Below are positions 1 to 48,455 of a stretch of DNA of 48,455 nucleotides, in pieces. The translations under genes and the position numbers were made by a program. The notes under the pieces were generated by a model that was not told where the DNA came from, ran no database searches, and was given only the letters and a program-made list of their open reading frames with translations. The DNA comes from an uncultured Verrucomicrobiales bacterium (GTDB taxonomy: Bacteria; Verrucomicrobiota; Verrucomicrobiia; Verrucomicrobiales; Akkermansiaceae): positions 1-48,455 of the forward strand of contig CAJXVQ010000001.1 in the NCBI GenBank assembly GCA_913060685.1, given 5' to 3'. The number at the start of each line of letters is the position of its first letter. Within the stretch, counting starts at the first letter, position 1.

Positions 1-46
1 AGATCAGCCTCGGTCTCGTGGGCTCGGAGATGTGTATAAGAGACAG
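1..46. other. Illumina Nextera adapter (library artefact)
   Basis: The first 46 bases end in the Nextera mosaic end AGATGTGTATAAGAGACAG, preceded by the i7-side primer sequence GTCTCGTGGGCTCGG and what looks like an 8-base index (CAGCCTCG). The reverse complement of the same string closes the window at 48408-48455. This is untrimmed library sequence and not biology; the real contig starts at about 47. Confidence 0.97.
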
Positions 47-88
47 AGGTGAGGGGCAGGATGCCTCTCTTTGCAAGGAAGATGGAGC

Positions 89-544
89 TTACTCCTGCGG
101 GATAAATGCCGGCTCCACCCGACCCGCTTTTCCACCTGGCCAATTGGCCCCTTCGGTAATCCAGGTCCGCAGCAGCGCAATCTCCTCTTTCGACAACCTG
201 TGGCTCACCGGGGGCATTGCCTTCTCCGCCTCAGGGTCTTCTTTGATGACGGTTAGGATGCGACTCAAATCCGGTTTACCCGGAACGATCATGCCGCTCT
301 TCAAGGCACTGTCGCGCGTCTCGAACCACGGCCGGTTGGGAAGGACTTCAACGTTATGGCAGATGGTGCACTTGTTCGAGAGGATCGGCTTAATACTTTT
401 GGTGAAGCTCACTGCCTCCTTCTTTGGTGCTGGAGATCCAGCCGGGGCCGGGGCGGGAGTCGCCTCCTCCTCCTTCGGCACGCAACCCGCAAGCATCGCG
501 CTCAACGTTCCGATACCAAAAACAACTCGAATCAATTTCATCAC
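89..544 (-). CDS. Lipoprotein c-type cytochrome (PSCyt1-like)
   Basis: This 151-residue protein has a lipoprotein signal peptide with lipobox LAGC (Cys21), then an Ala/Pro-rich linker (about 24-42), then a cytochrome c domain. The heme site is C59-T-I-C62-H63, and the MPP segment around Met110 is a plausible axial ligand. The architecture matches the single-heme domain called 'planctomycete cytochrome C', found in PVC bacteria both alone and fused to larger secreted proteins. It would be anchored in a membrane facing the periplasm and carry electrons; the partner is unknown. It stands alone, with no co-oriented neighbour. The start has a basic N-terminus (MMKLIR) followed by a hydrophobic stretch, as expected for a signal peptide. 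The family call is confident; the exact redox role is not visible. Confidence 0.85.
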   Translation of the reverse strand: MMKLIRVVFGIGTLSAMLAGCVPKEEEATPAPAPAGSPAPKKEAVSFTKSIKPILSNKCTICHNVEVLPNRPWFETRDSALKSGMIVPGKPDLSRILTVIKEDPEAEKAMPPVSHRLSKEEIALLRTWITEGANWPGGKAGRVEPAFIPQE

Positions 545-925
545 GCCGATCGTGGAGCGTTCCCCGTTGGAGTGCTATCCATTTTTTGCTGTTTGTTGGC
601 TCTTTTTTGCAGCGCCTTGGTATGCTCGGTATATTTATTTCCACGAAGGAGCGGAGGCGCGATGTCTGCCAGGGAGGAATCGACCGCAGACAGCGTGCCG
701 CAGCGGTCGATTGCAGGACAGGGTTTTTGGGAGGGTGTTTGCCCGACAGGACTTGGATTCACGAACAACGAAGAAGGTAAGAGGAAGGCTTTCAACAAAG
801 TCGCCAGAACCCCTTCAACTTGTCTGCCTCATAAGATGCTCTATTACGAAAAATCAGCGCCAACTCGAACCGCCCCACCCCACCGTAAGATTATTGCAGG
901 TAAAAGGATGTGGGAGCTTACGCTT
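545..925. other. Intergenic region without a supported gene
   Basis: This stretch lies between the divergent cytochrome and ECF sigma genes. Open frames here are short, overlap each other and show no recognisable domain or signal peptide. It presumably holds both promoters. The only clear structure is the palindrome at its right edge, listed separately. Confidence 0.5.
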
Positions 926-959
926 AAAACATGCCTGGCATGTTTTCCTGGCATGTTTT
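926..959. promoter_or_regulatory. Operator-like palindrome with an extra half-site
   Basis: AAAACATGCC (926-935), one T, then GGCATGTTTT (937-946) form a perfect 10+1+10 inverted repeat. A third copy of the half-site, GGCATGTTTT, follows at 950-959, 13 bp further on. The element lies 67-100 bp before the ECF sigma start. It has no T-run and a one-base loop, so it looks like a dimeric DNA-binding site more than a terminator. The bound protein is unknown. Confidence 0.55.
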
Positions 960-1025
960 CCCTAGCTTCTAGCCCGCTTCAATGGAGAAGAGACTCAAGC
1001 ATATGATCAAAAAAAAGAGAATCGG

Positions 1026-1604
1026 ATGTCACAATTTGCGTCTCGAGAGTCAATAGCCTGTGTGAACCAACTTTCCATGTCACTTCCCCCAACCAAAGCG
1101 ACGCCGCGCGAGGCCTTCTCTCAGCTGGCGAAGGAGCACCATCAAATGGCGCTTCTTTATGCCCGAACAATCTCGGGCGATGAACACACTGCGCGTGATC
1201 TCACGCAGGAGGCCTTCCTTTCCGGATGGCAAAACTGGGCCCGCTTCGATGTCACCCGTGACTTTGGGAGCTGGATCCGCGGAATCATCCGAAACAAATG
1301 GCGCGAACATTGTCGAAAAAACTCCCGCCTTTCCTCTTGGGACGAAGAAGCGCTTTCACGCCTGGAGGAGACTCTCCAAAAAATGCCCCCCACCGAATTC
1401 TTTGATCAACTCAAGGACTGTCTCGACAAGCTCCCGGAAACTCTCCTCGGCCCGGTGGTGACTCACTACTACCAGGATCTTTCGACTGCTGAAGCGGCAA
1501 AGCAACACCAGACAAGCGAAGCCGCCATCCGCAAGCGCCTGCAACGGGCTCGTGAAGCCCTGAAAGCCTGTCTCACCCATTCAAAAAAAACTCCCAACGC
1601 CTAA
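1026..1604 (+). CDS. ECF RNA polymerase sigma factor
   Basis: This is a 192-residue ECF-type sigma-70 factor. Region 2 spans about residues 33-100 and includes the acidic region-2.2 motif (ARDLTQEAF), WQNWARFD and the region-2.4-like SWIRGIIRNKW. Region 4 is about 130-185, ending in a helix-turn-helix (STAEAAKQHQTSEAAIRKRLQRAREAL in outline). It redirects RNA polymerase to specific promoters. A second in-frame ATG at 1077 (Met18) would give a more typical ECF length; neither start has a strong Shine-Dalgarno. The vWA gene begins 6 bp after the stop, so the two are almost surely co-transcribed and functionally paired. Unlike the three kinase-linked sigma factors later in the window, this one keeps the acidic region-2.2 residues. 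A palindrome upstream may control it. Confidence 0.92.
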   Translation: MSQFASRESIACVNQLSMSLPPTKATPREAFSQLAKEHHQMALLYARTISGDEHTARDLTQEAFLSGWQNWARFDVTRDFGSWIRGIIRNKWREHCRKNSRLSSWDEEALSRLEETLQKMPPTEFFDQLKDCLDKLPETLLGPVVTHYYQDLSTAEAAKQHQTSEAAIRKRLQRAREALKACLTHSKKTPNA

Positions 1605-1609
1605 GACCC

Positions 1610-3640
1610 ATGAACGACGATAAATTTATTGATGAAGCTCTCAAGGAGCATGCCCGCCACGAAGGAAATCACGATCAGGATTTTCTCGATCAACTCGAAG
1701 CGAAGCTGGATGAACAACCGCAAGTCAGCGAAGTCAGACGCAAGAGCCGGAAAAGCGGCTCATCAAGCAAGGTCGGATGGATGAGTGCGGCTGCTCTGGT
1801 CATGGTCGGTGTCACGGTCGGTGCGATCTACAAAATAAAGGGAGACGGTTTCCGTCAAGTCTCTGCAGATTCTTCCATACATGCGAGTGGCGATCCCCAA
1901 CCTGAAGCAAATAAAATGCAAGGTCTGGCAGCACCCCCTGTCCAATCACAGCTCGACCGTGTAGCGCAAGGTCTGGCGGCACCCATCGACCAATCACAGA
2001 TCGTAGGGAAGCCTGCCACAGTGTGGTCGGTTCAAACTGCGGGAACGCCCACTGTGGCCTCTATAGGTTCCAAGACTTTCGGTTACGAGAGGCTTGTTGA
2101 TGCTGACTCCATCCGATTGGATTATTTGGCTGAAGGTGGATTTGGCGATGAAAAGGGCCGCCAGCGACAAGAGGCAATCACTGGTAACAAATATGGCCAA
2201 TTGATCGAACAGGGTTTTCGCTCCCCGCTGAAGGCTCCTCTGTCCACTTTTTCGATCGATGTCGATACCGCGTCCTACACGAATATCCGCAAGCATGTGG
2301 AAAGTGGCCGTGCCATTGACCGCAATGCCGTTCGTATCGAGGAAATGATCAATTACTTCGACTACAACTACGCGGGTCCGACAGGGGATCATCCCTTTGC
2401 CGTCCACACCGAAGTGGCGGGCTGTCCCTGGAATGCGAAGCATCGCCTTGTGAAAATAGGACTGAAGGGCAAGGAGGTTAAAGAAGATCGAAAGGCTGCA
2501 AACCTCGTCTTTCTGATCGATGTTTCCGGGTCCATGAATAGCCCCGATAAACTGCCATTGCTGGTGCAATCCTTTGAGCTTCTTTTGAAGGCGCTCAACG
2601 AAAAGGACAGTGTCAGTCTCGTGGTGTATGCCGGACGTCAGGCTGTCTTGCTCCAGCCGACGTCCATCGACGGCGCTGGCCGCGAGGCGGTGAGCGAGGC
2701 CCTGCGCAAACTTTCGGCGGGAGGCTCCACCAATGGCGCGGCCGGAATTACGACGGCTTATGATCTGGCTCGAAGCGGCTTCATACAAGGAGGAGTTAAC
2801 CGCGTCGTGCTGGCAACCGACGGAGATTTCAACGTTGGCACCACCAGCCAATCCGAGCTTCTCAAGCTGGTTAAGAATCAGGCTGAAGGGCAGATCTCAC
2901 TCACCATCCTTGGGTTCGGTCAGGGGAATCTGAACGACAACCTTATGGAGCAATTGACCAACCAGGGTGATGGCAATTACTTCTATCTCGACTCGCTTCG
3001 AGAGGGACAAAAGGTCTTCCAACATGACCTCACCGGCACGATCGAAACTATCGCCAAGGATGTGAAATTTCAGGTGGAGTTCAACCCCGGCAAGGTCGCG
3101 CAATATCGCCTCATTGGTTATGCCAATCGACGTCTCAAGGACGAGGACTTCGCAAACGACAAGGTGGATGCCGGAGATATCGGAGCGGGTCATACCGTGA
3201 CCGCTCTCTACGAAGTGGTTCCGGTTGGTGCCGGGGTTTCACAAATTCCGGGTGATCTGAAGTATCAGAAAACCGAGGAGGTTGAACCTAATCGCAAAAT
3301 CGTCGACTCGCCCGAGCTTCTCAACGTGAAGCTTCGCTACAAGCAGCCGGATGGTGACACCTCGACCGAATTATCAGAGGCTCTCACGGATGAAAATAAG
3401 AGCTTCGATCAGGCGAGCGATGACTTCCGCTTTACCTCATCGGTTGCTCTCTGGGGAATGCTCTTGCGAAGCTCGGAACATCGAGGCGAAGGGGACGTTG
3501 ACCTTGTGAACCAGCTCGCCCTCAGCGGGAAAGGAGATGATCCCAAGGGAGAACGGACTGAGTTCCTTGACTTGGTCCGCAAGTGGTCTTCCCAAAAGCC
3601 CAAACCTCGGTCTGAGGTCGATCGGGATGATTTGCGATAG
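1610..3640 (+). CDS. Membrane-anchored von Willebrand factor A protein (YfbK-like), possible anti-sigma
   Basis: The 676-residue protein has a charged cytoplasmic N-terminus (1-50), one membrane segment (about 56-76), a linker, the YfbK-type N-terminal domain (about 195-290), a vWA domain from about 297 with the MIDAS motif DVSGSM (304-309), and a C-terminal DUF3520-like region. YfbK-family proteins occur in many Gram-negatives and their biochemical role is not settled. A short cytoplasmic part plus a single helix is the layout of membrane anti-sigma factors, and the gene starts 5 bp after an ECF gene, so I infer that it may hold that sigma factor at the membrane and release it on an external, metal-dependent binding event. 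The linker carries a 16-residue (48 bp) tandem duplication starting GLAAP at 105 and 121 (DNA from 1921 and 1969). The vWA call is firm; the anti-sigma role is inference. Confidence 0.88.
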   Translation: MNDDKFIDEALKEHARHEGNHDQDFLDQLEAKLDEQPQVSEVRRKSRKSGSSSKVGWMSAAALVMVGVTVGAIYKIKGDGFRQVSADSSIHASGDPQPEANKMQGLAAPPVQSQLDRVAQGLAAPIDQSQIVGKPATVWSVQTAGTPTVASIGSKTFGYERLVDADSIRLDYLAEGGFGDEKGRQRQEAITGNKYGQLIEQGFRSPLKAPLSTFSIDVDTASYTNIRKHVESGRAIDRNAVRIEEMINYFDYNYAGPTGDHPFAVHTEVAGCPWNAKHRLVKIGLKGKEVKEDRKAANLVFLIDVSGSMNSPDKLPLLVQSFELLLKALNEKDSVSLVVYAGRQAVLLQPTSIDGAGREAVSEALRKLSAGGSTNGAAGITTAYDLARSGFIQGGVNRVVLATDGDFNVGTTSQSELLKLVKNQAEGQISLTILGFGQGNLNDNLMEQLTNQGDGNYFYLDSLREGQKVFQHDLTGTIETIAKDVKFQVEFNPGKVAQYRLIGYANRRLKDEDFANDKVDAGDIGAGHTVTALYEVVPVGAGVSQIPGDLKYQKTEEVEPNRKIVDSPELLNVKLRYKQPDGDTSTELSEALTDENKSFDQASDDFRFTSSVALWGMLLRSSEHRGEGDVDLVNQLALSGKGDDPKGERTEFLDLVRKWSSQKPKPRSEVDRDDLR

Positions 3641-3932
3641 CAGGTATCGAAGGAAATTCGGGACACTAAAGACAATCGCTGGATTTGAACGACCAGAGTT
3701 GCAGCGGCCCTCGACAAAACAAGGCTCTTCGACAGGAACGCATGACGGAATCTTGGGAGTCGTCATTTGGAACCACCGATTTTTCAACCTTCACCAGGCG
3801 CTCACACCAAGCTCAAAGCTCCCATTTCCAATACATATCGGCTCCAAACCCTTTGCGGACAGAGTTCTTGGGCTGGTCGATTTTTGAGTGGGTCTATTCC
3901 GTCATTCACAGGTGCCGAAGAGTCAAAAAAAC

Positions 3933-4832
3933 CTAGCCACCCATCCCGACGGCGATCTTGAATGGCACCTTCTTCTCGACCATATCCGACCATATCTCAA
4001 ACTCCACGACCAGCTTGCCCTTCACCACTTTCATCAATTCATACTCCCTACCAAAGGTATACTTGTTCCCGAACCCCATCTGGCTCGCATTGCCGACTTC
4101 CGACTTAAGCTGCGCGCCAGATTCATCATAAAACTTCACGCCAGCTACCAGCGTGATCGCCTTGTTGCTGGTTCGAAAATCCAACTCAACGCCTTCCTCT
4201 CCAAAGCTCCGTTTCCCGAAGTCCTTCAATTTCATTTCGATATCGCCGACCTTTACCACCACTCCTTTCTTGAGCTCAAACGGTGCCGACTTAATCGTCT
4301 TCTTCTTACTCGCAAGCTGTAGGACCAGCGTCCCCTCAACCGCTAACTTGCCCGCCTTGGCATCAGGAACTCCGCCCGCGTTTATTTCCACCATCGCGGA
4401 CTTGCCATCCTCGCTGATTCGCGGAAACGCCCCGATACCGTTTCTGTCGATGCCCTTCACCTCTACCATCAGGTTGTTGCCTCCATCGTCCTTGAAAGAA
4501 TCGATCTTAGACGCATCGGAGTCCACTTTGATGATCGACGCACCACCGGATTCGATCAACAGCGCCAGCGAGGTGCCACTGTAGAAGGTATTGAACGGGA
4601 CTAGCTTGGAGTTTTCCTCACCGACAACCTCGTGGATCACCCGAAACCCAATTGTTTTCACCTTTGGTGAAGTCTGGCCAGAAAGACCCGCTGGAAGGCT
4701 GAGAGCGGCGAGAAGGGCCGGTAGTCTGATGATGGCCAAAAAATTACTCTTCCGCCCCGGGGCCCCTCGGTGACTGCCGGACCGGATTGAAGTGGGAGCA
4801 ATGAGAGAGGGGGTAAATATCTTTGTTTCCAT
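3933..4832 (-). CDS. Secreted protein of unknown function
   Basis: Up to 299 residues. The ATG at 4832 puts about 30 polar residues before the hydrophobic signal segment (LPALLAALSLPAGLSGQ, about 38-53). A TTG at 4739 (residue 32), preceded by GAAGAG at suitable spacing, would start directly at a normal signal peptide and may be the true start. The mature part is rich in beta-strand-like alternation (repeated VEV, VVVKVGDIEMKL, LVVEFEIWSDM) and lacks cysteine clusters or catalytic motifs I recognise. It reads like a small all-beta secreted protein. No partner gene is adjacent; the LamG-domain gene lies 114 bp upstream on the same strand, so the two could be co-expressed secreted proteins. Confidence 0.7.
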   Translation of the reverse strand: METKIFTPSLIAPTSIRSGSHRGAPGRKSNFLAIIRLPALLAALSLPAGLSGQTSPKVKTIGFRVIHEVVGEENSKLVPFNTFYSGTSLALLIESGGASIIKVDSDASKIDSFKDDGGNNLMVEVKGIDRNGIGAFPRISEDGKSAMVEINAGGVPDAKAGKLAVEGTLVLQLASKKKTIKSAPFELKKGVVVKVGDIEMKLKDFGKRSFGEEGVELDFRTSNKAITLVAGVKFYDESGAQLKSEVGNASQMGFGNKYTFGREYELMKVVKGKLVVEFEIWSDMVEKKVPFKIAVGMGG

Positions 4833-4946
4833 GGGCCGACACTAGTGCCGGCTGATATCTACCGAATACTATACTTTAAGGTCCTATTTGTAACGAGACC
4901 TCTTCTGTCTCTCTTCGACAGATGGTGGCTACTGGCATTGTCTTGA

Positions 4947-5921
4947 CTAATCCAGCCTGCGGACTTGAAGGAACACGCGATCAGGCATTTCTCCCTCGAA
5001 TTCAAGGGTATAAGTCCCGCCCTCGGGGCCGGACAGAACACCGTCGTCCACTTCCTGCCAACTCACCAGATCCAGCGATTGCCAAACTCCGAACACTTCA
5101 CCATCCTGTCCATTCCAGGTGATCGTTAACCCGTCATCTTCGAGCGTCACCGTTTCAATGAGGAGTTCTTCTCTCGCGGGAGGCGTAGCCAGCGCTGTAA
5201 TTTCTTCCTCGCTTAACACGCCGGAATAGATCGCGAAGTCATCGATATTCCCTCCAATTCCGGTGTTTCTCGTAGTTCCGGTGAAATTAAACGAACCGAG
5301 GTAGGAATCGGGGTCCATCAAGACCGGGCCATCAATAGCGTCGGCAAATCCATCGACTCCAAACCCATCAATGTGGACCTCGAGTCGCCCTTGCGGATCA
5401 TAAGTCGCAGCCACCGAATGCCATTCGCCATCCTCCAATTCAACCGGAATCCTCACCAGCGCGTTATCGGCCCCGGGAAAATCGATTCGAAACGCCAACT
5501 CTCCCGCTGATCCGATGTAAAGTGATTGCACCCCGTCTCCGCCGTTCCCGGAAAAATCAAAAATACCGCGTGCGTCCGTGGTCATATCGTCTGGCATGCG
5601 TATCCAGAAGAAAAAACTAAACGCCTCATTACCCGGCTGGAACAGCTCGTCTGAAGCAACCAACAGATGGTCATTCCCTCCGCTGATCTCCGAACCAACG
5701 CTCAAGGACTTGCCCTGCTCGCCAACACCCGGCTCTCTTTCAAGTGTCGTGGTATCCGACGGCTCTTCCCCATGTGCCTCTCCTTCCTTATCAAGCCACC
5801 ACTGCTCTCCCTCAAAATCCCAAAAATTTTTCAACTCGGCGGCCACTCCCACTTCGAAAAACCGGACAGCAAGAACCGAAATTAATCCGATCATTTTGAT
5901 ACTCATCCCAAGCACTCTCAT
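4947..5921 (-). CDS. Secreted LamG-domain (concanavalin A-like) protein
   Basis: This 324-residue protein has an N-terminal signal peptide (about 1-28). Starts at residues 1, 6 or 10 are possible, and all give a usable signal. Residues about 30-245 form a Laminin G-like/concanavalin A-like jelly roll; the typical strand pattern is visible in FSFFFWIRMPDD, DGEWHSVAATYD, LEVHIDGFGV and the closing GNIDDFAIYSGVLSEEEI. This fold usually binds glycans or serves as a surface adhesion module. The last 70 residues form a small beta module with the signature W-Q-S-L-D-L-V-S-W and a final F-L-Q-V-R-R, which recurs at the end of the protein at 17081. Ligand unknown. Confidence 0.82.
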   Translation of the reverse strand: MRVLGMSIKMIGLISVLAVRFFEVGVAAELKNFWDFEGEQWWLDKEGEAHGEEPSDTTTLEREPGVGEQGKSLSVGSEISGGNDHLLVASDELFQPGNEAFSFFFWIRMPDDMTTDARGIFDFSGNGGDGVQSLYIGSAGELAFRIDFPGADNALVRIPVELEDGEWHSVAATYDPQGRLEVHIDGFGVDGFADAIDGPVLMDPDSYLGSFNFTGTTRNTGIGGNIDDFAIYSGVLSEEEITALATPPAREELLIETVTLEDDGLTITWNGQDGEVFGVWQSLDLVSWQEVDDGVLSGPEGGTYTLEFEGEMPDRVFLQVRRLD

Positions 5922-6439
5922 CCGTGATTTTGCTCGCGCGCAAGCGTTAAATCAACAAAAACTCCTCATGTCGCAAATGAAATTTTTAACATTCGTGATT
6001 CCCAATCGACTTATTGAAAGAGCCTAACGACCTCAATCGCTTTCTTCCGAAGTCATCAAGGCGCATTAATGGAATACTGTCTGACTCCCTCTGCAGACCT
6101 CAATATTTGTATCAATGCCACCACTGCTGCTGGCGAAGCAGACATCCGGGATTTCGACGAAGTGATTTGGGAGAAATTCCACCTGGAATTGGGGAATTTG
6201 ATGGTTTTTAAGGTCTTCCTCGAACTGTTTTTGTCGCTCGTTCGCAGATCAACCCAAAGAGTTGAAAGTGAGGGCAATTCATCCAGCCAACTGAATTACC
6301 CGGTTCCCGAATGCCGGTTTCTACCGTCAAATCTCTCCAAACACCGGTTTTGAAACGACTTTGCGGTCTTCAGGCGGCGTTGTGGCATCCGGAAGTCGTT
6401 CGCTCTTGATTTTTTCGGATCCCTATCCACCGTCCCCGC
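5922..6439. other. Intergenic region; only a doubtful small frame
   Basis: This 518-base divergent spacer lies between the LamG gene and lpdA and should hold both promoters. A 94-codon plus-strand frame at 6069-6353 has a protein-like stretch (DIRDFDEVIWEKF, then a hydrophobic VFKVFLELFLSLV), but it has no convincing ribosome site, degenerates at its C-terminus and overlaps an equally long minus-strand frame. I do not call it a gene. Confidence 0.4.
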
Positions 6440-7822
6440 ATGTCTTACGATCTTGTCGTTATCGGTGGCGGTCCTGGCGGATACGTCGCGGCCATCCGGG
6501 CCGGTCAGCTTGGTAAAAAAGTGGCCTGTGTTGAAATGGAACGCGCTGGCGGAACCTGCCTCAACTGGGGCTGTATTCCGACCAAGGCTCTCCTCAAAAA
6601 CGCCCACCTCTATCACCAACTCAAGCACGATGCCGGCACCTTTGGCCTCAGCTTTGATAACCTGAGCTACGATTGGTCAAAAGTGATCAGCCGTTCCCGC
6701 CAGGTCTCCGGCAAGCTCGCCGGCGGCATCGAGTTCCTCTTTAAGAAGAACAAGGTCGATTACGTGAAGGGTTTCGGCTCCGTTCAGTCTCCCGGTAAGG
6801 TCGAGGTCAAGAAGAGCGACGGCTCCACCGAGATTCTCGATGCCAAGAACATCATCATCGCGACCGGGGCCAAGTCCCGTGAGCTTCCCGGCCTTCCCTA
6901 CAGCGGAACTTCCGTCATTTCCTCCAAAGAGGCCATGGTCCTCGAAAAACAGCCCAAATCGATGATCATCATCGGTGCCGGCGCCATCGGAGTGGAGTTC
7001 GGCTACGTTTACAATGCCTTCGGCACCGAGGTCACCCTCGTGGAAATGATGCCCAATCTCCTCCCCGTTGAGGATGACGACATCAGCGATGCCATCACCA
7101 AAAGCTACCGCAAGGCCGGCATCACCTGCCTTACCGACACCAAGGTCACCTCGACCAAGGACAACGGCACTTCCGTCACCATCACGGTCGAGAATTCCAG
7201 CGGTACCAAGGAACTCACCGCCGACTGCTGCCTCGTCGCCATCGGCGTCTCACCCGTCCTCCCCGGCGGCCAACAGCCCAAGCTCACCGACCGCGGCTGG
7301 GTCGAGATCGACGACCGCTACCAGACTTCCATTCCCGGCGTCTATGCTCTCGGTGACATCTCCGGTCCTCCTTGGCTCGCCCACACCGCCAGCTTCGAAG
7401 CAATGCAATGCGTCGAGGGCATGTTTGTCGAAGGCGCGACTGTCAAACGCGTCGGTGACTTTCCCGGCTGCACCTATTGCTATCCCGAAGTCGCCTCCGT
7501 TGGTAAGACCGAGCGTGCGCTCAAGGAAGAGGGCATTGCATACAAGGTCGGCAAGTTCCCCTACCAGGCACTCGGCAAGGCTCAAGCCAGCGGCGAGACC
7601 GAGGGCTTTGTCAAACTCCTCTTCGGCAAAGAGCACGGAGAAGTTCTCGGGGCCCACATCATCGGCGAGAATGCCACCGACTTGATCTCAGAAATGGGTC
7701 TGGCTCTCTCCCTCGAGGCGACCATTGACGACATTCACGCGACCATCCACGCGCATCCCACCCTCGCTGAAGCAATCCATGAGGCGACTCTTGATGCTGA
7801 TGGCCACGCCATTCACTTCTAA
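6440..7822 (+). CDS. lpdA: Dihydrolipoyl dehydrogenase
   Basis: This is a full-length (460-residue) E3 flavoprotein that reoxidises the dihydrolipoyl group of 2-oxo-acid dehydrogenase complexes or the glycine cleavage system, passing electrons through FAD to NAD+. Visible hallmarks are the FAD-binding GGGPGGYVAA near the N-terminus, the redox-active disulfide G-T-C40-L-N-W-G-C45-I-P-T-K, the NAD-binding GAGAIGVEF (179-187), the second FAD motif YALGDISG, and the C-terminal active-site H439-P-T-L-A-E444. No E1 or E2 gene is near, so it is an orphan E3 that probably serves complexes encoded elsewhere. The ATG lacks a strong Shine-Dalgarno. A GYF_2 membrane-protein gene follows after 15 bp. Confidence 0.97.
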   Translation: MSYDLVVIGGGPGGYVAAIRAGQLGKKVACVEMERAGGTCLNWGCIPTKALLKNAHLYHQLKHDAGTFGLSFDNLSYDWSKVISRSRQVSGKLAGGIEFLFKKNKVDYVKGFGSVQSPGKVEVKKSDGSTEILDAKNIIIATGAKSRELPGLPYSGTSVISSKEAMVLEKQPKSMIIIGAGAIGVEFGYVYNAFGTEVTLVEMMPNLLPVEDDDISDAITKSYRKAGITCLTDTKVTSTKDNGTSVTITVENSSGTKELTADCCLVAIGVSPVLPGGQQPKLTDRGWVEIDDRYQTSIPGVYALGDISGPPWLAHTASFEAMQCVEGMFVEGATVKRVGDFPGCTYCYPEVASVGKTERALKEEGIAYKVGKFPYQALGKAQASGETEGFVKLLFGKEHGEVLGAHIIGENATDLISEMGLALSLEATIDDIHATIHAHPTLAEAIHEATLDADGHAIHF

Positions 7823-7837
7823 AAGACCATCACACGC

Positions 7838-8731
7838 GTGCCCAAGCGTTCCAAAAATTCCAATCATCAGCCATCCCGCCCGTCCTCAAAGACTGCGGGA
7901 TGGTTTTATGAAATCGGGGATGAGAGCCACGGCCCCGTCGATTTTCGAGCCCTTCGTGAACTCGCCCTTGAGCGAAAACTTCTCGCACACCATCTCGTCT
8001 GGAAATCAGGCAGCGAAGATCGACAGGCGGCATCCACCGTCCTGGGGCTCATCCCGAGTCCGAAAAAGGCAACCCCTTCTCCCCCTCGCTCGAGCCTCAG
8101 CGATGCCAATCCATACGCCACTCCCAAGGCCCGCACCATCGCCGATGGCCCACCCGGCGGGCTCTACCTGCCCCACCTTCACCCCACCAATTTTGCCATC
8201 TACCTGGCCACCCTTGCCATCCCCCTCGTCATCCTGATTTTTTCAGAACGGATCGTCAGTGCCAACCACCGGACCCTACTCGCCGCCCTTTCCGGCTTCA
8301 GCATCCTCTGCTGGGTCACGCTCTCCGCGATCTACCTCCATCGGGCCTGGGAAATGATGCGGATGTTTGGAGCCTCCCTCACCGGCGGGAAGGCGGTCCG
8401 CTTCCTCTTCCTCCCATTCTTCAATGCCCTCTGGTGCTTCGTCGCCGTCTTTGGATGGGCCAAACTTTGGAACTCCGCCGTCAGCAGCCACCCCGGGCTC
8501 AAGCCCGCACACAAGGTCCTGCTGCCCTTCTTTTTCCTCTTTCCCATTCTCTTTTTGCTGAGCCAAGCCCTCCTCGTGATGCATTTCCTCATCAAAGAGT
8601 GGCCCACCGATCTCCAGGATCAGAAGCATCTCACCTCCATCGCCATCTGGGCCACCACCCTCCTCGTCACCCTGATCTGCTGGGGACAAATCAGTCAGTC
8701 GATTAACTTTCTGGCACGGAAGAAGTCTTAG
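7838..8731 (+). CDS. GYF_2-domain multi-pass membrane protein
   Basis: This 297-residue protein starts with GTG. Residues about 20-70 form a GYF_2 (DUF4339) domain, recognised by GWFYEIGDESHGPVDFRALRE and the later LVWKSG. A proline-rich linker (about 75-110) leads to four predicted membrane helices (about 125-145, 155-175, 190-212, 222-245), with a possible fifth near the C-terminus. GYF_2 domains sit at the N-terminus of many bacterial membrane proteins and are thought to bind proline-rich peptides. The gene follows lpdA by 15 bp, probably in one transcript. Its 3' end overlaps the convergent phosphatase gene by 29 bp. No function can be assigned beyond the domain. Confidence 0.8.
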   Translation: MPKRSKNSNHQPSRPSSKTAGWFYEIGDESHGPVDFRALRELALERKLLAHHLVWKSGSEDRQAASTVLGLIPSPKKATPSPPRSSLSDANPYATPKARTIADGPPGGLYLPHLHPTNFAIYLATLAIPLVILIFSERIVSANHRTLLAALSGFSILCWVTLSAIYLHRAWEMMRMFGASLTGGKAVRFLFLPFFNALWCFVAVFGWAKLWNSAVSSHPGLKPAHKVLLPFFFLFPILFLLSQALLVMHFLIKEWPTDLQDQKHLTSIAIWATTLLVTLICWGQISQSINFLARKKS

Positions 8732-9434
8732 CCGGCTTCGATCCCTTGAGCTTCTTCAATTTCTTGGATTTCTTCCGCGGCTTTAAGACACCCTCGCGGG
8801 TCCTGCCCTTCTCATCGGCCTGCCAATAGCGCCGCGTCCTGGCCTCAAAACACGTCAACCACCCGCCCCGGCAAGCCGCCGTATCAAGACACACCGTGTG
8901 TCCTGCATCGCTCGGGATGCCCTTGCGCTGAATGGTATGACCACAGACGACCAGCTTCCCGGAACGATGCTTGCGAGCATCAGGAAAACGTCGCCACGCC
9001 AAATCCACCGGATCTTGCTCCTCGAGCGGCTTCTTGCGCGAAACCCCGCCGTGCACGTAAATCACCTTCTTGGTCTCATGGTAGGGAAGGGCATCATTAA
9101 TAAACTCCCAGTGGCTCTTCGGGATATTGGCATACTTGGCATCATAGGAAGCCAGAGTCTCCAAACCGCCCACATTACACCAGTAGGTCAGATGATCGTT
9201 GGAAAACCCGGCTTCCGCCATGATGATCTCATGATTCCCCTTGAGTAGGATCAACCGGGCCTCCCACGGCCAGTTGATGAGATAATCAATCACCCCCTTG
9301 CTGTCCGGACCACGATCCACGTAGTCGCCCAGCATGATGACCTTGTCATCCGCTGTCGGCGAAACTGTCTCCAACAAGAGTTTCAGAGACTTGAGACATC
9401 CATGGACATCTCCGATGGCAAGTTTTCGGCCCAA
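8703..9434 (-). CDS. PPP-family metallophosphatase (Ser/Thr phosphatase-like)
   Basis: This 243-residue phosphoesterase of the bacterial PPP group has the signature blocks in order: G-D9-V-H11-G, G-D37-Y-V-D-R-G, and G-N67-H68-E, with a later C-G-H metal ligand. These bind two metal ions and hydrolyse phosphoprotein or dinucleotide-polyphosphate substrates. The only workable start is TTG, because a stop codon lies eight codons upstream in frame and no ATG intervenes. The last about 30 residues are very Lys-rich (KKSKKLKKLKGSK), unusual for the family, and may contact nucleic acid or membrane. Three Ser/Thr kinases in the window make protein phosphorylation an obvious context, but no direct link is visible. 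The gene is convergent with the GYF_2 gene. Confidence 0.88.
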   Translation of the reverse strand: MGRKLAIGDVHGCLKSLKLLLETVSPTADDKVIMLGDYVDRGPDSKGVIDYLINWPWEARLILLKGNHEIIMAEAGFSNDHLTYWCNVGGLETLASYDAKYANIPKSHWEFINDALPYHETKKVIYVHGGVSRKKPLEEQDPVDLAWRRFPDARKHRSGKLVVCGHTIQRKGIPSDAGHTVCLDTAACRGGWLTCFEARTRRYWQADEKGRTREGVLKPRKKSKKLKKLKGSKPAKTSSVPES

Positions 9435-9478
9435 AATTATTTGAGATCTTTAAAGCAATATTTGAGCGGACTCAATCC

Positions 9479-10585
9479 CTAAAACGACTCCATCGATTCC
9501 CACTCCGTGCGCTTTCCGCCGATTCTCTCAAAGATCAAGCCCATCGCTTTCTTCATCTCAAAATCCTGCGGACGATACTGCTCCACTTCCGATTTACCGT
9601 CCTCGTCATACCTCATCCGCCACTGAAAGATGGGGAGCATTTGCTTCCCCTCAACATCCCGCACCTCGCCCAAGCGCATATCGACCATCACCACCCTGCC
9701 ATCCGGAAGCTCCCGCGCCACCCAGTGCCCCTCCGTGAACCACTTCAAGGCCTCAAACATCTTTTCGCCCTCAAATTTCGCCGCCAGCTCCCGCTGCTTC
9801 GGCACATAATCATACCCCGCCGGACCGTCATCAAAGGGCGACCAATACGTCAGAAAATACCCTGCCTTCGTCTCGATCAGGCCCCGCCAAAGCAGGGCAT
9901 TTGAAACAGTCGGCGCCACCGTCACCAGGGTTCCGCCCGGCACCGCCTCGACCATCTGCGTCTTCATCTGATCCACCGCCCAGAGCTTCATCACCAAGGT
10001 AAAAACAACATACAAACAACTCACCGAGATCGCCGCCGCCGCACACCTTCGCGTGAACTCTGGAAACTCCGGCTCCTCATCCGGATCCTCACCCTCCTTC
10101 CGCCAGGTTCGCCTCGCCCACCCATGCGCCACCACCTTCCACGGCCAGTAGAAAAGACACACTAGCAAGGGCAGCGTGAAAAAGAGATCGATGATGAAGA
10201 CATTGCTCCATGCCACCCGACGATCCGAGAAGGGCTCAAAAACCTGCGTCCCGTAACTCGTAAAAACATCGATCAAAACGTGTGTGCTCCATGCCAGAAA
10301 AACAAACCACCCCGCCCGCCGCGCACTCACCCCTTTTTCCCGATGCACCCACGCCAACGGCTTCGCAAAAACCAAGGCCGCCACAAACATCATGACAATT
10401 GAATGTGAAATTCCACGATGCCAACGCAAGCGCTCCGCTTGATCCATAAACGGCATCAACAGGATATCCAAATCCGGCAAGGTCCCGAAGAAAAGGCCCC
10501 ACGCCATCCCCTTCCAGCCAATTTTTCGGCCGAGCACCAGCTCGCCCACCACGCCTCCAAGGGCGGCTTGTGTGATCGAATCCAC
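9479..10585 (-). CDS. YdjM/DUF457-type inner-membrane metal-dependent hydrolase family protein
   Basis: This 368-residue membrane protein begins MDSITQAALGGVVGEL, the characteristic opening of the YdjM/YbcI (LexA-regulated DUF457) family. Conserved acidic and histidine residues appear in GTLPDLDIL, WHRGISHS and STHVLIDVFTSYG, which probably form a metal site within or next to the membrane helices. Membrane segments lie at about 20-40, 65-85, 95-115, 130-150 and 180-205, followed by a soluble C-terminal half (about 215-368). The start is GTG. Family members are predicted hydrolases, but the substrate is not known. The TauE/SafE-type gene ends 19 bp upstream, so the two are likely co-transcribed. 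Confidence 0.85.
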   Translation of the reverse strand: MDSITQAALGGVVGELVLGRKIGWKGMAWGLFFGTLPDLDILLMPFMDQAERLRWHRGISHSIVMMFVAALVFAKPLAWVHREKGVSARRAGWFVFLAWSTHVLIDVFTSYGTQVFEPFSDRRVAWSNVFIIDLFFTLPLLVCLFYWPWKVVAHGWARRTWRKEGEDPDEEPEFPEFTRRCAAAAISVSCLYVVFTLVMKLWAVDQMKTQMVEAVPGGTLVTVAPTVSNALLWRGLIETKAGYFLTYWSPFDDGPAGYDYVPKQRELAAKFEGEKMFEALKWFTEGHWVARELPDGRVVMVDMRLGEVRDVEGKQMLPIFQWRMRYDEDGKSEVEQYRPQDFEMKKAMGLIFERIGGKRTEWESMESF

Positions 10586-10604
10586 GCGCAGAAACTACGC
10601 CCGA

Positions 10605-10973
10605 TTACCCTTTCATCAAGAGCATCCTCACTCCCACCAAAATCAGCAGGATCGCAAAACCCTTCTGCAGCTGCGTATTCGACAAACTCCGCATCAAATC
10701 GGCACCAAACCACGACGCCACTGCGGCGCCCACCGCGGTCACCGCCACCACCCGCCAATCGATCAGATCGGAATTCACGGCATTATTGATCGTCCCCGAA
10801 AGCCCCGCAACCACCACCACCGCCAGCGAAGTCGCCACCGCCACCTTCTGGGTCATCCCCAGCGCCACAATAAATGCCGGCACCATAATGATCCCACCAC
10901 CGACTCCGCAAAGGGCCCCCACCAGTCCAGCAGCCGCTCCCACCAAGAGCCCCGTGATCAGTAATTTGGTCAT
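10605..10973 (-). CDS. Short TauE/SafE-family membrane permease
   Basis: This is a 122-residue membrane protein of the sulfite exporter TauE/SafE superfamily in its half-length form. The glycine-rich first helix pair (GLVGALCGVGGGIIMVPA) and the second hallmark (ATSLAVVVVAGLSGT) are clear, followed by two further helices. Half-size members probably act as dimers and move organosulfur or related anions. I chose the ATG at 10973 because the N-terminus then starts directly at a helix (MTKLLITGLLVGAAAG); the longer frame adds 49 residues without membrane character. It lies 19 bp before the YdjM-type gene on the same strand. Confidence 0.85.
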   Translation of the reverse strand: MTKLLITGLLVGAAAGLVGALCGVGGGIIMVPAFIVALGMTQKVAVATSLAVVVVAGLSGTINNAVNSDLIDWRVVAVTAVGAAVASWFGADLMRSLSNTQLQKGFAILLILVGVRMLLMKG

Positions 10974-11176
10974 GCCCAAGATAGAAGGCCCACATGAGCA
11001 TTCCTGAAAGACCAAAAAACCACCTCTAGATCGGGCGTCGCACGTAATCACCCCTGTATGAGAAATAGCTCCAGTTTTTGTCCGTTCGCGAATTCCATCC
11101 CGGGCAAGCCCTTCAACCATCGTGCGCTCCTTCGCTCCGAAGAAGCGATGCCATCGATTTCAAAGGCAGGAGTTTG

Positions 11177-11737
11177 TCACGACCCCAGTAGCTCCGTCCG
11201 CGTGAAAATGCTCACCACCGGCACTCCGTCCGCTTCAATCGCCGGGCGACCTCCTTCTTCCCGATCGACCAGGACCAGGCAAAAGACCACTTCACCACCT
11301 GCCGCGCGGATCGCTTCGATCGCCTTCAGCGTCGACCCACCGGTCGTGATAACATCATCGACCACCACCACCTTGTCGCCTTCTTTGAAATTTCCCTCAA
11401 TCTGCTTTCCGCGTCCGTGGCCCTTCGGCTCCTTGCGCACCGTGAAGACCTGAAGCGCCTTCTCGTGTTCCGCGCTCGCCATTCCCACCACCAGGGAGAT
11501 CGGATCCGCTCCCATCGTCATTCCGCCGATGGCATCAATCTCCAGACCTTCAGCCTCGATCTTCTCCCGCACCAAATTCCAACCGGCTTCGCCAACCCAC
11601 TTCGCGCCCCGACTGTCCATCGCCGTCACCCGGCAATCGACATAGAGATCACTCTTCTTTCCGGAAGCCAGGGTAAAATCCCCTGTGCGAACCGACTTCT
11701 CCAACAACATCTCCTTCAACTGATTCTTCGCGCTCAT
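11177..11737 (-). CDS. pyrE: Orotate phosphoribosyltransferase
   Basis: This 186-residue enzyme transfers phosphoribose from PRPP to orotate, giving OMP in pyrimidine synthesis. It shows the N-terminal FTLASGKKSDLYVD substrate loop, the flexible catalytic loop RKEPKGHGRGKQIEG (101-115) and the PRPP-binding VVVVDDVITTGGST (123-136). The length is normal for a bacterial PyrE. It is the upstream gene of the minus-strand group (pyrE, TauE/SafE-type, YdjM-type, phosphatase) but is separated from the next gene by about 200 bases, so it may be transcribed alone. No pyrimidine repressor site or attenuator was recognised. Confidence 0.96.
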   Translation of the reverse strand: MSAKNQLKEMLLEKSVRTGDFTLASGKKSDLYVDCRVTAMDSRGAKWVGEAGWNLVREKIEAEGLEIDAIGGMTMGADPISLVVGMASAEHEKALQVFTVRKEPKGHGRGKQIEGNFKEGDKVVVVDDVITTGGSTLKAIEAIRAAGGEVVFCLVLVDREEGGRPAIEADGVPVVSIFTRTELLGS

Positions 11738-11871
11738 CAGGCCGGACTGTGCCGGATTCGCCTTCGAAACTCAATCCCTGCGAAGAGAAATATCAAACGC
11801 ACCAAGACATGATCGATCGTCATCTCTGTATCTGAATTGCCAGAAAACCCATCATATTCTAGGGTGTTTAT

Positions 11872-13188
11872 ATGAGAATTTTCGTGCGTGTCATCGCTTT
11901 CATTTCGCTGATGTCCCCCGTTTTTGGAGAGGAACAGGCACAGGCTCTTCGGAAGAAAAGCGACGCAGGTGATCTGAGTGCCACCGTCGAACTGGCCCAC
12001 CTCTCTCTCCGATCTAAAAGCGGAGTGGAGTACAATCCCGGGTTCATCTTTGCATCCTTTGAGAAAGGAGCCCAGGCAGGGAGTGCACGGGCACACTACG
12101 GCCTGGCGAAATGCTACGTCCAGGGTATTGGCACCAAATCCGATCCGAAGCTCGCTCTAAAACATGCCCAAGCCTCGGCCGACAAAGGGGACGCGCAGGG
12201 AATCCGCTACCTCGGAAACTGTTACCTTTATGGTCGCGGGATGGATGAACCTGATCCAGAAAAAGGCATCTCCCTTCTCAAAAAGTCCATCGCCATGGGA
12301 AACGAAATGGCGGAGTACACCTACGCCTATTACCTCACACGGAATCTCAAGGACCGTGGGTCAAACGAAGAAGGACTCCGGATCGCGCAAAGCCTGGTCG
12401 AGCGAAAGCACCCGGACGGCCTCCATCTCGTTGGAACTCTCTATCACGATGGCGTCGGAGGGCTTCCCAGGGATCGGGAACAAGCCATGAAACACTATCG
12501 CCTCGCTGCCGGGCAGAATCTCGCCGGCGGACTTCATGAGGTGGGCAACATGCTGTTTCAGGACAAGAAGCCTCAAGAGGCGATCGGGTGGCTCGTCAAG
12601 GCCATCAATCGCGGCTCAAGAAACGCCCCATGGCCGCTCTCTCAAATCATGAAGGCGGACCCCGACCTTCAGGAGCATCCCTTGCAATGGGTGGGATTCG
12701 CCGAAACCGGCGCAGATGCCGGCAATAAGTGGGCACAGGAGGCTGTCGCAAATTTCTACTACATGGAAGGGCCGGAGGAGAAGAGAGACTGGATCAAGGC
12801 TTCCAAATACGCCTTGAAGGCAGCCGGGCAAGGACGGTGCCGTTGCTGGGATTGGCTTGCATTCATGAGAATCCACGGGAAACACGGATTAGAGAAGAAT
12901 CCAAAACTCGCGCTCACCTACTGTGAAAACCACTTTGAACATGGATACCATAGCGCCTCAAACGCCGGACATATTCTCCTCAACGAAGACGTCTTCAACA
13001 AGACACGGGCCCATCGAATCAAGGGCTACGCCGCGCTGCTCAGTGCCAATAAAAAAGGCGCGAAATTCGATCAAAAGTATCTCAAGGCTAGAGCCAATGG
13101 TGCGGGTATGAATGCAACAGAAATCAAGGAAGCCACGGCCCTCTCTCAAACCGGTTTCCCAAAACCCGGTGATAAGATGCTGGAGTAG
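11872..13188 (+). CDS. Secreted Sel1-repeat (SEL1-like TPR) protein
   Basis: This 438-residue protein begins with a signal peptide (MRIFVRVIAFISLMSPVFG, cleavage near 19). The mature part is a chain of Sel1-like repeats of about 36 residues, seen in ARAHYGLAKCYVQGIGT, GIRYLGNCYLYGRGM, PDGLHLVGTLYHDGVGG and later degenerate copies. Sel1 repeats fold into an alpha-solenoid that binds other proteins. A periplasmic location suggests an adaptor or sensing role in envelope processes, but nothing shows the partner. It is divergent from pyrE and convergent, with an 11 bp gap, with the PDZ-protein gene. Confidence 0.85.
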   Translation: MRIFVRVIAFISLMSPVFGEEQAQALRKKSDAGDLSATVELAHLSLRSKSGVEYNPGFIFASFEKGAQAGSARAHYGLAKCYVQGIGTKSDPKLALKHAQASADKGDAQGIRYLGNCYLYGRGMDEPDPEKGISLLKKSIAMGNEMAEYTYAYYLTRNLKDRGSNEEGLRIAQSLVERKHPDGLHLVGTLYHDGVGGLPRDREQAMKHYRLAAGQNLAGGLHEVGNMLFQDKKPQEAIGWLVKAINRGSRNAPWPLSQIMKADPDLQEHPLQWVGFAETGADAGNKWAQEAVANFYYMEGPEEKRDWIKASKYALKAAGQGRCRCWDWLAFMRIHGKHGLEKNPKLALTYCENHFEHGYHSASNAGHILLNEDVFNKTRAHRIKGYAALLSANKKGAKFDQKYLKARANGAGMNATEIKEATALSQTGFPKPGDKMLE

Positions 13189-13199
13189 CACGCAATAAG

Positions 13200-13868
13200 C
13201 TACTCTTTCCCCCGGGCGATCTCTTTTGACTTCCAGAAATCAAAATCAAGACGATGCCCATCGAAATTCTTTGGAATCGGCTTGCCCGTTCCAAGGACGA
13301 GATTTGTTTCAGCTTCCTCGCTCCCATTCTTACTATGACGCGCGTATCGAATGAGTAATTGAGTGTCGCTGGTTTGCTTGTGCAACACCTCCATCAACTT
13401 TGCCGCGCCATCTTCACCATCGCAAAGAACCCCATCCACCGACAAAATAATATCCCCCTTCTTCAACGTGCTCCCGGCCGCAGCCGTCCCTTCCTCCACC
13501 CCGGCGACCAGGGCACGGGTCGCAAGTTTCTTATTCAAGGTCACGATTTTTGATTTTAGGATCAGACCGGTTTGAGGGGCACCAATCCCCTTCTCCAGTC
13601 TTAAGAAGATCTGCTCCAATACTCCAGAGGCCCGCCGGGCAATTTCCGGATCTATGTTCTCTTCCGCCACAAGGAGACAATCGATCACTTCATCTCGGGT
13701 CTCCAAAGTTGCCTCCACCAAATCTTGCGCTGCAGCTTGCCGTATTTCGAAATCCTGGTCACCCAAGGCTTCAATCAAGGGATCTTCGACAGCCGAAACA
13801 ACGGCAAAGCCCAAGAGGACAACCAATCCTCCAACATGACAAAGTTGACTGTAGAAGTGTCCCATCAC
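13200..13868 (-). CDS. Secreted HEAT-like/PDZ-domain protein
   Basis: This 222-residue protein has an N-terminal signal or anchor (about 8-26, LVVLLGFAVVSAV), a helical region resembling a single HEAT-like repeat pair (about 28-90, LGDQDFEIRQAAAQDL then ARRASGVLEQIF), and a PDZ domain (about 98-175). The PDZ core is visible in LATRALVAGVEEGTAAAGSTLKKGDIILSVDGV. It has no protease domain, so it would be a periplasmic adaptor that binds C-termini or exposed peptides. The neighbouring divergent gene also carries a PDZ-like segment, which may only reflect how common this fold is here. Confidence 0.8.
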   Translation of the reverse strand: MMGHFYSQLCHVGGLVVLLGFAVVSAVEDPLIEALGDQDFEIRQAAAQDLVEATLETRDEVIDCLLVAEENIDPEIARRASGVLEQIFLRLEKGIGAPQTGLILKSKIVTLNKKLATRALVAGVEEGTAAAGSTLKKGDIILSVDGVLCDGEDGAAKLMEVLHKQTSDTQLLIRYARHSKNGSEEAETNLVLGTGKPIPKNFDGHRLDFDFWKSKEIARGKE

Positions 13869-14089
13869 AAGAGCACCCTATCAAAGAATGGGAAAAACTG
13901 CAATACAAGGAGAGAACCGCAGGAAGACTTTCTCAGTCAACCGCCAGGGAAGGAAAAGTTTGATTCCTAACCCATGATTGATACCCGTTTTTACGTAGGC
14001 TCGGCGGTATTCCGGGATTGAAGTCGCTCAAAAATATGAACATCTAGCAGGACCCGAGGGTTCTCCCAAATTCCCTCAAGAAAAAGGAT

Positions 14090-16345
14090 ATGAAAAATCA
14101 CACCTACCTCACTCTCTTATTTTCTCTCTTCTTCATGGGCTCCTCCTCCGCGATCATGGAGCGGGGAGACTATCCCTGGACCACCACGCTTCGCAGCTTC
14201 TACGATCAGGAGATGACCAAGGAATTGGGAGATGTGCGATGGCTCCTGAACCTCGGGCCCACCGGAATCCGTGCCCGCATCTATCCGGACAAGCCGGATG
14301 AACTCGTCGTGAAGTATGTCTTCCAGGATGCCAGGTCACCGGCAAAAGGGCTCATCAATATTGGAGACATCATTATTGGTGCCAATGGTAAGAAATTCAA
14401 AACCTCCCACCGCTTCGGGCGCAATCTCAGCGGCGGTGGCGGCTGGGACGGCCCCATGCTGGAACTCGCCGGGCACCTCGAAGACAGCCAGGGCAAGGAC
14501 GGAAAACTTGAGCTTATCATCCATCCCGGTGGCTCCAAAACGACCCAGGAAACCGTTGCCTTGCAGCTTCGCCCGGTGGGTCGATTCGCACCCACTTTCC
14601 CCTATAATTGCGAACGCTCCAGCATGATGCTCGAAGAGCTCTGCGACTTCATGGTGATGGACTACGAGTCGTCAAACTGGAAGAAAGCCAACGCCTTCTA
14701 CGGTGGTCCTCACGGCCACGCCCACCAACTCCTCGCGCTCATGGGGAGCGGCATTCCAAAGTATGATCGCCTGGTCAAAGAGAACATGTCGAAATACCAC
14801 GGGAAGAGATACGACCCGGCTGGCGGCGGCTTTGCGATGTGGGGCTGGGGATTCGATGCCATCGTGATGGGAGAATATTACCTCCTCACCCAGGACCGTA
14901 AATTGAAGCCCGCCATGGAATCCCTCGCCCTCGCCATGCCCCAGGGCTGCCACAATGGCGATGGCATCTACACCCACCGCTCCCAGATCAATCTCAGGGT
15001 CACCGGTCGGAAACCCTACGCTTCCATTGCCGCGATCTCCGGCCTCCAGATGGTCGGAATGAGCCTCTTCCGTGAGGCTGAACTTCCCTTCGACGAACGA
15101 CTCTACAGCAACATCCATCAACACTATCTCAACAGCACTTCCCCCGAAGCGGTGAACATCGCTTACGCCTTCGGCAATGCCGACCGTCTCAATAACGCCG
15201 ACATCAGCCATCGACACGCCATCATTCAACTCGTCGATCACAAGCAGGGTTTAAGTGGCCGTGGCCCGGGATACATTTGCCCCACCGGAATGGACGGCAT
15301 TGGTGAATATGAAGTGGTCTGGCCCACCAAGGCGGACCCCCGCTGGAAGCCCCTCGATTGGCTTGAAAAGGAAGCTGGCACCAACATCCTCACCGAACAC
15401 AAAGGCGATGGGCTCCGCCGCGTTGACCGCAACAGCCCGCGCTACAAGGTCGCACCCGAGCCCACCAAGGCCTACAAAACTTCCAAAACCGGAACCCACC
15501 TCGCCCCTGTCGGAATGGGTGCGGTTGCCCACCTCATCGGAAGCCAGCCGGAGTCCTGGCAGCATCTCGGAAACCATGCCGCCAACACCTGCGTCATCGG
15601 ACCAGGCAATGGTTTCGATGGCCACGCCGCCTCGAACCTGCACGGCTTCTGGAGCGTCGTGGGAGCCGCCCGCAGCGACCAGCCGAAGAAGCTGAGGGAA
15701 TACTTCGACTACATGAAGACCTTCCTCATCCTATCGGAGACGCACAATGGCGGGCTTATCCTGCAACCCTGGGGACGTGACCGCCCCAACTGTAACTCCG
15801 ACATCTCGTATGGGCCTCGTACTTTACCCACCGCGACCGGAGCCATCCTCCTCGGGCTCGGAAAACAAAAACTTCGCATCACCGGATCAGGACTAGCCTC
15901 AAAAACTGTCGCCACTTCTCCAACCAAAAAGCAAGGCTTCGGCAGAACCGCCCGCATCCTCCCGGAGAAGTATTTTCCCCTTCTCGACAAGGCTCTCTTG
16001 AATGCTCTCGGCGAACTCAGTCTTAATGGCGACCTCAAAGCCCTTCCGATGACGATCACCAAGGTAGAAACAAAGGTCCTTCTCACCAAGGTCGAGAGCG
16101 ACACCACCTTGATCTTCGAATCTACGACGAACAAAAAGCAAACCTCAATCCTCTACAAAGAGCTGGCCCTGGAAGACCAGGCCCTCCTCTCGCGATTAGT
16201 GGCAAGGATCCGCCCGGCAAGCAAAGACGCGCAAGCCTACGCCGGCGTCTTCATGGAACGAACCGGCGACACCAAAACCGCCGATCAATACTTCCAAAAG
16301 TCCGGCACCGAGCTCCGCCAACAGATCGAAGGGCTCTTCGAGTAA
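14090..16345 (+). CDS. Secreted DUF6288-like protein, paralogue 1
   Basis: This 751-residue protein has a signal peptide (about 1-21) and a PDZ-like N-terminal region (about 45-165) opening with W-L-L-N-L-G-P-T-G and including INIGDIIIGANGK. A long region (about 180-610) follows, with helix pairs and repeated Gly/His motifs that resembles an alpha/alpha toroid. The same order occurs in the smaller protein at 45641-47077; shared landmarks are LNLGPTG/INLGITG, PTFPYNC/KTFPYNC and HNGDG-like turns. I match this to the PVC-enriched family annotated DUF6288 from memory, so the family name is tentative. The last 120 residues, with a TPR-like end (DAQAYAGVFMERTGDTKTADQYFQKSG), are absent from paralogue 2. 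No catalytic motif was found. Confidence 0.8.
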   Translation: MKNHTYLTLLFSLFFMGSSSAIMERGDYPWTTTLRSFYDQEMTKELGDVRWLLNLGPTGIRARIYPDKPDELVVKYVFQDARSPAKGLINIGDIIIGANGKKFKTSHRFGRNLSGGGGWDGPMLELAGHLEDSQGKDGKLELIIHPGGSKTTQETVALQLRPVGRFAPTFPYNCERSSMMLEELCDFMVMDYESSNWKKANAFYGGPHGHAHQLLALMGSGIPKYDRLVKENMSKYHGKRYDPAGGGFAMWGWGFDAIVMGEYYLLTQDRKLKPAMESLALAMPQGCHNGDGIYTHRSQINLRVTGRKPYASIAAISGLQMVGMSLFREAELPFDERLYSNIHQHYLNSTSPEAVNIAYAFGNADRLNNADISHRHAIIQLVDHKQGLSGRGPGYICPTGMDGIGEYEVVWPTKADPRWKPLDWLEKEAGTNILTEHKGDGLRRVDRNSPRYKVAPEPTKAYKTSKTGTHLAPVGMGAVAHLIGSQPESWQHLGNHAANTCVIGPGNGFDGHAASNLHGFWSVVGAARSDQPKKLREYFDYMKTFLILSETHNGGLILQPWGRDRPNCNSDISYGPRTLPTATGAILLGLGKQKLRITGSGLASKTVATSPTKKQGFGRTARILPEKYFPLLDKALLNALGELSLNGDLKALPMTITKVETKVLLTKVESDTTLIFESTTNKKQTSILYKELALEDQALLSRLVARIRPASKDAQAYAGVFMERTGDTKTADQYFQKSGTELRQQIEGLFE

Positions 16346-16517
16346 GCCAACTCCACTCGCAAAGGGCGGCTTGAACATCTTACAATGACCTGACACAAGA
16401 TCCTGTTTGGCAGTCTGTCGGTGTCCTGACAAAAAGGATCCCACCTACCGAAACTCATCCACGGATTGGCGTTTTCTTTGTTCATCGATCGATAATTGAA
16501 CTAGGATCATCACCACG

Positions 16518-17039
16518 ATGACCGATCTCGTCCTCAATGAAGACATTCACCAGCGTGTCATCGTCGAGATGCTGCCGCGGGCCGAGCGCTTCCTCTGGAT
16601 CGTCACCGCCGATCTCAAGGACCTGCATGTCAAAAAAGGCCGCCGCTTTGTCCCCCTTCTCGAGATCCTCTCCGACCTCGTTAGTGAAGGAATCGCGGTT
16701 CGGCTCTTCCACGCCAAGGAACCGGGCCCACGATTTCGGGAAGACTTTGACCGTTACCCCGCCCTCATCGAGAGTGACCTCTTCGAGCGTATTCTCTGCC
16801 CCCGCATTCACACCAAGGCCATCATCGTCGATGGCCGTGAAGCCTTCATCGGGTCCGCCAATCTCACCGGAGCAGGCATTGGAGCCAAAAGTCCGCTGCG
16901 ACGAAACTTCGAAGCCGGATTTGTGACCGACGAATCAAAGCACCTCGAACCTCTCCTCGAATGGGTCGATGCCCTCTACCTCGGCGATTTCTGTCTCAAA
17001 TGCCAGCGTCGCGCGGTCTGCCCCGACCCCATTGCATGA
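16518..17039 (+). CDS. Single-HKD phospholipase D-family protein
   Basis: This 173-residue protein has one PLD motif, H98-T-K100-A-I-I-V-D105 with G-S-A-N downstream, and a typical N-terminal half (FLWIVTADLKDL, then ILSDLVSEGIAVRLFHAK). Single-motif members such as Nuc endonuclease dimerise to complete the active site and cleave phosphodiester bonds in DNA or lipids. There is no signal peptide, so it is probably cytoplasmic. The C-terminus has three cysteines in a short stretch (C-L-K-C-Q-R-R-A-V-C-P), which could bind a metal. The start has AGGA about 12 bases upstream. The nuclease or lipase substrate is not determinable. Confidence 0.85.
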   Translation: MTDLVLNEDIHQRVIVEMLPRAERFLWIVTADLKDLHVKKGRRFVPLLEILSDLVSEGIAVRLFHAKEPGPRFREDFDRYPALIESDLFERILCPRIHTKAIIVDGREAFIGSANLTGAGIGAKSPLRRNFEAGFVTDESKHLEPLLEWVDALYLGDFCLKCQRRAVCPDPIA

Positions 17040-17080
17040 CATGTTTGAATAATCTGGAGCTGAACTCCGTCCCACCGTTC

Positions 17081-17599
17081 ATGTCTTTGCTCCGCCTTTT
17101 CCTTGCCGCCATCCTGACCACCTTCGCAAGCGCCGAAAAAGTCACCCTAATCACCGGGAACCGTTCTCAAAGCAGTTCCCGGCCTGCCTTGTCTTCAAAA
17201 TCCATCACGCTGGAGGCCGAGGACATCGCCACCGCCCTCTACGTCAGCAACAACGCCTTCATAGACATCACCGTCGGTGGCACCGTGATTCGTCTTGATG
17301 CCAACAGCACCACCCAGATCACTCTGCCTGTCATCGCCGGCCCCGCCATGATTCGCATCGCCAACTTCAACTCCACCAACGCCTCCCTTGCCACTTTCTC
17401 CATCAAGCGGGCCAGTGACCCGGAAACCCGACCTTCCGGGGTCGTCGTCATTCCGGATGATGGGAGCGGTGATCGCGAGGTTCATCTTGAATCCAGCGCC
17501 GACCTGGTGACCTGGATCCCCACTCAGACCGGCCTCTTCAACTCTGCCAATGCCTCCCGCTTCTTCCGGGTCCGGGTCACCAAAAGGCCCACTGACTAG
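17081..17599 (+). CDS. Small secreted protein with C-terminal beta module
   Basis: This 172-residue protein has a clear signal peptide (MSLLRLFLAAILTTFASA). I took the ATG at 17081 because longer in-frame starts add residues that overlap the PLD gene and have no secretion character. The middle part is beta-rich (GGTVIRLDANSTTQITLPV). The end carries L-E-S-S-A-D-L-V-T-W followed about 20 residues later by R-F-F-R-V-R-V, the same small module that ends the LamG protein at 4947-5921. That module is frequent at the C-terminus of secreted Verrucomicrobia proteins. Function unknown. Confidence 0.7.
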   Translation: MSLLRLFLAAILTTFASAEKVTLITGNRSQSSSRPALSSKSITLEAEDIATALYVSNNAFIDITVGGTVIRLDANSTTQITLPVIAGPAMIRIANFNSTNASLATFSIKRASDPETRPSGVVVIPDDGSGDREVHLESSADLVTWIPTQTGLFNSANASRFFRVRVTKRPTD

Positions 17600-17702
17600 T
17601 TTTGTAACGAACATCACACTTTTCTTTGTCACATCTTTCGAAAGAGCCCGTTTCTAAAGATAACGAGTCGAGTACGTTGCGCGTGCCTTCTTGCTTAAGC
17701 CT

Positions 17703-17754
17703 ATTCCCCGTTCTAGTCGCTCTGAGTGGAGTGCCCGGAACGGGGAATTTTTTT
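17703..17754 (+). terminator. Hairpin with T-tract (terminator-like)
   Basis: ATTCCCCGTTC (17703-17713) pairs perfectly with GAACGGGGAAT (17738-17748) and runs directly into seven T residues (17748-17754). The 24-base loop is long for a simple terminator. It lies 104 bases after the secreted-protein stop, so it may end that transcript, or it may be the 3' end of a small RNA. Confidence 0.6.
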
Positions 17755-17811
17755 GAAATGCGGGCCCCGGGGCTTCCCCCTCCGGGAGATCCCAAATCGA
17801 AGGCTCCTTTT

Positions 17812-17914
17812 GAACCACGGATCTTCACGAATCATGGTTGAGGTGCCTGACTATTGATTGGTTTCGAAATCCCGGTTCTTGAGATTCGTGAGAATTCGTG
17901 CCGATCCGTGGTTC
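17812..17914. repeat. Intergenic inverted repeat (ACCACGGATC family)
   Basis: GAACCACGGATC with TTCACGAATC (17812-17833) is mirrored by GATTCGTG ... GATCCGTGGTTC (17883-17914). The right arm carries a 10-base insertion, AATTCGTGCC, relative to the left arm. The arms are about 50 bases apart and could form a long cruciform or RNA hairpin. Sequences of this type recur as intergenic repeats in environmental genomes, from memory. No coding role is seen; the whole 17600-18044 interval lacks a supported gene. Confidence 0.6.
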
Positions 17915-18044
17915 TGCCTCCCCAGCTGCCCTTGTCGGGTTGGTTTATCGAAATGAATGAGTCGCTCGGAGATTTTTTGAAGTTCCATGATCCTTTTTGC
18001 GAGGTAACGACGCATGATTTCATGAACCCCAATTACAATTCGAG

Positions 18045-18410
18045 ATGCATCACAATTCCACCACCCTGTCTGAAACTCCCACGATCATAGCCAACCAGCG
18101 CTGTGGATCGATCAAGGCAAACCTTTCAATAGGTCAAATCTTAAGGCCCTGGATACGGAGCTTCTTTGCCGCGCTTTTGATCGGATTTTTGGGCGGAAAT
18201 TTGGTCTCATGCCAGACCTTGGAGATGTATGAGCCGGACGTAAGAGTCGAGCTCAAGTCTTCGCCGCCCGATTCAAATTCCAATTACAACCCAAATTCGG
18301 CAGGAAGAGGACACCATACCTACGCGCATTTTGTGAACGTTGTTCGGGCACCATTTTTCGTGTTGATGGCAACCGGGGAGGTCTTGGCACTATTCTTTGG
18401 TGGTCCTTAA
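18045..18410 (+). CDS. Small putative lipoprotein
   Basis: A 121-codon frame. A hydrophobic helix (about 40-53, SFFAALLIGFLGGN) ends in L-V-S-C, a valid lipobox, giving a mature lipoprotein of about 66 residues with an Asn/Ser-rich linker (SNSNYNPNSAGRG) and a hydrophobic C-terminus (FFVLMATGEVLALFFGG). The unusually long region before the signal suggests the real start is further in, although no internal ATG is well placed. No family is recognised. It is followed by an AT-rich 190-base spacer before sigma factor 1. Confidence 0.5.
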   Translation: MHHNSTTLSETPTIIANQRCGSIKANLSIGQILRPWIRSFFAALLIGFLGGNLVSCQTLEMYEPDVRVELKSSPPDSNSNYNPNSAGRGHHTYAHFVNVVRAPFFVLMATGEVLALFFGGP

Positions 18411-18599
18411 AAAATATTTGCAAGCAGAGGCATGATCCGTGGGTGTTCCCTGATGAATTCGGAAAAATATCTGGAAATGGTCTTTTTGGACTATGAAATC
18501 TCATCTGGAAAACTTGGTTTTCCAATGAACTCCTTTGTGATTTTAGAAGGGTACCAGGCTTGAGATTGACGTTAATAATCTTTCTGATAATTTTTATAT

Positions 18600-19139
18600 A
18601 TGAGCGGAGATTTAGACCCGGCTGCAGCAGCAGAGTTGCTCCCCCTGGTCTATGAGGAGCTGAAACGACTTGCCTCTTATCGAATGGCTCAAGAAGCCCC
18701 GAATCAGACTTTGCAGGCGACGGCCTTGGTCCACGAAGCCTATCTCCGGCTGACTCATACCGGTGAAGATCCACGTTGGCAAAACAAGGCCCACTTCTTC
18801 AGTGCGGCCGCTGAGGCCATGCGGAGAATTCTCATTGACCGGGCTCGCAAGCGAAACCGAATAAAGAATGGCGGAGAACTGAAACGGACTTTTTACGATC
18901 CATCCCAAATCGAAGCTCCGGCTGGCGATGGGGAATTGCTGGCCATCGACGAGGCTTTGGAGCGATTTTCCAAGATTGATCCCGAGGGTGCCGAGTTGGT
19001 CAAACTCCGCTTCTTTGTGGGGCTCACCCTGCAGGAAATTGCGGAGACCACCGGAGTCTCTCTCCGGACCGTCAAGCGCCACTGGGTTTATGCCCGGGCT
19101 TGGCTCAAGAAGGAATTACAGGAATCCGATTCTTCCTAA
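18600..19139 (+). CDS. TIGR02999-type ECF sigma factor 1 (kinase-linked)
   Basis: This 179-residue sigma factor belongs to the PVC/Acidobacteria-rich ECF family TIGR02999. Region 2 includes TLQATALVHEAYLRL (37-51) and HFFSAAAEAMRRILIDRARKRNR; region 4 is about 118-172 with LTLQEIAETTGVSLRTVKRHW. In ordinary ECF factors the segment before LVHE is acidic (DAED-like); here it reads Q-A-T41-A, so an acidic position is a threonine, as in the two related factors of this window. It is followed 234 bases later by a Ser/Thr kinase gene, and the pair fits the known association of such factors with kinases. The upstream spacer is very AT-rich (aataatctttctgataat), suggesting a strong promoter. Confidence 0.93.
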   Translation: MSGDLDPAAAAELLPLVYEELKRLASYRMAQEAPNQTLQATALVHEAYLRLTHTGEDPRWQNKAHFFSAAAEAMRRILIDRARKRNRIKNGGELKRTFYDPSQIEAPAGDGELLAIDEALERFSKIDPEGAELVKLRFFVGLTLQEIAETTGVSLRTVKRHWVYARAWLKKELQESDSS

Positions 19140-19238
19140 AAAAATGACCCTCTTTCATTGGAAACGACGCATTACTTCAACAGACCCTACCATTGTTGAA
19201 AATGCCAAACCATTCCCCCGTCGCCTCCCCTTCTCTCC

Positions 19239-19319
19239 ATTGCGCTAAGCAAGATCGCCACCGGACTGGAAAACAAGGAAGACGCAGCAAAGTATAAGAA
19301 GTTGGCGGAGGATCTATAA
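19239..19319 (+). pseudogene. Possible relic of a TPR-protein C-terminus
   Basis: Between sigma 1 and its kinase, one frame reads I-A-L-S-K-I-A-T-G-L-E-N-K-E-D and then A-A-K-Y-K-K-L-A-E-D-L-stop, which looks like the amphipathic end of a TPR protein. There is no start codon and an upstream in-frame stop cuts it off. It may be the leftover of an earlier kinase or TPR gene at this spot. Composition alone could also give this. Confidence 0.25.
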
Positions 19320-19373
19320 CACTGACTTTGACTTCTATCTGAAGCAAGTTTCTCAATCCCACTTTCTGCGACG

Positions 19374-22300
19374 ATGTTTAAAAACGACCCCGACCAAAAC
19401 AATGACCCGGGAGCTGATGGCCTGAACGAAAAGGAGCTCTTCTTCTTGGCCCTGGAAATCGAAGACCCTGCCAAGCGAGCCATCTGGCTGAAGGAAGCTT
19501 GTGGCGGGGACGAGGGTCTCTACCAGCGTTTGGAAGGGCTTTTGGCTGCCGAAGCCACCGCAGGAATGGACTTCCTGAAGCCCGATGAAGATCGCCTCGG
19601 TGAAGTGGTCGCTGAGATTGGGCACGAACTCCGCACTGAAGTGGCCAATCCGGAGGCCGACACCCTTGGCGATGATCAGGATCAGGCGGCCACGGACCTG
19701 CCCGGAGTGGACTTCAACGAGAAACCCGGCGATACTATCGGGCGCTACAAGCTCCTGCAGAAAATCGGCGAAGGCGGCGGCGGCGTGGTCTACATGGCGG
19801 ATCAGACCCAACCGGTGAAGCGCCGGGTGGCCTTGAAGGTCATCAAGCTCGGGATGGACACCCGCCAGGTCGTGGCACGCTTCGAGGCCGAACGACAGGC
19901 CCTCGCCATGATGGAACATCCCAATATCGCGAGCATCCTTGATGCGGGAGCGACCGAGGGCGGACGGCCCTACTTCGTGATGGAACTGGTGCGCGGGGTC
20001 CCCATTACGACCTTCTGTGACGAACACAAGCTCGGCACCAGGGAGCGCCTCGAGCTCTTCCTGCAAGTCTGCGCGGCGGTGCAGCATGCCCATCAAAAAG
20101 GCATCATCCACCGCGACCTTAAGCCGGGCAACGTCCTCGTCACGATGATGGAAGACCGGCCCTTGCCAAAAGTGATCGACTTTGGAATCGCCAAAGCCAC
20201 CCACCAGGATCTGACCGAGAAGACCCTCTTCACGCAGCACGGAAACTTCGTTGGCACACCCACCTACATGAGTCCGGAACAGGCTTCGATGACCGGCTTC
20301 GACATCGACACCCGCAGCGACATCTACAGTCTCGGGGTCCTGCTCTATGAACTGCTGGCGGGCGCACCGCCCTTCGATCACAAGTCGCTCCTCTCCGCCG
20401 GCTACAATGAGATGCGGCGCATCATCGCGGAGGATGAACCGCCCAAGCCGAGCACCCGCTGCACCGAGACCCGGATCCAGTCAAAAACCGCGACCGGATC
20501 GAAGCCGATGAAATTCCACCTCAACCCCTCCTCCCTGAAGGGTGAGCTGGACTGGGTTGTGATGAAGGCCATCGAGAAAGACCGCACCCGGCGCTATGAA
20601 ACCCCGAATGCCTTTGCGGCGGATGTCGAGCGCTACCTAAAGGACGAACCGGTCCAGGCCGCCGCACCGAGTTCCGCCTACAAGTTCAGGAAGTTCGCGC
20701 TGCGCAACAAGACCGCCATCGGGGTGGTGGCAGGATTCGTTCTTATGTTGGTGATTGCAGTTGGCGTTAGCAGTTGGCAGGCGGTCCGGGCCATTCACGC
20801 GGGAAAGGAGTCGGAGAAAGCTCGGCGAGAGGCCGAGAGGGCGCGCGAAAGGACCGAGGATGTGTTGACCTATCTGACTGCGGTGCTCAAGAGTCCTGAT
20901 CCGGATTTTGATGGACGAAAAGTGACGGTGGCCGCGTGCCTTGCTGCTGCTGCCGATGAGTTGGAGATCCGCTTCCCGGATCAGCCGGAGCGCCAGGCGT
21001 TACTGCGGTCCGTGGTCGGGTCGACCTACTATTCCCTGGGGCTTTACCCCGAGGCCATCGAGCTTCAAGACGCTGCTTTGAAACATTTTCTGGAATCGCC
21101 TGATTCGGACCGGGTTGAAACGTTCGATGTGATGCACGAGCTGGCCGACTCCTATTATGCGGTTGGTCGTTGGAGTGAATCCTTGAAGCTGCGGGAGAAG
21201 GTCTTCGCCTTCCGTGGCAAGGTCCTTGGGGAAGCCCATCCCGACACGCTGAAGAGCATGTCCGAGCTGGCCGATTCTTATGCCGACATTGGACGAGAAC
21301 CGGAAGCTCTCAGGATGCGTGAGAAAGAACTGCTCCTGAGTCGGCAAACACTGGGTGAAGAGGACCCCCACACCCTTGGGGTCATGAGCCAACTCGCATT
21401 CTCCTACTCTTCCTTGGGTCGAAAGGCGGATTCGCTCGAGTTGCATTCGAAGGTCTTCGAACTGTCTAAGAAGACGTTTGGGGCCGAGCATGCAAGGACC
21501 ATGTCGGCGATGGGCAATCTGGCTTATTCCTATCACGCTGCGGGCCGGAGCGCAGAAGCACTGGAGTTCCGCGAGAAGGTGCTGGCGCATCATCGGGAAA
21601 AGTTCGGAGAGGAGCATCCCAGTACCCTCTTTGCGATGCATAGCCTGGGTTATTCCTACTATGGCGTCGGTCGCCGGAAGGAGGCCCTGGACCTGCGGGA
21701 AGAGGTGCTCCGACTACGTCGGGAGAAGCTTGGTCCCGTGCACGTTCGAACCCTGCGGGCGATGCGCAACTTGTCCCAAAGCTACAACGACATGGGCCGC
21801 CAGAAGGAGGCGCTCAAACTGGCTCACGAGACTCTGGACAAGTTTCGCGTAGCCCTCGGTGAGTCCGAGAAGGACACCCTTTTCGCGACAAGGAACCTGG
21901 TGGAAATCCTCCGAGACTCCGGGCAGCTGGACAAGGCGATTGAGCTCAGCGAGCAAGGCATCGAGTTGCACCGACGGAAGTATGAAGGAGAACATCCGGT
22001 CACTCTCCGGGCAATCGGCCAATTGGCGCTGCTCTACAGCGAAGCCGGTCGCCATGGGGATGCACTTGAAAAGGGAGAAGCAGTTGTGAAAGGCCTCCGT
22101 CGGAGTCTGGGCGATGCACGGCCCGCCACGCTGGAGGGTAGGGCAAGGCTGGCGACGATCCGTCGCAATGCCGGTCAGATCCCCGCCGCGATCGAGGAAG
22201 GAGTGGAGGTCTTGGCTCGGTGCCATTCGATGCTTGGCGCGGAGGCCCCCCGCACCCTCGAGGTGATGCGCAACCTGGCCCTTTCCTACAGCGCGGAGGA

Positions 22301-22622
22301 GCTCCATGAAGAGGCTCTTGAGCTTGGGAGTGAGGTCTTGGAATTGTTTGGTAAGGTCCTTGGGGAGGAACATCCAGATACCCTGGTGGCGATGGAAAAT
22401 CTGGCGGCGATGACTCAGAGCTCAGGGCTCCAAGAGGAGGCTGTGTCGATTCTGATAGAACTCCTGCCGGTAGCGCGCCGCCTACTCGAGCCCTCCCATC
22501 CTCTGCTGCCGGTCCTCATCGAGGATTTAGCCGATGGTTATGAAAAGACCGGGAACGATAAGGCTGCTCAGGAGCTGCGGAGTGAGCTCAAAGAATTGAA
22601 CGGGAAGCCTGCCGATGAATAG
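19374..22622 (+). CDS. Transmembrane Ser/Thr protein kinase with TPR (kinesin-light-chain-type) domain
   Basis: This 1082-residue kinase has an N-terminal helical region (1-115), a Hanks-type kinase domain (about 123-420), one membrane helix (about 449-468), a short coiled coil, and about 12 TPR_10/12 repeats (about 540-1065) of roughly 42 residues with the signature G-E-E-H-P-D-T-L. Catalytic features are complete: glycine loop G-E-G-G-G-G-V-V, VALK with Lys155, H246-R-D248-L-K-P-G-N, D269-F-G, and SPEQ in place of APE. The kinase domain faces the cytoplasm and the TPR domain would be outside, a plausible sensor. It follows sigma 1, whose region 2.2 carries a Thr, so the sigma is the natural candidate substrate. 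The N-terminus shares little with the other two kinases, and the gene is the most divergent of the three. Confidence 0.95.
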   Translation: MFKNDPDQNNDPGADGLNEKELFFLALEIEDPAKRAIWLKEACGGDEGLYQRLEGLLAAEATAGMDFLKPDEDRLGEVVAEIGHELRTEVANPEADTLGDDQDQAATDLPGVDFNEKPGDTIGRYKLLQKIGEGGGGVVYMADQTQPVKRRVALKVIKLGMDTRQVVARFEAERQALAMMEHPNIASILDAGATEGGRPYFVMELVRGVPITTFCDEHKLGTRERLELFLQVCAAVQHAHQKGIIHRDLKPGNVLVTMMEDRPLPKVIDFGIAKATHQDLTEKTLFTQHGNFVGTPTYMSPEQASMTGFDIDTRSDIYSLGVLLYELLAGAPPFDHKSLLSAGYNEMRRIIAEDEPPKPSTRCTETRIQSKTATGSKPMKFHLNPSSLKGELDWVVMKAIEKDRTRRYETPNAFAADVERYLKDEPVQAAAPSSAYKFRKFALRNKTAIGVVAGFVLMLVIAVGVSSWQAVRAIHAGKESEKARREAERARERTEDVLTYLTAVLKSPDPDFDGRKVTVAACLAAAADELEIRFPDQPERQALLRSVVGSTYYSLGLYPEAIELQDAALKHFLESPDSDRVETFDVMHELADSYYAVGRWSESLKLREKVFAFRGKVLGEAHPDTLKSMSELADSYADIGREPEALRMREKELLLSRQTLGEEDPHTLGVMSQLAFSYSSLGRKADSLELHSKVFELSKKTFGAEHARTMSAMGNLAYSYHAAGRSAEALEFREKVLAHHREKFGEEHPSTLFAMHSLGYSYYGVGRRKEALDLREEVLRLRREKLGPVHVRTLRAMRNLSQSYNDMGRQKEALKLAHETLDKFRVALGESEKDTLFATRNLVEILRDSGQLDKAIELSEQGIELHRRKYEGEHPVTLRAIGQLALLYSEAGRHGDALEKGEAVVKGLRRSLGDARPATLEGRARLATIRRNAGQIPAAIEEGVEVLARCHSMLGAEAPRTLEVMRNLALSYSAEELHEEALELGSEVLELFGKVLGEEHPDTLVAMENLAAMTQSSGLQEEAVSILIELLPVARRLLEPSHPLLPVLIEDLADGYEKTGNDKAAQELRSELKELNGKPADE

Positions 22623-22652
22623 CCGTTTCTCATACTCACCGTTAATGTCAAA

Positions 22653-22976
22653 ATGTTAGCCCGCATCATGACCATCGCCGGGCTCTTGGCTCTGGCCAGC
22701 ACCTGTTTACAGGCTGAGTCACTTGACATCGAAAACATAGACGTCGGCGATTCTACGGTCACCTGGAGGTGGATCCCGACCCAAGTCGATACTAATCCGC
22801 CATCTGACACTGGTCTCTACTGAGTCCGGGCATTTGATACGGAAAATCCTGATGATCTCGATCTCATCGCAAACGTTTCCACCGCGGCCGAGATTGTCCG
22901 GCCTCGTATCCCGGCACTGCAAGAGCATTTGGATCTGGATCCGGAGTTCGTCAACCTACTGAGGGATCTACGGTAA
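22653..22976 (+). pseudogene. Secreted-protein gene interrupted by an in-frame TGA
   Basis: From ATG 22653, 56 codons give a signal peptide (MLARIMTIAGLLALASTCLQA) and a mature start ending D-T-G-L-Y. TGA follows at 22821-22823, after which the same frame continues cleanly for 50 codons (V-R-A-F-D-T-E-N-P-D-D to L-L-R-D-L-R) to TAA at 22974. Codon use and composition are alike on both sides, so this is one gene of 107 codons with a nonsense codon. A Trp codon (TGG to TGA) is the simplest origin. No SECIS-like loop starting with G was found 16-37 bases downstream, so selenocysteine is unlikely here. It starts 31 bases after the kinase stop. Function unknown. Confidence 0.65.
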
Positions 22977-23325
22977 AAGGTGAATGAGCAGGATGAGAAT
23001 TCCAGAGAGCGCTCCAATCACAACAGCACCTTCCAGCGCTTGCCCCACAAAAATGGAAACACCAGGGGCAAGCCCGTGTTTTTAACGGGAGCGGGAAATC
23101 AAACGCCAGAAAACCGGGTCTTTGCGAAAGTGATTCCTCACCGAAGGACTCAGGTCTGGTCTTTGAATCATCCCATCTGTGGACAATCAGCTAATTTTTC
23201 TCCCAACCCCCGCAGTAAAAGCAGGGTCTTAAAAATAAATCACAATCCAGTGATCCTTTTTGTTGCGAAAGAACGCATCACCTAACGAGCCCCACTCAAG
23301 AGGTCTCCAAAACAAAAAATTAACG
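22977..23325. other. Intergenic region before the GDSL gene
   Basis: No supported plus-strand gene. On the minus strand, 22968-23081 encodes a start-less 37-codon frame with a strong membrane-helix pattern (G-A-V-V-I-G-A-L-S-G-I-L-I-L-L-I), which could be the tail of a lost membrane protein. Close to the GDSL gene, TTTTTGTT-GCGAAA at 23257-23270 resembles a sequence upstream of the other PEP-CTERM gene. Confidence 0.35.
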
Positions 23326-24300
23326 ATGGAAATTCATTCGCTTCAACCAAACCACCGCCCTCAGGAAAAGACAGATCCGATCCACTCCGGAGGAATCATC
23401 CCCAAGTTCCGGGCGTCCCTTCTGGTTGCCAGCCTCGGCTTCGCCACCCTTCCGGCCGGCGCTGCCACCATGTTTACAGAGTTCTTCTCCTTTGGTGACA
23501 GCCTCACCGATTCGGGGAACGTTGCCCTTGCAGTTGGCCCCCCCTATCCTTCGGGCCGCTACTCGGACGGCCCGACCTGGGCTGAGTATCTCTCAAACGA
23601 CCACCTCGGCCTCGGCCCACATGAACCTTCAGTGGCGGGTGGAAACAATCATGCCTGGGGTGGCGCACGGACCGGCGGTGGTGGACTGACTCCTACCGTT
23701 CTTCAGCAGGTCGGTGGTTATCTCGCCAGTGAAGGCACCTTCCAATCGACCTCTCTTGTGAGCGTCTGGGCGGGAGCGAACGATTTCTTTGATACTGCCA
23801 CCGATCCCGGCGGTCCGGTGAGTCCAAGCGTTTCGGTCGGTAACATCAGCGCGGCCATTGATCTTCTCGCAGGAGCCGGAGTTCGATATATCATCATCCC
23901 CAACTTCCCCGACTTCGGGGCCGCTCCCGGATTGGCAGGTGGCCCCGGATCAGCGGGCGCAAGCGCGTGGGTTCAGGGATACAATTCCCTCCTTTCCAGC
24001 GAGCTGGACGCACAACGGACCGCTCTCGGTATCTCAATTTACGAAGTCGATCTCTACACACTCGGTGCAGACATTGGTGCAAATCCTGGCAAATACGGGT
24101 TCACGAACGGAACTGATGCCGTCGTCCCGGACTTCACTCTTGATCCCACCCTCACGGCCTACTGGGACGGTGTCCATCCCACAACCGCAACGCACGCGAT
24201 CTTTGCCCAGGAAGCTTTCAACAGCATCCCGGAACCAAGCACCGGCGTTCTCGCCATCTTCGCCTTTGGGATCGCCTGCACCCGGAGAACACGCCGTTAA
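23326..24300 (+). CDS. GDSL/SGNH esterase with PEP-CTERM sorting signal
   Basis: This 324-residue secreted hydrolase has a long signal region (hydrophobic about 29-47), the GDSL block S-F-G-D-S59-L-T-D-S-G-N, the block-III motif G-A-N-D, and the catalytic D281-G-V-H284-P-T, giving the Ser-Asp-His triad of SGNH esterases and lipases. The C-terminus (302-324) is a PEP-CTERM tail: P-E-P, a hydrophobic segment and a final R-R-T-R-R. Such tails are recognised by exosortase and lead to cell-surface or matrix attachment; no exosortase gene is in the window. I chose ATG 23326 because the longer frame from 23260 adds 22 residues without signal character. A strong terminator follows. The substrate is unknown, probably a lipid or acetylated polysaccharide ester. 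Confidence 0.93.
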   Translation: MEIHSLQPNHRPQEKTDPIHSGGIIPKFRASLLVASLGFATLPAGAATMFTEFFSFGDSLTDSGNVALAVGPPYPSGRYSDGPTWAEYLSNDHLGLGPHEPSVAGGNNHAWGGARTGGGGLTPTVLQQVGGYLASEGTFQSTSLVSVWAGANDFFDTATDPGGPVSPSVSVGNISAAIDLLAGAGVRYIIIPNFPDFGAAPGLAGGPGSAGASAWVQGYNSLLSSELDAQRTALGISIYEVDLYTLGADIGANPGKYGFTNGTDAVVPDFTLDPTLTAYWDGVHPTTATHAIFAQEAFNSIPEPSTGVLAIFAFGIACTRRTRR

Positions 24301-24357
24301 ACTTCAAGCCGTCAAAGCATAGGTTACCCCCCGCAGATGCTTTGTAGCCTGCTGATT

Positions 24358-24391
24358 CGTCCTTCCCGGCATGCCGGGGAGGACGTTTTTT
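24358..24391 (+). terminator. Rho-independent terminator after the GDSL gene
   Basis: CGTCCTTCCCGGCA (24358-24371) pairs with TGCCGGGGAGGACG (24372-24385) with one G-T wobble, leaving a tight loop, and is followed by six T residues. It lies 58 bases after the GDSL gene stop. Confidence 0.9.
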
Positions 24392-24575
24392 CAGTTTCCG
24401 ACCCAAGCGAGGAGATCGGCTCCGAACACGGAACTCCCTGAAAGATAAAACGGGACCATCTTTTCGCTAAACCGAATGGTTGGCTTTCATGTTGAATCCA
24501 CCACCGTTTCAAGAAAAATACATTCCCTGATTCCTCTTTTCTTCCTTCAGGCCGGCTTCACCACGCCGATCTCAG

Positions 24576-26081
24576 CTACCCCGGCAACACCACCCGAAAG
24601 ACCGAGCCTTCCCCCACGACGCTTTCGACCTCAACCCGTCCACCATGCGCCTCGATGATTGCCTTGGTGATCGCAAGGCCCAGGCCTGTTCCGTTCTTAC
24701 CATCCCGGGTCCGCGCCTTGTCCGCGCGATAAAACCTCTCAAAGACATGCTCCAGCGCCTCCGCGCTCATTCCCGGTCCGGTATCCCGCACCGCCAACGA
24801 CACCTCGCCATTTTGCTCGCCCAAGACGACCTCAATCCCGCCCTCGTCGTGATTATACTTCACTGCATTGCTCAATAAATTTAGCAAAGCCTGCCTCATC
24901 CGTTGCCGATCAAACTCCATCTTCACCGACTCCAACTCACAACGTATCACGATCTTCCGTTCATCCGCCAAAGGCTCGATCATTCGCACCACTTCTCTCG
25001 TCAGGTCCTCCAAATTCCCCTCCTCCCGCAACAGGAAAAACTCTCCCGAATCGACTTTCGACAAGGCCAGCAAGGCATCGGTCAAAGCCCGCATATGCTG
25101 CGCCGAATCCATGCACGTTTGCAAAGCCTCCTGATACTTCTCCGGCGACCTGTCGCGACTCAAGGCAAATTGACTCTTCGCCAAAATCACCGAAATGGGC
25201 GTCCGCATTTCATGGGAAGCATCGGCCGTAAATCGCACCTGATGCTCGAACGAACTCTCCAACTTCTCAAAGGTCTCATTCAAAATTCCGGACAACTTTC
25301 CCAACTCACTCCCACTCCCCTTCACCTCGATCCTTCCCGACAAATCTCCCCCGGCAATCCGGTGTGCCGTATCGCTAATCACCCCAATCGGCTTCAACGA
25401 GCGGCCAATCAAAAGCCACCCGACCAAAAACCCTCCCCCAACAATGAGCACCCCGGTCACCACCAAACGCAGTGCGAGTGTCGCAAGCGTGTCTTCGATC
25501 GGCTTGATCGCAGCACCGACCAACAAAAAACCACCCCCGGGACTCGCATGAATCACTTCCCGATACCCGTCCACCGTCCGCTTCGAATGACTCTCTCCTC
25601 CCCGCGGTACCTCTTCGGGAATCGGCCTTTGATCCTCCGGCGCATTCCCGGAAGCAAAACGCAACTCCCCATCCCGATCCCACTGGATCACAAAAATATC
25701 ATCCTCCGCCAGTTCCTCCACAACCTCATCCAGGGTTGGCCCCCTTTCCTCTCCCGGGTCGTCCCGACGCCCCTCCCCACGACCTTCCGGCGGCCCATTA
25801 TTAGGTCCCGGTCTTCTCCCGGGGCCCGGTCCGAACTCACCCCCAAACTCATCAAGCGGATCCGGCCTCGGAATCCTGCGATTTCTTGGAGGAGGCTCCC
25901 GCCGTCCCATCCGTGGCAACAAGCGCGTGATGGGGCTGTTTAACTCACGGTCGAGCGCCTGGTACAAAATCTCCCGCTGATTCTGGTAAAAGGCCCCCAA
26001 CAAGGCCGCGATGATCCCCGCGAGCAGGAGCGCGTACCAAAGCTGAATCCGCCAGCGAATCGATTGCGGGAAGAACTTCAT
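24576..26081 (-). CDS. Sensor histidine kinase
   Basis: This 501-residue kinase has membrane helix 1 (about 14-34), a periplasmic sensor part (about 35-200), helix 2 (about 203-226), HAMP (about 227-280), HisKA with F-T-A-D-A-S-H290-E-M-R-T-P, and a HATPase domain with N-box NLLSNAVKYN, G1 D-T-G-P-G-M and G2 G-T-G-L-G-L. It autophosphorylates His290 and passes phosphate to the response regulator encoded directly upstream; its ATG abuts the regulator's stop (TAG-ATG), so the two are translationally coupled. The periplasmic part contains a striking stretch of Pro, Gly, Arg and acidic residues (about 58-115; e.g. RREPPPRNRRIPRPDP), likely disordered and able to bind metal or polyanions. The stimulus is unknown. 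Confidence 0.96.
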   Translation of the reverse strand: MKFFPQSIRWRIQLWYALLLAGIIAALLGAFYQNQREILYQALDRELNSPITRLLPRMGRREPPPRNRRIPRPDPLDEFGGEFGPGPGRRPGPNNGPPEGRGEGRRDDPGEERGPTLDEVVEELAEDDIFVIQWDRDGELRFASGNAPEDQRPIPEEVPRGGESHSKRTVDGYREVIHASPGGGFLLVGAAIKPIEDTLATLALRLVVTGVLIVGGGFLVGWLLIGRSLKPIGVISDTAHRIAGGDLSGRIEVKGSGSELGKLSGILNETFEKLESSFEHQVRFTADASHEMRTPISVILAKSQFALSRDRSPEKYQEALQTCMDSAQHMRALTDALLALSKVDSGEFFLLREEGNLEDLTREVVRMIEPLADERKIVIRCELESVKMEFDRQRMRQALLNLLSNAVKYNHDEGGIEVVLGEQNGEVSLAVRDTGPGMSAEALEHVFERFYRADKARTRDGKNGTGLGLAITKAIIEAHGGRVEVESVVGEGSVFRVVLPG

Positions 26082-26738
26082 CTAAATTGACTCCACAATA
26101 TACCCCTGCCCACGCCGCGTCTTGATGAAGTCCTTCCCGAACTTCTGCCGCAGTTTGTATACGTAAACATCGAGCATGTTCGACATCGACTCATCGTTCT
26201 CATCGAAAAGATGATCATATAAAAAATCCCGCGTCACCACTTCATCGCGATGCTGGATCATCAACTCCGCCATCGCAAACTCCCGCGCGGTCACTTCCAC
26301 TTCCTTGTCATTCACCTTCAGGGTCTTCGCCGTCGTGTTAATGGTCACCTTTCCCACCGTCACCTCCGGTCGGTGCTCGCCGCCATTGCGTCGGATTACC
26401 GCCCGCACCCGCGCCACCAACTCCGCCAGATCAAAGGGCTTTGCCAAATAATCATCGGCCCCGTGGTTCAACCCCTTCACCTTATCCTGCACCTGATCCA
26501 GCGCCGTCAACATGAGCACCGGCGTCTGGCGCTCCTTCCGCAATTTTTCCAAAACCTCCCAACCATCCATCACCGGCATCATGACATCCAGCACCACGAG
26601 ATCATAATCCCAGTTCAGCGCCTTATAGAGCCCCTCCTCCCCATCCGCCGATTCATCGACCGCAAAGGATTCCTCCCGCAAGGTCTCCGCCACAACTTCC
26701 CGCAAATCATCCTGATCCTCCACAACAAGCACTCTCAT
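26082..26738 (-). CDS. OmpR-family response regulator
   Basis: This 218-residue protein has a receiver domain (1-115) with the acidic pocket E7-D8, phospho-acceptor D51 in V-V-L-D-V-M-M-P, T78 and K100, followed by an OmpR/PhoB winged helix (about 125-218) ending in RRGQGYIVE. It should bind DNA as a phosphorylated dimer and control genes unknown here. It is the first gene of a two-gene operon with the histidine kinase. The ATG at 26738 opens exactly at the first receiver strand (MRVLVVEDQDD). Confidence 0.97.
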   Translation of the reverse strand: MRVLVVEDQDDLREVVAETLREESFAVDESADGEEGLYKALNWDYDLVVLDVMMPVMDGWEVLEKLRKERQTPVLMLTALDQVQDKVKGLNHGADDYLAKPFDLAELVARVRAVIRRNGGEHRPEVTVGKVTINTTAKTLKVNDKEVEVTAREFAMAELMIQHRDEVVTRDFLYDHLFDENDESMSNMLDVYVYKLRQKFGKDFIKTRRGQGYIVESI

Positions 26739-26941
26739 AGTAATCTCAAGCTATTCCCGGCATCCTGAACAGAAGATGAACGAAGACAAGAAATCTACAA
26801 AAGAGCCCCTCCTCCTTCCCTCAATATCATGACCCTCCCCAATTCTCCCTCCCGCCAGACCATCCACATCTTGTATCCCAAAGCAGGGCATATAAATTCA
26901 AAGGAGTAAAAGGAACTTCACAGCAGCTCCGTAGGAAGGAC

Positions 26942-27727
26942 GTGCGTGAATCTTCGAGCAATGATGGGCTTCCCCAAACTCCGGCAAAACAAGGACAATT
27001 CTTCAATAAGAGCCTCATCACCAATCTGATCGCAATTCTCCTGGCAGTCGTCGGCTATTTTTTGGATGAGCCCTTACGTGAACCGATTTTAAACATCGGG
27101 CTTTTTGCATTCTCCGGAGCTCTCACAAATTGGCTCGCGATTCACATGCTCTTTGAAAAAGTTCCGGGCTTCTACGGATCGGGAGTGATCCCCGCGCGTT
27201 TTGAAGATTTTAAGGAAGGGATTCATCAACTCATCATGCGGCAGTTTTTCACCCGGGAGAACCTGGCACGCTTTTTTACGGGGAATGATGGGACCGAAAA
27301 CCCGGGAGTGGATCTGGTGCCCTTGCTTGATTCAGTCGACCTCGATCCCTCCTTCGAGGCCTTGAAGGCGGCGGTGATGGAATCAAAATTCGGGGGCACT
27401 CTCGCCATGTTTGGAGGAGCGGCGGCACTCGATCCCATCAAACCGGACTTTGTTGAAAAGATGAGAACCGCGATGAAAGAGATCGTGTCGTCCGAGGATT
27501 TTCAGGAGAAACTCCAGGCTCTGGTGACGGGAGGTGGCGACGATGGAGATCATTCGGAACTTCTGGACCGGGTGAACGTGATCGTTGAGAAACGCCTCGA
27601 GGAATTGACGCCCCGGATGGTGAAAGAAATTATCCAGCAAATGATCCGCGCGCACTTGGGATGGTTGGTGGTCTGGGGAGGGGTTTGCGGAGGCTTGATC
27701 GGCTTCGTTGCCAGTCTCCTGGGCTAA
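26942..27727 (+). CDS. DUF445-family membrane protein
   Basis: This 261-residue protein has an N-terminal helix (about 25-45, LITNLIAILLAVVGYFL), a second hydrophobic stretch with the family hallmark SGALTNWLAIHMLFEKVPGFYGSG, a soluble helical middle with repeated short motifs, and a C-terminal helix (WLVVWGGVCGGLIGFVASLLG). DUF445 (YheB/YjiN-like) proteins are inner-membrane proteins of unsettled role. The start is GTG; AGGAAGG lies just upstream, closer than usual. No other in-frame ATG or GTG fits. It converges with the ICMT-type gene at its 3' end. Confidence 0.83.
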   Translation: MRESSSNDGLPQTPAKQGQFFNKSLITNLIAILLAVVGYFLDEPLREPILNIGLFAFSGALTNWLAIHMLFEKVPGFYGSGVIPARFEDFKEGIHQLIMRQFFTRENLARFFTGNDGTENPGVDLVPLLDSVDLDPSFEALKAAVMESKFGGTLAMFGGAAALDPIKPDFVEKMRTAMKEIVSSEDFQEKLQALVTGGGDDGDHSELLDRVNVIVEKRLEELTPRMVKEIIQQMIRAHLGWLVVWGGVCGGLIGFVASLLG

Positions 27728-27759
27728 GACGCCGGCCGCTCTCAAGCGGGTCTCCCCTC

Positions 27760-28224
27760 TCAGTAAATCCACGGCAACAGGCGCTTTACCCGCCGGGCAT
27801 AGCTCTCGTAGTCGGAAAACTTGAGAAGCAGGCGGCGCTCTTCGTGGCGGGCCTTGGCATCAAGAAAACCCAGGGTCACGAAGGCAAGGGTTAGCCCGGG
27901 AAGGCTTCGCCACCACAGGGCCCACGCAAAAAACAGCAGGATCACGCTGGTGTAGATCGGGTGCCGGACAATGCCATAGATGCCACTTTGGACCAACCGG
28001 GCTTCCGGTAAGGGCTCGGGAAAAACCGTCCGGCTGCGGCCGAGGGAGAGCGCTCCGGCGATGCCGAAGATGGCACCGGGCACACCCAGCACCACCGCTG
28101 CGATCTTGCTCCCAAATCCATCCCAGGCGTCCGCCCAAACAGGGGCCACCGCCATTCCAGCAAGCATCAGCGCCGCCTGGACCATGACCCAGCCGCCCCC
28201 TCGTTTCCAAAATCTCCTGTTCAT
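27760..28224 (-). CDS. Isoprenylcysteine carboxyl methyltransferase (ICMT)-type membrane methyltransferase
   Basis: This 154-residue membrane protein has four predicted helices. The C-terminal half carries the ICMT/PEMT-type signature for binding S-adenosylmethionine at the membrane: G-I-Y-G-I-V-R-H-P-I-Y, then A-R-H-E-E-R-R-L-L-L and Y-E-S-Y-A-R-R-V-K-R-L-L-P. Bacterial members methylate lipids or small hydrophobic compounds; the substrate here is unknown. The ATG at 28224 gives a basic start (MNRRFWKRGG) before the first helix. An intergenic repeat copy sits just upstream. Confidence 0.85.
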   Translation of the reverse strand: MNRRFWKRGGGWVMVQAALMLAGMAVAPVWADAWDGFGSKIAAVVLGVPGAIFGIAGALSLGRSRTVFPEPLPEARLVQSGIYGIVRHPIYTSVILLFFAWALWWRSLPGLTLAFVTLGFLDAKARHEERRLLLKFSDYESYARRVKRLLPWIY

Positions 28225-28250
28225 GATAGATGGTAATTAACATAATCCAC

Positions 28251-28350
28251 CGAGAAAGCTAAGAGCCAACCGCTGAAAGCCAATCGCCATGGTGCTTAGG
28301 GCCTTTGGCTCCGAACCGATCCCCAGCTGATCGCACTGCCGGGCGTCCCA
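28251..28350. repeat. About 97-bp intergenic repeat, copy 1
   Basis: This segment starting CGAGAAAGCTAAG matches 37799-37895 at roughly 85% identity by eye, including GCCAACCGCT, AATCGCCATGGTGC and CTGCCGGGC. It lies about 78 bp before the FHA-cyclase gene. Copy 2 lies about 90 bp before the CDGSH-GltS gene. No frame is conserved between copies, so it is a non-coding element. Confidence 0.75.
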
Positions 28351-28427
28351 ATCCTTCATCTTGGGAACTGTTATAAGAATCGTTTGATGATTGCTCTCCC
28401 TACCTCAAATTCGCTATTCCTTCAGTC

Positions 28428-29330
28428 ATGAAAGGACGCTTTATCCACGACGCCGGAGGCGAATCCTTCGAGCTTGAAGAACATAGTGCCATCGGCCGCA
28501 GTCCGGATTCCGTGGTCCCGGTTGCCGATCCACGGGCATCCCGACGTCATGCCGTCATCCGGCGTCAGGATGATGGCTTCTGGTTCTTCGACCTGGGAAG
28601 TAGCAATGGCAGCTACCTCAATGGCAGGCGGGTCACCACCGCACAGCTCTTGAAAAACGGCGATATGGTCATGATCGGCAACCATCAACTCCGCTTCGAA
28701 GGGACTTCTCTACCCGCAACCCAATCGAGCGCAACCCACTCGCAACAGACCATGATCGGGGTGCAGTCAAAGGACGCCCTCATCCTGGTGAGCGACATTC
28801 AGGGCTTCACCGCGCTCTCGGAGCAACTCTCCCCCGACGAACTCGCCCCCATCATGGGCTCGTGGTATGCCGCCATCGGCCTGGTCCTCGAGGAGCACGG
28901 TGCGACTCTCGACAAGTTCATCGGCGACTGCGTCCTCGCCTATTGGCTGAACACCGCCACACCGACCCGCCTCGCCGCCATGCATGCCGCCCGCGCCATG
29001 CAAAGGGTCGCCGACGAAGTTCAGCGAGATCACCGTGAATCCCTCGCCCGGGTTGACCTGAGTTTTAAAACCGGGGCCGCCATCCACCTTGGATCGGTCG
29101 CCTATGGCGCCATCAGTGCAGGTGAATTCACCCTCTTGGGAGACGCCGTCAATATCACCTTCCGCCTGGAATCCCTCACCCGCAATATCAACAAGCCCGT
29201 CCTCGTCAGCGGCGAATTCCTAACGGGATGGGACAGCGGCCAGGCTCTCTGCGACTCCTGTGGCTCGCATCAGGTCAAAGGCCGTGCCGAACCCGTCGAG
29301 GTCTTCTCTCTCGAACGCGCACCCGAGTGA
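28428..29330 (+). CDS. FHA-domain class III adenylate/guanylate cyclase
   Basis: This 300-residue protein joins an FHA domain (about 1-92; G-R-S at 23-25, S38-R-R-H41, S-S-N60-G, L-N-G) to a class III cyclase domain (about 115-295). The two metal-binding aspartates are present (D123 in V-S-D-I-Q-G-F-T and D167 in F-I-G-D-C-V-L-A), as are the V-N-I-T-F-R-L-E-S residues that contact the transition state. FHA domains bind phosphothreonine, so cyclic nucleotide synthesis could be steered by a Ser/Thr kinase. Sigma 2 starts 19 bp after the stop and its kinase follows, so the three probably form one operon and one pathway. An intergenic repeat precedes the gene. cAMP versus cGMP cannot be decided safely. 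Confidence 0.92.
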   Translation: MKGRFIHDAGGESFELEEHSAIGRSPDSVVPVADPRASRRHAVIRRQDDGFWFFDLGSSNGSYLNGRRVTTAQLLKNGDMVMIGNHQLRFEGTSLPATQSSATHSQQTMIGVQSKDALILVSDIQGFTALSEQLSPDELAPIMGSWYAAIGLVLEEHGATLDKFIGDCVLAYWLNTATPTRLAAMHAARAMQRVADEVQRDHRESLARVDLSFKTGAAIHLGSVAYGAISAGEFTLLGDAVNITFRLESLTRNINKPVLVSGEFLTGWDSGQALCDSCGSHQVKGRAEPVEVFSLERAPE

Positions 29331-29349
29331 ACCTCTCCCTTTCCCCGAC

Positions 29350-29898
29350 ATGCCCGACTACACCCGATGGCTCAACGCCTCCACCAACTCGGGTGAAGAC
29401 GACCTCTTTGCCGGCCTTTACACCGAACTGAAGAAAATCGCAGGCGGCCGCATGGCTCTGGAACGGCAGGGCGGCACTCTCGATGCCACCGCCCTCGTCC
29501 ACGAAGCCTGGCTCCGCCTCCAGAAGTCCGCCCCGGAGAAATGGCGCGACCGCAAGCAATTCTTCGCCGCCGCTGCCGAGGCCATGCGCCGCATTCTTGT
29601 CGAATCCGCCCGCCGTCGCCTCGCCGCGAAACGCGGTGCCGGGGAGGACGCCGTCCCGCTCGATGGCCTCGATCTCCCGTCGCCCGTCGCCGATGAACGC
29701 CTCCTCGGCATCCACGAAGTCCTCGACCAACTCGCCCTCGAGGACGAACTCAAGGCCCACATCGTCAAACTCCGCTTCTTCGGCGGCATGAATCACGACG
29801 AGATTGCCGCCCTTCTCGAAATCAGCGAAAAAACCGTCCGCCGCCACTGGTCCCTCGCCAAAATCTGGCTCTACCGGGCCATGAAAAAAGAAGACTGA
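29350..29898 (+). CDS. TIGR02999-type ECF sigma factor 2 (kinase-linked)
   Basis: This 182-residue sigma factor has region 2 with TLDATALVHEAWLRL (43-57; Thr47 in place of an acidic residue) and FFAAAAEAMRRILVESARRR, and region 4 ending in NHDEIAALLEISEKTVRRHW. I chose ATG 29350 because M-P-D-Y-T-R-W-L-N-A-S-T matches the start of sigma 3 (M-A-D-V-T-R-W-L-N-A-S-T). It lies 19 bp after the FHA-cyclase stop and 46 bp before the kinase start, clearly one transcription unit. It is much closer to sigma 3 than to sigma 1. It presumably directs transcription of genes responding to the adjacent kinase. Confidence 0.95.
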   Translation: MPDYTRWLNASTNSGEDDLFAGLYTELKKIAGGRMALERQGGTLDATALVHEAWLRLQKSAPEKWRDRKQFFAAAAEAMRRILVESARRRLAAKRGAGEDAVPLDGLDLPSPVADERLLGIHEVLDQLALEDELKAHIVKLRFFGGMNHDEIAALLEISEKTVRRHWSLAKIWLYRAMKKED

Positions 29899-29944
29899 GA
29901 TTTCCTGTCCGTTTTTCCCACCCTTTCACGCGTGCCCCCTTGTT

Positions 29945-32599
29945 ATGACCACTCCCGCCCAAGACCTCTTCGCCCAGGCCCACGACCTGGATCCCGACGC
30001 TCGTGAGGCCTTCCTTGCCAAAGCCTGTGGCGACGACGCCGAACTCCACCTCGAGGTCCAGCGCCTCCTCGTCGATGCCGAGAAGGCCCAATCCTTCTTT
30101 GCGGACACCGAAGGTGCCACCATCGGCGCCGAGGAATTCGACGAGACCTACACCGAGGCCGAGGGCGACGTCGTCGGCCCCTACACCCTGCGCCAACAAA
30201 TTGGCGAGGGCGGCTTCGGCACCGTCTGGATGGCCGAGCAAAGCGAACCCATCTCGCGCATGGTCGCCCTCAAGGTCATCAAGGCCGGGATGGACACCAA
30301 GCAGGTCCTCGCCCGCTTCGAGGCCGAGCGCCAGGCCGTCGCGATGATGGATCACCCCAATATCGCCAAAGTCCTCGACGCCGGTGCCACTTCCACCGGC
30401 CGACCCTACTTCGCGATGGAGCTCGTCAAGGGCATCCCCATCACCCAGTTCTGCGATCAGCAGAAGTTTGGCCCCAAACGCCGCCTCGAGCTCTTCCGCG
30501 ACGTCTGCGCCGCCGTCCAACACGCCCACCAGAAGGGCATCATCCACCGCGACCTCAAGCCCTCCAACATCATGGTCACCCTCGCCGCCGATGTCCCGGT
30601 GGTGAAGGTCATCGACTTCGGCATCGCCAAGGCCACCCAAAACAAGCTCACCGAAAAGACCCTCTTCACCCGCTTCGAGCAGTTCCTCGGCACCCCGGTC
30701 TACATGAGCCCCGAGCAGGCCGCGATGAGTGCGATCGACATCGACACCCGCTCGGACATCTACAGCCTCGGCGTCCTTCTTTACGAACTCCTCGCCGGTG
30801 CCCCGCCCTTCGATCAAAAGTCGCTCCTCTCCGCCGGTTACGACGAAATGCGCCGCATCATCGTGGAAGACGAACCGCCCAAGCCCAGTACCCGCTGCAC
30901 CGAGACCCAAGCCAATACCACGACCGGAACCGGATCAAAGCCCAGGAAATCTCATCTCAGCCCCAGCGCCCTGAAGGGCGAACTGGACTGGATCGTGATG
31001 AAGGCCATCGAGAAGGACCGCACCCGTCGCTACGAGACCGCCAACGCCTTCGCCTCCGACATCGGGCGCTACCTTTCCGACGAACCGGTGCAAGCCGCCG
31101 CGCCAAGTTCCACCTACAAGTTCAAGAAATTCGCCCGGCGCAACAAGGCCGCCTTTTCGGTGGCCGCCGCGATGCTCGTCTTGCTCCTCGCAGGCATCGC
31201 CACCACCAGCTGGCAGGCGGTGCGGGCCACGCAAGAGGCCGAACGGGCGACCCAGGCCGAGAAAAAAGCCACCGAAGAGAGCGAGGCCAAGACCGCAGCG
31301 CTCGAGGACGCCAAAGCGACCTCGAAGTTCCTGACCGACATGTTCAAGAGCTCCCGGCCCGGCGAGGAGAAGGGCGGGCGCAAGGTCAAGGTCGCAGAAG
31401 TCCTCGATCGGGCCGCGAAGCAACTGGATGACGACACCCAAATGCTCCCGAGAACGCGCGCAGTGCTGCAGGGGGCACTTGGAAAAACCTACAATGCCCT
31501 CGGGCTCTATCCACAGGCCATCCCGCTGCTGGAACAGGTATGGAAGTACTCCCTCGCAGCCCTCAGCCCGGAGCACCCCGACACGCTCGAGGCGATGGGC
31601 AACCTGGCGATTTCCTACCAGCGTGCCGGCCACCGGGTCGAGTCGATCAAAATTTTAGAGAAGGTGTTGCTGCTCCAGCGCAAAGTGCTCGACCCGGAGC
31701 ACCCCGACACGCTCAGATCGATGAACAGTCTGGCGCATTGCTACCACGCCGCCGGCCGCTGGGACGAGGCGCTCAAGATGCAAGAAGAGTTGCTGCCGCT
31801 GTGCCTGCAGGTGAGCGGCCCGAAGCACCCCGACACGCTCGTAGCAATGGCCTCCCTGGTGGAATCCTACTACTATGTAGACCGCCGGGACAAGATGCGC
31901 AAAGTGCTCGAGGAGCTGCTGCCGTTATCCAACGAGGTGTTCAAACCGGAGCACCCCTTCACGCTCCAGGCGAAGCGCGGCCTGGCGATTTTACACTCCG
32001 ATGCCGGCCGACTGGACGAGGCGATCAAGCTGGGCGAGGAGGTGCTGGCACTTTCCCTCAAGGCGGTTGGCCCGAAGCATTTCATCACGCTCCAGGTAAT
32101 GGGCTCCCTGGCGGATTTCTACTCCGATGATGGTCGCCGTGACGAGGCGATTAAGCTGGGCGAGGAAGTGCTGGCGCTTTCCCGCGAGGTGAATGGCCCC
32201 AAGCACCACAACACGCTCTCGATGATGAGCACTCTCTCAATCATTTACAACGATGCCGGGCGAAGCGCAGACGCGATCAAGCTCGGAAAATCGGGTCTCG
32301 ATTTGCATTTGAAAGTCATTGGGGAGAAGCACCCCGACACCCTCAATGCCATGACCAACCTCGCCATCTGTTATCAAGTGGCCGACCGCCTCAAGGAGGC
32401 CATTGCCCTGGAGGAAAAGGCGCTCGGGCTGAAACGTCGGATCCTTCGGTCCGGGCATCGGAAAACGATCGAATCGATGGACAACCTCGCCACCTACTAC
32501 GAGAAGGCGGACCGCAAGGAGGAAGCAAAGCCCCTCCGCGACGAGATCGCCAAGCTCAAAGCGGACGCCGCCAAAGCAACACCCCCGCCCACAGAATGA
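29945..32599 (+). CDS. Transmembrane Ser/Thr protein kinase with TPR domain
   Basis: The 884-residue protein has a conserved N-terminal segment (1-75; A-R-D-L-F-A-like opening shared with the kinase at 42146), a kinase domain (about 79-380; G-E-G-G-F-G-T-V, Lys110, H201-R-D203, D224-F-G, SPEQ), a membrane helix (about 403-424), a charged coiled coil (428-458), and about nine TPR_10/12 repeats (about 500-860) with K-H-P-D-T-L signatures. The cytoplasmic kinase and outer TPR layout suggests a sensor. It is in an operon with the FHA-cyclase and sigma 2. A 425-bp stretch of its kinase domain is identical to the kinase at 42146, although flanks differ, which points to recent exchange between the two. 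Confidence 0.96.
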   Translation: MTTPAQDLFAQAHDLDPDAREAFLAKACGDDAELHLEVQRLLVDAEKAQSFFADTEGATIGAEEFDETYTEAEGDVVGPYTLRQQIGEGGFGTVWMAEQSEPISRMVALKVIKAGMDTKQVLARFEAERQAVAMMDHPNIAKVLDAGATSTGRPYFAMELVKGIPITQFCDQQKFGPKRRLELFRDVCAAVQHAHQKGIIHRDLKPSNIMVTLAADVPVVKVIDFGIAKATQNKLTEKTLFTRFEQFLGTPVYMSPEQAAMSAIDIDTRSDIYSLGVLLYELLAGAPPFDQKSLLSAGYDEMRRIIVEDEPPKPSTRCTETQANTTTGTGSKPRKSHLSPSALKGELDWIVMKAIEKDRTRRYETANAFASDIGRYLSDEPVQAAAPSSTYKFKKFARRNKAAFSVAAAMLVLLLAGIATTSWQAVRATQEAERATQAEKKATEESEAKTAALEDAKATSKFLTDMFKSSRPGEEKGGRKVKVAEVLDRAAKQLDDDTQMLPRTRAVLQGALGKTYNALGLYPQAIPLLEQVWKYSLAALSPEHPDTLEAMGNLAISYQRAGHRVESIKILEKVLLLQRKVLDPEHPDTLRSMNSLAHCYHAAGRWDEALKMQEELLPLCLQVSGPKHPDTLVAMASLVESYYYVDRRDKMRKVLEELLPLSNEVFKPEHPFTLQAKRGLAILHSDAGRLDEAIKLGEEVLALSLKAVGPKHFITLQVMGSLADFYSDDGRRDEAIKLGEEVLALSREVNGPKHHNTLSMMSTLSIIYNDAGRSADAIKLGKSGLDLHLKVIGEKHPDTLNAMTNLAICYQVADRLKEAIALEEKALGLKRRILRSGHRKTIESMDNLATYYEKADRKEEAKPLRDEIAKLKADAAKATPPPTE
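30269..30693 (+). repeat. 425-bp block identical to 42473-42897
   Basis: Reading the two kinase genes side by side, every base from 30269 to 30693 matches 42473 to 42897 (constant offset 12204). Synonymous and other differences begin at once on both sides (for example C at 30694 versus T at 42898). This is the pattern left by gene conversion or a very recent local exchange. Confidence 0.88.
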
Positions 32600-32748
32600 T
32601 CACCCTTGCCCTGAGCATCTTTGCCCGGGCTCAGGACCAGGCCACGACTGTAGCCGGCTTTGCCCATTGACACCCATCCCACCGTGATGATCGAATGGGA
32701 TGATCGGACGAGTGACAAGTTGAAGACCTCTTTCTGACCTCTCTCCTT

Positions 32749-32828
32749 AAAGAAGAACTTCTTTCGCAACAGTCTCCCCTAAAAAAGAAATCTTTACTTC
32801 ATCCCCCTCTAGAGAAAGAATTCTTTCT
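32749..32828. promoter_or_regulatory. Three palindromic operator-like sites before fic
   Basis: Site 1 is AAAGAAG-AA-CTTCTTT (32749-32764), site 2 is AAAGAAATCTTT (32784-32795), and site 3 is the perfect 16-base palindrome AGAAAGAATTCTTTCT (32813-32828). Their centres are 33 and 31 bp apart, about three helical turns each, so they lie on the same face of the DNA. Site 3 ends two bases before the fic ATG. The Fic protein has a C-terminal region resembling a winged helix and could bind here. Confidence 0.55.
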
Positions 32829-32830
32829 TA

Positions 32831-34012
32831 ATGAATCAGCTCCGTGTCACAGGCAGCGCCGAAACCACGACTGTGGCAGGAGAAGGAGTGGCTGCATTCG
32901 TGCCGCTTCCCTTGCCGCCGGTGGCTCCCTCGCTGGAGCTCAACGAAGCGATGCGGGAACAGATCCGCGCCGCCGAGGAAGGCCTCCGTCGATTGGAACT
33001 GGCTGGGGAGATGGTGCCTTCGCTTGACTGGTTCATCTACGGCTTCGTGCGCAAGGAGGCCGTCCTCTCCTCCCAGATCGAGGGCACGCAGGCGACTCTG
33101 GTGGATCTCCTGAACTTCGAGGCCAGGGGGAGCCACGAAGCGCCGGAGAACGCCGACATCCGGGAAGTCTGCAACTCCCTGGAAGCACTCGACCATGCCC
33201 GCGACCAGCTCCGCCGCCCGGACGGGTTGCCCCTTTCGATGCGCCTCCTGAACGAAGCTCACGCCCGCCTGATGCAGGGAGCGAGAGGAGCCGACAAACT
33301 TCCCGGCGAGATCCGTCGAAGCCAGAACTGGATCGGTGGCACCCGCCCGGGCAATGCCACCTTCGTGCCGGCCCCGCCTCACCGACTCGACGGCCTCTTG
33401 TCGGATTTTGAAAAATACCTGCATGCGGACGACGACGAACTCCCCCCGCTGGTGAGGGCAGGGCTCCTGCACGTTCAGTTCGAGACCATCCACCCCTACC
33501 TCGATGGCAACGGCCGGATCGGGCGGCTTCTGGTCATGCTCTTACTCGAGGACTGGGGGCTTCTCGCGGCCCCGCTGCTCTACCTGAGCCTGTTCTTCAA
33601 GCGGCACCGCGGCGAATACTACCGGCGGCTCGCCGCTGTTAGGACGGATGGCGACTGGGAGGGCTGGACGTCCTTCTTCCTCGAAGCCGTCGCGACGATC
33701 GCCGGGGAGGCGGTCTCGACGGCCCGCGATCTCTTCGCCCTGGTCAGTCGCGACCGGGCGCGCGTCCTGACCACTCCCGGCAGTACCGTGATCGCCGCCC
33801 GCTTGTTCGAGATGCTGCCGCAGCATCCGGTCATCACGATCGGGTCGGCGGTGACGCTGCTGGAGACCACCCGGCCGACCGCCACCAAGGCAGTGACGGC
33901 CTTGGTCCATGCCGGTGTGCTGGCGGAGACCTCCGGCAAGAAGCGCGACCGCTCGTTCGGCTATGCGGCCTATCTTGATCTGCTGAAAGTGGGGACGGGG
34001 CTCGAGCGGTAA
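32831..34012 (+). CDS. Fic-family AMPylator with own inhibitory motif
   Basis: This 393-residue protein has a Fic-N region (about 1-105), the Fic core (about 110-245) with the active-site loop H221-P-Y-L-D-G-N-G-R-I-G-R232, and a C-terminal winged-helix-like part (about 300-390). The core transfers AMP (or another nucleotide) from ATP to a hydroxyl on a target protein. The alpha-inh motif S80-S-Q-I-E84-G85 is present in the N-terminal part, so this is a class II Fic whose activity is self-inhibited until the glutamate is moved. It follows kinase 2 after 231 bp on the same strand. Three palindromes directly upstream suggest repression. The target is unknown, but the signalling genes next to it are candidates. 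Confidence 0.95.
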   Translation: MNQLRVTGSAETTTVAGEGVAAFVPLPLPPVAPSLELNEAMREQIRAAEEGLRRLELAGEMVPSLDWFIYGFVRKEAVLSSQIEGTQATLVDLLNFEARGSHEAPENADIREVCNSLEALDHARDQLRRPDGLPLSMRLLNEAHARLMQGARGADKLPGEIRRSQNWIGGTRPGNATFVPAPPHRLDGLLSDFEKYLHADDDELPPLVRAGLLHVQFETIHPYLDGNGRIGRLLVMLLLEDWGLLAAPLLYLSLFFKRHRGEYYRRLAAVRTDGDWEGWTSFFLEAVATIAGEAVSTARDLFALVSRDRARVLTTPGSTVIAARLFEMLPQHPVITIGSAVTLLETTRPTATKAVTALVHAGVLAETSGKKRDRSFGYAAYLDLLKVGTGLER

Positions 34013-34155
34013 GTAATCGAAACAGGCTCCGCTCAAAAGACAGAGAGAAAGGCCCTCTGCAGAGCGGAAGGCTGGGAACTCCGTCCTCGTCCCACCCCAT
34101 CCCTGAGGGAAACTGACAGCACCGAGTCGTAGGAATTTGCTCCGGTGGGAAAAGG

Positions 34156-34193
34156 AAAAAGCCCCCTGCCGGCAAGGTGCCGTCAGGGGGCTT
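34156..34193 (-). terminator. Rho-independent terminator for the minus-strand PEP-CTERM gene
   Basis: AAGCCCCCTG (34159-34168) pairs with CAGGGGGCTT (34184-34193), with further GGCA/TGCC pairing inside. Read on the minus strand the hairpin runs into TTTTT (34160-34156). It lies 19 bases past the PEP-CTERM gene's stop. Confidence 0.9.
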
Positions 34194-34211
34194 GGGAAAT
34201 CCTCGGGAGGA

Positions 34212-34985
34212 CTACCTCCGGCGCCGTGCCAGGAGCCATCCAAACGCGGAGACCAGCAGGACGCTCGATGACGGTTCGGGAACCGGCGTAAATGACTGAC
34301 CGGCCGTAAGCCCATCAATGTCATTTTTGACAGCCGATAATCCAACCAAATCAAAGAATCCAATGTTCGTTCCAAAAGCGCCGGCTGCGGGCGACTCCGG
34401 GGCTGACCCGAGAAAGCCCATACCGGCCACTAACTCAGTTCCTAAGAGCATTGAATGGTCTAATGACGGCCCCCCACTCGTGGTGGGAAATACGAAGGCC
34501 TGAATCGTTGGATCCGTCGGATAGGGTGCGAATGGGAGACCCAAGTCAAAAGGATCCGACATGGTCTGCGGAGCACCGTCTATTGTGACGTAGAAAAATC
34601 CAAATCCTGAGACCTCCGACAGAACCGCTTGCCCGCCGGAATCAACGACTTCAATTCCGAAAAGGTGAAGGCAACCTGGTAGAATTGGGTCAGGCACAAG
34701 AGGCGTCCCCACAACAGTTTCGGAAGTAAACGAGAAAAACGTGGATCCGTCGGGCTGGTCCGTTCTCACGGCCGAATGCCTCCCACCACCAACGACCATG
34801 GGCGGACCGGTCGTCGGAAACTCCCCCTCAATCTCACCATCAAAAAAGTTCTCCGTGTGAAAAGTGATGCTGGCTCCGTTTGCATCGGACGGATGTGCGA
34901 AGCCCGACCAGGCTACGACACCAATCAAACTCAGTTGCGAGAGGGAGGAACAAGCGAGGAACTCGCGATTAAGGATTTTTTTCAT
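34212..34985 (-). CDS. PEP-CTERM-anchored secreted protein
   Basis: This 257-residue protein starts at the ATG at 34985 (MKKILNREF), chosen because the signal peptide then begins normally; a longer frame adds 18 residues. The mature part is beta-rich, Gly/Pro-rich and without recognised catalytic residues; its order (a FFSFTSETVVGTPLVP segment, DSGGQAVLSEVSGFGFFYV and a late SFTPVPEP) is typical of extracellular matrix-type PEP-CTERM proteins. The tail V-P-E-P-S-S-S, a hydrophobic stretch, then R-R-R-R, is a complete sorting signal for exosortase. A terminator follows. It shares an upstream sequence motif with the GDSL PEP-CTERM gene. Confidence 0.88.
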   Translation of the reverse strand: MKKILNREFLACSSLSQLSLIGVVAWSGFAHPSDANGASITFHTENFFDGEIEGEFPTTGPPMVVGGGRHSAVRTDQPDGSTFFSFTSETVVGTPLVPDPILPGCLHLFGIEVVDSGGQAVLSEVSGFGFFYVTIDGAPQTMSDPFDLGLPFAPYPTDPTIQAFVFPTTSGGPSLDHSMLLGTELVAGMGFLGSAPESPAAGAFGTNIGFFDLVGLSAVKNDIDGLTAGQSFTPVPEPSSSVLLVSAFGWLLARRRR

Positions 34986-35450
34986 GATACGAATTGGGGG
35001 TTGTTTTGGTTTCTTTTGCCGGGCGCTTTTGCCCGTCATCCCCCCATGCGTATTCCGGCTAAAAAAACGGACAGTTAAGTTTCATTATTTTCGCAAAACA
35101 AAAATTACGCCTGCACACCGCGTCGAAACCCGGGGCGATATTGGGCGGAAAGATGAAGCCAAGAAAGCGCCCCGTGCTTGGGACATCTTCTCCATCAAGG
35201 TCGGGAAATCCCACAAAACATCGACTGAGAAGATATTATGAACTTCATGATCGATTATGAGGATCAATGCCCTCCGGCATAGTGTCCTGTCGTCAATCAA
35301 AACAGAAACCATGAATCCATTCACCAAACCCGCCCACTTCCTCACCATCTCCCTCACGGCCACCACCGCCCACGACAGTCTTGGTGCCTTCCTCCCTGTA
35401 GACGGTGACACCGCCAGCCCTCTGGCGCTTACTCTCCACACAATATAGTG
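34986..35450. other. Intergenic region with a short doubtful frame
   Basis: This holds the promoter side of the minus-strand PEP-CTERM gene (motif TTTTTGTTTTGCGAAAA on the minus strand near 35087-35105). A 45-codon plus-strand frame at 35311-35448 (M-N-P-F-T-K-P-A-H-F-L to T-L-H-T-I) has a weak signal-like hydrophobic stretch and ends two bases before the MFS ATG. It could be a leader peptide or the stump of a lost secreted protein; I do not call it a gene. Confidence 0.4.
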
Positions 35451-36707
35451 ATGAACAGCAATTTAACCAAGCGAGGCTTCCTCTCCCTGACCGTCGCACA
35501 ATTTTTTGGGGCGGCGAACGACAACCTTCTGAAGGTCGTACTCAGTTTTGCCGTGGGAACAGGCCTCTGGTATACCTTGCTAGGAGAGGGAGGAGTGGCT
35601 TACATCGGGCTTTGTTTTACGATGCCGTTCATTTTTCTTTCGGGTTACGCAGGACAATTGGCGGATCGAATCAGTAAACAAAAGATCTCCTACTGGGTGA
35701 AAGTCGCAGAGATCGGGATCACTTTGGTGGCGATGCTGGGATTCTGGCAGGGTAATTTATGGATCACCATGGGAGCGATGATTCTCCTGGCGATTCAAAG
35801 TGCTTTTTTTGGACCGGCCAAGTATGGCATGATTCCCGAGTTGGTGGACAAGGGAGATCTCAGCCGCGCCAATGGCGTGATCAATATGTCGACGAACATC
35901 GCCGTGATCGCGGGAACCGTGTTGGCGGGGCATGTGTCTGATGCCTATCAAGGGATCGACACGGATATGCCGCTTTCCTGGCTGCCGGGAGTGGCATTGG
36001 TAGGTGTCGCCATTCTGGGTTGGGTCGCGATTTCATTCATGCCTCGAATGGAGGCGATGGATCCTGATCTGAAGTTCGACTGGAATCCATTCGGGGTTTA
36101 CCTGACGGCCTTGAAAGAAATGAGCCGTAGTCCTTTGCTGACCGTGGCCTGTGCGTGGTCGACCTTCTACATGATCGGGATGCTGGCACTGACGATCTTG
36201 TTGGCGTATCCGAAACTGTTCGTGCTAAGTGACAGCGAAGGAGCTATGCTGCTCGGAGTGCTGGGAGTGTCAATTGGCATGGGGAGTGTGCTGGCGGGGC
36301 TGATTTCCGGACACACCATTAAACCGAAACTGATTCCGGTCGGGGCGATTGGAATGACGATCTTCTTCGCGGCCTTGGGACTGGCTCCCATGAATTACGG
36401 AATCGTGGCAACTTTCATTGCCGGTGTCGGCGTGTTTGCGGGTTTCTACATCGTTCCCTTGCAGGCACTTCTCCAGCATCTCTCACCCGATGACGAACGG
36501 GGCCGGTTTCTGGGAACCGCAAACGCGATGTCCTTTGTCGCGAGTTCGATAGGGCTCTTGATTTATATATTTACAGTCCGGGTGCTTGGGATGGAACCCA
36601 ATCGGGTGTTCTTAATTTGTGCAGGGTTGGCGTTTTTCGGGACGGGTGCCTTGATCTGGCGGATGCGTAAACTGATGGCGAAGGAAGCGAATAAAGAGGC
36701 TGCCTGA
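35451..36707 (+). CDS. MFS transporter, LplT-like
   Basis: This is a 418-residue (419 from the GTG at 35448) twelve-helix major facilitator protein. The opening F-F-G-A-A-N-D-N-L-L-K and the loop I-Q-S-A-F-F-G-P-A-K-Y-G resemble the lysophospholipid flippase LplT, which returns lysophospholipids to the inner leaflet for reacylation. The loop between helices 2 and 3 carries A-D-R-I-S-K-Q, the MFS motif-A region. The second MFS protein at 40618-41943 belongs to the same subgroup. Right after its stop lies a copy of the first codons of a sigma gene (36713-36750), and its own last 77 codons are repeated at 39679-39913, so this gene took part in a duplication. The substrate is inferred from the family only. 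Confidence 0.9.
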   Translation: MNSNLTKRGFLSLTVAQFFGAANDNLLKVVLSFAVGTGLWYTLLGEGGVAYIGLCFTMPFIFLSGYAGQLADRISKQKISYWVKVAEIGITLVAMLGFWQGNLWITMGAMILLAIQSAFFGPAKYGMIPELVDKGDLSRANGVINMSTNIAVIAGTVLAGHVSDAYQGIDTDMPLSWLPGVALVGVAILGWVAISFMPRMEAMDPDLKFDWNPFGVYLTALKEMSRSPLLTVACAWSTFYMIGMLALTILLAYPKLFVLSDSEGAMLLGVLGVSIGMGSVLAGLISGHTIKPKLIPVGAIGMTIFFAALGLAPMNYGIVATFIAGVGVFAGFYIVPLQALLQHLSPDDERGRFLGTANAMSFVASSIGLLIYIFTVRVLGMEPNRVFLICAGLAFFGTGALIWRMRKLMAKEANKEAA

Positions 36708-36712
36708 ACCCC

Positions 36713-36750
36713 TGAATGAACGAACGATGGCTGATGTGATCCGTTGGATA
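36713..36750 (+). pseudogene. Truncated start of a TIGR02999 sigma gene
   Basis: The sequence TGAATGAACGAACGATGG and the next codons (M-A-D-V-I-R-W) match the leader and first codons of sigma 3 at 39968-40005 (M-A-D-V-T-R-W) almost base for base. Homology stops after about eight codons. In both places it follows the end of the LplT-like MFS gene. This is therefore the stump of a deleted sigma gene. Confidence 0.75.
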
Positions 36751-36802
36751 CTCTTGCCGGTTTGGTCTGATTCGAAACCCGCCGGCGTTCCGCTACAAAG
36801 AC

Positions 36803-36837
36803 AAAAAAGCGAGCGCTCAATGAAGAGCGACCGCTTT
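36803..36837 (-). terminator. Rho-independent terminator for the thioredoxin-like gene
   Basis: On the minus strand AGCGGTCGCTC (36835-36825) pairs with GAGCGCTCGCT (36818-36808), with a two-base internal mismatch and a six-base loop, and is followed by TTTTTT (36808-36803). It lies about 30 bases past the stop at 36868. Its presence shows that the upstream gene is transcribed to its full downstream stop, beyond the internal TGA. Confidence 0.85.
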
Positions 36838-36867
36838 GAAATTAGCCAATAACGAATTCCTAATTCC

Positions 36868-37593
36868 CTATTCGTCCTCAGTCTCTTCATCAGAGTCCGG
36901 GGATGCTTCCTTGATCAACTTCTGATCCGCTTCGGAAAGCTTGGCGATGGGATAGGGAATCTTTTTCCCATTCTTGAGCTTGAACATGACGTTCTCGCCC
37001 TCGATCGCGGTCACAGCCGCTACCAGGGGCTTGCCCTCGCTGTTGGTCCAGGTGCGCTGAGCGATGAGCGGCTTGGCAAAGAGACCACCGTCATCATCCT
37101 CATCCACAACTTCGACATCCTTGAGGGCCTTCTTGATCGCCTTGTCAAAATCAGGACTCATGGGATGCCCTTCAAAGACGAGCTCACCGCTCGCATCAAA
37201 CACAACGGAATGGGGAATGCCCTTCATATTGGGCGCACGAGTGGAGCCCTTCATGATGGGGTAATTGATCTTGTGCTCCTTCACGAGCTTTTCAATCGCC
37301 TCCACCGAACTGCTCTGAACCTCGGGAGCGAGAATGCGGAGTCCCTTTTTGCTATACTTTTTGTCCATCTTGACCAGATGGGGCATGGCGCCAATACAGG
37401 GGCCTCACTTGGTTCCCCAGTATTCGAAAACCACAACCTGACCCTTGAGGTCTTTCATGGTTACCTCTTCGCCCACTTGAACGGTGCCAATTTCCCAATC
37501 AGAGAGCTTGGCATCGGCAGCCTGGAGGGGCAGGCCCACCGAGGAAACAGCAAGAATTGCTCCGGCTGCAAAATGTTGTAATTTAATTCTCAT
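36868..37593 (-). CDS. Secreted TlpA-like thioredoxin, candidate selenoprotein (UGPC)
   Basis: One 241-codon gene contains a single in-frame TGA at codon 63 (37407-37405). A signal peptide (about 1-26) leads into a thioredoxin-like domain (about 30-160) with V-V-V-F-E-Y-W-G-T-K-[TGA]-G-P-C66-I-G-A-M-P and a cis-proline loop K-G-I-P127-H-S-V-V-F. The TGA falls exactly where TlpA and thioredoxins have the attacking cysteine of CxxC, so the protein would carry U-G-P-C. An SHD1-like domain follows (about 176-227, R-T-W-T-N-S-E-G-K-P then I-A-K-L-S), then an acidic tail. A hairpin with a GGUCA loop lies 29 bases past the TGA. The downstream half is intact and in frame, and a terminator follows the final stop. 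A simple Cys-to-stop mutation or sequencing error is the alternative. It should act as a periplasmic thiol-disulfide or peroxide-reducing enzyme. Confidence 0.78.
37365..37381 (-). promoter_or_regulatory. Candidate bacterial SECIS hairpin
   Basis: In the mRNA, CCAUCU (37381-37376), loop GGUCA (37375-37371) and AGAUGG (37370-37365) form a perfect 6-bp stem with a 5-base loop. It lies inside the coding region, 23 bases after the UGA to the stem and 29 to the loop. Bacterial SECIS elements characteristically have a G at the start of the apical loop and lie about 16-37 bases past the UGA; the fdhF element of E. coli has a GGUCU loop. All these conditions are met. Confidence 0.6.
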
Positions 37594-37798
37594 AGATTTT
37601 TAATCTCTTCCTATACGAAATTATCCACCTTAATTTATCTATTTTTTATCATTTATTTTTTCGTTCCATTCTAATGAAACCGGCGTCCCGATGATATCCG
37701 GAAGGGTAAAGCTGGGCATCCAGGGCGATCAAGGGAAATAAGAGAACGACAAGGTTTGTGGCGTCGGCTGTTGGCGATTAGCCCGGTCGACCGCACCG

Positions 37799-37895
37799 CG
37801 AGAAAGCTAAGTGCCAACCGCTAAAAGCGAATCGCCATGGTGCGTAGGGCCCTTCGCTCCGCCCCGATCCCTTGATCGCCCTGCCGGGCATCCTG
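37799..37895. repeat. About 97-bp intergenic repeat, copy 2
   Basis: This matches copy 1 at 28251-28350, with shared CGAGAAAGCTAAG, GCCAACCGCT, AATCGCCATGGTGC and CTGCCGGGC. Here an upstream arm TGGCGATTAGC (about 37772-37782) is nearly complementary to GCGAATCGCCA inside the repeat, so a longer hairpin is possible. It lies about 90 bp before the CDGSH-GltS start. Confidence 0.75.
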
Positions 37896-37984
37896 CAAGT
37901 TCCTCCTCTGCAAACTCTCCAGAAAGAGGCACTCTTTCCAAAATCCTGCAAGCCGTCCTCTCAAAACTCATTCGATCATCCGCT

Positions 37985-39532
37985 ATGAAAAAACCCACCG
38001 TCTCCGATCTGTCACCCATCCCGGTAGAGCTCAAAAAAGATGAGACTTACTACTATTGCACCTGCGGAAAGTCTGCCAACCAACCCTTCTGCGACGGCTC
38101 GCACAAGGGCACCGATTTTGTCCCCCAATCATTCCAGGCGACAGAAGACGGCACCGCCTACCTCTGCCGATGCAAACAAACGGGAGGTTCCCCCTTCTGC
38201 GATGGCAGCCACAAACAAGTCCCTGACGAACAAAGAGGAAAAGAATTCGCCCTCGAGAAGTCGGGGGACGCCGACGCCATGCCCGAAGCCACCTCGACCC
38301 CGGAAGAGCCCACCGTCGCTTTCATCCACCAACTCGCCCGGGACGGCCTCTCGAAACTGGGCCACCACGGACCGATGGGCGCCATGGGCGTCCCAAGGAA
38401 AGATCTCCCCGACTGGAACGACATCCAAATCATGGTGGCGCAACTCCACCGCAAACCCCTCTTCGAAGATGTCGCGGTGGGCACCAAAGTCATCATCGGA
38501 CCCGAAGCCAAAAAGCCCCTCGAACTCGAAATCCCCCTCTTCGTCTCCGACATGTCCTTCGGCGCACTTTCCGAAGAAGCCAAAACCGCGATGGCCAAAG
38601 GAGCCGAATTGGCCGGCACCGGAATTTGCTCGGGCGAAGGCGGCATGCTCCCCGACGAACAAGAAGCCAACAGCCGCTACTTCTACGAACTCGCCTCCGC
38701 GAAATTCGGCTACCGGGAAGAGCTTCTCGCGCGCGTCCAGGCCTTCCATTTTAAATGCGGCCAGGGTGCCAAAACCGGCACCGGCGGCCACCTCCCCGGC
38801 AACAAAAATACCGGACGCATCTCGGAAGTACGGGGGATCCCCGAAGGACAACCGGCGGTCTCCCCACCCACCTTCTCTGACCTCAACACGGTAGAAGACT
38901 TCAAAAACTTCGGCGACCGCGTACGCGAAATCAGCGGAGGCATCCCGATCGGCTACAAGCTCAGCGCCCAGCACGTTGAAAAGGACATCGACTTCGCCCT
39001 CGCGGGTGGAGCCGACTACATCATCCTCGACGGTCGTGGCGGTGGCACCGGAGCCGCCCCCCTTTTATTCCGTGATCATATTTCCGTCCCCACCATTCCC
39101 GCCCTCGCCCGCGCCCGGCACCATCTCAACAAGGTGGGCGCCAGCGGACGAGTCAGCCTCATCATCACAGGGGGACTGCGCACTCACAACGACTTCGTCA
39201 AAGCCCTCGCCCTTGGTGCGGATGCCATTGCCCTTGCCAACTCGGCGATGCAAGCCATCGGCTGTGTCGGAGCCCGCATCTGCAACACCAACCTGTGTCC
39301 TGCCGGCATTGCGACCCAGAAACCGGAACTCCGCAAACGTCTCAAAGTGGACCACGCCGCCAAGCGTCTTCAAAACTACCTCGAGGCCACGACCGAGCTG
39401 ATGCAGGTCATGGCCCGCGCCTGCGGCCACAATCACCTCAACCAATTTAATAAGAACGACCTCGCCACCTGGAAAAAAGAAATGGCGGAAATTTCAGGCA
39501 TCGAATTCTCCGGACTGGATCTGGAACGATAA
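37985..39532 (+). CDS. CDGSH iron-sulfur / glutamate synthase-type FMN protein
   Basis: This 515-residue protein carries two N-terminal CDGSH motifs (C25-x-C27...C36-D-G-S-H40 and C61-x-C63...C72-D-G-S-H76), each expected to hold a 2Fe-2S cluster, fused to a glutamate synthase-type FMN domain (about 110-500). The latter shows the FMN-barrel segments DMSFGALS, CGQGAKTG and D-G-R-G-G-G-T-G-A-A-P, and the 3Fe-4S cysteine cluster C-V-G-A-R-I-C-N-T-N-L-C. GltS-like proteins without the glutaminase domain act as stand-alone FMN enzymes; their true reaction is often unknown. I chose the ATG at 37985; the longer frame runs into the intergenic repeat. The CDGSH fusion suggests an electron-transfer role, perhaps receiving electrons from an unknown donor. 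There is no partner gene next to it. Confidence 0.93.
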   Translation: MKKPTVSDLSPIPVELKKDETYYYCTCGKSANQPFCDGSHKGTDFVPQSFQATEDGTAYLCRCKQTGGSPFCDGSHKQVPDEQRGKEFALEKSGDADAMPEATSTPEEPTVAFIHQLARDGLSKLGHHGPMGAMGVPRKDLPDWNDIQIMVAQLHRKPLFEDVAVGTKVIIGPEAKKPLELEIPLFVSDMSFGALSEEAKTAMAKGAELAGTGICSGEGGMLPDEQEANSRYFYELASAKFGYREELLARVQAFHFKCGQGAKTGTGGHLPGNKNTGRISEVRGIPEGQPAVSPPTFSDLNTVEDFKNFGDRVREISGGIPIGYKLSAQHVEKDIDFALAGGADYIILDGRGGGTGAAPLLFRDHISVPTIPALARARHHLNKVGASGRVSLIITGGLRTHNDFVKALALGADAIALANSAMQAIGCVGARICNTNLCPAGIATQKPELRKRLKVDHAAKRLQNYLEATTELMQVMARACGHNHLNQFNKNDLATWKKEMAEISGIEFSGLDLER

Positions 39533-39579
39533 AGAAGCGGCCCAAGCTGGAAAGGCAAAACGATCAGCGATGAAAATCT

Positions 39580-39682
39580 CCGCAAAACAGCAAGGTGGGC
39601 TATTTTAGCTGAACGGGTTTGGCGAAAGTGCGCATCGATCTCTCGACGGCGGGAAAGAAGTCCTTGTTCCCCCGCTGCCCAG
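39580..39682 (-). pseudogene. DUF6288-like gene fragment with internal deletion
   Basis: On the minus strand, the codons read G-N-K-D-F-F-P-A-V-E-R-S-M-R-T-F-A-K and then directly P-V-Q-L-K-stop. The intact gene at 45641-47077 has G-N-K-D-F-L-P-A-V-E-K-S-M-R-T-F-A-K near its middle and A-K-P-V-R-L-K at its very end, so about 270 codons between the two A-K positions have been lost. The 3' flank beyond the stop is also similar in both places. Its left-over 5' part is missing because the MFS fragment begins. Confidence 0.8.
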
Positions 39683-39913
39683 CATCTCTCACCCAATGAT
39701 GAACGGGGCCGGTTTCTGAAAACCGCAAACGCAATGTCCTTTGTCGCGAGTTCGATAGGGCTCTTGATTTATTTGTTTGCAGTCGAAGTGCTCGGGATGG
39801 AACCCAATCGTGTTTTCCTGATTTGTGCAGGGTTGGCGTTTTTCGGGACGGGAGCTTTGATCTGGCGGATGCGCAAGCTGATGGCGAAGGAAGCTGGCAA
39901 AGAGGCCGCCTGA
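39679..39913 (+). pseudogene. 3' fragment of the LplT-like MFS gene
   Basis: The last 77 codons of the MFS gene at 35451-36707 (from L-Q-H-L-S-P to A-A-stop) are repeated here in frame at about 90% identity, including T-A-N-A-M-S-F-V-A-S-S-I-G-L-L-I-Y. The front 340 codons are missing and no start exists. The junction with the DUF6288 fragment is at CCAGCA, a six-base string present in both parents. The fragment stands directly before sigma 3. Confidence 0.9.
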
Positions 39914-39980
39914 CCCCCAAATAGAGGGCCCGCATTGCCGATTGACCCGCCCCCCGTTGCAGTGGTGAAATGAACGAACG

Positions 39981-40526
39981 ATGGCTGATGTGACCCGTTG
40001 GCTGAATGCCTCCACCTCCTCCCGCGATGAGGAGATGTTCGCCGGTTTGTATGCCGAGCTCCACAAGATCGCGCGCGGCCGCATGGCGGGAGAGCGACCG
40101 GAACAAACCCTTGATGCGACCGGCCTGGTCCATGAGGCTTGGTTGCGGCTCGAGAAATCCGCACCGGAGGAGTGGCAAAATCGCAAGCACTTCTTCGGGG
40201 CGGCGGCCGAGGCGATGCGGCGCATCCTGGTGGAAGCGGCCCGCCGGCGCATGGCGGCCAAGCGCGGAGAGGGAGAGGGAGCGGTGCCGCTCGACGAAGC
40301 CCTGCCCATCCCCTCGGCGATGCCCGACGAACGGCTTCTCGCCGTCCACGAAGTGCTTGATCAACTCGAGAAGGAACACGAAATGGATGCCCAAATTGTG
40401 AAGCTGAAGTTCTTCGGCGGCCTGAAGCAGGACGAAATCGCGGCCCTCCTGGAAGTGAGCGAAAAGACGGTGCAACGGCATTGGATCATGGCCAAGACCT
40501 GGCTTTATCAAGCCTTGCAAGAATAG
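39981..40526 (+). CDS. TIGR02999-type ECF sigma factor 3
   Basis: This 181-residue sigma factor has region 2 with T-L-D-A-T47-G-L-V-H-E-A-W-L-R-L and FFGAAAEAMRRILVEAARRR, and region 4 with LKQDEIAALLEVSEKTVQRHW. It is similar along its whole length to sigma 2. The same Thr replaces an acidic residue in region 2.2. It is followed, after a repeated leader sequence, by an MFS gene, not directly by a kinase; the kinase at 42146 is one gene further on and has its own degraded sigma remnant in front. The upstream leader and first codons are copied at 36713-36750. Confidence 0.95.
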   Translation: MADVTRWLNASTSSRDEEMFAGLYAELHKIARGRMAGERPEQTLDATGLVHEAWLRLEKSAPEEWQNRKHFFGAAAEAMRRILVEAARRRMAAKRGEGEGAVPLDEALPIPSAMPDERLLAVHEVLDQLEKEHEMDAQIVKLKFFGGLKQDEIAALLEVSEKTVQRHWIMAKTWLYQALQE

Positions 40527-40539
40527 ATTGAAGGCCCCG

Positions 40540-40617
40540 CAGTCTGCTTTGCACCAAGCCAAAAAAAAACTTCAAATCCGATGACCCTTTTTTCCGGGTC
40601 ACAACGCATGTTATTCC
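40540..40617 (+). repeat. Duplicated leader sequence, copy 1 (before MFS2)
   Basis: The stretch CAGTCTGCTTTGCACCAAG ... ACTTCAAATCCGATG ... TTTTTTCCGGG ... ACGCATGT, ending at the MFS2 start, matches 42067-42145 before the kinase at roughly 83% by eye. Both copies end exactly at a start codon, so they act as the 5' leader and probably the promoter of two different genes. No clear Shine-Dalgarno is seen. Confidence 0.82.
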
Positions 40618-41943
40618 ATGGAGCCACAATCAGCCACCTTCCCCTCACCCGAAGCCGCCGTCGACCCGATGGACATCGACAGTAGCGGAGACGGTGTAAC
40701 GCCTCGCAACTGGATCTCGCTCATCGCGGTGTTAATCGTGCAGGCGCAGAACGCGTTTAACGACAACTTCGTCAAGTTCGTCCTCCTGGGACTCGCGATC
40801 GCAGCCTTCAAAGGCGGATTCATCGGCGACAATATTGAACACATCCTCGGGGCGATGATTCCCATCCCCTTCATCTTGCTGGCACCGGTCGCCGGCTATC
40901 TCTCCGATCGCTATTCCAAGCGCACCATTATTGTTATTAGCCTGATCGGCCAACTGACCATCTTCGCGCTCATCGCCATCAGCCTGATGTCGCACTTCGT
41001 CTACGGCGCACTGCTCGGCTATTTTCTGCTCGCCGTGCAGTCGACCGTCTTCTCACCGGCCAAGCAGGGCATTCTCAAGGAACTGATCGGCTCCGAGCGC
41101 CTCGGCTTCGCCAATGGCCTGATGCAAATGCTGACGATGGTCGGCATTCTCGGTGGCATGTTCCTCGGTGGCATGTTTTTCACCTCGCTCAATGAGAGCG
41201 GAGGAGACGAGTGGCGCTCCGCCCTGATCCCCACCCTCGTTGCGGGCTTGGCCGCCATCGTCCCACTGGTGCTGGTGCGCTGGATTCAAGCGACCCCTGC
41301 CCACCCAAAGATGCATTTCACCAGAGAAGTATGGGGTCGCCATTTCGTGCATCTCAAGGAACTGTTCAGGAACCGTATTCTGCGGCTGACTTCGCTGGCA
41401 ATTTCGAGCTACTGGTTTCTCGCCAATTTCATCGGCCTCGCGGTGATCGGATTCGGCAAGGAACTCAAACCCGATGGCGCTCCGGGTGCCTCGGCCTTGA
41501 TGATGGCCTTGATCGGCATCGGCTTAATCATTGGCAGCATCGTCGTCTCAACTCTCAGCAGGCACCGCATCCGGCTCGACATCGTGCCACTGGGCGTCGC
41601 CGGAATCACCGCCGGTTTGGTCGCTCTTGGCACTCTGCCTGCCGGCAGCGTCGCGTGGAATTTCAGCCTCGGCTTCATCGGCTTTTCCTCGGGTTTCCTT
41701 CTGGTTCCGCTCAACGCATTTCTCCAGGACCGTGCCTCGGAAGCCACTCGCGGGCGCATTCTCTCCGCCAACAACTTGCTGGCGTCTTTTGTCGGACTCG
41801 TCTCGATCGCCATTGGGCTCTTCATGACCAGCGCCCTTGATTGGGAGGCCTCCACCCAGGTGCTGATCTATGCGGGTTTCGGGTCCATCATTCTCCTCGT
41901 CTTGACCTTGCACTCCATGCCCATCCTGCGCCGGGCCCAATGA
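40618..41943 (+). CDS. MFS transporter 2, LplT-like
   Basis: This 441-residue protein has twelve predicted membrane helices. The first carries Q-A-Q-N-A-F-N-D-N-F-V-K and the loop after helix 4 carries V-Q-S-T-V-F-S-P-A-K-Q-G, the same positions and pattern as in the MFS protein at 35451. It belongs to the LplT-like subgroup too, but sequence identity with the first is low, so they are not recent copies. An N-terminal cytoplasmic extension of about 30 residues is extra. It is embedded between sigma 3 and the kinase of module 3, and both it and the kinase have the same leader. Lysophospholipid transport is inferred from the family. Confidence 0.88.
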   Translation: MEPQSATFPSPEAAVDPMDIDSSGDGVTPRNWISLIAVLIVQAQNAFNDNFVKFVLLGLAIAAFKGGFIGDNIEHILGAMIPIPFILLAPVAGYLSDRYSKRTIIVISLIGQLTIFALIAISLMSHFVYGALLGYFLLAVQSTVFSPAKQGILKELIGSERLGFANGLMQMLTMVGILGGMFLGGMFFTSLNESGGDEWRSALIPTLVAGLAAIVPLVLVRWIQATPAHPKMHFTREVWGRHFVHLKELFRNRILRLTSLAISSYWFLANFIGLAVIGFGKELKPDGAPGASALMMALIGIGLIIGSIVVSTLSRHRIRLDIVPLGVAGITAGLVALGTLPAGSVAWNFSLGFIGFSSGFLLVPLNAFLQDRASEATRGRILSANNLLASFVGLVSIAIGLFMTSALDWEASTQVLIYAGFGSIILLVLTLHSMPILRRAQ

Positions 41944-41971
41944 GATCTGCCAGACGCCAGGACACACCACC

Positions 41972-42059
41972 ATTGACGATCTGTCGCTCTCCTCAAAGTC
42001 AACAAGAAGACAGCGCCGCAACATTCGCTGATGGCCAGAACTTGCAGAAGTCGATGTAA
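41972..42059 (+). pseudogene. Degraded 3' end of a TIGR02999 sigma gene
   Basis: From GACGATCTGTCGCTCTCCTC, the sequence aligns with the last 30 codons of sigma 3 (from Q-D-E-I-A-A-L-L-E to the M-A-K-T-W region) with a one-base deletion and about 65-70% identity by eye, including the block ATGGCCA followed by AC.TG. It stands directly before the duplicated leader and the kinase. It shows that a sigma gene once preceded this kinase, as in module 2. Confidence 0.65.
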
Positions 42060-42066
42060 GGTCCAG

Positions 42067-42145
42067 CAGCCTGCTTTGCACCAAGTCATAAAAAATACTT
42101 CAAATCCGATGTCTTTTTTTTCCGGGCCAAGACGCATGTGATACT
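42067..42145 (+). repeat. Duplicated leader sequence, copy 2 (before kinase 3)
   Basis: This is the second copy of the leader described before MFS2; it ends at the kinase ATG. Shared strings include CTGCTTTGCACCAAG, ACTTCAAATCCGATG and GACGCATGT (with A instead of the first G in copy 1). The kinase at 29945 has only a vague likeness here (T-run, then ACGCGTG). Confidence 0.82.
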
Positions 42146-44890
42146 ATGAAACCGCCATCTGCCCGAGATCTCTTCGCCCGCGCTCTTGATTTAAATCCGG
42201 ACGATCGAGATTCTTTTCTGGCCGCAGAGTGTGGGAAAAACGCCGAGCTCCGCCTTGAGGTCCAACGCCTTCTGGTCGATTCCGAGAAGGCTCAGTCCTT
42301 CTTTTCCGACGAAGACGGGGCCACCATCGGAATGGAAGAATTTGACGACACCTTCACCGAAGCAGAGGGCGACGTCGTCGGCCCCTACACCCTGCGCCAA
42401 CAGATCGGCGAGGGCGGCTTCGGCACTGTTTGGATGGCCGAGCAAAGCGTGCCCATCTCTCGCATGGTGGCGCTCAAGGTCATCAAGGCCGGGATGGACA
42501 CCAAGCAGGTCCTCGCCCGCTTCGAGGCCGAGCGCCAGGCCGTCGCGATGATGGATCACCCCAATATCGCCAAAGTCCTCGACGCCGGTGCCACTTCCAC
42601 CGGCCGACCCTACTTCGCGATGGAGCTCGTCAAGGGCATCCCCATCACCCAGTTCTGCGATCAGCAGAAGTTTGGCCCCAAACGCCGCCTCGAGCTCTTC
42701 CGCGACGTCTGCGCCGCCGTCCAACACGCCCACCAGAAGGGCATCATCCACCGCGACCTCAAGCCCTCCAACATCATGGTCACCCTCGCCGCCGATGTCC
42801 CGGTGGTGAAGGTCATCGACTTCGGCATCGCCAAGGCCACCCAAAACAAGCTCACCGAAAAGACCCTCTTCACCCGCTTCGAGCAGTTCCTCGGCACTCC
42901 GGTCTACATGAGCCCCGAGCAGGCTGCGATGAGCGCGATCGACATCGACACCCGCTCAGACATCTACAGCCTCGGCGTGTTACTTTACGAACTGCTGGCA
43001 GGTGCGCCGCCCTTCGATCAGAAGTCACTCCTCTCTGCCGGTTACGATGAGATGCGCCGCATCATCGCAGAGGACGAGCCTCCCAAACCCAGCACCCGCT
43101 GCACCGAGACCCGGATCCAGGCAAGCACCGCGACGGGCACCGGATCGAAGCCGAAGAAATTTCATATCAGCGCCAGCGCCCTAAAGGGCGAACTGGACTG
43201 GATCGTGATGAAGGCCATCGAGAAGGACCGCACCCGGCGCTACGAGACTGCCAACGCCTTCGTGGCCGACATCGAGCGCTACCTCGATGACGAGCCGGTG
43301 GAGGCCGCCGCGCCAAGTACCACCTATAAGTTGAAGAAGTTCGCGCGGCGAAATCGGACTGCAGTTGCTTTTGCCACCACGATCACCGTTCTCTTGATTG
43401 CGGGGATCTTCGGAACCACGTGGTTTGCGCTGTCCTCTCAGGAGGCCCGAATCGATGAGAAACAGGCCAAGGAATACGCACTTAAGAGCGGGGAAGAAAC
43501 CAAAAAGGCCCTCGAGCGAACTAAAGTCGCATTAAATCAATCCCGCTACGAAGAAGCCAAAACCTGGTTGGAAAGAGCGCGACTGGCAATAATGCAGAAG
43601 AACAAATTCGCGGCCGCCATGATGGCCGCGAAAGGCTTGGGATTTCGAGGATTTGGTGCGGAGCGGCAGACCGAGGAGTTCCGGAAAGCCAATCCGGTGC
43701 TCCTGGAGAAAGAGAAGCCGGAATTCGAGGAGCTCATGCAAATCGCGATGGACGGCAACGTTCCGTGCCGTCCAATTTGGCGATCTCCTCTTGGCTCGCA
43801 TAAAGAAAGGGTCTCCACAGTGACCTTCAGCCCGGATGGCGCCACCCTCGCCAGCGGAAGTTGGGATGAGACGATCAAGCTCTGGGACCTCTCGAGCGGA
43901 AAGGAGATCCGAACCTTCGGGCACCAAGACACGGTCATGAGTGTGGCCTTCAGCCCGGATGGCAGCACCCTCGCCAGCGGGAGTGGGGACGGGACGATCA
44001 AGCTCTGGGACCTCTCGAGCGGAAAGGAGATCCACACCTTCGGGCACCAAGACCTGGTCTTGAGTGTGGCCTTCAGCCCGGATGGCAGCACCCTCGCCAG
44101 CGGGAGTGCCGACAAGACGATCAAGCTCTGGGACCTCTCGAGCGGAAAGGAGATCCACACCTTCGGGCATCAAGACAGGGTCATGAGTGTGGCCTTCAGC
44201 CCGGATGGCAGCACCCTCGCCAGCCGGAGTGACGACAAGACGATCAGGCTCTGGGACCTCTCGAGCGGAAAGGGGATCCGCACCTTAAGGCACCAAGACT
44301 TGGTCAGTAGTGTGGCCTTCAGCCCGGATGGCACCACCCTCGTCAGCCGGAGTTACGACAAGACGATTAAGCTTTGGATTGTGGACAACTCACCGCCCGA
44401 TCTGGCAGGCTACCTCGATCCCCGAAATCCCTGGTACCGACTTGAGGGATCAGGGATTTCCTTGAATTCCCAAACCGGCGATCGACTTGTGGATAGGGAA
44501 CCGCAGTTCCTGAATGTTTCTCCCGTCAGCCATGTGGGCATCCTCCACAGCACCCGCTCGCCGGAAAAAAAGAACCGCGCTCTCTTTTGGAATTATCTGC
44601 ACGCCGGGAACTGGAACAGCGCCGGGGTTCTGTATGCGCGCTTGACCGACCCAGCCTCAAAAGAATCAGCCCGGGAGATGACCGTTCTGAGACGCGCGGC
44701 CAAGGCGCAATCCGCCTTCGACGGCGGACTCTACCGTCATGCCAGGTGGCACCTGGAAGAGATCACTCCGCTGTTGAAGCCCGATGAAACCGATCCAGCG
44801 ATGTTGAGAGCGAAGGAGCTGATCGAGCGATTGAAAGACGACTTGGATCAACGCGAGGCCTCCGACGGTCGGAAGGATTCGCCAAAGTAA
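42146..44890 (+). CDS. Transmembrane Ser/Thr protein kinase with WD40 repeats
   Basis: This 914-residue protein shares its N-terminal segment and kinase domain (about 80-381; G-E-G-G-F-G-T-V, Lys111, H-R-D204, D225-F-G, SPEQ) with the kinase at 29945. A membrane helix (about 404-428) and a coiled coil follow. The outer part holds five WD40 repeats of exactly 41 residues (about 550-745; each with F-S-P-D-G-x-T-L and I-K-L-W-D-L-S-S-G-K), then a helical C-terminus (about 790-914). The repeats are nearly identical in DNA, so they multiplied recently. A WD40 propeller usually has seven blades; five may be incomplete or pair with another molecule. A sigma remnant lies directly before its leader. 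The kinase probably senses an external ligand and acts on a sigma factor such as sigma 3. Confidence 0.96.
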   Translation: MKPPSARDLFARALDLNPDDRDSFLAAECGKNAELRLEVQRLLVDSEKAQSFFSDEDGATIGMEEFDDTFTEAEGDVVGPYTLRQQIGEGGFGTVWMAEQSVPISRMVALKVIKAGMDTKQVLARFEAERQAVAMMDHPNIAKVLDAGATSTGRPYFAMELVKGIPITQFCDQQKFGPKRRLELFRDVCAAVQHAHQKGIIHRDLKPSNIMVTLAADVPVVKVIDFGIAKATQNKLTEKTLFTRFEQFLGTPVYMSPEQAAMSAIDIDTRSDIYSLGVLLYELLAGAPPFDQKSLLSAGYDEMRRIIAEDEPPKPSTRCTETRIQASTATGTGSKPKKFHISASALKGELDWIVMKAIEKDRTRRYETANAFVADIERYLDDEPVEAAAPSTTYKLKKFARRNRTAVAFATTITVLLIAGIFGTTWFALSSQEARIDEKQAKEYALKSGEETKKALERTKVALNQSRYEEAKTWLERARLAIMQKNKFAAAMMAAKGLGFRGFGAERQTEEFRKANPVLLEKEKPEFEELMQIAMDGNVPCRPIWRSPLGSHKERVSTVTFSPDGATLASGSWDETIKLWDLSSGKEIRTFGHQDTVMSVAFSPDGSTLASGSGDGTIKLWDLSSGKEIHTFGHQDLVLSVAFSPDGSTLASGSADKTIKLWDLSSGKEIHTFGHQDRVMSVAFSPDGSTLASRSDDKTIRLWDLSSGKGIRTLRHQDLVSSVAFSPDGTTLVSRSYDKTIKLWIVDNSPPDLAGYLDPRNPWYRLEGSGISLNSQTGDRLVDREPQFLNVSPVSHVGILHSTRSPEKKNRALFWNYLHAGNWNSAGVLYARLTDPASKESAREMTVLRRAAKAQSAFDGGLYRHARWHLEEITPLLKPDETDPAMLRAKELIERLKDDLDQREASDGRKDSPK
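42473..42897 (+). repeat. 425-bp block identical to 30269-30693
   Basis: This is the partner of the identical block in the kinase gene at 29945. It covers from the Val-Ala-Leu-Lys region to just after the activation-segment threonines. Sequence outside it differs at many third-codon positions. Confidence 0.88.
43820..44377 (+). repeat. Five tandem 123-bp WD40-coding repeats
   Basis: Units start at 43820, 43943, 44066, 44189 and 44312. The core TTCAGCCCGGATGGC is unchanged in all five, and long stretches (AAGCTCTGGGACCTCTCGAG) are shared by neighbouring units. First and last units have diverged more, which fits expansion from the middle by unequal exchange or slippage. Copy number may vary between strains. 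Confidence 0.93.
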
Positions 44891-44910
44891 AGCTCACCAT
44901 CGGTGGCCGG

Positions 44911-45192
44911 GTGGACATCATGAATGGCGTGAAGTTCATCTTCGACGGGAAGATCCTTGCCCACCAGGGCCGCTACCTCGTACCGCTGACCGACCTGGAT
45001 ATCATTATCGATGCGTCATACGCCCCCAATATATCCGGCATACCAGGGCTTTCGACACCGTCGTCATTGCCCCAGGTCACGGGAGGGACGGGCGTTGAGA
45101 AACAGAAGGCACAAATCAAATCGTCTGGCATTTTACAATTCACGGGTGTTGTAAATTGCGGCTGCCTGCGCGTGTTGCAGCGTTCTCTCTGA
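44911..45192 (+). CDS. Uncertain short frame, probable gene remnant
   Basis: A 93-codon frame with GTG start. Its first 45 codons look like real protein (V-D-I-M-N-G-V-K-F-I-F-D-G-K-I, then G-R-Y-L-V-P-L-T-D-L-D-I-I-I-D-A), and the same coding pattern extends back a few codons before the start (K-L-T-I-G-G-R). The rest loses this character. No family is recognised. It may be the surviving piece of a gene disrupted when the kinase and toxin regions came together. Nothing else was seen in 44891-45229. Confidence 0.3.
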   Translation: MDIMNGVKFIFDGKILAHQGRYLVPLTDLDIIIDASYAPNISGIPGLSTPSSLPQVTGGTGVEKQKAQIKSSGILQFTGVVNCGCLRVLQRSL

Positions 45193-45229
45193 AATTGACC
45201 TCATCAAGGTGATCAGGTAGCTTACATCC

Positions 45230-45439
45230 ATGCCCACGTTAATTGAAGTCCAGCGAGATGCTGACCAACTTTCCGATGAGGATCGGATTGGTTTGGCAGC
45301 GCATCTTCTAGCATCCGACCGTTTGGCTCCACTTGGACCTGATGATGAAGAGATAGATCGCCGTGAGCAGGAGATGGACGCAGGTCTTGTTGAGCCAATC
45401 AGCCACGGAGAATTTCTACGACAGGTTGGTCGAGCGTGA
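45230..45439 (+). CDS. Addiction-module antitoxin (PF09720-like)
   Basis: This 69-residue protein has the typical composition and order of the small addiction-module component family (TIGR02574/PF09720): an amphipathic N-terminal helix (I-E-V-Q-R-D-A-D-Q-L-S), E-D-R-I-G-L-A-A-H-L-L-A-S and an acidic C-terminal part (D-D-E-E-I-D-R-R-E-Q-E). These act as antitoxins to RelE/ParE-type toxins and often bind their own operator. Its stop (TGA) overlaps the toxin's GTG by two bases, the usual translational coupling. The toxin is truncated, so this antitoxin may be an orphan. Confidence 0.8.
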   Translation: MPTLIEVQRDADQLSDEDRIGLAAHLLASDRLAPLGPDDEEIDRREQEMDAGLVEPISHGEFLRQVGRA

Positions 45440-45591
45440 GGTCGGCGGTCTACCACCCGAAGGTTCCCGCTGAAGTGCGTGAGATCGTAGCTCACTACGA
45501 GGGGATTTCTCCAGCATTGGCAGTCGGCGTTCTTAACAAAACACGGAGCGACCCGGCTCCGACCTGCACATTGGCGGAATCACACTCGTAG
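45436..45591 (+). pseudogene. Truncated RelE/ParE-type toxin
   Basis: A 51-codon frame starts GTG-AGG-TCG (V-R-S-A-V-Y-H-P-K-V-P-A-E-V-R-E-I-V-A-H-Y), the standard opening of RelE/ParE-superfamily toxins linked to this antitoxin family. After about 35 codons (…A-L-A-V-G-V-L-N-K) the pattern is lost and the frame ends early at TAG; full toxins have about 95-100 residues and need their C-terminal catalytic residues. It is very likely inactive. Confidence 0.7.
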
Positions 45592-45640
45592 AGATGGAGT
45601 GAGCGTTTCCAAGAAGCCCATCCGCAAAATACAATTGGAG

Positions 45641-47077
45641 CTACTTCAGTCGAACGGGTTTGGCTCCGGTGATTTGGAGCTTTTTAAACTTGGCGGTGAG
45701 GACGAGGGCATTTGCGGCGGTGGCGTTGATTCGGGGGCCGGCGCTGTAGTCCTGGGGATTATTGTCGCGGTTGGGTTGGTAGTAGAAGTTTCCCTCGGGG
45801 GTGTGGGCCATCGCAAAGTGCCAGCGGTTGTAGTCCATGAGCATGCGGAATTGGGCGGGGTCGGCAAGAGCGCCGAGGCCGGTCCAAGCCAGGCCGAGGA
45901 GCGGGGAACCGTGGGTGTCGGGGAAGGTCTTGGGGTAGTTGCCGATACAGCCAGCGGTGAGGAGCGCAAAATCGCGATACTCCTTTCCGCCGACGGGGCT
46001 GACGTGATGGGCGAGGGCCGTGATGCCGGTGCGACCCATGTCGGCGTATCCGGGGTTTCTGCGACCACCATCCTTATACCAAACGTATCCGATATCGTTG
46101 GTGCCTTTGGCAACAAAGTCGTGGGTGGCCCGAAATTTTTCGGCGGGGACTTCGAGGCCACAGCGCATCATCATGCCAAGAGCCATTTTTGCCTGCATCG
46201 TGATGGCATTGATCGCTCCATAGCCATTGCCGCCGGGCTTGTTGGCGGGGCGATGTCCCCAGCCACCATTGGCCATTTGCGCTTTCAAAAGCCACTTTTT
46301 GATCTGCTCGAGCTCGGGTTTGATCCAGTCCTCGCGAGTGAGGATATAGTATTCGCAGAGGGCGGTGCCGTAGAGGGTGTATTTCCAGCAGTCGAGTCCG
46401 CCATAGTCGATCTTGTCGTTGGTCGCTTTGGCGAAGGTGCGCATCGATTTTTCGACGGCGGGAAGGAAGTCCTTGTTCCCACTGCCCAGCAGGGCGAGAG
46501 CGGCGAAGGTGTCGGCATCGGGACGCCCATTCCAGAGTCCGTTGGGCCTTTGGGTTTTGAGAAGGAAGTCGTAGCATTCCTTGAGGATGAGGTCGGTCTT
46601 GGGGCAGTTGTAGGGGAAGGTCTTGGAGAAGGATCCGTATTTGGTGGAGAGGTCGAGAGAGACCTCCTGCTTCTTTTCGGCGCGAATGATCTGGAGGGTG
46701 ATTTTGCCCTTCGCGGAATCGAGGGCCTGGCCGAGTGCCATCATGGGACCTTCGTATCCGAAGAATTTGGGGCCGTAGCCGAACTTGTGAGGTTCGGAGA
46801 ATGGAGTGCCGTTGACTCCGAGAATGCGGTCGCCCACTTTCAGTTTTCCGTGCGCCGGAGTGTCCGGAAAGAGGTAGGCGATTTCGAATTCCTGCGGTCG
46901 TTCCAGGTGAATTTTGGCACGAGCTCCGGTGATACCGAGATTGATCAGCCAACCGCCGGCCTGGGCATCCGAGGCGGATCGGGTTTGTTTGTCCCAGGTG
47001 GCATTCTTGCGAAGAGCATGGCCGGGAACAACGGTGGCGAAGAGGGCAAAAGTCAGGAGAAGCGAGCAGGATTTCAT
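45641..47077 (-). CDS. Secreted DUF6288-like protein, paralogue 2
   Basis: This 478-residue protein has a signal peptide (about 1-22), a PDZ-like part (about 40-150; W-L-I-N-L-G-I-T-G, then L-K-V-G-D-R-I-L-G-V-N-G), and a helical repeat domain (about 165-470) with Gly- and Trp-rich turns such as N-G-G-W-G-H-R-P-A-N-K-P-G-G-N-G-Y-G-A-I-N, reminiscent of an alpha/alpha toroid. It is shorter than the relative at 14090. A fragment of a third copy with an internal deletion lies at 39580-39682. The family name is from memory. The protease-like gene upstream on the same strand ends 60 bp before, so both secreted proteins may be co-expressed. Confidence 0.82.
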   Translation of the reverse strand: MKSCSLLLTFALFATVVPGHALRKNATWDKQTRSASDAQAGGWLINLGITGARAKIHLERPQEFEIAYLFPDTPAHGKLKVGDRILGVNGTPFSEPHKFGYGPKFFGYEGPMMALGQALDSAKGKITLQIIRAEKKQEVSLDLSTKYGSFSKTFPYNCPKTDLILKECYDFLLKTQRPNGLWNGRPDADTFAALALLGSGNKDFLPAVEKSMRTFAKATNDKIDYGGLDCWKYTLYGTALCEYYILTREDWIKPELEQIKKWLLKAQMANGGWGHRPANKPGGNGYGAINAITMQAKMALGMMMRCGLEVPAEKFRATHDFVAKGTNDIGYVWYKDGGRRNPGYADMGRTGITALAHHVSPVGGKEYRDFALLTAGCIGNYPKTFPDTHGSPLLGLAWTGLGALADPAQFRMLMDYNRWHFAMAHTPEGNFYYQPNRDNNPQDYSAGPRINATAANALVLTAKFKKLQITGAKPVRLK

Positions 47078-47137
47078 AGGCGAGTGGCTTGGATACGTGA
47101 GCCGGGGTCACTTCATTACAATCAGCAAGCGGACGCT

Positions 47138-47971
47138 TCAACCACCCGGAAGCGTGACCCGGAAAAGGGCCGCGACCTTGGCGATCCCGGCGTGATGCTT
47201 TTTGGGAGCGACGCTTTGCCACTCCCGAAGGAAGTCAAGGAAATCGATTTCCCGATCGGGAACGGAGTTGAGGTAGGCCACCGATCCCCAAAGTTCGGGA
47301 TCAGCTTCAAAGATGGGCAGCATGGCCTTGGCAACGACACGGTTTTTTGGCCGGTCGGTGCCGGTCTTTTTCAAAGCGTCCCGGTGGGTTTGAAACCACT
47401 TGGAGAGATCTCCGGGGACTTCGGTTTCATCGATCAAATTGTCGGCATACTTGGTGAGTGCAGTCCGATAACTGCTCCAATTGGGATAGGGGGCATCCTT
47501 GGCCCAGGTCTCCCCCATCGTCCGCAGCGAGTAGAGCGAAGCCATCTCGCAAACCGCTTCCTCGAACCAAAGGTTCCAGTTCGGTCCCTCCTTGTAGTTA
47601 CAAAGGATGTGGCAGAACTCGTGGGAAAACTGATAGGCATACTGCGACCAGTAGGGTCCATTCACATTAAGACGAACCCGGTGCTCCCCCTTCGGCCCAC
47701 GCTTATACAGCACGATCGGACCACCTTTTGGCTCCACCGTAATCGTAGAGATCTCGCGATCGGGAAACCGGGCATGCAGCGGCTTGATCGCCGAATCCAG
47801 AATCGCTTTCACATCAGACGTCGACGCCCCCCAATTCTCGCCCTGTGGCTTGATGGTAAGGTGATTCTTTTTGGAGTTCTTCGGCTGCGCGCTGGACCCG
47901 ACAACCCCGAGAGAGAGCATCACGACGACGACAAGCGGAGTAACGATTGAAAGGAATAGGGGCGTTTTCAT
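47138..47971 (-). CDS. Secreted HExxH-type putative metalloprotease
   Basis: This 277-residue protein starts at the ATG at 47971, chosen because the signal peptide (MKTPLFLSIVTPLVVVVMLSLG) begins there; a longer frame adds 38 residues. The motif H117-E-F-C-H121 lies before W-F-E-E138-A-V-C-E142, the layout of a gluzincin zinc protease where two histidines and a downstream glutamate hold zinc. Sequence around it does not match a family I can name, so activity is predicted only from the motif. Secreted location suggests digestion of extracellular protein or a cell-wall role. It lies 60 bp upstream of the DUF6288 paralogue 2 gene. Confidence 0.75.
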   Translation of the reverse strand: MKTPLFLSIVTPLVVVVMLSLGVVGSSAQPKNSKKNHLTIKPQGENWGASTSDVKAILDSAIKPLHARFPDREISTITVEPKGGPIVLYKRGPKGEHRVRLNVNGPYWSQYAYQFSHEFCHILCNYKEGPNWNLWFEEAVCEMASLYSLRTMGETWAKDAPYPNWSSYRTALTKYADNLIDETEVPGDLSKWFQTHRDALKKTGTDRPKNRVVAKAMLPIFEADPELWGSVAYLNSVPDREIDFLDFLREWQSVAPKKHHAGIAKVAALFRVTLPGG

Positions 47972-48176
47972 TTTGCAATCTGGGTTAAGGCTACGGCTTA
48001 GTGCGATGCATGGGAACACTTGAGTTGGGCACCTCACAAATCTCTTTCCTGCGGCTGTCAGCAGATGGTGACCCTCGGATTCCAATTACTCAAACGAGAT
48101 CGCGATCACACCCCGTCGATCTTGACTTGAGAATGGTCGTTGCATTTCAATTTGGAATCCCTGAAAAGTTCATAAG

Positions 48177-48407
48177 ATGAAATTCCCAAACTGTGCTCAA
48201 CGCTTTCGTAGAGTCTTGATGGCCGGGCTCATGGGCTTGGGTGTTCTCCTGTCGGTCTCCCCTGCCAAGGCCACCAACTGGCAGGCCAATATCAAACCGG
48301 GCTCGGACATCGTCATGAACGACCTGCGCTGGCCGGTGTGGGACGCCGGCACCTACTATTGCTTCTGGTACATGAGCTTCTATCCGAAATTCTCGTCACT
48401 TTACGGA
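48177..48407 (+). CDS. Secreted protein, 5' part only (cut by contig end)
   Basis: Seventy-seven codons from ATG 48177 run into the adapter at 48408, so the rest is missing. A signal peptide (about 1-32, MAGLMGLGVLLSVSPAKA in the core) is followed by T-N-W-Q-A-N-I-K-P-G-S-D-I and T-Y-Y-C-F-W-Y-M-S-F-Y-P. The aromatic-rich Y-Y-x-F-W pattern vaguely recalls DUF3472/DUF5077-type secreted proteins, but this is weak. It is divergent from the HExxH protein gene. Confidence 0.7.
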
Positions 48408-48455
48408 CTGTCTCTTATACACATCTCCGAGCCCACGAGACCGAGGCTGATCTCG
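48408..48455. other. Illumina Nextera adapter (library artefact)
   Basis: The reverse complement of the sequence at 1-46, starting CTGTCTCTTATACACATCT and extending two bases further. It is untrimmed adapter, and it truncates the last gene. Confidence 0.97.

Follow-up and report, generated by a model that had tools for sequence, protein, structure and literature searches.

The window analysed here, a stretch of 48,455 nucleotides from an uncultured Verrucomicrobiales bacterium, carries on its minus strand a gene of 241 codons (37593–36868) that starts with ATG at 37593, ends with TAG at 36870–36868 and contains one in-frame TGA as codon 63 (37407–37405). This TGA takes the place of the first Cys in the CxxC of a thioredoxin, so that the active-site motif becomes W-G-T-K-U-G-P-C (Sec63-Gly-Pro-Cys66) with selenocysteine as residue 63 in the attacking position of a UxxC pair. 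A preliminary description of the locus had given the gene, its single TGA and the motif, and the sequence agrees with it base for base; both halves are also intact in one frame as described there, with no other stop present and the Pfam AhpC-TSA/Redoxin match spanning the TGA. Without read-through only the fragments 37593–37408 and 36868–37386 (172 aa from its ATG) would be left.

The gene is flanked by an MFS transporter gene (35448–36707) and by a gene for a CDGSH/glutamate synthase-like protein (37811–39532). The latter lies on the plus strand beside the selenoprotein gene and is predicted to encode CDGSH iron-sulfur domains fused to a glutamate synthase-like domain. Elsewhere the window holds three large genes for protein kinases that carry TPR or WD40 repeats (19374–22622, 29945–32599 and 42146–44890 (+)) and a Fic protein (32831–34012). 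When the window was compared with the first 9 kb of the contig of the nearest relative, a match was seen at 36722–37618 only, and the two genomes thus place a 90% identical gene in different surroundings. Among the relatives no conserved gene neighbourhood was found outside one trio of close relatives. As the gene stands alone and its relatives have other neighbours, its context suggests no substrate. Of the terminator proposed to follow the gene, a weak terminator-like hairpin at 36829–36814 is what we found; it is not significant, as the region gave three hits where shuffled sequences lead one to expect 1.4.

The N-terminus of the protein reads as a probable signal peptide, MRIKLQHFAAGAILAVSSVGLPLQAADA (37593–37516, minus strand), with a hydropathy peak of 2.5, which is in line with the signal peptide noted earlier; its cleavage point, near LQA-ADA, is putative. 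It leads into a thioredoxin domain of the TlpA/ResA type (37521–37109, minus strand, residues about 25–161), and the predicted structure (mean pLDDT 79) consists of this domain and a small C-terminal beta domain, joined by an acidic linker at residues about 163–172 that is modelled with low confidence. In Pfam the thioredoxin domain matches AhpC-TSA (PF00578, 43.4 bits against a cut-off of 26) and Redoxin, and the PF00578 match together with UGPC places the protein in the Prx-like UxxC class. A Foldseek search of the PDB returned ResA first (E 5e-10), with a fold alignment over residues 21–161 of Z 16.4, 134 residues and rmsd 2.3, and a profile search gave the redoxin 28db first and ResA next. 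The ResA model of NCBIfam (NF002854) scored 57.4 bits against a cut-off of 170, and none of the NCBIfam models reached its cut-off for this protein. The cis-Pro loop that had been seen after the motif is GIPH, and its P127 is invariant in 16 sequences.

The C-terminal domain (37056–36901, minus strand, residues about 180–231) is most similar to SHD1. Its Pfam score for PF03983 stays below the cut-off (18.0 against 23.7 bits, E 0.0026, residues 180–230), and the same model matches 11 of 16 family members at E 0.01, the best of them with E 1.4e-5. Modelled alone from the single sequence (pLDDT 76), the domain found the SHD1 of Sla1 (2hbp) at rank 1 in Foldseek, with TM 0.60/0.67, probability 1.00 and rmsd 1.5 over 52 columns, at an E of only 2e-3; a sequence search of the PDB with the SHD1 part found no chain. 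The TlpA-like thioredoxin and the SHD1-like domain of the preliminary description are thus borne out by the fold searches, with Pfam agreeing below its cut-off for the latter. In yeast the SHD1 of Sla1 binds short peptide motifs, and by analogy the domain described here probably binds a partner or substrate, while to our knowledge the role of SHD1 in these bacteria has not been worked out.

The nearest relative, 90% identical, comes from an uncultured Verrucomicrobiales bacterium with an assembly of its own (G019), and a search with the window protein alone recovered this relative and a Cys-type protein from Desulfobacteraceae. Within the genus (27 genomes searched) the TGA is present in all ten of the closest homologues, and the 145 genomes of the taxonomic family added five further genera with TGA at this codon (g8, g9, g11, g12 and g16), which is more than chance would give. 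Altogether the TGA occupies the same codon in 15 genomes from 6 genera, all of them separate assemblies. An error of one base in sequencing or assembly might be suspected, as the draft that contains the window is fragmented into 840 contigs, but the identical base recurs in independent assemblies of other species, making such an error a negligible prospect. Cys stands at the codon in paralogues inside the genus and in homologues from the genera g7, g9, g10, g12 and g13, so that the look at homologues for TGA or Cys yielded both, TGA conserved at the site and Cys elsewhere. The window genome itself has a Cys-type copy with the motif WGVGCSSC (L156, G000:C121, frame from 1010 +), of which the SHD1 part lies in a different frame, through decay or an assembly error. 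A TGA also occurs in a number of shorter members of the family (G137 and others), and in the one that was examined (L154) it lies off the active site; they were set aside. The family tree, in which the deep forks are weak, requires Sec and Cys to have been exchanged at least four times, in either direction.

The same comparison speaks to the view that a Cys codon, TGC or TGT, mutated to TGA and that the rest of the gene is a remnant. A single base parts TGA from these codons, and two family members look damaged, namely the Sec copy of G017 with its extra TAG and the Cys copy of G000:C121 that runs over two frames. Against this, the TGA is common to all of the 15 genomes and 14 of the genes have no other in-frame stop, and the sequence behind the TGA is under constraint: against the nearest relative dN/dS is 0.20 for the part before the TGA and 0.27 for the part after it, other pairs give 0.08–0.23 for the latter part, and the SHD1 domain and the active-site Cys66 are intact throughout the family members compared. 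Purifying selection, as judged from these ratios, is acting on both sides of the TGA. A pseudogene is therefore refuted by conservation and, in our estimate, scarcely conceivable; close relatives, for which decay of both halves had been named as a possible outcome, show no decay, with dN/dS of about 0.08–0.27 after the TGA. The G017 copy (L011, G017:C123), in which the additional in-frame TAG lies 3' of the TGA, may be decaying, and the same genome carries a Cys paralogue that is intact (L030). The gene with its apparent stop is almost certainly an intact selenoprotein gene.

A candidate bSECIS element follows the TGA. Its core hairpin CCAUCU-GGUCA-AGAUGG (37381–37365, minus strand) has a 6-bp stem and a 5-nt loop with G in first place, is separated from the UGA by 29 nt, and the 50 nt starting at the UGA fold with an MFE of -16.0 kcal/mol. 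These values fit the bSECIS model set out in PMC13188914, which describes a loop of 3–9 nt with G in the first two positions, a stem of 4–16 bp, a distance of 16–37 nt from the UGA and an MFE of at most -7.5. All 15 Sec genes have CCAUCU-[GAC]GU[CUG]N-AGAUGG or a near-match 3' of the TGA. The six pairs are complete in 12 of them, the outermost pair alone being lost in the other three (G017, G051 and G049), and five core pairs and the loop GU are invariant. Compensatory changes were not found among the 14 distinct Sec-gene sequences, so that the support for the hairpin consists of this invariance and of silent sites. At the latter, all 15 Sec genes use CAT for the His codon, compared with 6 of the 10 Cys genes (p 0.017 by Fisher test, uncorrected for kinship); among the window genes CAT makes up 45% of the His codons. 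The third base that pairs with C31 is G in all Sec genes while the wobble bases of the loop vary. For the comparison with non-Sec homologues 18 sequences were taken, and two of them (L146 and L154), which the motif search had placed wrongly, were removed; none of the remaining 16 has all six pairs at the aligned place. As some of them retain five of the six pairs, the stem alone separates the groups imperfectly, and it is the loop GU that mostly does so.

The genome of the window encodes SelA and SelB (478 and 307 bits, respectively), two proteins of the selenocysteine machinery, both found over their family cut-offs on contigs of similar G+C. The preliminary description had pointed to selA, selB, selC and selD as the genes to be expected; the first two are thus in place, and neither of the others was found in this fragmented draft (840 contigs, 93.55% complete). 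For selC, ARAGORN, covariance-model and sequence searches of the window genome and of its nearest relative found no gene, with 105 or 150 of more than 1000 candidates in these two genomes scored in the covariance-model searches. Candidates for tRNA-Sec in the window genome proved to be tRNA-Ser or no tRNA, and a candidate for selD (L040) turned out on reading to be ThiL. Across the genus, selA lies over the cut-off in 25 of 27 genomes and selD in 23 of 27, and ARAGORN calls a tRNA-Sec(UCA) in 20 of 27. The SelD genes of the genus (L074–L083 and others) themselves contain a single TGA in one frame in 22 of 23 cases, and the remaining one is in two pieces, one of them with TGA. The window genome (G000) and its nearest relative (G019) have no tRNA-Sec despite selA and UGA genes, for which the plain reading is a gap in two drafts. 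That the tRNA-Sec of this lineage has instead been altered beyond the standard models and the genus sequence, while selA, selB and two or more UGA genes were kept, appears to us quite improbable. The second UGA gene of the window genome encodes a longer TlpA-like protein with the motif WGDWUGPC and without SHD1 (L155, G000:C339:5500–7577, frame from 1022 +), and TGA relatives of it occur across the genus.

With selC missing from the assembly of the window, one could also think of a UGA that is read as another residue, for example Trp under a changed code, or of non-specific read-through. The homologues have Cys and not Trp at the position, UGA, so far as observed, acts as a normal stop in this genome and interrupts only this one gene of the window, and selA, selB and a SECIS-type hairpin 3' of the UGA are present, all of which leaves such a reading with hardly any probability. 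As a whole we regard it as very likely that the locus is a selenoprotein gene whose UGA is read as Sec by means of SelB and the hairpin, and whose product is an exported UxxC reductase of the ResA/TlpA type with an SHD1 domain.

In the mechanism that we propose, the ribosome would not terminate at UGA codon 63, where SelB with Sec-tRNA(Sec) would insert selenocysteine, with the hairpin that follows 29 nt later in the mRNA as its guide. The genes selA and selB and the hairpin are seen in the sequence, and the insertion of Sec is what they together suggest. The protein would then be exported, as its signal-peptide-like N-terminus indicates, which also points to the periplasm as its location. There the selenol would be the attacking group of the U-x-x-C pair and Cys66 the resolving residue, the positions being seen in the protein and the reaction being that known from the family. 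By this analogy the protein is most likely a thiol-disulfide reductase of the periplasm. Of the periplasmic U-x-x-C oxidoreductase envisaged before, the UxxC motif and the ResA/TlpA-like fold stand, and for the periplasm the signal-peptide-like N-terminus is the one indication. A selenoprotein acting on peroxides, that is a peroxiredoxin or peroxidase, would agree with AhpC-TSA as the best Pfam match and with the glutathione peroxidases found lower down the fold list; we consider it rather unlikely, as the motif is UxxC with the resolving Cys three residues on, and as ResA/TlpA/DsbE are best by sequence, profile and fold.

Among the selenoproteins already described, Prx-like thiol:disulfide oxidoreductases (PF00578, UxxC/UxxU) are listed in PMC13188914 and PMC9312934, as is 'Prx-like 1' (pfam00578, UxxC) in PMC2398784. 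The protein of the window shares with them PF00578 as the best Pfam match and Sec in UxxC, whereas no SHD1 is named in the consulted parts of these three papers. Fusions of a UxxC redoxin to a further domain are also known among the thioredoxin-fold selenoproteins (Prx-like 3/Unknown_3), but the fused domains described in PMC2398784 have as a rule a conserved Cys, which is a CxxC in Unknown_3, and the SHD1 part described here has no Cys. With the secreted thioredoxins ResA, TlpA and DsbE (CcmG) it has the thioredoxin fold, the position of the CxxC and the cis-Pro in common, and it differs from them by Sec in place of the first Cys, by the added SHD1 and by its score below the ResA cut-off of NCBIfam. 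The SHD1 domain (PF03983) has the fold of its family, with 2hbp as first match, and in contrast to that of Sla1 it is bacterial, fused to a thioredoxin and presumably exported, with a sequence score below the Pfam cut-off. In the main texts of the literature searched we found no SHD1 selenoprotein, the only match to both terms being a paper on T cells. The fusion of TlpA, Sec and SHD1 had been put forward as undescribed, and this needs to be narrowed: UxxC redoxins of PF00578 with Sec already form an established class of predicted selenoproteins, and it may be only the fusion to SHD1 that is undescribed.

In summary, the gene ties selenium-based redox chemistry to SHD1, and it is a gene that standard annotation, which ends it at the UGA, would drop as a fragment. 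Furthermore, Sec and Cys alternate in this protein family inside one bacterial family, and as the Sec members retain the hairpin and the Cys members do not have it complete, the pair offers a tidy natural experiment on the gain and loss of selenocysteine.

Follow-up and report, generated by a model that had tools for sequence, protein, structure and literature searches.

The locus and its predicted product

The window analysed here, a stretch of 48,455 nucleotides from the draft genome of an uncultured Verrucomicrobiales bacterium, carries on its minus strand a reading frame (MRIKLQH...EYWGTK-UGA-GPCIGAMPHLVKMDKK...EDE, 37593-36871 plus the stop codon) that contains a single TGA and is otherwise open (Table 1). 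Beyond the UGA, the frame passes through a hairpin whose stem region codes for Pro-His-Leu-Val-Lys-Met-Asp, and an internal ATG downstream of the UGA starts a frame of 172 aa. A first-pass annotation had described this hairpin as a perfect 6-bp stem with its loop 29 nt past the UGA, and its coordinates on the minus strand are confirmed.

Table 1. Features of the candidate selenoprotein locus (positions in the window)
Feature	Position	Strand	Basis
Putative selenoprotein gene, 241 aa, UGA read through (U63, motif WGTKUGPC)	36868..37593	minus	translation with TGA as a residue; Pfam; orthologues; AlphaFold
UGA, predicted Sec codon, first position of UxxC motif	37405..37407	minus	same column in 30 orthologues; SelA co-occurrence
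Spacer from UGA to stem, 23 nt (29 nt to loop), length fixed in all orthologues	37382..37404	minus	ungapped alignment
Predicted bSECIS hairpin CCAUCU-GGUCA-AGAUGG, 6-bp stem and 5-nt loop	37365..37381	minus	RNAfold; RNAalifold (30 Sec); pair counts; absent in Cys homologues
5' arm CCAUCU	37381..37376	minus	sequence
Apical loop GGUCA	37371..37375	minus	loop NGUNN in 30/30 Sec, 1/25 Cys
Invariant loop positions 2-3, G U; likely SelB contact	37374-37373	minus	loop conservation
3' arm AGAUGG	37370..37365	minus	sequence

The translated product matches the Pfam models AhpC-TSA and Redoxin over cut-off, and a C-terminal SHD1-like domain scores 18.0 bits, just under its Pfam cut-off of 23.7. Profile comparison with solved structures places it nearest to a redoxin-domain protein and to oxidoreductases of the ResA type, and the thioredoxin domain of the AlphaFold model (pLDDT about 86 or more over the block of residues 31 to 160) superposes on ResA with a TM-score of about 0.77 by target length. 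Residue U63 directly precedes the first long helix of the model (64-83), the usual place of a CxxC motif. With a thioredoxin fold and a CxxC-type motif both present, the product is predicted to be a ResA/TlpA-like thiol-disulfide oxidoreductase; its N-terminus resembles a signal peptide, which suggests export, and its role is likely to be the reduction or oxidation of extracytoplasmic disulfides.

On the plus strand, an antisense frame of 138 aa (37165-37581) spans the UGA of this gene and is likewise open in the closest relative; it is probably a shadow frame, and could lead gene callers to annotate the wrong strand. Elsewhere in the window, positions 36473-36712 (the 3' end of an MFS-like gene, 35448-36707) recur 3.2 kb downstream at 39679-39918 as an 89% copy, which is a partial gene duplication around a CDGSH/glutamate-synthase-like gene.

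Sec and Cys homologues and the selenocysteine machinery

Homologues were gathered from 260 genomes of the same family by protein search and from a scan of GTDB genomes. In the 260-genome search some orthologues carried a single TGA in frame at the matching site and others no stop at all. The comparison sets comprised 30 distinct Sec-type sequences (all Verrucomicrobiales, including Roseibacillus persicicus and a Rubritalea metagenome-assembled genome) and 25 of the Cys type, which have the PHL motif in common. The TGA of the 30 orthologues aligns with TGC or TGT in the 25 close Cys homologues, and protein similarity extends to both flanks of the UGA. The motif reads U[G/P/A]PC in the Sec forms and CPPC in the Cys forms, with one exception (CPLC). 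Conserved gene neighbours were also sought: the genes on either side were compared by tblastn with the 80 related loci, without a match.

In the protein tree the Sec sequences form one group with five Cys sequences nested inside it; because some of these nested sequences have long branches, the number and direction of Sec/Cys switches are uncertain. The Cys homologue of one genome (G218) groups with the Sec clade and reads CAC TTG GTC AAA CTG, such that the Val is kept and the stem is lost. Two loci stand out: one Sec-type copy in a relative with UGA and hairpin (L031, G235:C123) also has a downstream in-frame TAG and an intact Cys paralogue alongside, and is possibly a decaying copy, while a Cys paralogue in the genome of the window itself (L050, G000:C121; WGVGCSSC) looks frameshifted, since its two matching stretches (1860-2306 and 2333-2506) lie in different open frames. 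Other TGA-containing thioredoxin-fold genes in relatives (L048, L044 and L043, with WGTWUGPC, WGGUPGC and WGGUVGC, respectively) suggest that there are more selenoprotein families in the Verrucomicrobiales.

SelA co-occurs with the UGA: each of the 16 panel genomes with a UGA orthologue has it over cut-off, and none of 15 Cys genomes other than G218 does (Fisher p 6e-8, with relatedness ignored); G218, the only panel genome to combine a Cys homologue with SelA, also has SelB, tRNA-Sec and a UGA-containing SelD. Beyond G218, over-cut-off matches to SelB were detected in 12 UGA genomes out of 16 and in no other, tRNA-Sec over the Rfam cut-off likewise in 12 of 16, and SelD over cut-off with an in-frame TGA in 14 of 16; two Cys genomes have a SelD without TGA. 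ARAGORN recovered tRNA-Sec in G218 and in every Rfam-positive UGA genome except G098, and in three Cys genomes the over-cut-off Rfam matches were checked and proved to be tRNA-Ser or tRNA-Leu. The UGA-containing SelD genes of G098 and of the sister genome G237 (L243 and L244) themselves have a hairpin 33 nt after the UGA with a GUU or GUC loop, and thus share GU in the loop with the hairpin of the window.

The genome of the window (G000) encodes SelA (477.9 bits) and SelB (307.5 bits), both over cut-off, the latter with both winged-helix domains present. No selD above cut-off was found in this draft assembly, and selC was not convincingly detected by Rfam, ARAGORN, pattern search (up to 3 mismatches), a lineage covariance model or BLASTN with the tRNA-Sec of a relative; the covariance searches scored part of the first-look candidates and were not exhaustive. 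The Rfam candidates for tRNA-Sec in G000 were rejected, being tRNA-Ser, tRNA-Leu or tRNA-Asp according to ARAGORN. The sister G237, whose orthologue is 90% identical, has SelA, SelB and the UGA-containing SelD, and in it too tRNA-Sec was not found, one contig (G237:C457) offering only a tRNA-like 3' end. As both genomes are drafts (G000 comprises 840 contigs and is 93.55% complete), an assembly gap is the most likely reason for the missing selC.

Among the alternatives to Sec, decoding of the UGA as Cys or Trp instead, through code reassignment or a suppressor tRNA, is the one to which the missing tRNA-Sec of G000 lends some weight. We nevertheless consider it very improbable, given that a neighbouring gene stops at TGA (36705-36707), so that UGA is not globally reassigned, that UGA copies occur only in SelA-bearing genomes, 12 of 16 of them with tRNA-Sec, that Trp is implausible in place of a CxxC cysteine, and that the hairpin fits the bSECIS model, as set out below.

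The hairpin in single sequences and across homologues

The first-pass annotation had called for folding of the region in search of a competing structure. RNAfold prefers no such structure: it places the hairpin in the minimum free energy (MFE) structure for every stretch tried (43, 60, 90 and 130 nt), and each of the six pairs has a probability of at least 0.985 in the UGA plus 57 nt. The MFE is -16.0 kcal/mol for the UGA plus 57 nt, -14.8 for 43 nt and -6.8 for the isolated 17-nt hairpin. Folding energy in one sequence was tried as proof and rejected, as its z-score for 43-60 nt (about -1.2) is unremarkable against chance. When every TGA of the window, on either strand, is scored for a perfect stem (6 bp or longer) obeying the loop-G and spacing rules as well, 33 of 1641 (2.0%) have a comparable hairpin. 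Because of this z-score and this chance rate, the hairpin of one sequence alone is weak, suggestive evidence and no independent proof. The annotation had taken it as independent support for readthrough; it does not give that by itself, but does so through its conservation in the 30 orthologues, and it is on this conservation that proof of a bSECIS rests.

All 30 Sec sequences have the codons CAT CTN GTN (A/C/G)AG ATG, such that the inner five pairs (C-G, A-U, U-A, C-G and U-A) are formed in 30/30, as against 3/25 Cys sequences; the outer pair is kept in 26/30 Sec sequences, and no Cys sequence forms all six. From the Sec alignment RNAalifold predicts exactly these six pairs and nothing else, and from the Cys alignment no structure. 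In single-sequence MFE folds the hairpin appears in 27/30 Sec orthologues, an alternative fold being favoured in the other three, and in 0/25 Cys homologues. Conservation among TGA carriers and loss with Cys, the two patterns by which the annotation would have the hairpin judged, are thus both found. Its view that a G is needed at the start of the loop holds in part: the first base is G in 23 Sec orthologues, with A (4) or C (3) in the rest, and it is the GU at loop positions 2-3 that is invariant (30/30 Sec, 1/25 Cys).

Compensatory changes, for which the annotation had also proposed to look, were sought in the 30 Sec orthologues and none was found; since the five inner pairs never vary, compensation cannot be shown, and the invariance of synonymous sites serves instead. 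The twofold synonymous positions of the stem (the T that ends the His codon CAT, and the G that ends the Lys, Gln or Glu codon) underwent no change on the Sec tree, compared with 4 to 10 changes (mean 6.9) in each of 17 other twofold columns of the same genes. Another conserved His of the protein is encoded by CAT in 14 sequences and CAC in 14. The residue between Val and Met varies among Lys, Gln and Glu, its codon always ending in AG as pairing requires. Sec genes never depart from the Val and Met within the element, where Cys genes mostly encode Ala and Leu. As the peptide pattern behind the GTDB scan contains PHLV[KQE]MD, this conservation is ascertained for the loci that the scan yielded, but it is identical in the 15 Sec orthologues from the plain protein search; synonymous sites should be untouched by the ascertainment, the pattern having been back-translated degenerately.

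The same comparison bears on two further explanations. That the conserved hairpin serves some other RNA role (mRNA stability, regulation or an internal start) and is no Sec signal might be argued from a SelB contact that is deduced from sequence, and from an Rfam search of the gene region that gave no family (its sole match, to SCARNA7, is a chance one far below cut-off); a hairpin that accompanies UGA and is almost always missing with Cys, that has bSECIS spacing and an invariant loop GU, and that has GU-loop counterparts in the SelD(UGA) mRNAs of the lineage leaves this hardly credible. The idea that translation truly ends at the UGA, or that the codon is a sequencing or pseudogene artefact, with the hairpin a by-product of the peptide encoded there, could appeal to the chance rate, the z-score and the 172-aa frame, but comparative sequence data already refute it, in that the UGA recurs in the same column in many independent assemblies with similarity on both sides, the synonymous sites of the stem stay unchanged while controls change, and Cys homologues sharing the PHL protein motif lose the hairpin.

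Interpretation and comparison with known systems

Because it is kept in all Sec orthologues and lost in Cys homologues, we interpret the hairpin as a bacterial SECIS that would direct Sec insertion at the UGA, with a probability of roughly 0.96. The pairing of UGA with Cys, the conservation of the hairpin, the constraint on synonymous sites, the co-occurrence with SelA and the presence of SelA and SelB in the genome all argue for this reading. By the mechanism we propose, the GTPase SelB with Sec-tRNA(Sec) would bind the loop of the hairpin via its invariant G-U; the bound hairpin would lie just downstream of the UGA on the ribosome, where Sec would be delivered at residue 63; and the redox motif of the product would be U-G-P-C, in place of the C-P-P-C of Cys homologues.

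With the UGA taken as settled in this way, the locus calls for annotation as a single protein of 241 aa in place of two fragments. A multi-genus selenoprotein family is added to those of the Verrucomicrobiales, together with a clean natural experiment between Sec and Cys, in which an in-frame RNA signal constrains both codons and amino acids and vanishes in the Cys versions. On balance we lean towards a Verrucomicrobiales subfamily, ResA-like and SHD1-like in its domains and outside the NCBIfam selenoprotein models, in which a frozen SECIS would dictate the Val and Met; a search of the literature on selenoproteins of Verrucomicrobia found no paper describing this family.

The SECIS of E. coli fdhF is an in-frame hairpin after the UGA with a GGUC-type loop and GU at loop positions 2-3, and in its familiar form it is alike in these features; it differs in the bulged U under its short apical stem, of which nothing is evident here, the six pairs being uninterrupted. 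The bSECIS consensus model of bSECISearch (Zhang and Gladyshev) is given in PMC13188914, with an upper stem of 4-16 bp, a loop of 3-9 nt, a distance of 16-37 nt from UGA to loop, a G at loop position 1 or 2 (in most cases G[G/U]) and an MFE of at most -7.5 kcal/mol. Against these limits, the stem (6 bp), loop (5 nt), loop G (GGUCA) and spacing (29 nt) all lie within range, which bears out the annotation's view of a bSECIS-like element at the right distance, a distance fixed in 30 orthologues; the energy lies below -7.5 for the UGA plus 57 nt, whereas the 17-nt hairpin alone would fall short if the limit refers to the hairpin by itself. The hairpin further differs from the model in being nearly invariant in sequence across the clade. 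Short SECIS hairpins of 5/6 bp a few nt past the UGA, with an invariant loop G and with covariation, are known in Epsilonproteobacteria (PMC4607533); the present hairpin is alike in its short stem and invariant loop G and unlike in its sequence and in showing no covariation.

As for the protein, no NCBIfam model scores over cut-off for this selenoprotein family, NF041054 (ResA-like WAxxUGC motif-containing protein; 25.3 bits, cut-off 300) included: both are ResA-like selenoproteins with weak similarity, and the motif here is WGxxUxPC. The long-known UxxC thioredoxin-fold selenoproteins 'Trx-like 1' (COG0526) and 'Prx-like 1' (pfam00578) of the GOS survey (PMC2398784) share the AhpC-TSA match and the UxxC motif, features by which we liken them to the present family, and are unlike it as regards its SHD1-like C-terminal domain and its distribution in the Verrucomicrobiales. 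Taken together, the hairpin is a bSECIS of the ordinary type, and its gene belongs to an apparently uncatalogued branch within a kind of selenoprotein already known.
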